From IMG/VR virus record IMGVR_UViG_3300025646_000060, positions 1 to 50,207 of that record: a stretch of 50,207 bases of DNA, one strand, 5' to 3'. Positions 1 through 50,207 of this stretch are shown one piece after another. This stretch comes from a virus. The translations under genes and the position numbers were made by a program. Below the pieces are notes generated by a model. It had not been told where the DNA came from and made no database searches. It saw only the letters and a list, made by a program, of their open reading frames with translations. Positions within the stretch are counted from its first letter, which is position 1. The number at the start of each line of letters is the position of its first letter.

Positions 1-1
1 A

Positions 2-292
2 GGAGATAATACTCACAATATTTCTGCTACAGTCACTATTGATGATAGTGAATGGGAAGAAGTAGGAGGGTGGCTATGGAACAATAAGGATTATTACAAC
101 GGCCTTTCGTTTTTGCCGAAGGACCTTGGCACCTATGTTCAAACACCATTTGAGTCAACCACCAAAGAGGTGTACGACCAGATGATGACTACGCTTCACG
201 ACATTGATTTGCGTGACGTAAGGGAGGGCCAGGACAACACCAACCTTATGGGCGAAGCAGCGTGCGCTGGTGGCGCCTGCGAGGTGCAGTAA
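2..292 (+). CDS. nrdJ: Ribonucleoside-triphosphate reductase, adenosylcobalamin-dependent (class II), C-terminal part
   Basis: Only the last 96 codons are inside the window; the reading frame is open from base 2. The translated piece contains LSFLPKDLGTYVQTPFE, which matches the conserved C-terminal part of monomeric class II reductases such as the Lactobacillus leichmannii enzyme. It ends with a CAGGAC-E-V-Q tail. The C-x4-C pair close to the C-terminus fits the swinging redox cysteines that re-reduce the active site in this family. The enzyme converts ribonucleoside triphosphates to deoxynucleotides using coenzyme B12, and in a phage would supply DNA precursors during replication. It lies upstream of a small gene and a metallophosphoesterase on the same strand. 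The family call is firm. The full length, start and catalytic core are outside the window. Confidence 0.85.
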   Translation, partial: GDNTHNISATVTIDDSEWEEVGGWLWNNKDYYNGLSFLPKDLGTYVQTPFESTTKEVYDQMMTTLHDIDLRDVREGQDNTNLMGEAACAGGACEVQ

Positions 293-388
293 TGTGTATA
301 ACATGTTAATCGTAACATAGCGATCTATATTATATTTGTTAAGTTGTTTGACGATTAGGTTCAAATGGTTTGATAATGTGGTAGTGAC

Positions 389-416
389 GGGGTCTGCGGA
401 AGCAGGCCCCTTTCGC
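389..416 (+). terminator. Hairpin after nrdJ, possible weak terminator
   Basis: GGGGTCTGC (389-397), loop GGAA, GCAGGCCCC (402-410) form a nine-pair stem with one G-T wobble, followed by a short TTT. The T-run is weak, so this may be a partial terminator or an mRNA 3'-end stabilizer between nrdJ and the gene at 426. Confidence 0.5.
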
Positions 417-425
417 TAAGCGATT

Positions 426-602
426 ATGAAAGACAAAATACACTATATCAATGAGTTGATGGACGGGCTTCATGGTCTGTCTATTGATCTATATGAGGCT
501 ATGGCCGACGGAGAAGATAAAGAAGTCGTGTCCATATGCGAAAAAATGCTGGAGATAATCAGACAGATACGCTCTGATCATAACAGCGAACTCACAATTT
601 AA
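426..602 (+). CDS. Hypothetical 58-residue protein
   Basis: An open frame starts at ATG 426 (MKDKIHYINELMDGLHG) and stops at TAA 600-602, ten bases before the metallophosphoesterase gene. The product is acidic and predicted helical, with no cysteine pattern, membrane segment or recognised motif. It fills the gap between nrdJ and the next gene in the same direction with normal spacing, which is the main reason to believe it is real. Function unknown. Confidence 0.55.
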   Translation: MKDKIHYINELMDGLHGLSIDLYEAMADGEDKEVVSICEKMLEIIRQIRSDHNSELTI

Positions 603-612
603 CAAACCAATT

Positions 613-1731
613 ATGTCAAATTACAAAAAGGAAGCACTTGAGATGTTTGAGAGTGGCTTCGGGACGAAAGCCGAGATTGCTAGAGCAATTAAGGAAAAGC
701 ATGGCTTGGATGGCAGCGTAGAGAATCTACGTAAGGCAATTTCAAAGTACATCAACAAACAAAAACACAAAGGCCTTGAAGAAGAATGCAAAGAGGTTGG
801 TCTTCCCATGGAAAACGTATCGCACTACTGGTACAAAGGGAAGCACTACTCAATCAATGTCAAGGGATCTAATGTAACGTCATGGGAGGACATCAAGGAA
901 GATGTCATCTCAGACATGCAATCACACGCCTACAAATATGAAAGAATACAATACCCCAAGCAAACCAACGGTCACCTGCTTGTCGTTGATCCGGCGGATG
1001 TACACATCGGCAAACTGGCCAGCGCTTTTGAGACTGGCGAGGATTACGATTCACAAACAGCTGTGGCTCGTGTCATCGAAGGTGTCCACGGCATCCTTGA
1101 GAAAGCGTCAGGATTCAAAATAGACCAAATCTTGTTCGTTGCAGGAAACGATATCCTGCACATTGACACTCCACGCAGAACCACTACAAGTGGTACGCCA
1201 CAGGATACTGACGGCATGTGGTACGAGAACTTCTTGACTGCCAAGAAGTTATACGTACACGTTCTTGAGCTGCTTATGGAGACAGCGCCTGTGCACTTCT
1301 GCTTCAATCCATCAAACCACGACTATACCAATGGTTTCTTCCTGGCTGATGTGATTCAGAGCTGGTTCCACAACTGCGAGAACATTACATTTGACTGTGG
1401 CATCGCACATCGCAAGTACTACAGATACCACAACAACTTGATCGGTACCACGCATGGTGACGGAGCGAAGGCCCAAGATCTTCCATTGTTGATGGCCCAG
1501 GAGGCTTCGGTTGATTGGTCTGATACCAAGCACCGGTACGTGTACACACACCACGTACACCACAAGACGTCTAAGGACTTTATTGGAGTTACTGTCGAAA
1601 GCCTGCGCTCTCCATCAGGCACGGACAGTTGGCATCACAGAAATGGCTACGCACACAATCCGAAAGCCATTGAGGGATTCATACACTCTAAAAACCACGG
1701 GCAGGTCGCAAGACTTACCCACATATTCTAA
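613..1731 (+). CDS. Calcineurin-like metallophosphoesterase with N-terminal helical DNA-binding-like region
   Basis: This 372-residue protein has an N-terminal helical region (residues 1-55) resembling a helix-turn-helix, with the remainder a metallophosphoesterase. The metal-binding motifs appear in family order: VDPADVHIGK (about 125-134), GND (178-180), PSNHD (233-237), THGD (280-283) and YTHHVHH (311-317). Proteins of this family use two metal ions to hydrolyse phosphodiesters or phosphomonoesters, and phage members are often compared with SbcD-type nucleases. It sits directly after a ribonucleotide reductase, so a role in DNA or nucleotide metabolism is plausible, but the substrate cannot be read from sequence. 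It ends just before a strong GC-rich hairpin and faces the last gene of the virion operon. Confidence 0.8.
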   Translation: MSNYKKEALEMFESGFGTKAEIARAIKEKHGLDGSVENLRKAISKYINKQKHKGLEEECKEVGLPMENVSHYWYKGKHYSINVKGSNVTSWEDIKEDVISDMQSHAYKYERIQYPKQTNGHLLVVDPADVHIGKLASAFETGEDYDSQTAVARVIEGVHGILEKASGFKIDQILFVAGNDILHIDTPRRTTTSGTPQDTDGMWYENFLTAKKLYVHVLELLMETAPVHFCFNPSNHDYTNGFFLADVIQSWFHNCENITFDCGIAHRKYYRYHNNLIGTTHGDGAKAQDLPLLMAQEASVDWSDTKHRYVYTHHVHHKTSKDFIGVTVESLRSPSGTDSWHHRNGYAHNPKAIEGFIHSKNHGQVARLTHIF

Positions 1732-1737
1732 CGAAGA

Positions 1738-1759
1738 GGGCCCCTAGGGGCCCTTTTTT
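1738..1759 (+). terminator. Intrinsic terminator between convergent genes
   Basis: GGGCCCC (1738-1744), TA, GGGGCCC (1747-1753) is a perfect palindrome followed by six T, a classic plus-strand terminator for the metallophosphoesterase. The T-run also supplies the stop codon (TAA on the minus strand, 1758-1760) of the convergent virion gene. The stem would also form in the minus-strand transcript, but there is no good T-run on that side. Confidence 0.85.
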
Positions 1760-4700
1760 ATTTAGCTTGGATTACCTTAGCCTTGATCACTCCGCCTGGT
1801 TGGGATCCAGATTCTTTTACTTTCTTTCCTGTTTTCTTTGCACGCCCAGTAGCCTTATTGGCCATACTTCCAATCTCTGTTGGAGCAAGTCCTAGCGAGT
1901 ACATGAAGTCTGCCAGTGCAACATATGCCATCTTTTGTTTGGCTTCTTCATCAAGCTGCATGGTTACATCGTTTCCAAAGAAGTCCTGCTTCGTATATTC
2001 TCCGGTTGCTGCCATGTGAAGCTTGTCGTATGCTGATAGCATCTTCTCTGCTGCAATAGCATTCATGCCAAAGTCACTCATCCAAGATCCAGACTCGAAG
2101 TTTTTGGGAAGCTCAAATGTATCCTTGTCTATTCCAACTGCTTCTAGCCCTTTGTTTATTGTAATTCTAACAACTTCGTTTGTTACAGGAAGCGGAGACA
2201 ATACGTCCATTACAATATTCTTTGCATAGTATTGAGAAGAACGTTTCATTCGCTTCTTCTTCTCTTCCTCATCCTCGTCGTAGCCCCACAATGCATCGGT
2301 CATCTCTGTAAGTAGATTTGCGAAGAACATTGACATGGCAGAGTAAACGCCCATCTCGATAGCCATACCTGTTAGTGATTTTCCAGCGTTGATTTTCTCT
2401 TGCGTGGATGCTTCCTTGTTCCCAATGATTGACAGGTCTGCGTACATACGAGACTTTTGGTTCATAACGAACGTCATGAATGGGAAGAACGTTTTTCTAA
2501 GGAACATTTTCATTGGTTCCTTTGACGCAAAGAATTCTCCAGCAAGATCAGAATCAGAATAGTTTTGCTGTCTGTCTAGCATTGCCTGAGCATAGTCCGC
2601 TGCCTCTTTGTTTAGTTTGTGGCTGCTCCAATCCATGTTGCTAGTATCGTAGCCCATCTTGTCAAGCTGTTGCTTGTAGTAGGATATCCAAGACGTACGA
2701 GCAATCCAAACGTCAGGTTTAACGAGGAATGTATTAAGCCACATCTCGCTCGCCTTATTAAGCAACTTAAGTGCGGCATCTCCTTTTGTTTGACTTGCCT
2801 TTTCTAGAATCTTATTGATACTCTGAATATCGGCGTTTGATGCGATACCACGAAGGGCTATGGCATACCCGGAGTCATTGATGAATTGGTTAGCCTGTAT
2901 GGCGTCAACAACAGATAGACGTCCACCGGAGTTGATCATTGTATTAAATGCAACACCAATCGTCTGTTTGGGAGCCTGAAGAATACCACCCAGCGCACGT
3001 CCTGCACCTAGACCAGCGATAGTATTCATAGCTTTAAATACTCCACTGAGCTGATCCTGGCTGACATAGTCTTTGCGCTTTGAACGAATGACAAACTTCT
3101 TCATTCTATCAACCATAAGGTCACGATCTTCTTTGGTTGGAACAATTTTTTCAAATCCATCTGAATTAAAGAATGACTTCATCTGCCGTGTGGCCTCTGC
3201 GGTATTGATGTCCATCAATGCATCATACATTGAGTTTGACATATTAACGTCAAAGTCGAAGCTTACAATGCGTGATGGGCGTTTGCCAAGTGTTTGGATG
3301 CGCTTATTCTCCATCAACACTCCTGCTTCCTTGGTGTCAAAGTAGTCGCTTGAGTCGGCAAACATGCTTTCTCCCCACTGTGCCTCGGCCACATCTTTTC
3401 CTGACACACGCTTGAATCTATCTGGGGTGTAGTTGATGTCACTTCCAAGAACAACGTTGTATACGTTTCTTGACAAGTCCTGTAGATCATCGTATTTGCT
3501 AGACCACTCATCAACCCAGAACTTAACAGCATCCTTATTGAAGTCCTTAACCTTGGACTCTACTTGGTCTATTGAGCTAGACCCTTTGAGTATGTTGTCA
3601 TATACTTTTTGCAGTTCAACTGCCTGAGACTGTTCCTTTTCGGTTCCAGTCTTCATGTATGCAAGTGTTTCCTCTACCAGGGCTTTTCTTCTCTCGAACT
3701 CGTTCTGTTGTTTTGTTGAGTTTTCGTTTACGCTTCTTGAAACAAAAGCCAATACGCCACGCTCCATAACGTTCTCAAGATCTCTGAAGCCTTTTACCTC
3801 GCCAAACTTTGCAGCGTACTTGTTGAGCATGTTGTTTAGCTGAACCTGTGTGGTGGTCTTACCTACTTTGAATGCATTGGCTCCAGATGCACGCATAAAC
3901 GCAAGTGCCCTGTTTACACCGCCAAACATCCTTTGAACCATAAGGTCAAGCTGCTCGATTTGCTCAGCCCATGCACGTCCAGCGTTCTTTGAATAGAACA
4001 GGCGCAATGGCTTTCCACGGTATCCTTCTTTCGCTAGATTCTTTGCGTTAACCTGACCAACATAGTCAGCGATAGTCGCTGCCATCCCATCAGTAACCTT
4101 GTTTACTATAAAGTTGTCAATAGCCTCTACAGCTGCATATGCCTCCTTAAGTGGCATCATATCTGTGTCAACCTCAAGGAACCTTCTAGCAAGCTTTTTC
4201 TGTGACTCAGTGAGCTCTATCTCCTCTCCTGTGAATGGGTCAACACCACGCTGTATCATTGATAGCGCAATAGTTCTGTAGTATCCGAACGCCTTCTTGA
4301 CATAGTCACGAATCATCTTCTCCTTCTCTGCTGGTGGAAGTGTTTTTGGATCCTCTGAGTTGATGGCATCGATAATCTTTTTGATCTCATCGATATTCAT
4401 GTCCTCGGTAAGAATACCTGCCATTACTAAATCCTCGTTTCGTGCCAGTATCTCATCAACCTTTTGCTTCTCTTGGCGCTTAATTTCTTCGTTTGCGTAA
4501 TCCTGTATTTTGTCATACTCAACAGCGCTCTTGAACGAAACATCTGCGCCTTCCTCCGTCACACGACCAGTGGTTGGTTTCATGGCATTGTAAAGGGAGG
4601 ATGCGTACTCCAGATATTCTTCGATGTTTCCAACACGTCGTGGCTCTATCTTAGCAAACTGCTTGGCTATTGCCTTTGTGCCTGCGGCTACGGAGTCAGA

Positions 4701-7700
4701 CTTAGAAAGGTTCTTGATTTTCCTCTGAAGTGTGTTTGACTGTGAAAGCTTCTCTCCGTACTCGGCATTCTTAAATACCTTCTCCATGTAATCAACAAAG
4801 TTGTTGACAGCATCAGGCTTGGTGAGATTCACCTTGCTGGCCTTATTGATGATTGTCTGTACTTGCTTGGCTGACAATACACCGGACTTTTCCATAGCCT
4901 TTATTTCTTGGGCTATTCGAGCTCTGATACCGTTGATAAACGCCACAGCGTCTTTAGCTGCTTTTGCTTCGGCCTTGATCTTTTCTTTCAATGCCATCAT
5001 TTCGTCGACAGTGACTTTCTTGGCATCTTTAATAGTACCAAGCAGCCTATCTGCCTTTGGAGCAGACTTTACTCGCTGCCCAAGTTCCTTCTTGAGGTCA
5101 CGGATCATCTGATCACGCTGAGAGTCATTGGCTCTTTCGTATACAGCACTCTTCTGAACGTAATTAATCACGTCATCTGCGATACGGGCTTTCGTGGCTC
5201 CACGCTTTGTTGCTTTTTCAATGATACCATCAACCTTATTTCGCATGCGATCATAGCCAGGGAGGTCCTTGTAGTTGATCTTCTGAGCACGGGCTGTGAT
5301 GGTTGTTGATGAATCAACAGCGGAAACCAACTCTGGATTATCTCCAGTTTCTTTTGCAATTATATATGCTCTTGCAACTTGATTAGAGATTACTTGTTTT
5401 TTGTCTTTAGGTGTACCGTCTTGGTTAAAGCCATAAGCCTCAAAGTCAAATGGAGCAAGTCTTGGTAGATCGTTAGATCCGGATTGTTTATTAATTCTAG
5501 CAACTTCTTCATCGGTAAGAACTCTGTTGACTTTCATTTCGCCAGATATAATCCAGCTTCCAGTCATGTTAGAGTTTGTTTTGTATTTGTAGTTACCTCC
5601 AGAAGGAATCTGGTCTGTTATATGGGCTGTTCTTGGAACTATGTCTCCATTTTTATTCCTATCCGCACGGCGATTAGCTTCTGTTTGCCAATCAAAGTCA
5701 TCCCCAACCTCTACCTCTGCCCACACTTGATCGCTATCTCTTAAAGATGGAGCTTTGTCTGAAGCATTCTTTTTGGCACCAATATGAGTTGCAATAGCAA
5801 ATTCTCCAGAATGCCAGCCAGGCCTATACGCCAATGGTCCAAGTGTTGACTTTACCATTGTTTTGCCTTCTTTTGTAGTAGTCAATTCACCTGCTTTAGC
5901 TTCTATCCAATCGCCTGTAGTAACTGATTCATTAGCGCCTACAAACAATGGGAATAGCTCTCCTGGGAAGTTTTTCTTTACTTTGAATAGCTTATATGCT
6001 TTTTGTGTTTTTTGAGGTGCTTTTACGTCCTTGTGTATCAACTCTTTTAGCGACTCGAGTTTTGATTCGCTAAGGGAAGACAAAGATTCTGAAACAGCCT
6101 TTACCTCAGATGGTGTTATTTTTTGTGATCTAGCTTTTAATTCGACCTTTCCGTCTTGAATTCCAAAGTTTTCGTTTAAAACTTTTATTTCTTCTGAAGT
6201 TAATTTCTGAGCACGGGCGGTGATGGTTTCTTTGACAGGTTCTTGCTTGGCCTCGTCAAAGATATAAGGGCCTTTATCTAGCAATGTTGCCTTGCCCATA
6301 CGCATTGATCGCTTAGACATAGGAAGATCAAACTTGCCAGAGCTACCTTTTTGAACGTATGACAGCACGCCATTCTCATCAATGTCTGTAATGACAGACT
6401 CTTGACCATATATCTGAACAAGGTCTCCAACCTCAATTTCGCCCTCAATGGGCTTCATCTTGATGTTTTCGGCTTCTGGGGTAAGTGTCTTTGTGCTCTG
6501 GGCCCTATAGTCTGCCTTGTTTTTCCACTGAGCAACGGTCATGTCAAAGCCATTCTCTCCTGCAACCTTTGTGATCCATGCCACTTGGTAGTTTGGTGAG
6601 AACGCATATTCAATTGGCTTGCCAGTGTTGTTGCGGTTCATGTGCTCCAGGAATCGCTCCTTGGCTTCGTCGTAGAAGTTCATAGGATCCTTTCGGATAT
6701 CATAAACCTTGTCACGTGGAACGACAACCGTGTGTAGCTCATTGCCAACACCAGGCTCCTTTTGGCCTTCTTGTGCATAGTACATAGCAAGACCTCCTAC
6801 AGACGACAGGGCCTGCTGTTCTTCTTTGCTGGTCAACAAGCTTCCTTGTCCAGAAGATGGCTTGATCTGATCACGCTGTGATGAAGAGTAGTGATGAAAA
6901 ACAATGTTTCCATTATCGTCCTCTGTCAAGTACTTATATACGTCTTCAGAGATAGCTGCAGGAGCTTTCTTCTGCGCACGGGCGGTTATTTTAGTATCTG
7001 TAGCAACACGACCAATACCCATTCCACGTTGAGCTAATCCCAACTGGGCATTAGATGCTGGAGACCCATCAATTCTACGTATAGCCTCAACGGCCTTTGG
7101 TCTGTACCCAAATATCTTTAGCACAGGAGGTTTGCCACTTTTAGTTACAATAGCATATGGATAGCTAGGGTGTTCCTTGTCTTCCTTGAATGTAACATCC
7201 TCGTCTACCTCGATCATCGCATAAGCATGGCTACTAGGAAGACCAAGAAGCAATCGTTCTGTCATAATCGTTCCAAGCTGCTCACGTATCCCTTGTTTTG
7301 TGAATCGAATATTCTTCTTAGCTCCAATGGCCTTTTGTATTTCCTTGATATTTTTCTTTGGAGATTCAAGCTTGCCAAGTTCATCTACTAAATCGCTAAA
7401 GAATGTACCACGCTTCTCAAAGGTAGAGTCGGATACATTCATGAACTTATTCTCGATGTCTGCCTTAATTGATGAAGCAGATGATGTTCCTGAAAAATCA
7501 ATATTATATTTCTTTCCTGCAGCCTTCAAAGCTGTTCTGAAGTCAGATGTAGAAATCAAACCACTAAACACAAGCTCTTCAAGAATCTGCATTGCTGCTT
7601 TCACGCCTTGTACAGAGCTAATCATTTTGTCCTGAGAGCCCCTTACAAGAACAAGTCTGGCTTTTTTATCGGAAGACTTTTCCCTAGATTCGTTTATTAG

Positions 7701-10700
7701 CTTTACTAGGCCGCTGGCCGATGACTTTGCTCCAGAGGCCCATACGTTTCCAAACTTTAAAACATAGTATACGCCTCCATTGCCATCCATTATCTTTTTC
7801 CCTTTGTAGCTGAGATTGCCTACAAAGAGATTATCTGGCTGGTGAACAGCGACTGGTTCTCCAGCTGCCTCATCTATCGATGCATTTTGAACAACAAGAC
7901 CATCTTCTACGAGCTTTTGAAACTCTGCCTCATCCTCGAAATAATATATATCAAAGTCACCAATCTTTTGGCTTCTATTTTTGAAAACAGTATCTGTATT
8001 TTCTATTTCTGTTGTGTCTTTTGTTTCAAAGAACTCCTCAACCGTTTCTCCTTTGGCTACCTTCTGAGAGATCGTGCTCATGAAGTCAATGATGTTCTCG
8101 GCTGTGGCATCCTTCAAGAAAACTTCCTTGCCGGTAAGCTGCATGGCAAAGTCATTGATGATATCCTTGATCTTCTGAAGGAATGACTTCTGCTGTGGTG
8201 TCAGGTTTTGAATATCGAAACCACCTTCTACCAGCATGCCACCAAACTCGGCCATGTACTCACGGAACACGACTTCGTTGCCTTCTTTTGAGTATGTCTC
8301 TGAGAACGCACGAAGTTCCTCTGCGATGTCATTAAAACCAGACAATCGAAGCTGACGGTCAATGCTTTTACGGAACTCTGCAAACTTCTCAGGGTTTTTA
8401 CCAAACGCATCGTTTAGCATAACCTCCCAAGCCTCGTGCCCTGCTGTGCGAGTGTTAGCAGCGGTTTTGTCAACGACAATGGCAACTGGCCTATCTCCTG
8501 CAAACAGAGCCTGCCCACGAACGTCTTTAAAGTCGTTGGCTACCTCTTGGGCCTTCTCCATGCCTACACGTGGCGTGAGCGCCTCTACAATGCGTGCACG
8601 GGTATCTTCTAGGTTGTCTCCAACAATGAACTCAACCTCAGGGAAAGCCACTTGAAGTGACTGAGCCGTATTCTGAATGGTCTGTCCAACTGTAGCTTGA
8701 TCAGCTGGTGTCATCATGAAGTCAGGAACTTTGCCTTCGCTCAATGATTTTGCTATCTGCTTAAACTGATCGTCGGTGAATGACATTGGATTCATTCCGT
8801 CTGCACCAGTCTTAACGTTCTCAAATGTGTCAAGATCAAACAGAGACTCTTGTCCTGCCATTTTCCCAAACTCAAGAGCAGCTGCTCTATTCTCCTTGGG
8901 GACTACAATGTTTAGATCTAATGATACTTTATTGCTGTTTGGGAATTTATAAATTCCAACCTTTACTGCGTTTGATCCAATCTTGGCTTTGTTTGCTTCA
9001 ACAAATTCAGCAATACGCTCTGGCGTTAGTTCTTGCTGTGTAATATTCTCGCTGGTTACAGGAACAACAAGTCCGCCATTTGAATAAACGGTTCCATCTG
9101 AATTGAATGTTTGTCCTGTCTCGACTTCTGGCGCAGCAGCAACAACAACATCGACTTCTGGCTTTGTGTTTGCCACAATAGCCGGAGCGTCTATTGTTAC
9201 TTCTTCTTGGACACCTTCTTCGGTAACGACTTCAGGTTTTGCTTCGGGTGCTCCTTGCGCCACTTCTTCGCCAACTCTGGCTTCTGGCTGAACAGGAACT
9301 TCACTTGTTGCTTGCTTTTGAACGGCATTATCTATAATTGTTTGTTGTTCTTGTAGTTTGGCAATTGCTTGTTTCTTGAGCTCTCCAAGAGCAATGGCCT
9401 TTGTTTCTTTGTCTATATTTGGATCATCATTTATTTTGATCGCTTTGTTTTTTAGATCATCTGCTTCTTTTGTTAGTCTAGATATATTGTCCTTATCTTC
9501 TTCGCTCAAGTTACTTACAACGTCAGATACATCTTTTTTAATAACCTCATTCTGATCCTTTATGCTATTAATAGCCTCTCTCATTGTAGACGCTACTGTT
9601 TCGTCTGTACTGGCATCTGCGCTTCGTTGAAGGGCTTCGATCTTAGCCTTGTTTTCTTGGTATTGCTTTCTTTGGTCTGGCTTCATCGCTGCATTTGCGG
9701 CGTCTCTATTCCTTATAGCAACCGCAGATGCAATATCAACAATACCCATGGGGCCTTCTCCAACACCTTCTAATAGAATCTCTGCTGCGTCTTGCTCTTG
9801 ACCAGCAATACCTCGTGCTGTTGCTTCACCTATAGATCCACCAGCCATCTCTATACCTGTTGTTGCTGCAGCTGCCTTTATCTGTCCAGCTCTTGTTGTA
9901 TTTGCGAGTTTAGCACCTACAGATCCAGCTAGGTTTGCAGTAAGTGCATCAATAGCAACAACAGTTCCTGCACGTGCTGAAGCCCTATTTCTTATTCTTG
10001 ACAGCGCTTCTGGATCTTCCAATACTGCCTTGATGCCATTTCTAGTAAAGTCTAAACCTTTTTTCTCAAGTTCCTCTTTTAGAAACTCATTGAACGAACT
10101 ACCATATTCAACAAAGCCATTAGCTGCAGAAAATGCATACGGAACGGCTTTTATTGCTCCAGTAACAGCACCTGGTGCTCCTCCTGTCAAAGCCCCAGCT
10201 CCAGCTCCGCCAGCAACAGTAGTTCCAGCAGCAGACAATGATGCTGTATTCAACATTGAAGAAAGAGATGTTGCTAAAATTTCTGGGATTGCTCCTGGAG
10301 AATGATACATTGCTTTCATTGCAGCAAAAACATCACCTCCAGCCGCTTCGTATATATTTTGAAATCTAACCATTTCATTTGATGGACCTAGTTCATCCAT
10401 CTTTTTTGATATGGCTATATACTTATCAATGTCTTGATCTGGCGTTTTGCTACCCCCCCAAGCCATTGGAATGGTTTCTTCTACAATATCGCCCTGCGCC
10501 AATCCAGTTGCAATCGCTCGTCCAAGATCGTCTATCTTTTCGCCAAGGCCCATCCATCCAATGTTAACCATTGGATTGTCCATGGCCTTTAAGAAGTTAG
10601 AAAACTCACCAGTAAAGTAATCACTTTCTACATCAACTTCTTTGTCTATAGCTGCTTGTGTCCTATCTGCTATAGCCTGATCTACAGACTTTTGGTAGTC

Positions 10701-11159
10701 TAGTCTGCTTTGTATTACATCTTTAACTCCAGGAACTTTTAGAACTTCTGCTGTAGCCTTGATCTTTTCGTTTGGGCTAAGAGACTCAAAGTTTTCTGGA
10801 AGATATTGATTCACGACTGCCTCGTCTGGGGCAAACGGCATGAAATCAATAAGCTCAGCCTCAGTTATATCTCCAGATAAGCCCGATGGAACTCTGGGTT
10901 CCGTTGGAGATGTACCCAAGAAACCACCTTCTGCCGAAGGCATTGAAGGCAATCCCTCTTCTTTTTTTTTTAATTGATCAGAGAAGAACTGATTGTTGAA
11001 ATCAGCTAACGGCTTTGTATAAAGGCCTTCCTGCTTCAACGCAAAGTGAAGCTGATTGATAGCTTCTGGAGTTGAGAATTGTGTCTTGAAATCATCAAGA
11101 CTCTTTGTGTAAAGACCTTGTTTATTAAGGGCGTTGTAGAGTTCGTCTATTCTTGGCAT
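1758..11159 (-). CDS. Giant polyvalent (multi-domain) internal virion protein, 3133 residues
   Basis: The start is taken as ATG at 11159 (MPRIDELYNAL). A longer frame from a TTG at 11186 would begin inside the promoter TATATTTG. The N-terminus carries two copies of a short repeat ending in GLYTK-x-L-x-DF. Alanine/glycine-rich, possibly membrane-active stretches follow (about residues 290-480). Around 905 there is a degenerate zincin-like HEAWE motif, then several globular blocks, and a helical C-terminal region. The short motif R-A/S-Q-K recurs five times between blocks (residues about 1061, 1391, 1646, 1676 and 1954; three copies are ITARAQK). Proteins of this type are injected with DNA or fill the capsid in podoviruses, and the gene is the last of the virion operon. 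Exact enzymatic activities are unknown. Confidence 0.7.
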   Translation of the reverse strand: MPRIDELYNALNKQGLYTKSLDDFKTQFSTPEAINQLHFALKQEGLYTKPLADFNNQFFSDQLKKKEEGLPSMPSAEGGFLGTSPTEPRVPSGLSGDITEAELIDFMPFAPDEAVVNQYLPENFESLSPNEKIKATAEVLKVPGVKDVIQSRLDYQKSVDQAIADRTQAAIDKEVDVESDYFTGEFSNFLKAMDNPMVNIGWMGLGEKIDDLGRAIATGLAQGDIVEETIPMAWGGSKTPDQDIDKYIAISKKMDELGPSNEMVRFQNIYEAAGGDVFAAMKAMYHSPGAIPEILATSLSSMLNTASLSAAGTTVAGGAGAGALTGGAPGAVTGAIKAVPYAFSAANGFVEYGSSFNEFLKEELEKKGLDFTRNGIKAVLEDPEALSRIRNRASARAGTVVAIDALTANLAGSVGAKLANTTRAGQIKAAAATTGIEMAGGSIGEATARGIAGQEQDAAEILLEGVGEGPMGIVDIASAVAIRNRDAANAAMKPDQRKQYQENKAKIEALQRSADASTDETVASTMREAINSIKDQNEVIKKDVSDVVSNLSEEDKDNISRLTKEADDLKNKAIKINDDPNIDKETKAIALGELKKQAIAKLQEQQTIIDNAVQKQATSEVPVQPEARVGEEVAQGAPEAKPEVVTEEGVQEEVTIDAPAIVANTKPEVDVVVAAAPEVETGQTFNSDGTVYSNGGLVVPVTSENITQQELTPERIAEFVEANKAKIGSNAVKVGIYKFPNSNKVSLDLNIVVPKENRAAALEFGKMAGQESLFDLDTFENVKTGADGMNPMSFTDDQFKQIAKSLSEGKVPDFMMTPADQATVGQTIQNTAQSLQVAFPEVEFIVGDNLEDTRARIVEALTPRVGMEKAQEVANDFKDVRGQALFAGDRPVAIVVDKTAANTRTAGHEAWEVMLNDAFGKNPEKFAEFRKSIDRQLRLSGFNDIAEELRAFSETYSKEGNEVVFREYMAEFGGMLVEGGFDIQNLTPQQKSFLQKIKDIINDFAMQLTGKEVFLKDATAENIIDFMSTISQKVAKGETVEEFFETKDTTEIENTDTVFKNRSQKIGDFDIYYFEDEAEFQKLVEDGLVVQNASIDEAAGEPVAVHQPDNLFVGNLSYKGKKIMDGNGGVYYVLKFGNVWASGAKSSASGLVKLINESREKSSDKKARLVLVRGSQDKMISSVQGVKAAMQILEELVFSGLISTSDFRTALKAAGKKYNIDFSGTSSASSIKADIENKFMNVSDSTFEKRGTFFSDLVDELGKLESPKKNIKEIQKAIGAKKNIRFTKQGIREQLGTIMTERLLLGLPSSHAYAMIEVDEDVTFKEDKEHPSYPYAIVTKSGKPPVLKIFGYRPKAVEAIRRIDGSPASNAQLGLAQRGMGIGRVATDTKITARAQKKAPAAISEDVYKYLTEDDNGNIVFHHYSSSQRDQIKPSSGQGSLLTSKEEQQALSSVGGLAMYYAQEGQKEPGVGNELHTVVVPRDKVYDIRKDPMNFYDEAKERFLEHMNRNNTGKPIEYAFSPNYQVAWITKVAGENGFDMTVAQWKNKADYRAQSTKTLTPEAENIKMKPIEGEIEVGDLVQIYGQESVITDIDENGVLSYVQKGSSGKFDLPMSKRSMRMGKATLLDKGPYIFDEAKQEPVKETITARAQKLTSEEIKVLNENFGIQDGKVELKARSQKITPSEVKAVSESLSSLSESKLESLKELIHKDVKAPQKTQKAYKLFKVKKNFPGELFPLFVGANESVTTGDWIEAKAGELTTTKEGKTMVKSTLGPLAYRPGWHSGEFAIATHIGAKKNASDKAPSLRDSDQVWAEVEVGDDFDWQTEANRRADRNKNGDIVPRTAHITDQIPSGGNYKYKTNSNMTGSWIISGEMKVNRVLTDEEVARINKQSGSNDLPRLAPFDFEAYGFNQDGTPKDKKQVISNQVARAYIIAKETGDNPELVSAVDSSTTITARAQKINYKDLPGYDRMRNKVDGIIEKATKRGATKARIADDVINYVQKSAVYERANDSQRDQMIRDLKKELGQRVKSAPKADRLLGTIKDAKKVTVDEMMALKEKIKAEAKAAKDAVAFINGIRARIAQEIKAMEKSGVLSAKQVQTIINKASKVNLTKPDAVNNFVDYMEKVFKNAEYGEKLSQSNTLQRKIKNLSKSDSVAAGTKAIAKQFAKIEPRRVGNIEEYLEYASSLYNAMKPTTGRVTEEGADVSFKSAVEYDKIQDYANEEIKRQEKQKVDEILARNEDLVMAGILTEDMNIDEIKKIIDAINSEDPKTLPPAEKEKMIRDYVKKAFGYYRTIALSMIQRGVDPFTGEEIELTESQKKLARRFLEVDTDMMPLKEAYAAVEAIDNFIVNKVTDGMAATIADYVGQVNAKNLAKEGYRGKPLRLFYSKNAGRAWAEQIEQLDLMVQRMFGGVNRALAFMRASGANAFKVGKTTTQVQLNNMLNKYAAKFGEVKGFRDLENVMERGVLAFVSRSVNENSTKQQNEFERRKALVEETLAYMKTGTEKEQSQAVELQKVYDNILKGSSSIDQVESKVKDFNKDAVKFWVDEWSSKYDDLQDLSRNVYNVVLGSDINYTPDRFKRVSGKDVAEAQWGESMFADSSDYFDTKEAGVLMENKRIQTLGKRPSRIVSFDFDVNMSNSMYDALMDINTAEATRQMKSFFNSDGFEKIVPTKEDRDLMVDRMKKFVIRSKRKDYVSQDQLSGVFKAMNTIAGLGAGRALGGILQAPKQTIGVAFNTMINSGGRLSVVDAIQANQFINDSGYAIALRGIASNADIQSINKILEKASQTKGDAALKLLNKASEMWLNTFLVKPDVWIARTSWISYYKQQLDKMGYDTSNMDWSSHKLNKEAADYAQAMLDRQQNYSDSDLAGEFFASKEPMKMFLRKTFFPFMTFVMNQKSRMYADLSIIGNKEASTQEKINAGKSLTGMAIEMGVYSAMSMFFANLLTEMTDALWGYDEDEEEKKKRMKRSSQYYAKNIVMDVLSPLPVTNEVVRITINKGLEAVGIDKDTFELPKNFESGSWMSDFGMNAIAAEKMLSAYDKLHMAATGEYTKQDFFGNDVTMQLDEEAKQKMAYVALADFMYSLGLAPTEIGSMANKATGRAKKTGKKVKESGSQPGGVIKAKVIQAK

Positions 11160-11183
11160 TGCTAGAAGTCCTTGAGACTTCTG

Positions 11184-11213
11184 CAAATATACGCAATATT
11201 AACCTCCGAATCC
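11184..11213 (-). promoter_or_regulatory. Bacteroidota promoter upstream of the polyvalent virion gene
   Basis: On the minus strand TATATTTG (11191-11184) matches the -7 consensus TAnnTTTG, with TTGG about 20 nt upstream as a -33 element. The ATG follows 24 nt after the -7 element. Confidence 0.65.
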
Positions 11214-12743
11214 AAGGTTGTCTAGAAGACCAGGCGTTCTGCCCATTGCTGCGGGTCCTGTAGATTCAAAACCCAAACCAGTGTTACCCAGACTCATTCC
11301 ACCAGTTGATGTTGGGAATGCGCCTGTTTTTGGCAGGGCCAAAGGCTTTCTGTTTACTCTATTCTGTATCAGCTCCCACGAGATCTTGAACTCGTCGTCT
11401 GTAGCGAGTATGTTAGAGGCTTCGTTGTAGAAAGGTTTTAACTCTCCTTGTGTATACGTAGCAACTCTCTCTACCGTATTAGCTCCAGATCCTTGCCTAA
11501 ACTTCATGGTGTAGGTGCCATCTGGATTTTCAGATATAGAATGAAGCATGCCCATTCCAGGGAAGTTAGCTCCTTTAATATTACTAAACGCACCTTTTGG
11601 ATCTGTTGGGTTTGCGGCAAAATCATTTGAGTTTTTAATCCTCATGTCAACGAGTTCTTCTTTGATCTGGCCCGATACATACCCTTGCCTATTCTTCTCT
11701 TCCAGCGCTATTTTTTGGAGCCTTATTTGTTCAGCGTTTTGAGCAAGGACTCTTTTTTGGTACTCTGTAAGACCCTGTTCTTCTTTGTAGTCTACCTGAG
11801 CCATGATAGCATCCTTAACAATCTGTCTTGCGTCAGCCATGAGCTCGTCAGTGATTTGAGGCGTGAACACTCCTTGTGCATTTGGTTTTACAACTACAGC
11901 CTTTCTCTTTTCATCAGGGCTCAATGAAGCGTAGGTCTCAGGACTAACAGCTCTGTATCCCTTGGCATTGTCAAGAAGAACAGACGCAACGGCTTTGCTG
12001 TTTGCAAGGATAGCGTCAGTGGTGGTGTTCAAGATCTCGTCCTTCTTATTTAGATCAATTCCAGATAAGACGTATTTACCGGTAACAGGATCTTTACCTC
12101 CGTACTGACCATATACTTTCACATAGTCGTTTACGGCTGCAGCAAGGTTTAACTTTGTGACCTTTTGGTTCAAGGCGTTGTTGATGGTCTTAACATCCAT
12201 CAAGCCATCGGTCATAACCTGACCCGTCTTTGGATCAACCTTAGCGATGTATACATTACCGTCAACAGGGTTTACATAGATCTGCTTATTGGTAAGATCA
12301 GTGAGAGACAAATAGTTCTCACGAGCAAACTCTTCTAATGAAGATGCCTCTCCCTTATCGAGACGATCCAAGAAGTCTGCGTAGTCTTGGTTAAATGTCT
12401 CTGCATTCTTTGCAAATGTCTGCCATCCTTCTTGAGCACGAAGGATGTTTAGCTTATACTGAGCCGGAGTAATGAGGCCTTGCTTTAGAAGTTTGTTCTG
12501 AGAAGCCATGTACTCCTTAGTGGTGTTGATGCCTTTAAGAGTGAACTCATTAAAGGTCTGAGACTTACCCATCTCAGTATTGTTGACCTCTGCAGCGGCG
12601 TCCATCTCGAGCTTGTCGAGATCAGCCTTCTGCTGTTCACGGTCTTTATACACCTCCTGCAAACCAGTTGATAAGCCACGAGTAATGGCTCCCCAATCTG
12701 TTCGCTGGACCTGTGGTGCTACATATTTTGCAAATGTTGCCAT
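11199..12743 (-). CDS. Internal virion protein, 514 residues
   Basis: The protein is predicted to be almost entirely helical, rich in Gln, Asn, Ala and Lys, without signal peptide or membrane segment. It starts MATFAKYVAPQVQRTDW and ends in a low-complexity Gly/Pro/Thr tail. No catalytic motif is visible. Its place between the alanine-rich core protein at 12747 and the giant polyvalent protein, at the downstream end of the virion operon, matches the position of internal or ejection proteins in podoviruses. The function is inferred from context only. Confidence 0.55.
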   Translation of the reverse strand: MATFAKYVAPQVQRTDWGAITRGLSTGLQEVYKDREQQKADLDKLEMDAAAEVNNTEMGKSQTFNEFTLKGINTTKEYMASQNKLLKQGLITPAQYKLNILRAQEGWQTFAKNAETFNQDYADFLDRLDKGEASSLEEFARENYLSLTDLTNKQIYVNPVDGNVYIAKVDPKTGQVMTDGLMDVKTINNALNQKVTKLNLAAAVNDYVKVYGQYGGKDPVTGKYVLSGIDLNKKDEILNTTTDAILANSKAVASVLLDNAKGYRAVSPETYASLSPDEKRKAVVVKPNAQGVFTPQITDELMADARQIVKDAIMAQVDYKEEQGLTEYQKRVLAQNAEQIRLQKIALEEKNRQGYVSGQIKEELVDMRIKNSNDFAANPTDPKGAFSNIKGANFPGMGMLHSISENPDGTYTMKFRQGSGANTVERVATYTQGELKPFYNEASNILATDDEFKISWELIQNRVNRKPLALPKTGAFPTSTGGMSLGNTGLGFESTGPAAMGRTPGLLDNLGFGG

Positions 12744-12746
12744 TTA

Positions 12747-13508
12747 TTAAAAATTCAGTTCAGTACCTGAGGTTATAGATGATATAGGAGGAGTTACTAA
12801 TGCACCACCTGTTAGGTAATCGGGTACAGTTAGCCCATCGTAAATAGACTTTGGTCTAACATCTATTTTTGGAGTCCTGCTTACACCTTCAAATGCTTGA
12901 GGAGCATTAAATATGTTTTGTTTTGGTGCAGCAGCCTTTGTCTTCTGTTGTGGATACAAAGCACTTAATCCATAAATATCAATGCCGGCCTGCGCAACTG
13001 TTTGAGCAGCACTACTTAATGCAGCACGCTTGTCTGACTCAGCTTGAGCAGCAGCTTGCTGTGCTCCACCAAGTTCCATTCCCTCAATGTTGGCTTGTAA
13101 CTCAAGGTTGGCATTTGATATAGCTTGCTGGTTGCGAGCACGCTCTAAATTTCTTGCGTACTCCATTTGGTCAATCTGAGCCATTCGTGCCAAGTCTTCT
13201 TCTGCCCCCATGGCGGCAAGACCAGGAGTACCGCCAAGTACAGCAGCTCCACCAGCTTCCTGTAGTGCTTGAATCTGCATGGCTTCACGCTGTGCTTGTT
13301 TTTGGGCAGCCTGCTCAAATCCCATCATTGGTACTTGAAGACCAGCCATCGTGTCTTCGTATCGCATAGCCCTTAAGCGAGCAGCAGCTTCATCTGCAGC
13401 AGCCTCGGCTTCTTTGCGTTTTTTTGATGCTCCAATTGCTTGCCCAACATTAAGGCCAGAGCCTATAAGCGTTGTAGCTATTGGTATTGCTAATGGTAAA
13501 ACTGGCAT
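12747..13508 (-). CDS. Putative ejection / virion core protein (gp14-like)
   Basis: This 253-residue protein begins with a short hydrophobic segment (PVLPLAIPIATTLIGSG) and continues as a long alanine/glutamine-rich helix, with KKRKEAEAAADEAAARLR near residues 28-46 and many Q and A repeats to about residue 190. The combination of one N-terminal hydrophobic patch and a long Ala-rich coiled region is typical of internal core proteins of T7-like and crAss-like podoviruses that are ejected with DNA. It has its own promoter, with TATCTTTG ending 4 nt before the ATG. Confidence 0.6.
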   Translation of the reverse strand: MPVLPLAIPIATTLIGSGLNVGQAIGASKKRKEAEAAADEAAARLRAMRYEDTMAGLQVPMMGFEQAAQKQAQREAMQIQALQEAGGAAVLGGTPGLAAMGAEEDLARMAQIDQMEYARNLERARNQQAISNANLELQANIEGMELGGAQQAAAQAESDKRAALSSAAQTVAQAGIDIYGLSALYPQQKTKAAAPKQNIFNAPQAFEGVSRTPKIDVRPKSIYDGLTVPDYLTGGALVTPPISSITSGTELNF

Positions 13509-13512
13509 ATTG

Positions 13513-13520
13513 CAAAGATA
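13513..13520 (-). promoter_or_regulatory. Bacteroidota promoter with 4-nt leader
   Basis: TATCTTTG on the minus strand lies 4 nt before the ATG at 13508. No convincing -33 TTTG is seen. The predicted transcript would be leaderless. Confidence 0.6.
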
Positions 13521-13527
13521 CTATATA

Positions 13528-14259
13528 TTACGGGTAACTCTTGAACACCTCTGAAGAAACAGAAAATAGCTCGATGTCAGTCGTGCTATCGTTAGTTAAT
13601 TCAACCTGCATGTAATAACCACGGGCGCCAAATGACTCAGCTTGGCTGTTCTTAATGTAAAGAATAAAATCTCCAGGTGATGGCGAACTCAGTAATGTAG
13701 TAACCGTTATAGAACTACCAGTATGAGCAGAGACAACTCCAACTTGAACAATAGTGCCAGCGTTATCGTAATAAATCACATCTCCCACACTAATGGCTCC
13801 TGGAACTTGAAATGCAAAGTTCAAAGTAGTACCAACTACAGACTGCAATGCTCCAATTCCCTGCGCTGACAACAAATCAAGGTTAGTGGCGTTTTGGTTT
13901 CTACGTATGTACGTGAAATAATTGCCCTCCTTCAAGTCGTAGTAAGACGCATCCATTGACCCTGAAGACATGTCAGTTGTAATAACGGTGTCCCAAGGTG
14001 AATCTGTCTCTACCTCCAATGTCTTAAACATCTTAGCCGACAATGGATCTTGGTTAAAAACCATCACCACTTTGGACGCAACAGTCGGGTCTCCATAAAA
14101 CGAATTCCTGTCTACATTTGGGTCGTTGTGTAAGTACAGTTTACCTTCATGAAACGTATAAAAGCGGCTTGACATTCCAAGCATCCAATCGGGATAGTAA
14201 GAGTGGAATGATGTCCACCCTTGTCCCTGTTGAGAATATGTTAGTGTATAATTAGCCAT
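13528..14259 (-). CDS. Virion structural protein, 243 residues
   Basis: The start is ATG at 14259 (MANYTLTYSQQGQGWTS), whose A is shared with the stop of the preceding nozzle gene (TAATG). A TTG two codons earlier is less likely. The product is beta-rich, with FHSYYPDWMLGMSSRFYTF near the N-terminus, a segment resembling structural proteins that follow the stabilization gene in crAss-like phages. No enzymatic motif is seen. Translational coupling suggests it is made together with the nozzle protein and is part of the tail or its collar. Confidence 0.6.
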   Translation of the reverse strand: MANYTLTYSQQGQGWTSFHSYYPDWMLGMSSRFYTFHEGKLYLHNDPNVDRNSFYGDPTVASKVVMVFNQDPLSAKMFKTLEVETDSPWDTVITTDMSSGSMDASYYDLKEGNYFTYIRRNQNATNLDLLSAQGIGALQSVVGTTLNFAFQVPGAISVGDVIYYDNAGTIVQVGVVSAHTGSSITVTTLLSSPSPGDFILYIKNSQAESFGARGYYMQVELTNDSTTDIELFSVSSEVFKSYP

Positions 14260-17200
14260 TAGCAATTTTCAATACCTATTACCTTGCCGGTTCCATCAAC
14301 CTGTATGGTTTGACCATTGTTCATTGCATACCAAAGGCTAGACCCATCAACAGGGGAAACCTTGTTTTGGTCTGCATAAATATAATCATTCAAGACAGGG
14401 AATGTAAACTCTCCACTGTGGTACTTGATTTGGATGTTTGTGACAACACCACATGACGCAGCAGCCGTCGCATATCCAGTCGAGTCAATACCAAAGGCAG
14501 TTAGTTTTTCTTGCTCGTCTTGTACCAAGATAAAGAATGTTTCATCTGCACTAGTTCCAAAGCAGTTAGTGGCGTTGACAGTTACCTCAAATGTACCGAT
14601 TGACTCTGATGTGCCGTAGATTGTTCCACTTATGGAGTCAATGGTAACACCTGGAGGAAGAATCTCTTCTCCACATACCCCCGTGCTAGTAGATGATGCA
14701 TCTGTGCCGATGTTCTTCACAAACACGGCTGATGAGCATGCGTATATGGTTTCCCCTGCGTTTACAGACACCACGTTTGGCAGTCCTGTTGTGCAGTTGA
14801 TACCAGTAAACACGCCGCCTGATGTTCCGCCTGAAAGCTCATATCTCAAACAAGAAGAAGACAGATCCCATTCGATTGGGTTGTTAGACGCCTCAAGCTG
14901 AATGAAGATTTCTTGGTTGGGAGCAAACACAACATCTGACTGAGTCACTGTTGGTACAGCGACCTCAGAGCACGTACAAGAGTTGAACGCTATTACGTAT
15001 CCATTCTCGTCAATAACTGAGTAATCTGTTCCTCCAGGGCCAACTCTGTGATATGCATTTCCACCATCAAACGGAGTAGTTCCAAGTGAGTCGGTATAGA
15101 TGCGTGCACCTAACTCAACAGCTCCACTAGAACTATCTGCGTAGTAAGTTCCGTAGCTCGTTTGACTACATACATTTGACGAGTCCCCATTGGTTGGGTC
15201 AATCTCAATTGGCGTAAGAACAGGGCAAGCCATGCTTGCGTCAAAGTCTATTGTTCCTCCTCCAATGTTCTCGTTGGTTATAATCAACGTGGCTGTTGTA
15301 GGAGATGAACTTCTCTTGATAAAAGACAGCGTTCCACTTGTTGACACTACGCCTGAGTCGGCAACAACAGAGCCGTCGTATGAGATTTGGAACCTCATAT
15401 CTCCGGTATTTACAGTGTATGACACATCAATCAAACCACGATCTTGGCCAACATTGAATATCAATGGTACTTGACTAGCTGATCCCGAGTATGACCCAGT
15501 TTCACCACAATCCAGGATGTTTCTGTAGTCCCAAATCATATACAAGTAATCGTCGTTAGATGGGTTTGTATATGTATATGTGGCATCATAATTTCCGCTC
15601 ACATATGACGGAGTAATCTGAGTAGCAGCAGCGATCAATGTCTCGTAATCCGTTTGCTCATACTTAGTGTTTGAAACCAAGTAGTACATCTTGTTTCCAA
15701 GAGCAGGGATAAATGGCTTAGCCGTACCTCCGTTGATTCCAACAACCTCATCGTATCCACGCATGGTAACAACTTCAGATGGCAAAGGAATTTGTCCATC
15801 TCCAGAGTACCCGCCATAGAGGTCATACAAAGACACATTGGTTGGTTGCAAGACGGTATCAACGAACTGTATACCAAGTCCACCTGTGCTAGTCATATTG
15901 TACAACTGGGTAGCGACCTTCGTGGCGTCAGTTGTATTGTTTACGACGACTACATATCGGTTCACCTTTTGAGATGGCCCTTGCTGCAATGTAAATGATT
16001 CATTACCTGAGCATCCTGCAACAGTAACAACGACAGAACGGACTGTTGATCCGTTGTTCTCGGCAAGAGTTCCGTATACGTCCAAGTTTCCACTTCCGCT
16101 CAACGTGACATTTGTCAACCAAGCGGCTGAGTATGTGATAGTCCAAGATCTATTACTTCTAATTGTAAAAAGATACATTGAGCTATTTGCTGTCTTTGAA
16201 ACAAACAGGCCATTCCTTGAGATATCAAACTCACATGGTACCGCATTGGTCTCGTTTGATGACAACACATACATACCATGATATGGGTCGTAGGCTCCAA
16301 GCTTCTGTTTTGATCCGTCATTGATAAACAAGTCACGGAACCAATCTCTCATTCCTTGAGACGATATTTCATATATACCATCTTGGCCCAATCGAAGAGC
16401 AGCCCCTCTTCGCTCATCGGTAAAGAATACGTTGTTACCCCACTTGGCGAAGCTTTCAGGGTTATTAGAAATGCCATACTCACCGCTGTATGCAATCTGC
16501 GTTCCAAGTACCTGTGGTATTGAAGCCACTGTGCCTCCGCCTACCGCATCGCTCAATAGGTTCTTTTCGTACAATACCTTTGACACCTTATTTTCTTGGA
16601 ACACAATCAAGTCAGTGTCACGGGCATAGAGCTTTTGAATGCTACCAAAGTCTTGGTCCAAGTATTTGAAGTTGGCATTTGATAAGTTAAACTCGTTCAA
16701 CTTATTTAAACCAGACGTTACTTGGTAAACACCGCTATAAGTAATTGCATTTTTTACTTGTTCTTGAGCATAGTCATCAGTAGTAGAAAGAACTCTTGGA
16801 CTATACTTCATTGTATAAGAATTGAAGTCGTCTTTGATGCGATAACACTCAGCACCATTTCCAAATGTAAACGCATTGAACGATGGTACTTCTATAATGG
16901 CAGGCTTCTGTGTTGTAGATCCGCTGTTCCTAGTTTGATTCTGCTCACCAGTAAGACCAGCGCTTTGGTGTAAGCTATCTGTCACTTCATACGTATATGG
17001 AAGTTCGTGGTAGACGTCTACATCAGAATCCTTTGGAACTGTCTCTATAATAACAGTATCAACTAACTGAGATACCTCAACATCAACGGTGATAATGTTT
17101 CTTTCACAAGAATAATAGTCGGTTCCCAATATCCTTGAAGCGACATTTTTATACGCATTCCCATATCCTTGGATCAGCATGAACAATTCGCCATTGGCAA

Positions 17201-19622
17201 CGTCGATTGACTTTCCGTTTTGGATGATTTGCCCAACTCTTTGACCACGAACAGGAGAGTTATCTAGCGAGTCTCCTCTTCTAAAGAACACACTCTTTGA
17301 ACCTTTGTTTGTACCAGGGGCATCTCCAACCAATGTGCCAGAAAGCATTACAAACTTATTGTATATGCCATCTTCGTAAAACCATTCTTCAAGGTTTACA
17401 TAGCTTCTAGATGATGTGAATATCTGTTCTGGTTGATCTGGTACGTTTTGGCTTTCAGAAATTCTAAACTTAATTTGAGCCCCAACATTTATTTGGTAAT
17501 CAGCAGGAATTATAGCAAATCCACCAAATCGCTGCTTGTCGTCAAATGCTGTACGAGTTCCAAACAAGTTCTTCCCTCCGCTTGATCTGCAACTAATAGT
17601 CCAATAGTCGCCAACCGTAAGATTTGATGTTGAAGAAAAAGAAATATAAGCGACGTCAGTTCCGTTTTGACCATCCTTTAGAGCAATCTCTGTTCCCGCT
17701 ATAATTGTTTGGTCAGACGCAAGTACTTTTTGTGAATCACCAAACATGTAATAGTTAAACTTTGGTGACGCTCCACCAGACGTAATTTCAATTCTGTATC
17801 TAATATCAAAAGTCCCAAAGAACTGATTGCTTCTTTCTATATTAAGAATGTTTGCTGCCTGTGAATTGACACCATAAAATATTGGATTGTCAACGGTTCT
17901 GGCACCATCCTTAACTGTGGAACTTACATTTGATAGTATTGGATTTTTGGTTCCGTTGTTACACGTAATTTGAGGAGCAGTTCTTAAACCAGCCGTGGAA
18001 TTTGCACCTTGGCCCCTGTACTTTGTTGTCTGAACAATGTCCTTTGATATCTTGACTTCATTGTCTACAGAGAGCTTGATGTAAACACCTTCTACGCTAG
18101 GAACACCAGCCCCTAATTGGTCTTTTGACAAATAAGATACATCGAGGACCTTATATTGTGGAGCGCTATTTACGACACCACCCGAATCCGTTTTAAACAC
18201 GATGTATTGATTTGCTTGAACCTTGTCTACGTCTGATTTATTGATTTTAAAATATTTGTATGAGCCATCCTCAACAAAGAACGTAGGGTATATGTTATAG
18301 TAGTCCCCTTTGCTTTGTTTGATAGCCAATCTATAATGAGTAGCAAAACAAGGGGCTTCGTTGTATATGTTTACTCGAAGCTTGTTTTGGTTGTCCGAAT
18401 ACTCGGGATCAATAAATATGTTGTTATTTGGAGATGTTTGAACGGTGGTCATGCGACCATATTCATCCAAGTACACAATACCAATTTCATAATCCCTGTT
18501 TGACTTCCATGTTGGAAGAGGCGTCTCTATTGTTTCACCCAAATCGTCATAGGTGTTAGAGTTTAATTCTATGTTATATGAGATGGGTATATCCAAACCA
18601 TCGCAGTCTCTAATGTCATAGAACTGCGTGTAGTTTCCATATGCCAATCTATTTCCAACAAGCTCTTGAGCCTTTGCCTTCAATGGAACGTTATCAAACA
18701 AACGAGTAAGCTGGTCTGTTTGAAGAGGTGCGTATATCTTATTGTTGTAAAAAGAGAATGTCTCTACATCGTTGTTGTCATACTTACGTTCTTCCTTGTT
18801 GAATGTGTCAATAATATACGCATTGATTTTACTTGTGTCGTAAAATATTAACTGTATGTCAGTGACGTTCTCGTCTCCGGTCTCAAATGTGACGTCGTAT
18901 ACGTTATTCACATTTACCATCGCATTGTTTACCCCACTAGACCCATCGACTGAGAAACGCTCTGGAGTAAATGCAACTTCCGAAAACGGGGACAACGAGC
19001 TATACTCGTCATCTACATATTTGTATCTGTAAGCAAAGTATAGAAACTTCTCTGATAGATTATTGGAGTTAATTGTTGAGTCATTTCTACCAGTTATAGT
19101 TGGTGGATTCAATGGTGGCTTTACAATGACGCTAATGTCATCATCGTTAAAGTTATTTGCGCCATACGCCTTGGCACGCTGGATATTAATCTTGCGTGGT
19201 GGGTTTAGGTCGTCCGTCCAACACAGGAAACCATTGACATAGTTTACGCCCGTGATTATATGCTCGTTGTCAAAGTTCAGGACATTGTTTGCGCCTGGTC
19301 GAGTATCTTTTAGCACTACAACGACGTCCCCTGTATCTTGGTTGTATTCGTAGATGTAGTTACCGTTGTTCCCAATAACAAACCAATAAATGCAGCCAAC
19401 TTCCTCAACAGCAATAGCACCTATACAGGTTCCTGTACTATGCTCATATGCCGCACTATCCACAAGGCTGTTGCCGTACTCGTTCTCGACAGCACCAACA
19501 TTCGTGGCCTCTGATGAGCCAATCTGAATGTTCATAGCATCGACGTACTGACCGTCGGGTATCAAACGCTCATCGAGATCCTTATTCATGATCCCAGCAA
19601 CGAAACTCTTGGTTATCTTCAT
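14259..19622 (-). CDS. Tail stabilization / nozzle protein with BACON and Ig-like domains, 1787 residues
   Basis: The N-terminal part opens with KITKSFVAGIMNKDLDERL and DGQYVDAMNI, the pattern of the large stabilization (tail nozzle) proteins of crAss-like phages. A beta-propeller-like or tubular region follows to about residue 1100. A BACON-like domain is visible at about 1124-1216 (SNRSWTITYSAAWL, later FTLQQ). An Ig-like putative-sugar-binding type module is at about 1650-1705, preceded and followed by two related short repeats with YYAD/YIYAD and G-x-V-I cores. BACON domains are common in Bacteroidota carbohydrate-active proteins and in crAss-like virions. The protein probably forms the distal tail tube and contacts host glycans. 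It is the longest connector-region gene and is followed by a coupled small structural gene. Confidence 0.75.
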   Translation of the reverse strand: MKITKSFVAGIMNKDLDERLIPDGQYVDAMNIQIGSSEATNVGAVENEYGNSLVDSAAYEHSTGTCIGAIAVEEVGCIYWFVIGNNGNYIYEYNQDTGDVVVVLKDTRPGANNVLNFDNEHIITGVNYVNGFLCWTDDLNPPRKINIQRAKAYGANNFNDDDISVIVKPPLNPPTITGRNDSTINSNNLSEKFLYFAYRYKYVDDEYSSLSPFSEVAFTPERFSVDGSSGVNNAMVNVNNVYDVTFETGDENVTDIQLIFYDTSKINAYIIDTFNKEERKYDNNDVETFSFYNNKIYAPLQTDQLTRLFDNVPLKAKAQELVGNRLAYGNYTQFYDIRDCDGLDIPISYNIELNSNTYDDLGETIETPLPTWKSNRDYEIGIVYLDEYGRMTTVQTSPNNNIFIDPEYSDNQNKLRVNIYNEAPCFATHYRLAIKQSKGDYYNIYPTFFVEDGSYKYFKINKSDVDKVQANQYIVFKTDSGGVVNSAPQYKVLDVSYLSKDQLGAGVPSVEGVYIKLSVDNEVKISKDIVQTTKYRGQGANSTAGLRTAPQITCNNGTKNPILSNVSSTVKDGARTVDNPIFYGVNSQAANILNIERSNQFFGTFDIRYRIEITSGGASPKFNYYMFGDSQKVLASDQTIIAGTEIALKDGQNGTDVAYISFSSTSNLTVGDYWTISCRSSGGKNLFGTRTAFDDKQRFGGFAIIPADYQINVGAQIKFRISESQNVPDQPEQIFTSSRSYVNLEEWFYEDGIYNKFVMLSGTLVGDAPGTNKGSKSVFFRRGDSLDNSPVRGQRVGQIIQNGKSIDVANGELFMLIQGYGNAYKNVASRILGTDYYSCERNIITVDVEVSQLVDTVIIETVPKDSDVDVYHELPYTYEVTDSLHQSAGLTGEQNQTRNSGSTTQKPAIIEVPSFNAFTFGNGAECYRIKDDFNSYTMKYSPRVLSTTDDYAQEQVKNAITYSGVYQVTSGLNKLNEFNLSNANFKYLDQDFGSIQKLYARDTDLIVFQENKVSKVLYEKNLLSDAVGGGTVASIPQVLGTQIAYSGEYGISNNPESFAKWGNNVFFTDERRGAALRLGQDGIYEISSQGMRDWFRDLFINDGSKQKLGAYDPYHGMYVLSSNETNAVPCEFDISRNGLFVSKTANSSMYLFTIRSNRSWTITYSAAWLTNVTLSGSGNLDVYGTLAENNGSTVRSVVVTVAGCSGNESFTLQQGPSQKVNRYVVVVNNTTDATKVATQLYNMTSTGGLGIQFVDTVLQPTNVSLYDLYGGYSGDGQIPLPSEVVTMRGYDEVVGINGGTAKPFIPALGNKMYYLVSNTKYEQTDYETLIAAATQITPSYVSGNYDATYTYTNPSNDDYLYMIWDYRNILDCGETGSYSGSASQVPLIFNVGQDRGLIDVSYTVNTGDMRFQISYDGSVVADSGVVSTSGTLSFIKRSSSPTTATLIITNENIGGGTIDFDASMACPVLTPIEIDPTNGDSSNVCSQTSYGTYYADSSSGAVELGARIYTDSLGTTPFDGGNAYHRVGPGGTDYSVIDENGYVIAFNSCTCSEVAVPTVTQSDVVFAPNQEIFIQLEASNNPIEWDLSSSCLRYELSGGTSGGVFTGINCTTGLPNVVSVNAGETIYACSSAVFVKNIGTDASSTSTGVCGEEILPPGVTIDSISGTIYGTSESIGTFEVTVNATNCFGTSADETFFILVQDEQEKLTAFGIDSTGYATAAASCGVVTNIQIKYHSGEFTFPVLNDYIYADQNKVSPVDGSSLWYAMNNGQTIQVDGTGKVIGIENC

Positions 19623-19624
19623 AT

Positions 19625-20542
19625 TTATTTAATCCACTTATCCTGTCCTCTCAGGTTCATCAAGAGTCGGCCAGGGTGTAAATTGCTAAGTCTGATCTTG
19701 GCGTTGCGCAAGTTTGCGGTCTTCTCCTTCTTTGCTCGGTTGACCACGTACTCTTGAACACCAAACTTATTGTTGAGCAAAGCCCACTTCACGTAAGAGT
19801 ACAAGAACTCTTCTGCGAACTTGTGGATCTTTACACTATCATCATCTCCGTTCTCCATTCCATCTGATACGTACTCTAGCACAATCAGTTGGTTGGCTAC
19901 GCCTGAGCTGAAGTTAATGACACCGGCTGCCTTGTTCACACGGAAGCTTGGGTTCACGTTTGCGGTCTCGGTGTTCAAACCAAAGTATCCACCGACTGCG
20001 TAACCGAAGTACCAGTCACCGTCAACGTACCAGCCGTACTGTCCTGCGTAAGGGCCTGTGCCATTGTACAGCGCCTGTGGGTTGCCCATGATGCGTTGTG
20101 CGTCCAAGTCAGATGTACCGGTCAATACATTGCCGTCTTGGTCAAACAACACGTTCAGGTCATTGTCCTGCAAGTACGCAGAGGCGTAGTTAACCTTTGT
20201 GTTCTCGTGCAATGGGTACAACACGCCGCTGTTCTGAACAGATACACGGATGTAGTTCACATAGTCTGGAGGGAGAATCAATTGAAGGTCGTCTCCAACC
20301 TCAATCTCAATCACCTTGGTATTCTTCAGCGCATCGTAGTTAATCTCTTGGATACCACGCTTGGCGTGAAACAAAACGTTGTAACGACTCACATTGTTGA
20401 TGAGCTTGTCATCTCCAATGTACATCATCATGAAGTTATTGACAACGTCGGAGAGGCTGACATACTGGTACTCGCCCCAGTTCTGATCGGTAGGCGCTAC
20501 TCCGTTGTTTGTGTAGTATTGATAATTACTAATGTAGGCCAT
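19625..20542 (-). CDS. Head-tail ring / connector protein, 305 residues
   Basis: The protein starts MAYISNYQYYTNNGVAPTDQ and contains IHKFAEEFLYSYVKWALL near the C-terminus, typical of conserved ring or tail-connector proteins in crAss-like phages. It is mixed alpha/beta without catalytic motifs. Its ATG overlaps the stop of the upstream gene (TAATG at 20542), and it is two bases from the nozzle gene, so the three form a tightly coupled unit that builds the portal-to-nozzle connection. Confidence 0.65.
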   Translation of the reverse strand: MAYISNYQYYTNNGVAPTDQNWGEYQYVSLSDVVNNFMMMYIGDDKLINNVSRYNVLFHAKRGIQEINYDALKNTKVIEIEVGDDLQLILPPDYVNYIRVSVQNSGVLYPLHENTKVNYASAYLQDNDLNVLFDQDGNVLTGTSDLDAQRIMGNPQALYNGTGPYAGQYGWYVDGDWYFGYAVGGYFGLNTETANVNPSFRVNKAAGVINFSSGVANQLIVLEYVSDGMENGDDDSVKIHKFAEEFLYSYVKWALLNNKFGVQEYVVNRAKKEKTANLRNAKIRLSNLHPGRLLMNLRGQDKWIK

Positions 20543-21249
20543 TATTCTCCTTGTTGTTTATTCATCATCTCTTCTTGCTTTGCAAACTGAGCAACCTCGT
20601 ATTCACGGATGTTGACACCAGCATACTGCAAGATGCGAAGGACAATGTCGTTGAAGTTTGACAAAGGCAGCTCAAAGTCCTGATAGTCAACAGCTGACTG
20701 GTTGAACAATGGGTTACCGCCAATCTGAGTGTATGTCCACTTTGGATCAAGTGGGTAGCGAACGTAGAACGCACTAACACCGGCATTGATCGTGGTTGGG
20801 TATACGGTAATCAAATCACTTCCGTCTGCAGCACGATCACGCTGTATGTAGGCTGGATAGCCAGTTGTTGGCGCAGTCAAGTTAGACGAAAGCAGATTCA
20901 AGATTTTATATTGCGTAACAGGCTCTACCTCTTTTCCGTTGTAGATAACCTGGTTGATAGAATAATAATTGGCTGGAAGCTTAAAGCTGCTTCCGCTGTC
21001 CAGTACCAATGTAGCAGACTCGGAGAACGAGTCAATCACTTCTCCTGTTTGTTTGAGCAAGTCAGCATAGCCGCTGTTAGAAGTGCGGCTATTCATCATT
21101 GTCACTGCATTACGATAACGGAAGAAGTAATCCTCGAAGACTTCAAGCTGCGCTTGCTTGGCGAACAAGTTGAACTCTTCGGGTGTTACGTACCCGTTGT
21201 TGTCCTTGTTCAAGACTGCCATCACAGTGTTTCTGACCTCGTTGATCAT
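20542..21249 (-). CDS. Head-tail adaptor (ring) protein, 235 residues
   Basis: The chosen start is ATG at 21249 (MINEVRNTVMAVLN). A GTG two codons upstream would overlap the promoter. The N-terminal helix followed by NGYVTPEEFNLFAKQAQ and FEDYFFRYRN is characteristic of adaptor proteins in crAss-like and related Bacteroidota podoviruses. It would bind the portal and start the neck. The gene begins immediately after a strong terminator and its own promoter and is coupled to the next connector gene. Confidence 0.65.
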   Translation of the reverse strand: MINEVRNTVMAVLNKDNNGYVTPEEFNLFAKQAQLEVFEDYFFRYRNAVTMMNSRTSNSGYADLLKQTGEVIDSFSESATLVLDSGSSFKLPANYYSINQVIYNGKEVEPVTQYKILNLLSSNLTAPTTGYPAYIQRDRAADGSDLITVYPTTINAGVSAFYVRYPLDPKWTYTQIGGNPLFNQSAVDYQDFELPLSNFNDIVLRILQYAGVNIREYEVAQFAKQEEMMNKQQGE

Positions 21250-21254
21250 TTGCA

Positions 21255-21262
21255 CAAAGATA
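21255..21262 (-). promoter_or_regulatory. Bacteroidota promoter for the connector operon
   Basis: TATCTTTG on the minus strand ends 5 nt before the ATG at 21249. It directly follows the terminator at 21265-21293, so transcription is restarted here. Confidence 0.6.
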
Positions 21263-21264
21263 AC

Positions 21265-21293
21265 AAAAAAAGGCCACCCGAGGTCGGATGGCC
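21265..21293 (-). terminator. Strong intrinsic terminator
   Basis: On the minus strand GGCCATCCGA and TCGGGTGGCC (plus 21284-21293 and 21272-21281) pair over ten positions with one G-T wobble, followed by seven T. It ends the transcript of the gene at 21314-22042. Confidence 0.9.
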
Positions 21294-21313
21294 CTTTACT
21301 GTATAGGTGTAGA

Positions 21314-22042
21314 TTATAACATTGCTGACAATGTCTTAGTAGCCTCTATACCTTCGTCTGTCATCAGCCATGCGGCCAATACGTCCATAGGGTCTTGACC
21401 GTATGGTGTGGAACAGATCTTCTTCTTGTTATCTGGCAAACTAAACCACAAGTCACCGTTTCTGCGAACGGAAATCAGGCCTGCATTTACAAATTGGTAT
21501 GCATGATCATCCAAGTCCATGTCGGGGTCGTCAAGCATCTCTAAGAACTCTTTTGGATTTCCTTTTGCATAGATCAATACGTCACGCTTCAATTCTGAAG
21601 ATGACATCTTCTCAACGTTCAAGCCTAAAGCTACACGACAGATGGCTTCCATCTTTTCAATTGGCAAAGACTTGGCAGCAATCAAAGCTTCAATTTCATA
21701 ATTGATGTCATCAAGTTCTTTTTGCGCATCACGCTCAACATCAACCTCTTCGAACACAACGCCATTCTTTGGGTGCAATTCCAAGAACTTATTTAGCATT
21801 GTGTTCTTCTTGTCAACCTTCAATATGCCATCCTCAAATACGATGGGCTCAACGATAGCATGCTCGTCCTGCTCATCCATGAATGGCGACTTTTGGTTTC
21901 GTGCATAACGCAAAGCACGGTTCATGCCGGTCTTTTCGTCAAAGTAAAGAAGTGGTGATTTCTGTGTGTGGCGAGAAGCCAAGGTGAATGACAGAGGGGT
22001 ACTGCGACCCTTCAGTGCATAAATTCGATCTTTAAATTCCAT
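21314..22042 (-). CDS. Conserved virion-region protein of unknown function, 242 residues
   Basis: The start is taken as ATG at 22042 (MEFKDRIYALKG). A longer frame beginning at 22075 would start within or upstream of the promoter TATATTTG and is unlikely. The protein is acidic in the middle, mixed alpha/beta, with no membrane segment or known motif. It is transcribed alone, from its own promoter to a strong terminator, and sits between the major capsid gene and the connector genes. That place suggests a head-associated or assembly role, but nothing in the sequence identifies it. Confidence 0.6.
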   Translation of the reverse strand: MEFKDRIYALKGRSTPLSFTLASRHTQKSPLLYFDEKTGMNRALRYARNQKSPFMDEQDEHAIVEPIVFEDGILKVDKKNTMLNKFLELHPKNGVVFEEVDVERDAQKELDDINYEIEALIAAKSLPIEKMEAICRVALGLNVEKMSSSELKRDVLIYAKGNPKEFLEMLDDPDMDLDDHAYQFVNAGLISVRRNGDLWFSLPDNKKKICSTPYGQDPMDVLAAWLMTDEGIEATKTLSAML

Positions 22043-22061
22043 AATATTAAATTTTACACTG

Positions 22062-22069
22062 CAAATATA
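22062..22069 (-). promoter_or_regulatory. Bacteroidota promoter between capsid gene and next gene
   Basis: TATATTTG on the minus strand, 20 nt before the ATG at 22042, directly after the capsid-gene terminator. Confidence 0.6.
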
Positions 22070-22073
22070 GCAC

Positions 22074-22102
22074 AAAAAAAGAGGGGCGTTTCCACCCCTC
22101 TT
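22074..22102 (-). terminator. Intrinsic terminator of the major capsid gene
   Basis: GAGGGG and CCCCTC (plus 22081-22086 and 22095-22100) pair around an eight-base loop. The minus strand continues with seven T. Confidence 0.88.
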
Positions 22103-22126
22103 CTTATTGTCTGTCTAACGACTATC

Positions 22127-23512
22127 TTAGTCTTGGAAGATGAAGAAGTTGTTAGCACCCATGGTGCACAAAGCACGCTCAGACAAGAAGTGAACTTCCA
22201 TTGCGTCCAAGTCGCTAGTAGCAGCACCTCCAGCAGAACCAGTCATCCAAGTCTTGTAACGACGATTCTCGGCCTCAGAGGCACGGTAACGAACGTGCAA
22301 GAAAGGACGCTTGGCGTTCTTACCCAAAACCATGTCATAAACAGTGGTAGAACCAGCAGGAACCAATACACCGTTCACGTTGTCAGCAGTAACACCACCA
22401 CGCAAAGTGGGATCGTTCAAATACTTCCAATCGGTCTTGTAGAACTCATAGCCACGCTTGAAGCCGGTGAAGCCCAAGTTCAAAGCCATTTGCTCGCTGT
22501 TGTTGAACAAACCGTAGCTAGTTCCACCAGCACCGTAGCTGTTTTGAGCAGCCAACATGTCGTCGATAGAGAAGCTGAACTCACGGTTTACGAACAAAGC
22601 GTTTTCTTGGATAGAACCTTGCTTGTCCAAACGCTGAATGATGGCATCAAAGTCGCTCAAAGTGGTGGGATAGCCACCGCCCCAAACGTTACCACGGTTT
22701 TCGATGGTATAGAACATACCTTCGGTACCCTTGTTTCCAACGTCACCAGTTACGGCTACAGCGCCAGAACCAGTTTCAGCAGGAACGCCTTCAACCATAG
22801 CCATTTCCAAGTAGTCTTCGAAACGCAAGCGAGTCTCGTGCTCACTCTTCAAGTACCACAAGTAACCAGTAGCACCGTTCTCGGTAGTCACTTCTACCCA
22901 GCCGATCTGAGCCATGTCAGAACCGCTAACAGCATACTTATCCTTGATGATGATGGGGCTGTTTTCGAAGATTACGTCTTCAGCCTCCAAAGAACCTTGC
23001 ATACCGTTTGATCCTTTTTTGAATTCAGAACCATAAACGAAAGCAACGATGTCAGTTGTGGGGCTAGTGAATCCAGGAGAGGTAGCACCGTAGAAAGCAA
23101 CTGTGAACTGATCAGCAGCAGGCAAAGCGGTGATGATACCCTTTTGAACCTTAGCGCCAGCAGCAGAAGACAAGATAACGGTTTGACCTACACGGAAAAC
23201 ACAAGTTCCAGTTCCGATGTCGAAGGTTTGAGTACCGGAAGAAACAGCACCAGTAGTAGATACACCAGTGTACTGAGTGTGCAAACGGCCTTGCTCAGCC
23301 CATTTGATCAAGTCAGAGTTGGAGGGCATTTCTGCACCTACCATGCGCAAGAAAGAAGCGATGGAACGGTTTCCATAACGCTCGAATTCCTTCTCGTAAG
23401 TATCAGGAAGATACTGGTTCAAGAAGTCAAAATTAGTAATGTAGTTCGTGGGCAATGCAGCCTTCACGGAACTGGGGGTTAAGTCATAACCCGGTACGCT
23501 TAATACAGCCAT
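22127..23512 (-). CDS. Major capsid protein (HK97 fold, crAss-like), 461 residues
   Basis: The protein begins MAVLSVPGYDLTPSSVKAAL with YEKEFERYGNRSIASFLR at about 40-57. It contains an inserted beta domain (about residues 80-160) and ends AMEVHFLSERALCTMGANNFFIFQ, a C-terminal pattern of crAss-like and related Bacteroidota podovirus capsids. Length fits the family (about 450-500). It follows the acidic scaffold gene and is closed by a strong terminator. Codon use is noticeably biased (many GCA, AAC and TTC codons) compared with neighbours, as expected for the most abundant virion protein. No prohead protease gene is evident next to it. Confidence 0.85.
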   Translation of the reverse strand: MAVLSVPGYDLTPSSVKAALPTNYITNFDFLNQYLPDTYEKEFERYGNRSIASFLRMVGAEMPSNSDLIKWAEQGRLHTQYTGVSTTGAVSSGTQTFDIGTGTCVFRVGQTVILSSAAGAKVQKGIITALPAADQFTVAFYGATSPGFTSPTTDIVAFVYGSEFKKGSNGMQGSLEAEDVIFENSPIIIKDKYAVSGSDMAQIGWVEVTTENGATGYLWYLKSEHETRLRFEDYLEMAMVEGVPAETGSGAVAVTGDVGNKGTEGMFYTIENRGNVWGGGYPTTLSDFDAIIQRLDKQGSIQENALFVNREFSFSIDDMLAAQNSYGAGGTSYGLFNNSEQMALNLGFTGFKRGYEFYKTDWKYLNDPTLRGGVTADNVNGVLVPAGSTTVYDMVLGKNAKRPFLHVRYRASEAENRRYKTWMTGSAGGAATSDLDAMEVHFLSERALCTMGANNFFIFQD

Positions 23513-23538
23513 TTTTGTGTGTTTTTAAAAAGTTATTG

Positions 23539-24633
23539 TTATTGTTTTATCTTTATTCTTAACCCGTTGCCCGAATCACTATCCAATGACGACACTTTTA
23601 AACCACTGAAGTTTGCGGCAGGTTGAGCAGATTGGCGAACACCCATTTGGACATTCTTGCTCTCCTTGCTTACACTTTCAATCGCCTCGGACTTGCCCTT
23701 CTCGTAGAAGAACCTGGCCAAAGCATCGGCATTCAAAGCGGCAGACATTGCCTTGTGATACGCAGCTGCATCTTTCACATATCCATTTTCGTCAACGAAT
23801 TTGGAAATGAAGTTGTTGATGTCAGATTGAGAAGCCTTTACCTTCTCCGCCTCCCCTGGTTTAAACTTATAGGTTGATTCTCCGATTGTAAAGTCGAAAC
23901 CTTCGAACTTGTCGTTGAACACCTCATTGGTTTTCTGCAGGAAAAACTCTGAACGCTTCATCTGCTCTTGTTGCATCTGCGTGAGCTCTTGGTTATATTT
24001 CTTGTAAGCCTCGTAGCCTTCTTGGTCCGCTGCGGGAACTGAAGTTGCCTTAGACTCTAATGGCACTTTGTATTGCTCCTTCTGCTTCTCAAAATACTCC
24101 TTGGCTTTTGCAAGCTCTCTTTTCATTGCCAGCTTCTGCTTCTTAATGGTCTTGTCGTCGTCCAAGTCTTCATCATACTTGAAGTTTTCCATTTCCATCA
24201 ACACATCCTCGTCATCAAACATTGGGTTTGTTTCCTTGATGTAAGAAGCCAACAATTGGTCTGAACTCATCTTCTCGAAGTCTTGATTCAACTTCATGAA
24301 GTCATCGAGTCCACGACCTGTTTCCTTTTTGTACTTCAAAAATGCAGACACATCCTCTGGCAACTCTTCCTGGCTACGTGAAGCCAAGATGTCGTCGATG
24401 GAGTTTGCCTCTACATTGTTGTAGCGATTCTTAATAAAACTTAGAACGTCTTGTTCTGTAAGCTCAATTGGAGTTGCCTCTTCTTTCGCTTCAGGTTCTT
24501 CTACAGGGGTTTCCTCCTGTGTTTGTTCGAGGGCCGCTTGTTCCTCTTCGTGTTTCTGCAAAAGTGCCTCTTCAACCTCTTGGACTGACTTTGGCTCTTC
24601 AGCAGAAACTTCACGGATTTTTAATTCTGCCAT
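23539..24633 (-). CDS. Putative capsid scaffold protein, 364 residues
   Basis: This highly acidic protein has a Glu-rich N-terminal third, long coiled-coil segments (about residues 130-215) and a short basic C-terminus ending LRIKIKQ. It lies between portal and major capsid genes, where tailed phages encode scaffold, and its composition (acidic, coiled coil, basic C-terminal capsid-binding tail) fits. The sequence SGLKVSSLDSDSGNGLR at the C-terminus may be the part that touches the capsid. No protease motif is present. The call rests on position and composition. Confidence 0.7.
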   Translation of the reverse strand: MAELKIREVSAEEPKSVQEVEEALLQKHEEEQAALEQTQEETPVEEPEAKEEATPIELTEQDVLSFIKNRYNNVEANSIDDILASRSQEELPEDVSAFLKYKKETGRGLDDFMKLNQDFEKMSSDQLLASYIKETNPMFDDEDVLMEMENFKYDEDLDDDKTIKKQKLAMKRELAKAKEYFEKQKEQYKVPLESKATSVPAADQEGYEAYKKYNQELTQMQQEQMKRSEFFLQKTNEVFNDKFEGFDFTIGESTYKFKPGEAEKVKASQSDINNFISKFVDENGYVKDAAAYHKAMSAALNADALARFFYEKGKSEAIESVSKESKNVQMGVRQSAQPAANFSGLKVSSLDSDSGNGLRIKIKQ

Positions 24634-24650
24634 AAGATTAAATTTTGGTA

Positions 24651-24658
24651 CAAAGTTA
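24651..24658 (-). promoter_or_regulatory. Bacteroidota promoter for scaffold and capsid genes
   Basis: TAACTTTG on the minus strand fits TAnnTTTG and lies 17 nt before the scaffold ATG at 24633, overlapping the portal gene's stop region. Confidence 0.5.
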
Positions 24659-24665
24659 TAGATTT

Positions 24666-27095
24666 TTATCTAGGCTCAAATTGCGATAAATCGAAGCCAT
24701 CCAAGGTGTCCTCAGTAGACTCGAAGTTTATCGAAGGCAGATCTTTCTGCCTCTGTTCAATGAGCTTTGATTGTTGCGTATTCTGCAGGCTAACACGATT
24801 GTCCTTAGCCTTCTCTCTGTCCTGTTCACGAGTCTTCAGAGCTTCAGCCTCTACACCTTTCAACTGCATCTGCATTTGGAACTCACGCTCCATCAACTGC
24901 AGCTTCAGGTTGGCCTCCGCCTGCATCTTCTCGATCTCGAACTGATTCTTGGCCTGCTCGATCTGCATCTTGGCCTGTGACTCAGCTTGGATCTGCTGCA
25001 TCTTAGACTCAGCTGCAGCCTGAGAAGACTGGATATTGGCTTGAGTCTGCATCTGCATCTTCTGCTGCTCGTTGTCCATGTCTTGCTTCTGCTTCTGCTT
25101 GCGCTTCATCTTCAGCAGCTCGTTGGCCAACTTGATGTTCTTCATCTGACGGATGTCAATGGCGTCCTCCAATGAGATCTGGTCACGGCTCAAAGCCATC
25201 TGAATGTTGGCCTCAAGCTGAGCCTTCTGCTCCTCGTCGGGAGAAACCTCGATGAAGATACCAAAGTCGTAGATGTATAGGTCAGAGATTTCGTCCAGTA
25301 CACCGACATTGTTCTTGCCGATCTGCATGGCGAACTCTTCAGCAAAGTCAGCATACTCTAAGATGTCAGCCACACGACATGATACGGCTTCAGCCAAACG
25401 CTTAGTGATGGTCAGTGATCCCTCCAAGATGTGGCGAGTAGCCGTGTTGCTGTTTGCGGCAGCCAACTTCTGAAGACCAACCAACGAGTCGGGATCCGGC
25501 ATAGAGCCATCACGTGCCTCATTAAGACCAGTCACATCACGAAGCTGCTGCATGTATTGGTTATAAGCACCAATAAGGCTTGCAATCTTCGCCTGTCCAC
25601 TGTTCTTGCTAAGCTCCTGGATGGGAACTCGTGCGTTGTTAAACTCTCCGTCTTGAGTGTAGGAGCGTCCAATTACACTACCCGTTTGGAAGTATAGACG
25701 CAAGGCGTCCTCTGGGTTGTACGCAGCACCATTGCCTAGGTCAACCTCATTCAAGCCATCTGCATCAATGAATACACCATCGGGTACAATCTTAGACAGG
25801 ACCTGCTGAAGCTTCAAGTGCGTAACCTGAATCAAGTCTGCGAATGGAATCATTCGTCTAACCAACGACTCAATAACGCCCTTGTACATGCGAGGCGCAA
25901 CAGCAATGTAGGTAGGAATGCTATACTGAGATGCAGACTTTGGACGAACCATGTTCTTCTGAAGCTCCCACTTGAGGAGAGTATTAGAGCCCATGACCAT
26001 CACGCCATCATACCACACGTCAATACGCTTCTCGATACGCTCGTAGCGCTCTTGCTCTTCTGCTGGGGGATTGAAGCTCTCGTCCTTGCGGATTACCTTC
26101 TCTCCTCCGTTCTCTAAGAACTTCTTCTTGTATACAAACTTCTTGTCAGTTTTGTAACTGAAGTATAGCAACGTGACGGCGTCTCTATCAAAGAGGCTGT
26201 CACGGTATGCCCGAATCGCAGGGTAATAATCCCACCAACTGCTGCCAATCTTCGAAATCTCCTCAAGCTCTTCCTTTGTAATATCAGGCTTGATCTTTTT
26301 AATCTCTGTAATCGGGACCGTCTTGACCTCTCCGAAGTAGAAGCAGTCATCAAACGTAGGAGATTCCGTGTATGAATATACGACATTAGCAGGATCAACG
26401 TAATCAATCTTAACACCATTGGCCATGTCGAAGGAATGTTTAACCATTCCAAGGCCCACGACTGTAATGTCATAATCAACCCGTTTGCGAATCTCATCAT
26501 AGCGATTCTTGTCGAGCAAAGTGTGTATAGCTTCTTCTTCTGCAATTTCAATGCTTGGCTTGTAGTTGATCTGCATATACAGATTCAACTCTTGATCGCT
26601 ACCTGGAAGCTCATCGGGAGGAACGCTGAATGCGTCCAGTCCAAATGTTTCTTTAGCTTGCAGCAAGAAATCCTTAGCCACCATATCGGCCTCGACCATG
26701 TCCTGATACTGAGAACGCTTCTCTGCGCTCATGGCATCCTGGGCATAGGCCTTAACCGTAAACAACCGATCAGCCATTCCGTTGACGACAATGTCAACGA
26801 ACTTTGGAATGATAGGAACAGGCGTCCAGTCAAGGTTCATGTAGGACAAGTCCCCGTCTACAGCCAACTCATTCTTGTACTTCCCAACGGGCTGCTCACC
26901 ACGTGCGTACAAGCGGAGTTTGTGAAACTGAATCCATTGATCGTAGTAGCGGCATGAACCGCCACCATTCCTGAACCACTCGTATTGGATGCTTTGGCCC
27001 ACCTTCAGGCCATACTCCTCCGATGCCTTCTCAGCGTCGGTAGCAAGTTGGTTCGGGAACGATACGTATGGAAGAATAATTTTCTGATCCGCCAT
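24666..27095 (-). CDS. Portal protein, 809 residues
   Basis: The start is ATG at 27095 (MADQKIILPYVSF). An upstream TTG would overlap the promoter. The central part carries DVTGLNEARDGSMPDPDS, the conserved portal segment of crAss-like phages, followed by the long helical clip and crown. The C-terminal 150 residues form a Gln/Met/Lys-rich coiled coil (KQKQKQDMDNEQQKMQMQTQ and on), as in portals with a long barrel. Portals form the dodecameric DNA gate of the capsid and bind terminase. The gene directly follows the large terminase gene and precedes the scaffold gene, the standard packaging order. Confidence 0.82.
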   Translation of the reverse strand: MADQKIILPYVSFPNQLATDAEKASEEYGLKVGQSIQYEWFRNGGGSCRYYDQWIQFHKLRLYARGEQPVGKYKNELAVDGDLSYMNLDWTPVPIIPKFVDIVVNGMADRLFTVKAYAQDAMSAEKRSQYQDMVEADMVAKDFLLQAKETFGLDAFSVPPDELPGSDQELNLYMQINYKPSIEIAEEEAIHTLLDKNRYDEIRKRVDYDITVVGLGMVKHSFDMANGVKIDYVDPANVVYSYTESPTFDDCFYFGEVKTVPITEIKKIKPDITKEELEEISKIGSSWWDYYPAIRAYRDSLFDRDAVTLLYFSYKTDKKFVYKKKFLENGGEKVIRKDESFNPPAEEQERYERIEKRIDVWYDGVMVMGSNTLLKWELQKNMVRPKSASQYSIPTYIAVAPRMYKGVIESLVRRMIPFADLIQVTHLKLQQVLSKIVPDGVFIDADGLNEVDLGNGAAYNPEDALRLYFQTGSVIGRSYTQDGEFNNARVPIQELSKNSGQAKIASLIGAYNQYMQQLRDVTGLNEARDGSMPDPDSLVGLQKLAAANSNTATRHILEGSLTITKRLAEAVSCRVADILEYADFAEEFAMQIGKNNVGVLDEISDLYIYDFGIFIEVSPDEEQKAQLEANIQMALSRDQISLEDAIDIRQMKNIKLANELLKMKRKQKQKQDMDNEQQKMQMQTQANIQSSQAAAESKMQQIQAESQAKMQIEQAKNQFEIEKMQAEANLKLQLMEREFQMQMQLKGVEAEALKTREQDREKAKDNRVSLQNTQQSKLIEQRQKDLPSINFESTEDTLDGFDLSQFEPR

Positions 27096-27104
27096 TGTTT
27101 TCTG

Positions 27105-27112
27105 CAAAGATA
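27105..27112 (-). promoter_or_regulatory. Bacteroidota promoter for the portal gene
   Basis: TATCTTTG on the minus strand, 9 nt before the ATG at 27095, placed just before the terminase stop codon. Confidence 0.6.
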
Positions 27113-27115
27113 GGG

Positions 27116-29314
27116 CTATTTCCTTATCTCGCTAATATACCCTTTATTTGTATACGTTGGAAACTTGATGCTAATCTTTTCATTCTTTGGCTTTGTGTCC
27201 AACATAAACTTTTGATTTGCCATCAATGCCAATCCGCTGCTAATGGCTGCGTCATATTTTGTACGGTTGTTTATGTCAAACCGTGCCCAGTCCTGTAAGG
27301 TCCTTGAAAAGTACATGTTACCAATCTCGTCAGGCTCTCGGTATGAACCCTCCGCATCAAAACCGACATGCTTCTCTATATATGTCTCAATGGCTGTGGC
27401 GTGAGCCTGCTTCACATCTTCCGATGAGTTTGGTATACCACCCAACTCTTTCTCGGTCTTCGATAGCATATTGAGCTTACGATCTGGCCTGTTCATAGAG
27501 AACGGCCTGTAGCCACGCTCCTTCATGTAGTACAGCAGACGTGCCTTGTTGTTCTCCGCCAAGATTGGCATGCCATAAAAGTGTATGGCCATTATAATGT
27601 CCTCGAAGAATATCTCAGCCGTCTGTGGCCTTGCCACGTATTCCAAGAAGAACGTATTGCTTGGCCCCTCGTCCATGTGGAACTTGGTCATACCATGAAG
27701 AGCCCCAGCAGAGCCACGGCCAAACGTAACAGCAGAGATATCATATGGGTCACATCCGAACGAGCCCATGTGCTCATTGCCCGGGTACTTTAGTCCATTT
27801 CTTGTTGTGACTCGGTTGCGTTGGTGTTGTGCCGGTAGCCAAGAAACGAGAAACCTACCACTGGGGTCAGGCGTCCAAATGACCTCCGTGTCTTGCTTGC
27901 CATCACGCCAATGGAAGCGGCCACGTGTGAGAACACGCTCTTTAATAAGTGTATCATTGTAATCTATCTGTTGGTATATCTTGGTCAGGTTGAACAGAGA
28001 GTTCTTACTCTCGTCACGGAACGCATGTGCCTCTGTGCGTGGGAACTGACGATAGAACTCGTTCAGTGCGTCAGAGTCGCTCTTGAGTGACTTGACCTCG
28101 TTCTCCCAGTATTGTATCACGCTGATATCCATGTAGTTACCTTCTGAGTTTACTACGTGCTGACCAGGCTCAACCTCAAGGATGGGCCAGCCATACTCGT
28201 CAAAGTAACCTTCGAAGTTCCACTCCATGGGTATGAACAGGGCGTACAGACCACTCTTGGTCTGCCCGTTGGCGTTGCGCTCACGTGGGTTCGAGTCCTC
28301 GTACAGCTTCTTGAAGTTGTCACCACCCTTGTCCAATGCATTACAGGTAGAGCCCATCATGCACTTGCCAATGACCTTACTACCCAAACGAAGACATGTC
28401 TTACGAACACGCCAACCATTCAGGATATTGTTCGGACGCTCCAACTTCGCAGCCTCGTCCTCGATGAGCATGCGTAGCTTCTCACCGTCATAGCTGTTGT
28501 CGTCAGTGTTGCGCCAGTCTATAGTAGTATCAAGTCCCTCTAGATCCTCCTCTTCTCTGTTGTCAATGTTCTTGCGTGTAATCTTGGACGCAGGGACACG
28601 ATAGGCAAGCTCTGTCTTTGGCTTGTCCATACCGTCCTGTACCGGCTTGAAGAAGAACGGATAGTGACTAGAAATTGGCACCACCTTGTCGGTAAACATC
28701 TTCTTGGCGTCAGCACCTGTCTTTGATACTATACCAAAGCGAGAATCTCTAGTAATTGTTGCTTGGTTAACTATCTCCGAGCTGGACATGAATGAGAAAC
28801 CCGAACGACGGTTCTTGAGGTAGCACATGCCGAAGCTCCTCGTGTCTGCCTTGCAGGCCTCCCAGTATATGTAGAATATGCGGTTGGCCTCACGGAACTC
28901 AGGGTGACCTACGTCAATCTTTGTCCACTGCAGATACATGTAGTGCGATCCTGTAACGTAGGTTGGCTTGCCATTGTTCATGAACCAATGCCCGTTGTCA
29001 CGTCTGTCAAACTCCTGCTCGATGTAGTCCACCCACTTGGCCTTGAAGGCGTTGTCACGCCTGTTCCACTCGAATATGCTCTTGACCTTGTCCAGCTCCT
29101 TTGGCAAGTCTTTTGGCATCCACTTGTTATGGGTCTTGTCAATCTTGTCGGGAGCCTTTGGGAGCGCCACCTTCAGTCCATTGATCTCGTACACCTCTCC
29201 GACTGTCCCGTCACGAGAGATGACCACCACGTCGTGCTCAGGCACGTAGCCATAGTCCCAATGCTTCCGCTTGGGTAACTTGATATCCGTTATTTGGTAT
29301 AAGCCATAGTTCAC
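27116..29314 (-). CDS. terL: Terminase large subunit, 732 residues
   Basis: The start is GTG at 29314, which overlaps the stop of the upstream gene (GTGA). The ATPase part shows an atypical Walker A, KNRRSGFSF (167-175), with paired Arg as in crAss-like terminases, a Walker B LIEDE (283-287), and the coupling motif GST (321-323). The nuclease part has the acidic triad in family order: D522 (FGCDPYD), E587 (AENNKARL) and D688 (TKYDAA). The enzyme drives DNA into the procapsid through the portal and cuts the concatemer. Gene order small terminase candidate, terL, portal, scaffold, capsid is the conserved packaging-head arrangement. Confidence 0.9.
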   Translation of the reverse strand: MNYGLYQITDIKLPKRKHWDYGYVPEHDVVVISRDGTVGEVYEINGLKVALPKAPDKIDKTHNKWMPKDLPKELDKVKSIFEWNRRDNAFKAKWVDYIEQEFDRRDNGHWFMNNGKPTYVTGSHYMYLQWTKIDVGHPEFREANRIFYIYWEACKADTRSFGMCYLKNRRSGFSFMSSSEIVNQATITRDSRFGIVSKTGADAKKMFTDKVVPISSHYPFFFKPVQDGMDKPKTELAYRVPASKITRKNIDNREEEDLEGLDTTIDWRNTDDNSYDGEKLRMLIEDEAAKLERPNNILNGWRVRKTCLRLGSKVIGKCMMGSTCNALDKGGDNFKKLYEDSNPRERNANGQTKSGLYALFIPMEWNFEGYFDEYGWPILEVEPGQHVVNSEGNYMDISVIQYWENEVKSLKSDSDALNEFYRQFPRTEAHAFRDESKNSLFNLTKIYQQIDYNDTLIKERVLTRGRFHWRDGKQDTEVIWTPDPSGRFLVSWLPAQHQRNRVTTRNGLKYPGNEHMGSFGCDPYDISAVTFGRGSAGALHGMTKFHMDEGPSNTFFLEYVARPQTAEIFFEDIIMAIHFYGMPILAENNKARLLYYMKERGYRPFSMNRPDRKLNMLSKTEKELGGIPNSSEDVKQAHATAIETYIEKHVGFDAEGSYREPDEIGNMYFSRTLQDWARFDINNRTKYDAAISSGLALMANQKFMLDTKPKNEKISIKFPTYTNKGYISEIRK

Positions 29315-29598
29315 TTGCTACGTCTTTCCGCAAAGCCCTTGGTTGATGTGATTGACTCGGACACGACAGAATCTTCTGCCGTGAGGAGGTTCCGCTCCTC
29401 GTCTATTCTACGCAGAATGTCAAATGCGTCCATGATGGCCAGCCTCTTGGCGGCAGCAGCGTTCTTGAGCCTGTCAGCCGACAGGTCGCTCTCAATGTCG
29501 CCTGTTACGATGGGTTCTTTAGCCACTTTGATTAGCTCCTTGACAGCGTGCTCGCCAGCCGTTATGATCTCTTCCTTTAGCTTCCTTGTTTGAGACAT
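29311..29598 (-). CDS. Putative small terminase subunit, 95 residues
   Basis: A short, all-helical, charged protein (MSQTRKLKEEIITAGEHAV) whose TGA overlaps the terL start. It contains a long helix (RLKNAAAAKRLAIMDAFDI) suited to oligomer formation. Position directly upstream of and coupled to terL is the usual place of the DNA-recognition subunit, but no helix-turn-helix motif is clear. The call rests on context. Confidence 0.45.
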   Translation of the reverse strand: MSQTRKLKEEIITAGEHAVKELIKVAKEPIVTGDIESDLSADRLKNAAAAKRLAIMDAFDILRRIDEERNLLTAEDSVVSESITSTKGFAERRSK

Positions 29599-30152
29599 AT
29601 GTTTGAGTCATACATTCTATACAAAATCCTATCGTCAATTCTGAACTCATACTCAGAGTCAGGCTGAAAGGATATAACATCTCCACGTGAGACGCCAAGC
29701 TCACGCAATCTATCGTTAGGATACACCATAGAGCCCCATAGAGCGACGTTCGCACCCTTCTTGGCTATGATGGTATCTTTCTCTTCTTTTATTGGCTCTA
29801 CGAAGCAGTAACGGCCTACAGGCTCCCAGTCCTCGCCTGGATGTTTGTAGGCGTACAGCTGCATGTCGTCAAGGTAGTATAGATTTTCACGGATGAATGA
29901 GTAGGAGTCGATTTCCTTCCCCCTCATATCAAACATCTTGCGAAAAACATTATGGTGAACAATGACGTGATCACCAATAGCGATAGGGCCGCCATATCCA
30001 AAGGGGACATTGACGACCTCTGCGAGCCTGTTCGTAACGGTGTGGTCCTCTTGCGAGGTGCTAATAATGAACTCTTTGTCTCCGTAGCTTCTGGTATTAG
30101 TGTACCTTTTCCCATCAACAGGCTCTACCACAAAATAGTAGAGCGATTGCAT
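29577..30152 (-). CDS. GroES-like protein with two lobes, 191 residues
   Basis: The second half contains VGRYCFVEPIKEEKDT, closely similar to the start of the co-chaperonin encoded at 36464-36745 (IGRYILVEEVKEQEKTT). It ends GDVISFQPDSEYEF followed by RIDDRILYRM, the pattern of the GroES beta-barrel end. The first half has IAIGDHVIVHHNVF, also GroES-like, so the gene looks like a tandem pair of GroES-like barrels. Similar proteins sit beside terminase genes in other Bacteroidota phages. It could be a specialised co-chaperonin for capsid folding or a virion protein that reuses the fold. It overlaps the next gene by 22 bases. Function is inferred. Confidence 0.5.
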   Translation of the reverse strand: MQSLYYFVVEPVDGKRYTNTRSYGDKEFIISTSQEDHTVTNRLAEVVNVPFGYGGPIAIGDHVIVHHNVFRKMFDMRGKEIDSYSFIRENLYYLDDMQLYAYKHPGEDWEPVGRYCFVEPIKEEKDTIIAKKGANVALWGSMVYPNDRLRELGVSRGDVISFQPDSEYEFRIDDRILYRMYDSNICLKQGS

Positions 30153-30155
30153 ATA

Positions 30156-30374
30156 TTAAAATTCGATATTGTATTCAACTGAGCACGGCATGTTGACCGT
30201 GAACGATTTCCATAAGAAAACCTCTTTATCTTTTTCAATCCACACCTGGAACTCTCCGTCTGTAGTCCTACGAATGTGGTTGATCGTATACGAACCCGAA
30301 AGGACCGATTGGCCCTTTACGTAGTTCATAGCGTTTTTGTAGTCAGATCCGATTGAAATTTTGCGGATGTCCAT
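30156..30374 (-). CDS. Hypothetical 72-residue protein
   Basis: The product starts MDIRKISIGSDYKNAMNYV and has a small beta-rich core (GSYTINHIRR, FQVWIEKDKEVFLW). I recall similar short genes next to the GroES-like gene in related Bacteroidota phages, but with no function assigned. It is three bases from the GroES-like gene and in the same direction. Confidence 0.6.
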   Translation of the reverse strand: MDIRKISIGSDYKNAMNYVKGQSVLSGSYTINHIRRTTDGEFQVWIEKDKEVFLWKSFTVNMPCSVEYNIEF

Positions 30375-30375
30375 A

Positions 30376-30981
30376 TTATCCTCCTATCTTCCAAATCTGC
30401 ATATTAGCAGATGGGATATCATCCCAAGGACCGGCGGTGACTTGAGGGATCAATCCTCCATCATCAGCACCAGAGCTGTCACGCATGATTTGGAAAGCAA
30501 ACGTAGTTCCAGCAACAGAAACAGAGAAAGGAATAGTAATCTCATACGGCATCATTACATCTGCAGTATCCAACTCAAATCCTTTGATGATTCCAGCCTG
30601 TGATCCATTCACCAAGCCACGGAACAGCAACAAAGCGATTCCGCTTGGACCTGTGCGATGAATGTTGCCCATGCCATTCACCAAGTACAACCCGGTCTCA
30701 TTGAAGGTTACAGTTCCAGCTGCGTCAATCATGACAGGATCAGACGCTGTGCCTTGCGCTGCGCCAAAAGAAACCTGAAGAGCGGTGTCTAGTCCACTTG
30801 GGTTTTGAGCAACTGTGCTAGAAGCGTTCAATACTTGAGTGGCAGTCATTTGGCCACCAATGAAAGTTGCCAACGATGATACCGTAAAGTTCTTGGTAGC
30901 GTCAGATGCACTGGTATCGGTTCCAATGAGAAGGTCAGTCCCTGTGGGAGTGACGGCAGCGTATGAGGAGATCTTAGTCAT
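30376..30981 (-). CDS. Virion fiber-like protein, 201 residues
   Basis: The N-terminus MTKISSYAAVTPTGTDLLIG is the short anchor seen on many phage fiber and head-decoration proteins. The C-terminal about 120 residues (from VTFNETGLYLVNGMGN) look like a C1q/TNF-type jelly-roll typical of trimeric tips. No enzymatic motif is seen. It lies in the late operon between small virion genes. Probably a short surface fiber; whether on head or tail is unknown. Confidence 0.55.
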   Translation of the reverse strand: MTKISSYAAVTPTGTDLLIGTDTSASDATKNFTVSSLATFIGGQMTATQVLNASSTVAQNPSGLDTALQVSFGAAQGTASDPVMIDAAGTVTFNETGLYLVNGMGNIHRTGPSGIALLLFRGLVNGSQAGIIKGFELDTADVMMPYEITIPFSVSVAGTTFAFQIMRDSSGADDGGLIPQVTAGPWDDIPSANMQIWKIGG

Positions 30982-31195
30982 TTATGTGTCCTGTTTTCAT
31001 GTCAATCTTTACGTCACCGTACTTGGAGTGGAGGTTTGCTTGAAACGTTCCTAACTCTTCCATGACAGCTTCGTATTCGATTGTCTTTTTTAGTCTGTGC
31101 AACTCAACCTGTGCGATGTCTCGCTCCAAGTTGTGTCGTTTGTCTACGAGCACTTTGAGCTGCTCAAACTCACTTGATTCTAATTCTTTATCCAT
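30974..31195 (-). CDS. Small coiled-coil protein, 73 residues
   Basis: A charged, continuous helix (EFEQLKVLVDKRHNLERDIA) predicted as coiled coil. It overlaps both neighbours (8 bases with the fiber-like gene, 16 with the spanin candidate), so it is translationally coupled. No known function. Confidence 0.6.
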   Translation of the reverse strand: MDKELESSEFEQLKVLVDKRHNLERDIAQVELHRLKKTIEYEAVMEELGTFQANLHSKYGDVKIDMKTGHIND

Positions 31196-31599
31196 TTGCC
31201 TACAAATTTAAGCAAATTTGTCAAGGCTAACAAACCGAAGATGATAAGAAGCCAATCAAGGCTCTTCTTCCAGTCGTTCTTCTTCTCGATGTAGTTGACC
31301 TGAGGAGGAAGAGTCTTTGTAATGCGTACCGTATCAGCCTTGCACTTGGTATATACTTTTATGATATCCTTTTCACGTATCACTTGGGTATATACAAACG
31401 AGTCCTCCATGGTAATCGTATCATACTCTGTTGTATGAAATGTATCATGCAGGATTTTCTCCTCCTTGATAACAATAGTATCAAAGATTACTCGCTCTGT
31501 CAATATACTCGGCTCCTTCTGTACTGCACGCTTCATGTGCCAGTTGGCAGAGCATGAGGTAAGAAGCAATGCGATTAGAATAGACTTGAGTAGCCGCAT
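31180..31599 (-). CDS. Putative unimolecular spanin (u-spanin), 139 residues
   Basis: The N-terminus MRLLKSILIALLLTSCSANW is a lipoprotein signal with a lipobox LLTSC (Cys16). The body is a charged periplasmic stretch, and the C-terminus is a single membrane helix (LDWLLIIFGLLALTNLLKF) followed by a short basic tail. An outer-membrane lipid anchor plus a C-terminal inner-membrane helix in one chain is the topology of u-spanins such as T1 gp11, which fuse inner and outer membranes in the last step of lysis. A holin candidate lies 350 bases upstream. The topology is read from sequence; the function is inferred. Confidence 0.6.
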   Translation of the reverse strand: MRLLKSILIALLLTSCSANWHMKRAVQKEPSILTERVIFDTIVIKEEKILHDTFHTTEYDTITMEDSFVYTQVIREKDIIKVYTKCKADTVRITKTLPPQVNYIEKKNDWKKSLDWLLIIFGLLALTNLLKFVGKWIKN

Positions 31600-31600
31600 C

Positions 31601-31663
31601 TTACTTCTTTGGTTTCTTAACAGCAGATTGCACCTTAGTAGTGCATGGTTTTCCGTATTTCAT
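31601..31663 (-). CDS. Tiny basic protein, 20 residues
   Basis: ATG at 31663 follows the preceding stop by two bases and encodes MKYGKPCTTKVQSAVKKPKK. It fits exactly between two genes of the operon. Strongly basic, like several other very short proteins in this block. It may be a real peptide or a chance frame. Confidence 0.4.
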   Translation of the reverse strand: MKYGKPCTTKVQSAVKKPKK

Positions 31664-31664
31664 A

Positions 31665-31955
31665 TCAGTATTTTCCTTTACGTGTTTTTGGACTACTCTT
31701 GGTTGATCCTCCGGGACCAGCCCACAACTTCTTGCAGGCCCAATAGCGTGGAGTTAACTTGTCTGTTGCACTTGAACACTTGTGACGTGCCTTGAAACTC
31801 TTACGAGCAGCAGCACTATAGTTGTGTCCGTATCCTTTGGCACCGAAGTGGACGATCTTCTCTTGCCCGCCAGAGCAAGCCTTGACCATCATCTTCTTCC
31901 CAGGCCGTGTGCTAGGCCGTGGGACGTTGCACTTCATTTTGCTCTTATCAGGCAT
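31665..31955 (-). CDS. Basic, cysteine-containing protein, 96 residues
   Basis: The start is ATG at 31955 (MPDKSKMKCNVPRPSTRPGK), overlapping the holin candidate by 8 bases; a longer frame from 32012 is inside that gene. The protein is Lys/Arg-rich with KIVHFGAKGYGHNYS and AAARKSFKARHKC, a pattern that recurs in short basic proteins of many environmental viruses and phages. Conserved Cys may bind metal. Probably a nucleic-acid or virion protein; the function is unknown. Confidence 0.6.
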   Translation of the reverse strand: MPDKSKMKCNVPRPSTRPGKKMMVKACSGGQEKIVHFGAKGYGHNYSAAARKSFKARHKCSSATDKLTPRYWACKKLWAGPGGSTKSSPKTRKGKY

Positions 31956-32172
31956 TCTTTGCGAACTTTTCAAGCACGGAACCGAAGACAGTTGACATAA
32001 CCAAGTATTCAACTGCGCTAACCAGTTCAGGGCTAGGTGCTACTTCTACAGGAGAAAAAGAGTTGGCGATCATAGTGAATACCAACGCCAAGAAGCCGAT
32101 GCTTCCTAGGATACGCTTGTGGGAGATGTCTCCGTCTTTGGAGGAGAACATTTGTTTGATGAATGTTTTCAT
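31948..32172 (-). CDS. Holin candidate, 74 residues
   Basis: A small protein with two predicted membrane helices (about residues 21-39, ILGSIGFLALVFTMIANSF, and 50-68, VSAVEYLVMSTVFGSVLEK) and charged ends. Size and topology fit class II-like holins that let endolysin cross the inner membrane. Its ATG overlaps the previous stop (ATGA), and a u-spanin candidate follows downstream. The amidase endolysin is 10 kb away at 42809-43456. Confidence 0.5.
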   Translation of the reverse strand: MKTFIKQMFSSKDGDISHKRILGSIGFLALVFTMIANSFSPVEVAPSPELVSAVEYLVMSTVFGSVLEKFAKNA

Positions 32173-32522
32173 TTTTTATTTATTTCAATCATGTTGGCGG
32201 TGCGGACAGAGTCCTCAAACCACTCTTCACGATTCTTTGGAACTTCAATGTTGTTGGTCTCAAGTACCACCATCATCAGCTCTACCTTCTCCTTGACCTG
32301 CTCGGCCTCTTGTTTGATGCTGTCCATCTTAGCAACGGTCTTCTCGATCATTTCTTCGTTCATGACCTTTGCCTCCTCAATGGCGGCCTTGGTCATTGCG
32401 ATGCTGGCCTGAGCGTGGTCAAGCTGCATGTCGTACTTCTTGTATGGATCCGTAGAAGAGAGTTGTGGCGCTTTTGGCGTGGAGGCCAGTACAAGCGTAG
32501 ACAATAGGATGATGTGTTTCAT
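32169..32522 (-). CDS. Exported coiled-coil protein, 117 residues
   Basis: The N-terminus MKHIILLSTLVLASTPKAPQ is a signal peptide. The rest is a long acidic coiled coil (AIEEAKVMNEEMIEKTVAKM and beyond). It directly precedes, and is coupled to, the holin candidate and follows another one-membrane-helix protein, so a role in lysis or in the cell envelope is plausible. No family recognised. Confidence 0.5.
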   Translation of the reverse strand: MKHIILLSTLVLASTPKAPQLSSTDPYKKYDMQLDHAQASIAMTKAAIEEAKVMNEEMIEKTVAKMDSIKQEAEQVKEKVELMMVVLETNNIEVPKNREEWFEDSVRTANMIEINKK

Positions 32523-32782
32523 TATTTGATGATGCCTAGTTTTTGGTATGTGGTCAGTTCAGCACGGAGAGCAGAGGAGATAGAGTCCTGCGTCTTGAGC
32601 ATGCTAGAGAATTGGTCCAGCTTTTGCTCGCAACGGGTCAGGCGATCCTCGCAACCATTGTTCACCTGCTTGTCTTGGTTCTCCATACGTACATACAAAA
32701 ATATAACAGCAAAAATCATCAAATACGTGACCGCCTTGGATGGGTCCTTAGAGAATTCGGAAAATGATACAGGTAGTTTCAC
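32522..32782 (-). CDS. Single-pass membrane protein with coiled coil, 86 residues, GTG start
   Basis: The start is assigned to GTG at 32782 (read as MKLPVSFSEFSKDPS), since the promoter TATCTTTG ends 4 nt upstream; a longer ATG frame from 32803 would begin in the terminator stem. One membrane helix (AVTYLMIFAVIFLYVRM, about 17-33) is followed by a coiled coil with two Cys (GCEDRLTRCEQKLDQ). This is the topology of inner-membrane spanins (Rz-like) and of some holin partners. It heads the operon that continues with the lysis candidates and reaches terL. Confidence 0.55.
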   Translation of the reverse strand: MKLPVSFSEFSKDPSKAVTYLMIFAVIFLYVRMENQDKQVNNGCEDRLTRCEQKLDQFSSMLKTQDSISSALRAELTTYQKLGIIK

Positions 32783-32786
32783 CTTA

Positions 32787-32794
32787 CAAAGATA
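32787..32794 (-). promoter_or_regulatory. Bacteroidota promoter with 4-nt leader to a GTG start
   Basis: TATCTTTG on the minus strand, 4 nt before GTG 32782. It overlaps the edge of the terminator hairpin at 32796-32821. Confidence 0.65.
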
Positions 32795-32795
32795 A

Positions 32796-32821
32796 GGCTC
32801 CAAGAATTTATTTTTGGAGCC
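32796..32821 (-). terminator. Hairpin terminator
   Basis: GGCTCCAA and TTGGAGCC form an 8-bp stem with a ten-base loop, followed on the minus strand by TTATC. It probably ends the upstream operon (34678 to 32842) just before the next promoter. Confidence 0.65.
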
Positions 32822-32841
32822 ACCTTTTGCATCTGTAAGTC

Positions 32842-33096
32842 TTACTTCTTTCCTCTGTTACGAGCTCTGTTTTTGCTCTGTAACTCTTTGACTAGCTTAC
32901 CGCTCTTGGTATGGCTCATGTCCATATTGTCGCCATTTCCGTATGTTTTAGCCTTTCGGTTGGCCTTATTGAGAAGCGCCCGATACTTCTTGCGAGCGGG
33001 AGAGGACTGGTACTCCTTCTCCTTGGAGTAGTCACGGCCCGTGGCCTTGGTAGACCCTAGGCGTTTGTTCTTTCCTATGATCTTGTTCTTCGGCAT
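32842..33096 (-). CDS. Basic protein, 84 residues
   Basis: A Lys/Arg-rich protein starting MPKNKIIGKNKRLGSTKATG with DYSKEKEYQSSPARKKYRAL, a YGNGDNMDMSHT segment and an end RNRGKK. It resembles short basic proteins found near HNH-like or structural genes in environmental phages (a GDG-D-x-x-H type segment), but catalytic His/Asn residues of an HNH enzyme are not convincing. It shares a base with the next gene. Function unknown; nucleic-acid binding is likely from its charge. Confidence 0.55.
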   Translation of the reverse strand: MPKNKIIGKNKRLGSTKATGRDYSKEKEYQSSPARKKYRALLNKANRKAKTYGNGDNMDMSHTKSGKLVKELQSKNRARNRGKK

Positions 33097-33437
33097 TACT
33101 TAACAGGCTTTACACGCTTGCCCATGCCTACACGGCTCTTCTCAGCCTTCTTGGCACGAAGCTTTGACGCAGACATCTCTCCCTTCGTCACTGGAGTCTT
33201 TGAGCTTACACGCTTGGTTGGACGGCAGTACTCGTTCTTGCCTCCTGCACCGCAGGCCTTACCACTCTTGGTATCGACCCACTTCTCAGCACCCCAACGC
33301 TTCAATGCTGTACCTTTCTCGGTCTTCTTGACATTGCCGCTGGCCTTCCGGCACTTGGCAATAGCCTGAGAGGCCCTTGCACTAGGGAACACCTTGTACT
33401 GGCTCTTTACCTTACTATAGCAAGCGTCTTTAGGCAT
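33096..33437 (-). CDS. Conserved viral basic protein (DUF5872-like), 113 residues
   Basis: The N-terminal motif CYSKVKSQYKVFPSARASQA followed by IAKCRKASG, then WVDTKSGKACGAGGK and CRP, is the pattern of a short basic family common in giant and environmental viruses and in phages (I recall it as DUF5872; not checked). Four conserved Cys may bind zinc. The C-terminus is Lys-rich. The biological role is unknown. It overlaps the next gene upstream by 8 bases. Confidence 0.6.
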   Translation of the reverse strand: MPKDACYSKVKSQYKVFPSARASQAIAKCRKASGNVKKTEKGTALKRWGAEKWVDTKSGKACGAGGKNEYCRPTKRVSSKTPVTKGEMSASKLRAKKAEKSRVGMGKRVKPVK

Positions 33438-33642
33438 CTGGTTCGGGTGGGAAAGGTGTGTATTCTATTCTTTCAAGTTGCTCAAGTTGGTCGTGTATTT
33501 CTAAAAAGTTGACATCGTCTAAAACTTGAAGTCCCACTATCCATCTATCACTTCCGTCTTTTACAAATAGCAATTCGCTTGACTTGTATTTGTAGCCATT
33601 TAAAGCGTTGTATTGTTCGGTGTTGGGATGTAGTACTATCAT
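33430..33642 (-). CDS. Hypothetical 70-residue protein
   Basis: Starts MIVLHPNTEQYNALNGYKYK and ends in an acidic Pro-rich tail (PFPPEPDA). Its ATG overlaps the stop of the fiber-like gene (ATGA at 33639-33642), so it is coupled to it. Small proteins in this position may be fiber chaperones or partners, but there is no motif to show this. Confidence 0.55.
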   Translation of the reverse strand: MIVLHPNTEQYNALNGYKYKSSELLFVKDGSDRWIVGLQVLDDVNFLEIHDQLEQLERIEYTPFPPEPDA

Positions 33643-34412
33643 AATGAAGTTATGTAAGTGTTTAAAGCGTTATAAAAATCGGTATTTTCAGAAACAATAG
33701 AAGCCCCCATTCCATAGAATCTAAATCTGGACGCATTATAACCAGTTACTGCCCTTAAAAAAACTTGAGTCCCCCCATCAATATCAACTGAAGTTGCTGT
33801 TCTCGAATACTGAGTAGTATTTTGGAAAACTTCCACATTTGTCGATGAAGTTCTGTTTATTGATTTAAAACCGTCACTTCTCATATCAACAGCAGAATTT
33901 AATGAAGTAGTTTGAGAGTTAATTCTTATTAATGTTGAATTGTTATTTCCACTAATTGCTCGACCTGATAAATTATCTTCCCAATTTGTACCCGTTCTAT
34001 TATCAACCCAATAAAATCTACTTGCATTATTTAGCTGATAATTCGTAGCACTTGTTGATGCGTTATAATTCGTATTAACATAACTGCTCGTTCCATTACC
34101 CGTAAAGCCTCCATTAGTCGTAAACGTAGGACTATTAACTGCTGTGTATTGACTTAAATTTATCCAATCAATCAAAGCAAAGTCACTATCTCCGTCCGTT
34201 GCAAACACGGCAAAGGTGTCAAGTTTAGACCAAACTCCAGCGGCTTTCAAATCAACAACTAACTGATTTTGCAACGCTTGTTGCGATGCACTTGGTAGGG
34301 TATAACCTTGCGTTGTGGCATAGTTTAAAACGGCCTGATAGTCGGCATCAAAGCCACCACCGCCACCACCACCAAAGCGTTGACCAATGATATTTGCAAT
34401 GCCGATAAACAT
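33639..34412 (-). CDS. Fiber or tail appendage protein with glycine hinge and jelly-roll domain, 257 residues
   Basis: A short hydrophobic N-terminus is followed by eight Gly in a tract (GQRFGGGGGGGFDADYQ), a conserved linker (LKAAGVWSKLDTFAVFATDG) seen in many Bacteroidota phage fibers, and an Asn/Ser/Thr-rich laminin-G-like domain to the end. It probably recognises a surface glycan. Base composition is clearly more AT-rich than neighbouring genes, which suggests module exchange. It is coupled to genes on both sides (TAATG and ATGA overlaps). Confidence 0.6.
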   Translation of the reverse strand: MFIGIANIIGQRFGGGGGGGFDADYQAVLNYATTQGYTLPSASQQALQNQLVVDLKAAGVWSKLDTFAVFATDGDSDFALIDWINLSQYTAVNSPTFTTNGGFTGNGTSSYVNTNYNASTSATNYQLNNASRFYWVDNRTGTNWEDNLSGRAISGNNNSTLIRINSQTTSLNSAVDMRSDGFKSINRTSSTNVEVFQNTTQYSRTATSVDIDGGTQVFLRAVTGYNASRFRFYGMGASIVSENTDFYNALNTYITSL

Positions 34413-34678
34413 TACCAGAGGGCTACGATTCCTGTTGCTGTAGTGTTGGTTGAGAATACACGCTTGACCTGCACGGGCAAGAATGATCCTCCTTGAATGT
34501 TGGAGAACAATACGTCATCCCCACCGACAGTCAATACACGAAGGTTGCCGGCACCAGCTACGTACAATACGCAGCCGTTGTTGCCAGATCCGTCTTGTGA
34601 GGATACGCTTGGAATATTGACAGTGTCGCTAGGAGTAACTACCGCAGCTCTAGACGATTGAAGTTTTTGGTATGCCAT
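34412..34678 (-). CDS. Small virion (spike-base-like) protein, 88 residues
   Basis: Begins MAYQKLQSSRAAVVTPSDT and continues with a beta-rich domain (GCVLYVAGAGNLRVLTVGGD). Short proteins with this N-terminus and the SDT-x-x-IP segment are common in phages and are often annotated as spike base proteins. TATCTTTG lies 4 nt before the ATG, and the gene is translationally coupled to the following fiber gene. Confidence 0.6.
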   Translation of the reverse strand: MAYQKLQSSRAAVVTPSDTVNIPSVSSQDGSGNNGCVLYVAGAGNLRVLTVGGDDVLFSNIQGGSFLPVQVKRVFSTNTTATGIVALW

Positions 34679-34682
34679 GATG

Positions 34683-34690
34683 CAAAGATA
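34683..34690 (-). promoter_or_regulatory. Bacteroidota promoter with 4-nt leader
   Basis: TATCTTTG on the minus strand in the context GTACGTATCTTTGCATCATG; ATG at 34678. Confidence 0.65.
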
Positions 34691-34737
34691 CGTACTCCTG
34701 GCAAATATTTATTTGTCAGGTCTGACTCTAACGACTG

Positions 34738-34754
34738 CGTCGTCAGAGACGACG
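34738..34754 (-). terminator. Hairpin after the small basic genes, possible terminator
   Basis: CGTCGTC (34738-34744), loop AGA, GACGACG form a perfect 7-bp stem. There is no T-run downstream on the minus strand, so termination would be weak or factor-dependent. Confidence 0.4.
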
Positions 34755-34760
34755 TCTGAC

Positions 34761-34910
34761 TTACCGCCGACCACAGCCCTGTCCACGGCTCATCTTCTTG
34801 TAGTTCTTACTACTCTTGGTCTTGGACATCTTCGTCTTGGCATGAACACCAGGTCTGCGTACGACAGGCTTCGCCTTGAACGCAACATCCGAACCCTTAG
34901 CCCTTGCCAT
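34761..34910 (-). CDS. Very small basic protein, 49 residues
   Basis: ATG at 34910 lies within the end of the preceding gene (14-base overlap). The product, MARAKGSDVAFKAKPVVRRP and on to KMSRGQGCGRR, contains PGVHAKTKMSKTKSSKNYKK, a run I recognise from short Lys-rich genes of many Bacteroidota phages. No function is assigned. Possibly a DNA-condensing virion peptide. Confidence 0.65.
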   Translation of the reverse strand: MARAKGSDVAFKAKPVVRRPGVHAKTKMSKTKSSKNYKKMSRGQGCGRR

Positions 34911-35055
34911 ATGGGAACGCCTTGTTTAGTGCAGCCTTGCGCTTGTTGCAGCCGCAGTCCTTGCCAGTGACCTGAGTGTACTTCTCAGCCAACTTCTTGA
35001 TCCCAGTTGCGATGGTCATCTTCTCGATGGTGTCGCCTAAGCCTTTACTTTTCAT
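34897..35055 (-). CDS. Small CGC-motif protein, 52 residues
   Basis: ATG at 35055 overlaps the stop of the basic virion gene (ATGA). The product (MKSKGLGDTIEKMTIATGIK, then DCGCNKRKAALNKAFPYGKG) belongs to a widespread short phage family with a DCGC-x-x-RK-x-x-LN-x-x-FPY ending. The two Cys suggest metal binding. It usually lies among head or lysis genes; the function is unknown. Confidence 0.7.
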   Translation of the reverse strand: MKSKGLGDTIEKMTIATGIKKLAEKYTQVTGKDCGCNKRKAALNKAFPYGKG

Positions 35056-35993
35056 CGTTTTTTCATTGATTTTTTCGCACCAAAGTTTCCTTGACCGATT
35101 ATCAAAGCGCTTGTTCCTTTGGATTTGCCCATAGCAGGCCCGTATTTTTTCTTAGCTTTGGCGATTTTTTGATTTTGAACGCCTCTTACCTGTGCGCCCA
35201 ACTTACGACTTACCTTGCTAGCCGCACTTTCAAGCACTTTTCCAGCTCCACTTTGGTTTGTTTTTCTTGCATATTTTACAATCGAACGAGCCTTTTGCCT
35301 GTTCTCTCTTCTATCAAAACGAGTCTTATTAGCACCAACAGCATAACAATCTCCTTGCTGTGCGCAACCAGGTTGCTTTACAAAACCACTTGCAGCATAC
35401 GCTCTGTCTGCTTGTCTAATAGCAGCGTTTCCAGGGCGATTTTCTACTCTCGTTCCTCTTTTTCTAAGGCGATCAGCCTTTCCGGTCATGCCAAGTGTAC
35501 GAGCAGCTGCCTCTTTAGCGTTTATACCTCTAACTTTTTTGCTTTGCTTGGTAACACCTAAGTTGCTACGATCAAAACGCTCATCAGAAACAAGCTCCTT
35601 CTTTGCCTTTCTCAATTTAGGACTCAAGTTTTTAGTATACTCAACCTTTGTTGTGCGTGATTGCTCTTGGTTCAATCGAACACCTTTAGAGTACACAGGG
35701 GCCTCTTGTGCTGTCTTATAAGAACCCTTATAAACATATTTGTTGTCGGGAGTTGTGGTGTAAGATCCGCCCCGAGAAGAAGAACCTCGACCAACCTTTG
35801 CCGCTCTGCTTGCCTCACGAAATGCACTCTTAGCAGCACGAGTCTCAACTCTTGCCTTTTGCTTAGCCTGCTTTGCCTCTATTTTGTCAAGCTTTGACAT
35901 CATATAGCCAAGAGAACTTTCTTTCTTGGCCCCATATGATGTGCCAATGGTATAGTCTGCACTTTTTCTAGGCGATGGTTTGCGAGATTTCAT
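35052..35993 (-). CDS. Highly basic protein, possible internal DNA-binding virion protein, 313 residues
   Basis: The start is ATG at 35993 (MKSRKPSPRKSADYTIG), because TATATTTG ends 4 nt upstream; a longer frame to 36155 would run through this promoter and into the divergent gene. The protein is Lys/Arg/Ala-rich along its whole length, with a paired-Cys segment (PGCAQQGDCYAV) and no membrane or catalytic motif. Its composition resembles histone-like or core proteins that pack with phage DNA. It is coupled to the two tiny basic genes that follow. Confidence 0.55.
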   Translation of the reverse strand: MKSRKPSPRKSADYTIGTSYGAKKESSLGYMMSKLDKIEAKQAKQKARVETRAAKSAFREASRAAKVGRGSSSRGGSYTTTPDNKYVYKGSYKTAQEAPVYSKGVRLNQEQSRTTKVEYTKNLSPKLRKAKKELVSDERFDRSNLGVTKQSKKVRGINAKEAAARTLGMTGKADRLRKRGTRVENRPGNAAIRQADRAYAASGFVKQPGCAQQGDCYAVGANKTRFDRRENRQKARSIVKYARKTNQSGAGKVLESAASKVSRKLGAQVRGVQNQKIAKAKKKYGPAMGKSKGTSALIIGQGNFGAKKSMKKR

Positions 35994-35997
35994 ATAG

Positions 35998-36005
35998 CAA
36001 ATATA
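35998..36005 (-). promoter_or_regulatory. Bacteroidota promoter with 4-nt leader
   Basis: TATATTTG on the minus strand in the context TTACGTATATTTGCTATATG; ATG at 35993. Confidence 0.65.
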
Positions 36006-36057
36006 CGTAATCTCGTCAAATGTAAATTTGATGAGTCTGACCAATGCCCTCGTGTTG

Positions 36058-36065
36058 TACCTTTG
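36058..36065 (+). promoter_or_regulatory. Bacteroidota promoter for the lone plus-strand regulator
   Basis: TACCTTTG on the plus strand fits TAnnTTTG. The expected transcription start is about 36070, and the first ATG in frame downstream is 36103. This and the promoter at 35998-36005 form a divergent promoter region. Confidence 0.55.
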
Positions 36066-36102
36066 CATCAAATTAAAATTTGATACAGTGCAATACGACT
36101 TC

Positions 36103-36612
36103 ATGAAATTCTGGAGGCCCGTCCGTATATGGATACTCCGTGAATACAAGCTCAAAAACTCAGAGCTTGATATGCTCCTGTTCCTCTACTCCGAACACTG
36201 GTTCACACGTGGTGACTTCGACATCATAGGCGAGATCATGTCCTGGGACCGCAAGATCTTCGAAGAAGTCATGAACAAAGGCTTTATCATAAAAGTAAAA
36301 GAGCACGTACCATACCGATCAAAGGCACGCTACGCACTCTCTCAACATGCTAAGGGCATCGTCGCCCATATGTACCGTAAACTGACCGGCGAAGAGTCAA
36401 TGCCACGCTTCAAAGGCGGTGAGTACTCCGTGAAGTACTACAACCTAATGCGTGAGCGTATGATCAACACACAAGAACTACGTCCTGCTCCCGAATCACA
36501 TAACAAGAGACACCGTTTACCAAAATCGGATGGCCGGCGGTCTTATCGACATACAAAAGAAGGCCTTCCTTCAAAGAAGGGTGGCACTCAGTCCCCACCG
36601 CCAGAACAGTAG
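36103..36612 (+). CDS. Putative winged-helix (MarR-like) DNA-binding protein, 169 residues
   Basis: The start is ATG at 36103 (MKFWRPVRIWILREYKL); the frame is open from 36028 but the promoter lies between. The N-terminal 100 residues are helical with a wing-like segment (SELDMLLFLYSEHWFTRGDF, then MSWDRKIFEEVMNKGFI and YALSQHAKGIVAHMY), the layout of winged-helix regulators. The last about 45 residues are basic and low-complexity and are encoded antisense to the 3' part of groES. This is the only plus-strand gene inside the virion block, so it is a candidate switch for late transcription. The target is unknown. Confidence 0.6.
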   Translation: MKFWRPVRIWILREYKLKNSELDMLLFLYSEHWFTRGDFDIIGEIMSWDRKIFEEVMNKGFIIKVKEHVPYRSKARYALSQHAKGIVAHMYRKLTGEESMPRFKGGEYSVKYYNLMRERMINTQELRPAPESHNKRHRLPKSDGRRSYRHTKEGLPSKKGGTQSPPPEQ

Positions 36613-36745
36613 CCTTCTTGTATCGGAGCTCATTGCTCTCCTTTACACCAAAATACAGCCCACTCTCCGTGGTCTTCTCCTGCTCCTTGACCTCTTCGAC
36701 CAAGATATAGCGGCCAATGGCCGTAACTCCACTCAATTTGCTCAT
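36464..36745 (-). CDS. groES: Co-chaperonin GroES, 93 residues
   Basis: GRYILVEEVKEQEKTTESGL at residues 11-30 is the GroES start with the mobile-loop region next to it. YKKATVLAVGTE and KEGLLLYVDKTAGHPILVNG give the barrel and roof strands. Length matches bacterial GroES (about 95). The ATG overlaps the TGA of the phage groEL gene (ATGA), so both subunits are probably made together. The order groEL then groES is the reverse of the usual bacterial operon. The last 149 bases overlap a convergent plus-strand gene. Confidence 0.85.
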   Translation of the reverse strand: MSKLSGVTAIGRYILVEEVKEQEKTTESGLYFGVKESNELRYKKATVLAVGTECHPSLKEGLLLYVDKTAGHPILVNGVSCYVIREQDVVLVC

Positions 36746-38271
36746 AAATCTCTTACATTAGATACAATAACGTTTGTCCCCATAATGGTCGTAGCTACGC
36801 TCACAGCGTTTTGTAGGGCCGTTCTAGTCACTTTCGCAGGGTCAGTGACACCCATCTTTATCATATCGCCATATCGTTGCGCTCTGACGTCGAAACCGAG
36901 CCCTGGCTCGCTCATTTGACCCTCTACATAGGACCAATCGTCGCCAGCGTTCTTCAAAATCTGCCTCATTGGCGCTTTTAACGCCTCGGACATGATTTTT
37001 GAGGCTGTTGAGGTCGACTTGACAACGACTGAAGTAGCGTTATGTAACGCGACTCCTCCCCCTGCAAGGATCCCCTCGTCCATGGCGGCTCTAACAGCAC
37101 ACACAGCGTCGTCAACACGGTCCTTCTTCTCCTTCTGCTCGATCTCAGAGTCAGCACCGACGTAAATAATGCCGATACCACCCGTCATATTGGCCACACG
37201 CTGCTTGTCGAACGTGTCATTGGATCCCGATAGGGATTCAATTTTCACCTTAATCGCACTCTCCTCACCGTGTCCACCTACAATGATGGTCTGCTCCTGT
37301 CCGCTGATGACTTTGTCGGCCTTACCCAACCAGTCCATACCAACCAGGCTCAGCTCATCGCCCGTGTCCTCGCTCACCAGTCGTGCACCGACCATAGCAG
37401 CGATGTCCTCCATCAGCTCCTTACGTCTGTAGCCGAAGTCAGGAGGCAACACCTGGCACACCTTGATCGTGCCCTTCATGGCGTTCACGTTCAGAGTGTT
37501 CAAAGCGTTCATCCCCATCTCAGAGATGATCAACAAACTCTTGCCACCCTGTACAATTGGCGCCAGCACGTGCTCCAAAGACGATAGGTTCTCGATCTTC
37601 TGGTCAGAGACCAAGATGTAGGGGTCCTGAAGCACGCATTCATTCTTCTTTTGGTCTGTAATAAAGAATCTTGACCCAACAGGTCTGTCCACCTTGATGC
37701 CCTCAATGATGTCGGCATAGGTCTCGTGGGTCTTTGAGTCAGCCACCGTCACGTATGACACCTTTGAGTAGGCGTCAGCGATCAGTGCACCAAGCTCAGC
37801 GTCACCGTTGGCACTAATAGTAGCCACATCAACCAACGTCTCAGGCGTTACTGGGATGGCCGTATCCTTGATGTAGTCAACGACCTTCGCTGCAATGACC
37901 TGAATCTCCTTGGCCAGCGTTCCCATGTCGGTGCCGTCCTTGGCGTGCTTCTTGGCTTCATTGACTATTGCTTGAGCCAGTACTATACTAGTACTGGTTC
38001 CATCACCAGCCTGTGTGGCCGTCTTCTCTGACGCCTCACGTGCCACGTTCACCGCCATGTTCTCGACAGGGTCGAACAGCGTAATGGACTTGGCCACCGT
38101 GACGCCATCTTTTGTGATGGTCACGCCATGGGTGTGGTTCTCAGACTCGATCAGCACCGTACGGCCCTTTGGACCCAGCGTGCTCTTCACGGCATCTGCC
38201 AATGTGTTGATGCCTTTGATTAACTTCTCCTGGCCTTCTCCGCCAAGATGCACATGCTTTAAAATTGCCAT
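36742..38271 (-). CDS. groEL: Chaperonin GroEL (60 kDa type), 509 residues
   Basis: Nucleotide-binding motifs are intact: TLGPKGRTV (32-40), TKDGVTVAK, AGDGTSTS and, in the second equatorial part, RVDDAVCAVRAA with AMDEGILAGGGVAL. The residues that correspond to the catalytic aspartates (in GDGT and VDDA) are kept, so ATP hydrolysis is likely. It is shorter than bacterial GroEL (about 545), lacks the C-terminal GGM tail and has a reduced apical domain. It probably folds phage capsid or other virion proteins with the phage GroES. It is transcribed from its own promoter; a hairpin lies upstream. Confidence 0.93.
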   Translation of the reverse strand: MAILKHVHLGGEGQEKLIKGINTLADAVKSTLGPKGRTVLIESENHTHGVTITKDGVTVAKSITLFDPVENMAVNVAREASEKTATQAGDGTSTSIVLAQAIVNEAKKHAKDGTDMGTLAKEIQVIAAKVVDYIKDTAIPVTPETLVDVATISANGDAELGALIADAYSKVSYVTVADSKTHETYADIIEGIKVDRPVGSRFFITDQKKNECVLQDPYILVSDQKIENLSSLEHVLAPIVQGGKSLLIISEMGMNALNTLNVNAMKGTIKVCQVLPPDFGYRRKELMEDIAAMVGARLVSEDTGDELSLVGMDWLGKADKVISGQEQTIIVGGHGEESAIKVKIESLSGSNDTFDKQRVANMTGGIGIIYVGADSEIEQKEKKDRVDDAVCAVRAAMDEGILAGGGVALHNATSVVVKSTSTASKIMSEALKAPMRQILKNAGDDWSYVEGQMSEPGLGFDVRAQRYGDMIKMGVTDPAKVTRTALQNAVSVATTIMGTNVIVSNVRDL

Positions 38272-38286
38272 AAATTCAATTGGTCA

Positions 38287-38294
38287 CAAACTTA
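38287..38294 (-). promoter_or_regulatory. Bacteroidota promoter for groEL-groES
   Basis: TAAGTTTG on the minus strand, 15 nt before the groEL ATG at 38271. Confidence 0.55.
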
Positions 38295-38316
38295 CTAAAT
38301 CTGTGCCATAAATGCA

Positions 38317-38339
38317 ATAGGCGCCATCTTGGCGCCTAT
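38317..38339 (-). terminator. Hairpin upstream of the chaperonin operon
   Basis: ATAGGCGCC (38317-38325), loop ATCTT, GGCGCCTAT form a perfect 9-bp stem. Poly-T is poor (TGCATTT). It probably ends the fiber-side operon before the groEL promoter. Confidence 0.6.
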
Positions 38340-38383
38340 CTACATATTTGGCTTAGTTTGTGTGACAGTTTGTCAGGCGTAGC

Positions 38384-38551
38384 TTACTCCTCTGGTAGAG
38401 GAGTAATCTCGCCGAACTCAACGTCGGGCTGGCCATTGATTTTATCCAGTGCTTGGACAATCAATCTAATGTCCTCGATGTTGTAACATCCTTTTAGTGT
38501 AGCGGCATTGATAGCCTGCGTGATGATTTGTTTTGCGTCTTTTAGCTCCAT
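38384..38551 (-). CDS. Hypothetical 55-residue protein
   Basis: ATG at 38551 overlaps the end of the preceding gene by 10 bases. The product MELKDAKQIITQAINAATLK ends in an acidic tail (EITPLPEE). Helical, with no motif; likely a late gene of the fiber cluster. It lies between the fiber partner gene and the groEL promoter. Confidence 0.6.
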   Translation of the reverse strand: MELKDAKQIITQAINAATLKGCYNIEDIRLIVQALDKINGQPDVEFGEITPLPEE

Positions 38552-38871
38552 GGTAATTGATTTGGTTTAATAGAGTTTACTTTGGTTTCTATTTTTCCTT
38601 TTGCAGTAGCTTTGAGTTTGTCAACTTCTTCGGTTCCCAATCCGTCAATCACCCATCCAACAACCTGCTCTTCTGTCAAATCAGAGTATGGAGTTAAAGT
38701 TTGAGCTTCGTCATATTCAAAACTCAATTCCATTGATGCAGTAGCATCGTATTCGGCTCCATCAACAGTTGTGGAAGCAATCATTACGATTGTTGCTTTA
38801 TTCACAAATCCAGAAACTTGAGTGTCTTCTGTGCTTAACGAAACTGTTTGGTATTTATAAGTGATTTCCAT
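38542..38871 (-). CDS. Small fiber-associated protein, 109 residues
   Basis: MEITYKYQTVSLSTEDTQVS opens a beta-rich protein with TPYSDLTEEQVVGWVIDGLG near its C-terminus and the end PNQLPWS. I recall short proteins with this LTEEQV-x-x-W pattern downstream of fiber genes in many Bacteroidota phages. It starts 1 base after the fiber stop. A second gene with a comparable position and an LTQEEFWGTAL segment lies after the other fiber (40076-40372), so these may be matched assembly partners. Confidence 0.6.
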   Translation of the reverse strand: MEITYKYQTVSLSTEDTQVSGFVNKATIVMIASTTVDGAEYDATASMELSFEYDEAQTLTPYSDLTEEQVVGWVIDGLGTEEVDKLKATAKGKIETKVNSIKPNQLPWS

Positions 38872-38872
38872 A

Positions 38873-39988
38873 TTATGATGCTAAGAGGATTTTATAATCA
38901 GTACCGTTAATTTTGACGGTCCAATAGTGAGTCTGTGTTTGAGCCCCAGCCGTTACTGGAGCAAATGGGTATGCAGTAGAACCAATTACAACTTGGTTAC
39001 TTGCGTTGGCAATTGCATTACGACCAATCAAAAGGCAGTTGTTTACAGCATTGTAAGGAGCACCGCCTATTACGCCCTGTGCAGCATCTCCAATGCAGAT
39101 GTTGTTGCTTCCAGTAGTAAGATAACGACCAGAAGAATCTCCAACACATACGTTGCTAGATCCCGTAGTTGAACTAAAGAAGGAATTGTAACCAATGGCA
39201 ATGTTCTTGTTACCAGTTCCGCCATACATCGCTTCCATTCCAAGTGCTACGTTTTGGTATCCACCCATAAAACGGGCTGCTTGGTATCCAACAGCAGTGT
39301 TGAAGTTACCGGTACCATTGTCCATAGCAAAAGTACCAACAGCAACACAAGAGTCTCCAACGCTACCTGACATCTGATACATAGCACCACCACCAACTGC
39401 AGTCCAAAGACCAGTGCTTAACTCACGGCCAGCCCACCATCCAACGGCTACGTTATATGAACCCCATGGAGATATAGACTTTGCTTCGTTTCCGATATAT
39501 ACGTTAGATCCATCCCTGTCAGCCAAACCAGCATTGTAGCCAACTGCTACAGATTCTCCAACATTGATTCCGTTTCCTAGTGCATTATATCCTACAGCAG
39601 TATTGCTACCATAAGTTGCGTGGTTGTGAGCACCCAAGGCATTGTAGCCGATAGCCGTTTGATTTGTACTTCCGGTTGCACTATTCAATGCTTGATTTCC
39701 ATATGCAGTATGGGTGTTGTATCCACCGTTACCGTAACTCGTTACGCCTTTAGTTGAAACAAGGAGTGCTGTACTCGTGTTGTCGGCATCAGCAACAACC
39801 TGTAAGGTTGAGGTGATTGTCGCTCCGTCTTTAAGCTGCAGACCAGCTCCTCCACCGCCAGCGGTATCGATGATGTCCTGCATGGTGTACGGCTGCGTCT
39901 CGCTATTGAGCTGCGTACTCTTCTTCTCTACTAGATTTACGCCTGGAGATATTCCTATAAATCGGGTGTCGCTTGGTATAATGGCCAT
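38873..39988 (-). CDS. Trimeric tail fiber A with YadA-like head repeats, 371 residues
   Basis: The first about 40 residues (MAIIPSDTRFIGISP and LNSETQPYTMQD) form an anchor shared with the fiber at 40392-42056. Then come some fifteen short repeats of the type NTAIGYNALG (about 80-340), the pattern of left-handed beta-roll heads of trimeric adhesins. The end HYWTVKINGTDYKILLAS is a short beta cap. It is probably a receptor-binding or capsid/tail-side fiber. The promoter is 4 nt before the ATG. Confidence 0.72.
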   Translation of the reverse strand: MAIIPSDTRFIGISPGVNLVEKKSTQLNSETQPYTMQDIIDTAGGGGAGLQLKDGATITSTLQVVADADNTSTALLVSTKGVTSYGNGGYNTHTAYGNQALNSATGSTNQTAIGYNALGAHNHATYGSNTAVGYNALGNGINVGESVAVGYNAGLADRDGSNVYIGNEAKSISPWGSYNVAVGWWAGRELSTGLWTAVGGGAMYQMSGSVGDSCVAVGTFAMDNGTGNFNTAVGYQAARFMGGYQNVALGMEAMYGGTGNKNIAIGYNSFFSSTTGSSNVCVGDSSGRYLTTGSNNICIGDAAQGVIGGAPYNAVNNCLLIGRNAIANASNQVVIGSTAYPFAPVTAGAQTQTHYWTVKINGTDYKILLAS

Positions 39989-39992
39989 AGTG

Positions 39993-40000
39993 CAAATTTA
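39993..40000 (-). promoter_or_regulatory. Bacteroidota promoter with 4-nt leader
   Basis: TAAATTTG on the minus strand; ATG at 39988. Confidence 0.6.
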
Positions 40001-40033
40001 GGCATTATTTATCAAGTGCGGCCATAACGACAA

Positions 40034-40052
40034 AGAGCCCCATCGGGGCCCT
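40034..40052 (-). terminator. Intrinsic terminator between the two fiber units
   Basis: On the minus strand AGGGCCCC, loop GAT, GGGGCTCT (one G-T pair) is followed by TTTG. It separates the upstream fiber unit from the next promoter. Confidence 0.7.
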
Positions 40053-40075
40053 TGTATAACTCATAATGCTACGCA

Positions 40076-40372
40076 TCACGAGACCACCTCAACAGTGCCA
40101 GCGCCAGTGATCTCCTCAATGGCAGCCTTACACTTGTCGTGGATGGTCATCGCAAGAGCCGTGCCCCAGAACTCCTCCTGCGTCAAGTCCGTGCTCACAC
40201 GTGATGGCAATGAGGTGTTCAATGGAGCCATGCCAGCCTCATAGTCGGCCTCGCTCTTGTAGTAACGCAAGTTGACCCAGTTGTCGGCCAAGATGAAGAT
40301 GTCGAGGTATCCCAAAGCACCTTGCACTTGGAATCCTTCTTGAGTTGTGATTGTTGTGTTTATTTTAAGCAT
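40076..40372 (-). CDS. Small fiber-associated protein, 98 residues
   Basis: MLKINTTITTQEGFQVQGAL, a YYKSEADYEAG segment and DLTQEEFWGTALAMTIHDKC are visible. The protein follows the second fiber gene exactly as the 109-residue protein follows the first, and both carry an LTxEE segment near the C-terminus. A role as a fiber chaperone or base protein is inferred from this pairing. No cysteine or membrane motif of note. Confidence 0.6.
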   Translation of the reverse strand: MLKINTTITTQEGFQVQGALGYLDIFILADNWVNLRYYKSEADYEAGMAPLNTSLPSRVSTDLTQEEFWGTALAMTIHDKCKAAIEEITGAGTVEVVS

Positions 40373-40391
40373 AATGATGTTAATCTTATTT

Positions 40392-42056
40392 TTAGTAAGC
40401 GACTTCAGTTAGTTCAACTTTGGCAACTACTCGGCAAGTTACACTTCCACCACCAGTAAAAGTTGGAGCGGTGAATGTCAATTTGAGTTCTTGTGATGTT
40501 CCTGCCGTGTATCCCATAGCAGCAGTTGCCATTGATGTGTCGTTGTTAGTGGATAGTGTATTTGCAGAGCCAACCATTGAAGATGTTCCTGAGATTTTCT
40601 TGAATCCAAAGGTGTCAACTTGCATCATTGTATCGCCAACAGAAACTCCAGTTGCTGTTCCCGTTATAGAAGTGACAACCGCCACCCATTTCACCGTTAC
40701 ATTCCAGGCTCTGTTGTTGTTAAGGGGAATAATAAGATTGGTTGTGCCAGTCCCATCAAGCGAAAGAACGGTTGTGGCTGCCGAAGCAAGGGTATCTTGT
40801 TTACGAGCGGTTAATAGAGATTGTTGAGCATCAGCTGTACCACCAAATCTATCGCTAGCAATAGCATGTTGTCCTTGAAGATATGTTGATGATTTTTGTC
40901 CAAAAGCAGCCGAAAACTCACCAGCTGCGTAATTAAATCCACCAACAGCAAAACTCCAAGTATTAGCTGCTGTATTGCCATACCCAAAAGTTGTGGAAGC
41001 TTGACTACTCGATACATTACCAATCCCCCCAGCCACAGAATACTGCCCACTGGCTGTGTTAGTGCTTCCCCCCACAACAGTAGCGTGAGAATTGCTTGAA
41101 ATTGAGTTACTTATGCCACCGCTAATAGTAGCATAATTTCTACTACCTGAATTATTACTATAACCAAAAACAACACTCCCTGTTCCTGTTCCTTGGTTAG
41201 CATTACCTGCAACAATAGAATATTCTCCTGCACTACAAGCTCTACCTAAAGCTACACTTCTAGGCCCACTTGCTGTATTACTTTCTCCTAATGCAATAGA
41301 AGATAAACCACTCGCTACACTTCCCAGTCCTCCAGCAATAGAATTCTGTCCACTAGCTACATTTCCGTATCCCCCCACAACAGTAGCGTGAGAACCTGTA
41401 GAGGCGGTGTTGGATTGGCCGCCTGAGATGGTGGAGTAGCTAGATGATGCGGTGTTTACAAAACCACTAAAAACTCCGCTATATTGTCCACTTGCATTAT
41501 TTTGAAGCCCACCAACAGCAGTAGCATACGAATTTGTTGCATTTACTCCTTGACCAGCTCCAGCACCGCCACCAATGGCTGTTGATCTAAGACCACTTGC
41601 TGTATTTCTTTCTCCCATAGCAATAGAAGATCGTCCCGAAGCAGCACAACCAAATCCAGCAGCAAAAGAATAAGGTCCAGATGATACTTCGTAATTAAAA
41701 CCTCTAATCATCTGCAAATCCACCGCATACTGCCCCCTCGCAGTACCACCCGCAACTGTGCCATCGGGAATGTTAGCCATAATAGCACCCGTGCCGTTTG
41801 GATTGAGGACAAGACCAGCATTAGTGGTGGAGGACTGAATGACAGCAACGCTCTGTGTGGTGGCCGTCGGGTCAGCAGCAATGCCAACACTCTCGCCATC
41901 CACAGAAATAGGAGCCAGGTCAGGGCTGATGCTCTCCTGAAAGTCAGCCATTGTATACGGCTCCTGCTCAGAATTGAGGCGAGCCGATTTCTTCTCCGTT
42001 AAGTCGACCGTAGGTGATATACCAATGAACCGAGTATTGCCAGGGATAATTGCCAT
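40392..42056 (-). CDS. Trimeric tail fiber B with YadA-like head repeats, 554 residues
   Basis: The anchor MAIIPGNTRFIGISP and LNSEQEPYTMAD match fiber A. Residues about 110-400 are many copies of a roughly 14-residue repeat of the type NTASGQYSVAGG, where hydrophobic and Gly positions repeat as in trimeric beta-rolls. The last about 140 residues (from QSLLTARKQDTL) form a C-terminal beta domain ending ELTEVAY. Shared anchor and different tips suggest two fibers that dock on the same virion site. The promoter is 4 nt before the ATG. Confidence 0.72.
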   Translation of the reverse strand: MAIIPGNTRFIGISPTVDLTEKKSARLNSEQEPYTMADFQESISPDLAPISVDGESVGIAADPTATTQSVAVIQSSTTNAGLVLNPNGTGAIMANIPDGTVAGGTARGQYAVDLQMIRGFNYEVSSGPYSFAAGFGCAASGRSSIAMGERNTASGLRSTAIGGGAGAGQGVNATNSYATAVGGLQNNASGQYSGVFSGFVNTASSSYSTISGGQSNTASTGSHATVVGGYGNVASGQNSIAGGLGSVASGLSSIALGESNTASGPRSVALGRACSAGEYSIVAGNANQGTGTGSVVFGYSNNSGSRNYATISGGISNSISSNSHATVVGGSTNTASGQYSVAGGIGNVSSSQASTTFGYGNTAANTWSFAVGGFNYAAGEFSAAFGQKSSTYLQGQHAIASDRFGGTADAQQSLLTARKQDTLASAATTVLSLDGTGTTNLIIPLNNNRAWNVTVKWVAVVTSITGTATGVSVGDTMMQVDTFGFKKISGTSSMVGSANTLSTNNDTSMATAAMGYTAGTSQELKLTFTAPTFTGGGSVTCRVVAKVELTEVAY

Positions 42057-42060
42057 GGTG

Positions 42061-42068
42061 CAAATATA
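42061..42068 (-). promoter_or_regulatory. Bacteroidota promoter with 4-nt leader
   Basis: TATATTTG on the minus strand in the context ATACGTATATTTGCACCATG; ATG at 42056. Confidence 0.65.
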
Positions 42069-42104
42069 CGTATTCCTGAGAAGATGAAATCTTATTAGGT
42101 CTGG

Positions 42105-42812
42105 CTAGATCCCCTTCAACGCCTCAATCTCTGTGTCTGTCATTTTTCTATACCCAAATGACTTATCAACCCATCCGTTCTTTATTCTTCTTTTTGCGGT
42201 TGAGCTTGGCATGTTGAATTTTTTGCAAAACTTCTTTATCGATGGTATCACATCTCCAGTCTCATCGTTTATTAATGGAACTTGTCCATTATAACAAAAA
42301 GACTCCACAAGAGTATTCCTCATTATAGACAACTTTTCTTTTGATGATTCTTTAAGAACACGGCCCTTAGCTCTTTCTGACATCGCGGCAACCTGCTCTT
42401 CAGTCATTTTTCTTCCCTTGTTTGCTATTGATATTTTTTCTTTTGTTGAGTCCGTGTGAGTTTTTCCATACATGGAATTTCCAGAACCTTTTCTCTGTTC
42501 TTTCCATATCTTCTTTGTTTCTTTAGATATAACAAGATCGACAGTACCATCTCCGCCTGCAGTAAGATTACACAGCGTTCCAGTTCCTAAGTTCTTTCTA
42601 CCATACAAGGCTATAAACTCTTTTTCTTTTTCACAGGCTTCTTCTTTTGTCAAATCGTCAAACAGTATATCTACACGATATTTGGTTTTTTTAACAACAC
42701 GTTTCCACAGTGGGTTTCTACTGTCCTTGGAAAACGCTCTTGATTTTTTAGACCCTATTCCAATATAGAATGGCTCATTATTATCAATCCTTATGTGTCT
42801 GTAAACAATCAT
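42105..42812 (-). CDS. GIY-YIG homing endonuclease with NUMOD domains, 235 residues
   Basis: The N-terminal VYRHIRIDNNEPFYIGIGSK is the GIY-YIG variant (VYxH with YIG) common in phage endonucleases. It is followed by the catalytic region to about residue 95, a NUMOD3-type DNA-binding repeat (GKTHTDSTKEKISIANKGRK) and a C-terminal NUMOD1-type segment (SIKKFCKKFNMPSSTAKRRI). Such enzymes cut DNA and spread by copying into homologous sites. Its ATG overlaps the stop of the endolysin gene (ATGA), so it is inserted without breaking a gene and is expressed by coupling. Confidence 0.85.
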   Translation of the reverse strand: MIVYRHIRIDNNEPFYIGIGSKKSRAFSKDSRNPLWKRVVKKTKYRVDILFDDLTKEEACEKEKEFIALYGRKNLGTGTLCNLTAGGDGTVDLVISKETKKIWKEQRKGSGNSMYGKTHTDSTKEKISIANKGRKMTEEQVAAMSERAKGRVLKESSKEKLSIMRNTLVESFCYNGQVPLINDETGDVIPSIKKFCKKFNMPSSTAKRRIKNGWVDKSFGYRKMTDTEIEALKGI

Positions 42813-43456
42813 ATAGACTTCAACGCATTAATGAGATCTGAGGATGGATAGCAGTCGCTTTTATCGTAACGATAACTTGTGTGAGTCCAAACACCTGGAA
42901 TTCCAGACATTGCATCTTTATTAACGTCCCACATGTCTTCGTTGTATACAGCTGGTATATCATACTTCTTAGACCAGTATTGTATCAGCTTGATCGTAGA
43001 TTCAATTTGTTCATTTGAATATGAATGCCAAAACCTATGGTTTTTGTATGGGGTCTCTAATTCTTCTACTTCGTTCGAGTTAATCTCTCCTCCATATATG
43101 TTATAGAACTTGCCTGCATCGTACTTTAACCAACCAAACGCACACAACTCGATGCCAATAGTAGTCTTGTCCAAATTGCGGTACGGGAGACCAACCTTGG
43201 TGAAGTGCTTCGTGCCCAATCCCAAATGATAGGCCCACTTGCTCGAAGGAAATGCCTGGTGGATCTCACCGTTCCTTGAGATCGCCACACACGTGGCAAT
43301 TCTCTCCTTGTTGGCGTTCCAACTCCGAACCACCTTGGCAGCGTCAGGACCACTCACAGTATGGTGCAATACAATTTGATTCTTCGTCGTTGTCTCGTTC
43401 ACGTACTGTGACGCATCCAATGGACTTTGGATTAGGTTGAGGTCTTTGATATCCAT
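42809..43456 (-). CDS. Endolysin, N-acetylmuramoyl-L-alanine amidase (Amidase_2 / PGRP fold), 215 residues
   Basis: The start is ATG at 43456 (MDIKDLNLIQSPLDAS), 4 nt after the promoter TACCTTTG. VLHHTVSG gives the first zinc His (31/32), AYHLG and IGIELC the substrate cleft, and VWTHTSYRYDKSDCYP the second zinc His (192) and the Cys ligand (202). The enzyme cleaves the bond between muramic acid and L-alanine in peptidoglycan at lysis. There is no signal peptide, so a holin is needed; a candidate is encoded at 31948-32172. An endonuclease gene overlaps its end. Confidence 0.88.
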   Translation of the reverse strand: MDIKDLNLIQSPLDASQYVNETTTKNQIVLHHTVSGPDAAKVVRSWNANKERIATCVAISRNGEIHQAFPSSKWAYHLGLGTKHFTKVGLPYRNLDKTTIGIELCAFGWLKYDAGKFYNIYGGEINSNEVEELETPYKNHRFWHSYSNEQIESTIKLIQYWSKKYDIPAVYNEDMWDVNKDAMSGIPGVWTHTSYRYDKSDCYPSSDLINALKSI

Positions 43457-43460
43457 AAGG

Positions 43461-43468
43461 CAAAGGTA
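43461..43468 (-). promoter_or_regulatory. Bacteroidota promoter with 4-nt leader for endolysin
   Basis: TACCTTTG on the minus strand; ATG at 43456. Confidence 0.65.
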
Positions 43469-43472
43469 ATAC

Positions 43473-43991
43473 CTACAGTTCACTATCGCTAAAGGACCAT
43501 CCTAAATATGATCCAACACTGAGCTTGTTATGGAGATGCCCAATGCTACAGCCTAGAACATCAGCAAGCTTTGTTAGGCTATCAACAACCTCTCCAGTCT
43601 CACGGTTAACAACAGGCCTTGATGGACGACCAGACTTCTTCTTTTCATACTTCCTTGGCTCCTCATATAGGCCACGCTCCTTTAACATATCCGTTATTGA
43701 AACCATGGTCTTGTGGTCGTATGAATGTCCATCCTTCAGAAGAGCGGCCATGCTCTTCCATACACGACCAGTCGATGTATCAACAATAGCCCTTGATCTT
43801 GAAAGTGCGTTGATCTGAATGATCCTCTTCAATAGAGCAGCATCTCCAAAACTATTCGCCTTGATGACAAACGACATATTTCTGGTATAACCTTCCATCA
43901 TCGAGTAGAAGGATGACGTAGATAAACCAACTTCATTGCAGTATGAAACCACGTCAGTGAATGATCTGTTTGTTAGCATGCATTTGTACAT
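43473..43991 (-). CDS. NUMOD-type DNA-binding protein, 172 residues
   Basis: Two segments look like NUMOD1/IENR helix-turn-helix modules: VDTSTGRVWKSMAALLKDG (about 90-108) and VNRETGEVVDSLTKLADVLG (about 128-147). The N-terminus has a further helical unit. These modules normally guide homing endonucleases to their target, but no nuclease domain is present here. It may be a regulator or a remnant of a homing enzyme. It is the first gene of the leftward block with its own promoter, next to the iteron array. Confidence 0.6.
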   Translation of the reverse strand: MYKCMLTNRSFTDVVSYCNEVGLSTSSFYSMMEGYTRNMSFVIKANSFGDAALLKRIIQINALSRSRAIVDTSTGRVWKSMAALLKDGHSYDHKTMVSITDMLKERGLYEEPRKYEKKKSGRPSRPVVNRETGEVVDSLTKLADVLGCSIGHLHNKLSVGSYLGWSFSDSEL

Positions 43992-43995
43992 GGAG

Positions 43996-44003
43996 CAAAT
44001 ATA
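43996..44003 (-). promoter_or_regulatory. Bacteroidota promoter with 4-nt leader
   Basis: TATATTTG on the minus strand in the context CCGTATATTTGCTCCATG; ATG at 43991. Confidence 0.65.
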
Positions 44004-44030
44004 CGGATTTTTTTCATTTGAAGTAAATAA

Positions 44031-44228
44031 TGTAGAAATGCTGTTTTGAAGCTCTCTTTTTCTTTTTTATTTTATTCTTCTTTTATACTTTTTAAATTTT
44101 CTGAAAACTGTAAAAAAAACAGCATTAGAGCATTGAAAAAAGTATTTCTATGAAAATCAATAAGTTACACGATGCTGTTTTAAATGTACAATAGTGCTGT
44201 TTTGTCCGTGAAACCGTGAAACAGCACT
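44031..44228. repeat. Left TGCTGTTTT repeat array with AT-rich tract (origin or operator candidate)
   Basis: TGCTGTTTT or its complement occurs at 44039-44047 (+), 44116-44124 (-), 44173-44181 (+), 44195-44203 (+) and 44219-44226 (-, eight bases). AGTGCTGTTT (44193-44202) and AAACAGCACT (44219-44228) form a perfect 10-bp inverted pair. Between the first repeats (44048-44115) the DNA is almost pure AT. Two 17-base units recur near the right end of the window: 44031-44047 equals 50178-50194, and 44165-44181 is the reverse complement of 50129-50145. The layout resembles iterons beside a DNA-unwinding region; binding sites for a regulator are an alternative. The rest of 44229-44307 holds two further small palindromes (44234-44247 and 44263-44278). 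Confidence 0.6.
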
Positions 44229-44307
44229 ACTTAACATAATGTTATGTCACAGAAATGTCATTATCGCATTATTGCGATGGAGTTTGTCCAAAATGTTTTA
44301 GCATTTT

Positions 44308-44457
44308 TTAATCCATCTTTGGCATCCAAGCAAAGCTCAAACGGACCACCAAAAGGTCGATTACAATCTCATAGTACGGATCCTCGTCGTCAGGATTGTA
44401 CAACTGGAAGCCTAGCAGTAGGCCGTAGCGGAGTCGGGATTCTATAGAAATAACCAT
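44308..44457 (-). CDS. Conserved small phage protein, 49 residues
   Basis: ATG at 44457 is 4 nt after the promoter TACATTTG. The product begins MVISIESRLRYGLLLGFQLY and contains YNPDDEDPYYEIVIDLLVV. I recall short phage proteins with the YNPDEDNPYHE-type segment followed by a hydrophobic strand in many phages; no function is known. It is isolated between the iteron array and the C-rich non-coding region. Confidence 0.65.
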   Translation of the reverse strand: MVISIESRLRYGLLLGFQLYNPDDEDPYYEIVIDLLVVRLSFAWMPKMD

Positions 44458-44461
44458 GTCG

Positions 44462-44469
44462 CAAATGTA
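44462..44469 (-). promoter_or_regulatory. Bacteroidota promoter with 4-nt leader
   Basis: TACATTTG on the minus strand, 4 nt before the ATG at 44457. Confidence 0.6.
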
Positions 44470-44709
44470 GGGGTTGAGGGTAATAGTATAATTTCACGCC
44501 CACCCGCCCGATCCGGAAACCGACTTTTTTCGACCGGGGGGGTCGGGATTTCGCTCGGCCTTCCCCGATTTTTTGGGGTTTTGGTTGGCCCGTCGGTAGG
44601 GCTTACCTAGGTCACCTAGGCCACACCACCTAGCCCCGCCAAACTACACAAACTGCTACAGGATGGCCACGCAATTTTGCCCCGTCTAGGCCCATCGTCT
44701 AGCAGTAAA

Positions 44710-44732
44710 CTATTTAGAATCAATCTAAATAG
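44710..44732. promoter_or_regulatory. Dyad, operator candidate 1
   Basis: CTATTTAGA (44710-44718) and TCTAAATAG (44724-44732) are perfect complements around ATCAA. The inner part is nearly the same as the second dyad at 44929-44947, which suggests one protein binds both. Confidence 0.5.
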
Positions 44733-44928
44733 GCAGCAGTGAGCAGGTCCACTCGGCCCCGCCTAGCCCCACCTTACCCCACTTCCTACCACCTAGAAGG
44801 AGGGGTTTACCCCCTCGAGCCCCTCAACTTCGCCCCAAAAACCTAGCCCCACATGTGCTTAGTCCCTTAGGCCCTCATTTTGCATAAAACTTTTTTTAGG
44901 GCTAACTGATTGATATTCAATGAGTATT

Positions 44929-44947
44929 ATTTAGAATCATTCTAAAT
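44929..44947. promoter_or_regulatory. Dyad, operator candidate 2
   Basis: ATTTAGAAT, central C, ATTCTAAAT is a perfect 9-bp palindrome around one base, 22 bases upstream of a possible -33 element. Confidence 0.5.
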
Positions 44948-44968
44948 TCCACATTTCTTCAAGAAAAA

Positions 44969-45000
44969 TTTGGTGGAGTCAAAACCTCTCCCCAACTTTG
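44969..45000 (+). promoter_or_regulatory. Possible promoter of the rightward operon
   Basis: TTTG (44969-44972), 20 bases, then CAACTTTG (44993-45000), one base away from the -7 consensus TAnnTTTG. Spacing is right for a Bacteroidota promoter. It would place the three-way-junction and tRNA-like structures in the 5' leader. Confidence 0.4.
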
Positions 45001-45051
45001 TATCGTTGAATTACATCAACAACCGCTCTTTGACTTACTGATACTATTGCA

Positions 45052-45107
45052 TAGTGCCGAGGGATGGCTCCCTCCACCCACACCTTAACGCCACTAGGTG
45101 AGCACTA
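45052..45107 (+). ncRNA. Three-way-junction RNA structure in the operon leader
   Basis: TAGTGC (45052-45057) pairs with GCACTA (45102-45107). Inside are hairpin GAGGGA-TGGC-TCCCTC (45059-45074) and hairpin CACCT/AGGTG (45081-45085 with 45096-45100). All three stems are perfect. No known riboswitch or ribozyme core was recognised. It may be a regulatory leader. Confidence 0.5.
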
Positions 45108-45113
45108 CATACT

Positions 45114-45163
45114 TCCCAAGCCAATAGGTTTGCCGCCCGTTCGAGTCGGGCCTTGTGGAGCCA
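45114..45163 (+). ncRNA. tRNA-like element E1 (variant)
   Basis: TCCCAAG (45114-45120) pairs with CTTGTGGA (45152-45159) if one T is bulged. A 14-nt insert (45121-45134) is followed by GCCCG, loop TTCGAGT, CGGGC (a canonical T-arm, 45135-45151), then G and CCA (45160-45163). The geometry equals that of the elements at 45658, 46351 and 47437 except for the bulge. An alternative hairpin (CAAGCC with GGTTTG) competes for the 5' part. The first gene of the operon starts 17 nt after CCA. Confidence 0.5.
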
Positions 45164-45179
45164 CTTAAACTAAACCATT

Positions 45180-45359
45180 ATGAACAACGAACAAAACAAC
45201 ACGATTGAAGTAATTGAGAACTATGTAGAAATGCCAAATGCCTGTTGGAATTTCAAAAGACACATTGTTAAAATCAAAAAACCAAATGGCGAAATTGAGG
45301 TCTTTTTTGGATTGAACCAAGACGATGTAGACCACTATTTGTCAAGTTTTAAAAACTAA
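45180..45359 (+). CDS. Hypothetical 59-residue protein
   Basis: ATG at 45180 opens MNNEQNNTIEVIENYVEMPN and the product has a small beta region (HIVKIKKPNGEIEVFFGL). More AT-rich than the genes that follow. It is the first gene of the small-gene operon, placed after a tRNA-like element, and its stop codon is immediately followed by a hammerhead ribozyme. Function unknown. Confidence 0.6.
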   Translation: MNNEQNNTIEVIENYVEMPNACWNFKRHIVKIKKPNGEIEVFFGLNQDDVDHYLSSFKN

Positions 45360-45409
45360 GTCAAACTGATGAGGCTTCAATAGCCGAAACGCCCTCGGGC
45401 GTCTTTGAC
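45360..45409 (+). ncRNA. Type I hammerhead self-cleaving ribozyme
   Basis: All elements are present in order. Stem I 5' strand GTCAAA (45360-45365), core CTGATGA (45366-45372), stem II GGC/GCC with a 7-nt loop (45373-45385), core GAAA (45386-45389), stem III CGCC-CTCG-GGCG (45390-45401), T16.1 and C17 (45402-45403), and stem I 3' strand TTTGAC (45404-45409), which pairs perfectly with the 5' strand. G10.1-C11.1 and A15.1-U16.1 pairs are canonical. Cleavage is expected between 45403 and 45404. The ribozyme starts at the base after the stop codon of the 59-residue gene and would separate it from the next coding region, leaving a 19-nt leader before ATG 45423. Confidence 0.9.
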
Positions 45410-45422
45410 AAACAATACCACC

Positions 45423-45650
45423 ATGAAAAAGTTCACCGACAAACAACTCCTATCCATGGAGAATGACATCGCTGCTGTCTGCGACAAGATGCGTAGGCTC
45501 CACGCCAAGTACAAAATCTCAGACAGGATGAGAGAGACCTACGACGATTGGTCTGACGACAGCGACCAAGCAATCGCACAACGATTCAACGATGTTGATG
45601 GATTCTTGGATGACTTTTGGCACATGCTTTACAGCATCAACCGAGACTAA
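45423..45650 (+). CDS. Hypothetical acidic protein, 75 residues
   Basis: The start is ATG at 45423 (MKKFTDKQLLSMENDIAAVC); a TTG six codons earlier lies within ribozyme stem I. The protein is helical and rich in Asp and Arg (SDRMRETYDDWSDDSDQA). No known domain. It lies between the hammerhead ribozyme and tRNA-like element E2. Confidence 0.6.
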   Translation: MKKFTDKQLLSMENDIAAVCDKMRRLHAKYKISDRMRETYDDWSDDSDQAIAQRFNDVDGFLDDFWHMLYSINRD

Positions 45651-45657
45651 CCACCCA

Positions 45658-45706
45658 TCCCCGTCACTGAGAGACAGCGTAGGTTCGAGACCTAGGCGGG
45701 GAGCCA
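45658..45706 (+). ncRNA. tRNA-like element E2
   Basis: TCCCCGT (45658-45664) and GCGGGGA (45696-45702) form a 7-bp acceptor-like stem with one G-T pair. The 14-nt insert CACTGAGAGACAGC contains a small hairpin (CTG/CAG). GTAGG, loop TTCGAGA, CCTAG (45679-45695) is a T-arm-like hairpin with one mismatch. G then CCA follow (45703-45706). It begins seven nt after a stop codon and ends 17 nt before the next ATG. There is no anticodon arm. Confidence 0.65.
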
Positions 45707-45723
45707 ACCCAATCTAAACTATT

Positions 45724-45978
45724 ATGACAAATCTAACACAACTAGAAACTGCCACCTTGGAAAAGGTAGCGTGGGAACAAACCGAAGACAACTACTCAGG
45801 CTTTCAAGAGGTCTGCGGCAACCAAGAGAAGGGCGTCCTAGGGTCGCTCATCAAGAAGGGCCTAGTCTACGACGCCTACGAGGGAATGGACATGGGCTAC
45901 ATGTTCTGCCTAACTGAGCAAGGCTTCGATACTTGCAAGTCAATTGGAATCTCAACCGACCACATTATCACATACTAA
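45724..45978 (+). CDS. Hypothetical protein, 84 residues
   Basis: Starts MTNLTQLETATLEKVAWEQT and contains VCGNQEKGVLGSLIKKGLVY and MGYMFCLTEQGFDTCKSIG. The helix-strand pattern with a VLGSLIKKGLV turn and a following hydrophobic strand resembles a small winged-helix fold, so DNA binding is possible. The leader CTAAACTATT before the ATG is repeated at other genes of the operon. Function otherwise unknown. Confidence 0.6.
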   Translation: MTNLTQLETATLEKVAWEQTEDNYSGFQEVCGNQEKGVLGSLIKKGLVYDAYEGMDMGYMFCLTEQGFDTCKSIGISTDHIITY

Positions 45979-45984
45979 ACCACC

Positions 45985-46341
45985 ATGAGAGAAGTAATCT
46001 TAACCCCAAATTTCAACCTGACATGGTCGGCATACTATGCCCTTTCAGGCGAACTGCTTGACACATTTGAGACTAGAGACAAGGCTGTCGAGTTCATCAG
46101 GTCTACGACACTTTTGTTCACCCACTCAGAAGACGCAGACGACCATCGTGTCTGCTCTTGGACGGGCAAGGTTTTCAATGAGGGCTTTTGCATCGCAGAT
46201 GGCGCCCGTTACACCGACGACGCCGACCTTGCGGCCAAGTACCTTAGAGAGTCATGCGGCTACCCCGCCACCATGTCAAACGCCGACATCATCGAGGCGG
46301 CCTACGCCGACGACATGTGTTACTACACCGAGTGGTACTAA
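45985..46341 (+). CDS. Hypothetical acidic protein, 118 residues
   Basis: Starts MREVILTPNFNLTWSAYYAL six bases after the previous stop. Rich in Asp, Ala and Tyr, with LLDTFETRDKAVEFIRST and DADDHRVCSWTG. It ends with an acidic aromatic tail (DDMCYYTEWY). No recognised domain. The highly acidic composition is typical of phage proteins that mimic DNA or bind host proteins, but that is inference. Confidence 0.55.
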   Translation: MREVILTPNFNLTWSAYYALSGELLDTFETRDKAVEFIRSTTLLFTHSEDADDHRVCSWTGKVFNEGFCIADGARYTDDADLAAKYLRESCGYPATMSNADIIEAAYADDMCYYTEWY

Positions 46342-46350
46342 CCACAACCT

Positions 46351-46399
46351 TCCCTGAGCCCATAAGACGGCGAGAGTTCATGACTCACTCAGGGAGCCA
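46351..46399 (+). ncRNA. tRNA-like element E3
   Basis: TCCCTGA (46351-46357) and TCAGGGA (46389-46395) pair perfectly over seven positions. The 14-nt insert is GCCCATAAGACGGC. GAGAG, loop TTCATGA, CTCAC (46372-46388) is the T-arm-like hairpin with one mismatch. G and CCA follow (46396-46399). Dimensions are identical to E2, while acceptor pairs 5 to 7 differ with both bases changed. Confidence 0.65.
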
Positions 46400-46416
46400 A
46401 ACCTAATCAAACTAAG

Positions 46417-46671
46417 ATGAAAAATCACAAAATGACCGAACAAGAATTGGCCGCCACCTTGAGTGACGCCATCAAGCAAATCAACGAACTGAAGCGCCGC
46501 TTGGCATTCGCTGAGGAGGACGCCCGTCAGTTTAAGGCATGGGCCATCGACAATGGCTTCGACCTTTATCGACCCACTGATGTGGCCGACTACGCTTGGT
46601 CTCACATCGAGAACATCTTAATTGCTACCGACCTTAACAACGACGAATCAGACGATTGGACTAACTATTAA
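46417..46671 (+). CDS. Hypothetical acidic coiled-coil protein, 84 residues
   Basis: Starts MKNHKMTEQELAATLSDAIK and continues as a coiled coil (QINELKRRLAFAEEDARQFK), ending in an acidic tail (NNDESDDWTNY). No known domain. The leader ATCAAACTAAG before the ATG is a variant of the repeated operon leader. Confidence 0.55.
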   Translation: MKNHKMTEQELAATLSDAIKQINELKRRLAFAEEDARQFKAWAIDNGFDLYRPTDVADYAWSHIENILIATDLNNDESDDWTNY

Positions 46672-46676
46672 TAACC

Positions 46677-47069
46677 ATGAACAAACTAGTAACTTATTAC
46701 GAGGGCTACGACCCACAAGAATTCATCGACGAGCACATGAACTTAATCGTCGCTCTTCAAGGCTTCAAGCCACTGATTCGCATCGACAAGGTAAGCAGCA
46801 ATGTGTACCGATTCGATATTCGAGAGGTGACAGATTTTGCTGTCGAGGAACTGAACTACGACAGCGATTGGGTAGTGACTGAACTACCCCCAAGATGGGG
46901 TGTAGCGCAGTTCTTCAGAGGCGAAAAGATTGGCCTTGTGAAGAAAGGCCTTCACCATCATCAAGCCAAGGCCTTGTGCAACAAACTTGATGAACGCCAA
47001 TTCCAAGTCGCAGACCTAGTAGACAACACATTCGTATCAACATCTTTCGAACCCATTCAAATTTTCTAA
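46677..47069 (+). CDS. Hypothetical protein, 130 residues
   Basis: Starts MNKLVTYYEGYDPQEFIDEH. Mixed alpha/beta with FKPLIRIDKVSSNVYRFDIR and GEKIGLVKKGLHHHQAKALC. There is a His cluster (LHHHQA), but no recognised family. It starts six bases after the previous stop and is followed three bases later by the tiny membrane peptide gene. Confidence 0.55.
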   Translation: MNKLVTYYEGYDPQEFIDEHMNLIVALQGFKPLIRIDKVSSNVYRFDIREVTDFAVEELNYDSDWVVTELPPRWGVAQFFRGEKIGLVKKGLHHHQAKALCNKLDERQFQVADLVDNTFVSTSFEPIQIF

Positions 47070-47071
47070 CC

Positions 47072-47164
47072 ATGAATCAAGATTTAAAAGAAACCCTAGT
47101 TGGCTTTTTAGCCTTGTTACCCGCTCTTGCGGCATGTCTGTTCGCCTTAATCATCTTCGGATAA
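47072..47164 (+). CDS. Tiny membrane peptide, 30 residues
   Basis: ATG at 47072 gives MNQDLKETLVGFLALLPALA and CLFALIIFG, a single hydrophobic helix to the C-terminus. It fits between two genes with a TAATG overlap to the next. It could be a small inner-membrane peptide acting on the host or on lysis. Short length keeps confidence moderate. Confidence 0.5.
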   Translation: MNQDLKETLVGFLALLPALAACLFALIIFG

Positions 47165-47430
47165 TGGAAGGCGTAAGTTTCAGAAGGGACCACCGCTTGT
47201 TCTACAGAGACAGCAACCTTCACACGCAGTACATCAGCCCCGACCCCGAGTTGCAATACGACAACTACGACATGGGCTACTTGGTCGTGCCACGCTACCG
47301 CTTCGACGAATTCTGCAAGTGGCATGAGAAGCAAGGCAACGACCTTGGCGACTTGTTCTACAAGTTCCAGACCAAGTTCGGTGACCCCGACACCATCCAT
47401 GTCTACCCCGACCTAGATTTCCACGGGTAG
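47164..47430 (+). CDS. Hypothetical protein, 88 residues
   Basis: The start is ATG at 47164, overlapping the previous TAA (TAATG). MEGVSFRRDHRLFYRDSNLH opens a protein rich in Tyr and Asp (DPELQYDNYDMGYLVVPRYR, then WHEKQGNDLGDLFYKFQ). No known domain. It is followed by tRNA-like element E4 seven bases after the stop. Confidence 0.55.
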   Translation: MEGVSFRRDHRLFYRDSNLHTQYISPDPELQYDNYDMGYLVVPRYRFDEFCKWHEKQGNDLGDLFYKFQTKFGDPDTIHVYPDLDFHG

Positions 47431-47436
47431 CACCCA

Positions 47437-47485
47437 TCCCCACCACCTATAGAAGGCGAAGGCTCATGACCTAGGTGGGGAGCCA
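47437..47485 (+). ncRNA. tRNA-like element E4
   Basis: TCCCCAC (47437-47443) and GTGGGGA (47475-47481) pair perfectly over seven positions. The insert CACCTATAGAAGGC holds a CCT/AGG mini-hairpin. GAAGG, loop CTCATGA, CCTAG (47458-47474) is the T-arm-like hairpin (inner three pairs). G and CCA follow (47482-47485). The geometry is the same as E2 and E3 to the base. Confidence 0.65.
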
Positions 47486-47503
47486 AACATAAATCAAACT
47501 ATT

Positions 47504-47854
47504 ATGAAAAAAACAATCACAACCCCAGACAACTTCACATGGCACATAGTTGACGCATCTGAAGCGAAATCACTCCACCAGTCAAATCATGAGGTCTATC
47601 AAATCTATGACGACTTGAGCGAATCTTTGATTGACGAAGGCCATTCATTCGACAACAACAACACCTATGGCATCGAGCCATCAACAAAAAATCAAACTAT
47701 GCTAACAAAAATCGAATCCGCAATGATTCTGGCGACGCTAGATGTCTTGCAACTGAACAACGACCTAAGCAAGGCAGATGCCGCATGGGACTTAATCACC
47801 GAGTACTTTGACTCTTTGGACAGCGTACAAAATCGAGAGGAGGACGGAGAATGA
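47504..47854 (+). CDS. Hypothetical acidic protein, 116 residues
   Basis: Starts MKKTITTPDNFTWHIVDASE. The C-terminal half (MLTKIESAMILATLDVLQLN) is helical and has its own ATG at 47700 preceded by the same AAATCAAACT leader, so a shorter product could also be made. Acidic end (REEDGE). Overlaps the next gene by ATGA. No known domain. Confidence 0.55.
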   Translation: MKKTITTPDNFTWHIVDASEAKSLHQSNHEVYQIYDDLSESLIDEGHSFDNNNTYGIEPSTKNQTMLTKIESAMILATLDVLQLNNDLSKADAAWDLITEYFDSLDSVQNREEDGE

Positions 47855-48099
47855 AACTCAAGCCTGAAGTAATCGCCATGGAGGTCGAGGACCTCTCGAA
47901 GCGAGTCACATTCGAAGAACTAGTGACCATGTACCTAGACGCTAGGTTTGAGTTGGTCGAGGCGTACGCCATTGGCGAATGGCTAGACGCCCTAGTAACC
48001 GCCTATCGGAACGACGACGACGACTCTTGGACCGAAGAGCAAATCGCCAAGGACCGAATGAATGTAATCAAAAAAGAAATCAGGACCAAGTACCTATAA
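47851..48099 (+). CDS. Hypothetical acidic protein, 82 residues
   Basis: MKLKPEVIAMEVEDLSKRVT, then VTMYLDARFELVEAYAIGEW and a DDDDSWTEEQIAK segment. Helical and acidic. The ATG overlaps the previous TGA, so expression is coupled. No recognised family. Confidence 0.55.
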   Translation: MKLKPEVIAMEVEDLSKRVTFEELVTMYLDARFELVEAYAIGEWLDALVTAYRNDDDDSWTEEQIAKDRMNVIKKEIRTKYL

Positions 48100-48120
48100 C
48101 CAACCCTAAATCAAACTATT

Positions 48121-48486
48121 ATGAAAAAGACAATCTTCATCGTGAGCCTTGCGCTCAACCTATTCTCATTCACGAGAAGTACAGACAGCCAAATCGTCAA
48201 CACCTTGGAGGACCTAAGCGAGTGGCTAGAGCAAGACATAGAGGCCGCTCTCGACCATGGCGACAAGGCCTTGGCCGACAACTTGGCCCAGTACAAGTTT
48301 CACATCGACGACCTTGTTGCAGAGTGCTTCGATGATAGTGAGAGAGAGGTCCACCAACACGAGTACAACCACCATGTAACAACTGAGCAGACCCGTGTTG
48401 TTCGAGACAACCAAGGGAATGTCATCTCAGTATGGGTAGACGGGCACTTATACACAGCAAACCATGAACTAGAAAACGAAATATAA
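48121..48486 (+). CDS. Possibly exported hypothetical protein, 121 residues
   Basis: The N-terminus MKKTIFIVSLALNLFSFTRS looks like a signal peptide or short membrane anchor. The rest is acidic and His-rich (VHQHEYNHHVTTEQTRVVRD). The leader and first codons (TAAATCAAACTATT then ATG AAA AAG ACA ATC) are almost the same as at 47504, which points to copying of this start unit. Function unknown. Confidence 0.55.
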   Translation: MKKTIFIVSLALNLFSFTRSTDSQIVNTLEDLSEWLEQDIEAALDHGDKALADNLAQYKFHIDDLVAECFDDSEREVHQHEYNHHVTTEQTRVVRDNQGNVISVWVDGHLYTANHELENEI

Positions 48487-48488
48487 CC

Positions 48489-48812
48489 ATGAAATTTTAT
48501 TACAACGAAACAGACGACGCAGATGCTCTCGTCGTGAACCTTACCTTCCAAGATGTGGAGTTAATGATTCAAGAGCACAACGAGCACTTTGGCACCGACT
48601 ACAAGTCTATCCAAGAGTTCAACGATGGCGAGGAATACAGAGAGTTCGTCGCCATGAGCAAGGCAGAGGCCGTCCATGCATACCTAGAAGAAAACGGGTA
48701 CAACGCCACAATAATTGGCGACCTAGTATGGGTGACCATTTGGACCGAGGACCTAGAAGATTCCATGCAAGTCATGGTCGACCTAGAAGACCCTAAATGG
48801 AACGAGATATGA
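48489..48812 (+). CDS. Hypothetical acidic protein, 107 residues
   Basis: Starts MKFYYNETDDADALVVNLTF. Alpha/beta with DYKSIQEFNDGEEYREFVAM and WVTIWTEDLEDSMQVMVDLE. Strongly acidic. It starts two bases after the previous stop and overlaps the next gene by four (ATGA). No known domain. Confidence 0.55.
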   Translation: MKFYYNETDDADALVVNLTFQDVELMIQEHNEHFGTDYKSIQEFNDGEEYREFVAMSKAEAVHAYLEENGYNATIIGDLVWVTIWTEDLEDSMQVMVDLEDPKWNEI

Positions 48813-48973
48813 GAGAACTGAACAAGTGGGCCATCATCGGTTTCGATATGACCGGATGGCCCGAGTTCATCTCAACCGAGATGACCAAAGGAGATGCAGA
48901 TTTGCTGTGCGAACATTTAAACAGCGACCCTGAAGAGGGTTATGAGTACTACGAAATAATTAAACTACCATGA
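48809..48973 (+). CDS. Hypothetical small protein, 54 residues
   Basis: ATG at 48809 overlaps the previous TGA. The product MRELNKWAIIGFDMTGWPEF and STEMTKGDADLLCEHLNSDP looks like a small alpha/beta unit; its TGA overlaps the next ATG as well. The double coupling supports it as a real gene. Function unknown. Confidence 0.6.
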   Translation: MRELNKWAIIGFDMTGWPEFISTEMTKGDADLLCEHLNSDPEEGYEYYEIIKLP

Positions 48974-49242
48974 AAATCAAAGACATTCGAACAATCCAAC
49001 AAGACATGGGGTACGCCCCGATCCAACGACTCATCGACAACGGCACAGCGTGGCAAATGGAAGGCTCAACGGGCCGACTTGCCATGAGTATGCTCAAGTC
49101 AGGTGCATGTTTCCTACCAAAGAAAGCATTCTATGACGCCTACGGCAACAAGGTTCCAAGCCGAGACGAGCTCCAAGAGGGAACCACTGGCACCATCCAG
49201 AACTCAATCAACTACTACAACAACATCTATGAACGCATCTAA
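48970..49242 (+). CDS. Hypothetical protein, 90 residues
   Basis: MKIKDIRTIQQDMGYAPIQR, then WQMEGSTGRLAMSMLKSGAC and a Tyr/Asn-rich end. Two Gly/Ser-containing turns (EGSTGRL) are visible but no known motif. It overlaps genes on both sides (4 and 14 bases). Confidence 0.55.
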   Translation: MKIKDIRTIQQDMGYAPIQRLIDNGTAWQMEGSTGRLAMSMLKSGACFLPKKAFYDAYGNKVPSRDELQEGTTGTIQNSINYYNNIYERI

Positions 49243-49432
49243 ACTGATTCGCCAAATCCAAGAACTCGCCATCGAGCATGGCGTGAGCCTTGACGACCTA
49301 AGTGTAAACTTCCGCTACGACCTGAACTCTGATGTGCACAGCATCGGCCATGTATTCGAGGACCTTTACGACGAGGAGACCAACACCACGCTGACTAGCA
49401 TCAGCCTATTATCAACCGACGAAGAATTTTAA
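49229..49432 (+). CDS. Hypothetical acidic protein, 67 residues
   Basis: The start is ATG at 49229 (MNASKLIRQIQELAIEHGVS); the frame is open farther upstream but that part is antisense-like low complexity over the previous gene. Helix then beta (LDDLSVNFRYDLNSDVHSIG), acidic end. No known family. Confidence 0.55.
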   Translation: MNASKLIRQIQELAIEHGVSLDDLSVNFRYDLNSDVHSIGHVFEDLYDEETNTTLTSISLLSTDEEF

Positions 49433-49434
49433 CT

Positions 49435-49689
49435 ATGAACAAGAAACAATCAATCCAAATTATCAAGAGTGGACGCTTCTTCTCTTGCGAATTCACTAAG
49501 AAAGACGGCACAACCCGCCGTCTCCATGGACGCTCAGGCGTAGTAAAAGGCCTGAAAGAAAACGCAAAGCCACGGGCATACGACCCACAAGAACTCGGGT
49601 ACCTGTGCGTGTGGGACATGAGCAAAAAGAACTACCGACTCATCAACTTGCAAACATTAACCAAAGTAAACAACCTAATTGTAAAATGA
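49435..49689 (+). CDS. Small basic SH3-like protein, 84 residues
   Basis: Basic, unlike its neighbours: MNKKQSIQIIKSGRFFSCEF, KKDGTTRRLHGRSGVVKGLK, then LGYLCVWDMSKKNYRLINLQ. I recall a short phage family with this F-x-x-KDG-x-x-R-x-x-x-x-R-x-GV pattern and YR-x-INL ending, predicted as a small beta-barrel that could bind nucleic acid. The assignment is from memory and no function is known. It overlaps the next gene by ATGA. Confidence 0.6.
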   Translation: MNKKQSIQIIKSGRFFSCEFTKKDGTTRRLHGRSGVVKGLKENAKPRAYDPQELGYLCVWDMSKKNYRLINLQTLTKVNNLIVK

Positions 49690-50048
49690 GCAATCTACTA
49701 GCACTATCCCGCAACGCTGAGGCCAACAATACCGGCTTCAGTTACAACATCACCACCGGAGAGGAGGCACCGAGCCACGGCTACATGGCATCCATGGAGG
49801 GACACGAGATGGAGGTCCGCAATGGCCAAGACCTAGTCAACCAAGTCAAACTATACACCCTATTCAATGCAGACATATTATCTGACGGAGAGACCTACCT
49901 TGGGTGTTGGTTTGACCAAGAGACCGAGTCGTGGTACCTTGACATCAGTCTACATTTTGAGACCCTAGAAGAGGCCCTTGCCTATGGTCTGAGCAACAAC
50001 CAAAATGCTGTTTGGGATTTGGCACAAAATCGATCGATAGACCTCTAA
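49686..50048 (+). CDS. Hypothetical protein, 120 residues
   Basis: The start is ATG at 49686 (MSNLLALSRNAEANNTGFSY), coupled to the previous stop. Contains GYMASMEGHEMEVRNGQD and YLGCWFDQETESWYLDISLH, then FETLEEALAYGLSNNQNAVW near the end. I recall phage proteins with the pattern G-Y-x-x-S-x-x-G and a W-x-D-x-x-x-x-x-YLD core, of unknown function. It is the last gene before the right repeat array. Confidence 0.6.
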   Translation: MSNLLALSRNAEANNTGFSYNITTGEEAPSHGYMASMEGHEMEVRNGQDLVNQVKLYTLFNADILSDGETYLGCWFDQETESWYLDISLHFETLEEALAYGLSNNQNAVWDLAQNRSIDL

Positions 50049-50091
50049 TGTCACGCTATTGTCAGGCTACTAAAGTAATCTTGTGTTGGTC

Positions 50092-50194
50092 AGTGCTGTT
50101 TCGTCTAAAACAGCATCGTACAGCATTCAAAACAGCATCGTGTAATTAACTAACTTTCAATAACTTACTTACTAAAATGTAGAAATGCTGTTTT
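50092..50194. repeat. Right TGCTGTTTT repeat array
   Basis: Copies at 50094-50101 (+), 50107-50115 (-), a shorter one near 50120-50126 (-), 50129-50137 (-) and 50086+100 bases later at 50186-50194 (+). The 17-mer 50178-50194 is identical to 44031-44047, and 50129-50145 is the complement of 44165-44181. AT-rich DNA surrounds it. The window ends at 50207, so the array may be longer. The small-gene operon is therefore framed by related arrays. Confidence 0.6.
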
Positions 50195-50207
50195 ATTTCC
50201 CATTTCT

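Follow-up and report, generated by a model that had tools for sequence, protein, structure and literature searches.

What are the short, similarly built stretches that occupy gaps between genes in the small-gene cluster of this virus, and what might they do there? The window, meaning the whole 50,207-bp stretch analyzed, is an IMG/VR virus record from a bacterial virus of marine or freshwater origin. An independent record of the same virus (G001, IMGVR_UViG_3300025647_000034; 62,767 bp; 100% identity across the 7,163 bp compared) overlaps both window ends, and the genome is therefore approximately 62.8 kb long. Genes in the window match those for terminase, portal, GroEL, and GroES (the last two being phage-encoded homologues at 36742-38271 and 29577-30152), and the terminase shares 69% identity with that of a Manatee Spring podovirus and 44% with those of Flavobacterium elemo phages. 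Based on these matches and identities, the virus is grouped with podoviruses of Bacteroidota-type hosts, its own host being a predicted one. Structural genes lie on the minus strand and the small-gene cluster on the plus strand, from 45180 to approximately 50048. The tRNA-like elements described here, together with a hammerhead ribozyme, are confined to the long gaps of this early operon, and most of its other gaps are short, of the TAACCATG type. The features of the window are as follows.

45114-45163, plus strand: E0, a fourth mini tRNA-like element, 50 nt with one bulged T, identified by a match to model R1, an orthologue in contig L348, and leader length
45164-45179, plus strand: A/C-rich, unstructured leader of 16 nt after E0, running to the first ATG
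45180-50048, plus strand: early operon, at least 17 small genes without assigned function
45360-45409, plus strand: hammerhead ribozyme, type I, RAGATH-1-like, identified by descriptor, relatives, Rfam RF03152, and fold
45658-45706, plus strand: E1, 49-nt mini tRNA-like element, its CCA 17 nt upstream of the ATG at 45724
45707-45723, plus strand: leader after E1, 17 nt, of the same kind as the E0 leader
46351-46399, plus strand: E2, 49-nt mini tRNA-like element, its CCA 17 nt upstream of the ATG at 46417
46400-46416, plus strand: leader after E2, 17 nt, of the same kind
47437-47485, plus strand: E3, 49-nt mini tRNA-like element, its CCA 18 nt upstream of the ATG at 47504
47486-47503, plus strand: leader after E3, 18 nt, of the same kind

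The original prediction described E1, E2, and E3 as three intergenic elements built on a common 49-nt plan, and both the coordinates and the plan proved exact. The three copies stood, but a fourth had been missed: a covariance model built from E1 to E3 (R1) detected E0 at 19.3 bits (E=0.011), with the layout TCCCAAG CCAATAGGTTTGCC GCCCG TTCGAGT CGGGC CTTGtGGA G CCA, ending 16 nt upstream of the first-gene ATG. All elements are intercistronic and on the coding strand, and the distance from CCA to ATG in the window is nearly constant (16, 17, 17, and 18 nt for E0 to E3). A leader like those of the element-bearing gaps (CCAACCCTAAATCAAACTATT, 92% identical to the E3 leader over 36 nt) is also present at 48100-48120, where there is no element. 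The early operon is itself flanked on both sides by repeats around AACAGCAT (44029-44206 and 50092-50197). Among them, AATGTAGAAATGCTGTTTT occurs at 44029 and again at 50176 as an exact direct repeat of 19 nt, and TAAAACAGCATCGT, at 44169/50106, is a perfect inverted copy of 14 nt.

The covariation claimed for the outer stem was borne out, with 7/7 positions paired in all three elements and pairs 5, 6, and 7 altered on both sides. Across the E1 to E3 alignment, 7 of 15 pairs show two-sided changes, compared with at most 1 when the partner is shifted by 1 to 3 columns. The plan (7-bp stem, 14-nt insert, T-hairpin, NCCA) gave 0.003 matches in 300 dinucleotide shuffles of the window versus 3 observed; thermodynamic z-scores of the elements are modest (-0.7 to -2.6). 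Two parts of the predicted fold required revision. The T-arm-like hairpin has the 7-nt loop ascribed to it but not a clean 5-bp stem, since E1, E2, and E3 pair at 4/5, 4/5, and 3/5 positions (4/4 to 5/5 in the elements of relatives). The 14-nt insert, for which the original prediction gave no inner structure, holds a 3-bp hairpin (CTG-AGAGA-CAG in E1 and CCT-ATAGA-AGG in E3) with two covarying pairs, and the element fold is thus a three-armed mini tRNA. In E0 and its counterparts (window 45114-45163, L348:6354-6402, and L353:1929-1976), the insert can also pair with the 5' acceptor strand in competition with the 3' strand (CAAGCC/GGTTTG), a possible two-state switch. Upstream of E0, the operon leader is conserved (window 45059-45113; L348:6298-6353) and contains a covarying hairpin, GAGGGATGGCTCCCTC versus GAGAGACGGCTCTCTC, plus a D-arm-like stretch, and E0 may therefore derive from a longer tRNA-like leader.

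Covariance models and a phage search, proposed earlier as the way to check the family, yielded homologues with covarying stems in other viruses. Carriers came to light only once a small conserved early protein (49435-49689) served as the anchor, which brought in early regions of 80 records; the family is now known from five IMG/VR contigs in three lineages. One of these, IMGVR_UViG_3300021961_000106 (L348), carries four elements, as follows.

L348 6354-6402: E0', orthologue of E0, with a perfect 7-bp stem and a perfect 5-bp T-stem and compensating changes
L348 7181-7230: c, ending 5 nt upstream of an ATG
L348 8604-8649: d, following a gene homologous to the one before E3
L348 9951-9998: e, ending 2 nt upstream of an ATG

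Three near-identical contigs (L352, L353, and L354) have one element each, that of L353 ending 2 nt before an ATG. Among eight members, 92.7% of cells pair and two-sided changes affect 10 of 15 pairs (30 cells), compared with at most 4 pairs and 6 cells in slid controls; the alignment was fitted to the structure, which favors covariation, but the fit came from the three-sequence model and is shared by the slid controls. A model of the eight members (R2) recovered d, which had been held out, with a score of 22.4 bits (E=0.028 in 1 Mb), and folding gave the three-way junction as the minimum-energy structure for c, d, and e. The position of the elements is conserved while their sequence is not: the genes that precede E3 and d are homologous (33% identity, E=4e-12), and E0 and E0' each stand at the head of the operon, where the first gene is followed by a hammerhead in both viruses.

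All ten sequences have a 7-nt T-loop. The distance from T-loop to discriminator, which in tRNA is the 12-nt acceptor/T-stem ruler, is 12 nt in nine of the ten and 13 nt in E0 because of its bulge, and the run is split variously (7+5, 8+4, 6+1+5, or 6+2+4). Total length is 46 to 50 nt, the discriminator is G, T, C, or A, and CCA ends every member except those of L352 and L354, in which GCAA replaces GCCA. The T-loop is canonical only in E0, E0', E1, d, and L353/L352; E2 (TTCATGA), E3 (CTCATGA), c (AGCGAGA), and e (AGCAAGA) depart from it.

Wider searches found few carriers. The three-element model had no match in 48 terminase relatives. When the three-copy consensus was used as an exact pattern, 2.9 million viral contigs yielded only the window virus and two chance matches, and bacterial genomes yielded 19 matches, none with 7 acceptor pairs and at least 3 T pairs, which we attribute to chance. 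With a relaxed Asn-type pattern, viral contigs gave 67 and 73 stretches, mainly real phage tRNA-Asn genes and chance matches, with no more mini elements; scans with p48970 and with the E0 T-arm revealed no further carriers. A DNA similarity search of 50,697 phage GenBank records gave no match to the family, and absence beyond the five IMG/VR contigs is absence at the sensitivity used.

The resemblance of the elements to tRNA is specific. When R2 was run on 60 Bacteroidia genomes, all seven matches at E<=0.01 were tRNA-Asn genes (five confirmed by ARAGORN, and two falling on tRNA-Asn genes already located by pattern), with nothing else matched. Because the element model recognizes only tRNA-Asn genes, "tRNA-like" is here a fact of sequence plus structure. 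E1 is identical to a Bacteroidia tRNA-Asn at 26 of 32 core positions. In an element-by-element comparison against a single genome, tRNA-Asn was the top match only for E1, E3, c, and L353/L352; it came second for E0 and E2 and was outranked for E0', d, and e. Taken with the R2 matches, this mixed ranking indicates a family profile that is Asn-like and individual members that have drifted. The elements share with bacterial tRNA-Asn (GUU) the UCC/GGA acceptor, mostly G73, CCA, a T-arm with a 7-nt loop, and the 12-nt acceptor/T run, but they lack the pair of D- and anticodon-arms and the anticodon, and they measure 46 to 50 nt rather than 75 to 77. Thus, the acceptor stem, T-loop, stack, and (outside L352/L354) CCA expected of a tRNA (RF00005) are present, and a cloverleaf is not, there being one mini-arm only; ARAGORN called no element as a tRNA, and RF00005 gave no match at E<=10. 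No Rfam 15 family reached its gathering score with the elements or matched them even at E<=10. The original proposal, that anticodon-less tRNA-like elements form a family in the operon gaps, is supported both by the covarying homologues in other viruses and by the tRNA-Asn match; E0, the mini-arm, the tRNA-Asn affinity, and the adjoining hammerhead go beyond it. In mechanism, that proposal went no further than putative 49-nt products ending in CCA.

Reduced tRNA mimics are known elsewhere. In mascRNA and menRNA, the 3' tRNA mimics of human MALAT1 and MEN-beta, the mimic likewise lies inside a long transcript and keeps the acceptor and T stem-loop with the other arms reduced. mascRNA is excised by RNase P and RNase Z (PMC11693755). 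The phage elements also have a tRNA-like fold within a longer transcript, as judged by covariation, intercistronic place, and coding strand. They differ in being several intergenic copies with an encoded CCA and only predicted processing, whereas mascRNA and menRNA are single 3' copies in eukaryotic nuclear long noncoding RNAs. Theta ribozymes, which adjoin phage tRNAs, are comparable in that they, too, are RNA elements with ties to tRNA processing in phages of the Bacteroidota type (PMC10879173), but they are hepatitis delta virus (HDV)-like, trim real tRNAs, and have another fold. A predicted tmRNA gene, with the tag DNAQIEANMNKVFSLLREEVGVAA, was also seen in a related viral contig (L102:11643-12003).

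A different RNA device occupies the gap after the first gene of the same operon. The hammerhead core (CUGANGA...GAAA with three stems) is present at 45360-45409, composed of stem I (GTCAAA/TTTGAC), CTGATGA, stem II (GGCT/AGCC), GAAA, and stem III. Its score against Rfam RF03152 (RAGATH-1), 20.8 bits, is under the gathering score; that of a relative (L097) is 35.9 bits. Early regions of relatives contain 19 distinct hammerheads, all with a stem I of 6 bp, whereas none appeared when the 1.9 Mb searched was shuffled ten times. The predicted cut, after 45403, would leave a 19-nt leader before the ATG at 45423, and in relatives it falls 19 to 32 nt, mostly 19 to 24 nt, before the next ATG. Given element leaders of 16 to 18 nt, two unrelated RNA devices thus share one position. 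Hammerheads are known to flank genes in phages and have been proposed to split long transcripts into gene-length mRNAs, and in haloviruses HF1/HF2 the start of an early gene is preceded, at a distance of 13 nt, by a hammerhead whose cut site coincides with the mapped 5' end (PMC3088659). Phage hammerheads, including RAGATH-1 and the HF1/HF2 HHphage, therefore resemble the elements in slot and leader length, but they are self-cleaving, whereas the tRNA-like elements have no known ribozyme core.

Three other identities for the elements were rejected. The hammerhead descriptor matches only 45360-45409 in the window, which excludes E0 to E3 as ribozymes of that type; no U run follows any element, as an intrinsic terminator would have; and an attP fragment of a tRNA-Asn integration site does not account for several copies in which both stem strands are present and covary.

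That the elements are real and conserved by compensating mutations is confirmed. Our best explanation, to which we give an even chance, is that they are miniature tRNA mimics acting as RNA-processing punctuation in a long early transcript, probably as substrates of RNase P. Such a mimic would combine a tRNA-Asn-like acceptor stem, a T-arm, and a CCA end with one mini-arm in place of the D- and anticodon-arms. RNase P of the host, perhaps together with an enzyme that matures tRNA 3' ends, would recognize the acceptor/T-stem stack and NCCA end and cut at the element. The cut would release the upstream mRNA just beyond its stop codon, and the message for the downstream genes would begin at a new 5' end and have a short open leader. 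At its own gap, the hammerhead would do the same job, protein-free. At the sequence level, this explanation draws on the fold, covariation, tRNA-Asn likeness, 12-nt ruler, CCA, same-strand orientation, intercistronic place, and hammerhead in the same slot, and on the retention of an element in orthologous gaps despite changed sequence (E3 and d). Bacterial RNase P accepts as substrates hairpins that combine an acceptor stem, T-stem, and T-loop with RCCA, among them the minimal models AT1 and pMini3bp (PMC11143913); those are designed molecules, and the phage elements additionally keep the mini-arm. RNase P also cuts natural phage RNAs and polycistronic mRNAs (PMC11143913; PMC12710915).

Several observations count against punctuation. 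The elements c, e, and L353 end only 2 to 5 nt before an ATG, where cleavage after CCA would produce an mRNA with almost no leader. The GCAA of L352/L354, four noncanonical T-loops, the mixed per-element tRNA-Asn ranking, and the modest z-scores point the same way. The short spacing, noncanonical T-loops, and CCA loss leave room for an uncut structural role, in which a stable three-way junction upstream of the start codon would isolate or regulate initiation and the tRNA look would reflect ancestry only. We regard such insulation or translational control as improbable yet the strongest competitor. The fixed place directly before start codons and the drift of the T-loop in E2, E3, c, and e would fit it, as would the value of an open leader, since the host type is not known to rely on Shine-Dalgarno-driven initiation. 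However, it does not account for the retention of CCA, the 7-nt loop, and the 12-nt ruler through changes in the stems, or for the presence of a self-cleaving ribozyme in an equivalent slot.

Alternatively, the 46- to 50-nt CCA-ended RNAs, once released, might act in trans, for example, as decoys for host RNase P or for a host enzyme or defense nuclease that handles tRNA-Asn or tRNA 3' ends. Several copies in a phage early operon and an Asn-type acceptor with U1-A72, mostly G73, and CCA would suit a decoy, but no single identity is held, since the first pair and discriminator vary (A-T and T73 in E0', C73 in d, and A73 in e), and the steady ATG spacing in the window points to a role in cis; we consider this reading distinctly unlikely. 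Decayed or selfish tRNA-Asn-derived repeats without function, which the tRNA-Asn resemblance, several paralogues per genome, and noncanonical T-loops in some copies might suggest, are very improbable, as a fold in which 10 of 15 pairs have changed on each side must be under selection and the element is kept at orthologous positions between viruses.

In sum, this work adds a phage RNA family that is absent from Rfam and has strong covariation support, and it connects tRNA mimicry with minimal RNase P substrates and with ribozymes that punctuate phage transcripts, three ideas that are usually separate. If the proposed processing is true, natural parts of 46 to 50 nt could separate operon genes without ribozymes or real tRNAs, and the elements would offer a direct test of the minimum tRNA needed by bacterial tRNA-maturation enzymes in nature. 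The broader reading, on which we remain tentative and which we place somewhat below an even chance, is that this phage lineage punctuates its polycistronic early mRNA with a dedicated family of miniature tRNA mimics, lacking an anticodon, to which the tRNA-maturation machinery of the host would be drawn; these mimics and self-cleaving hammerheads would be interchangeable. If true, this would be a bacterial-virus version of mitochondrial tRNA punctuation, without real tRNAs.
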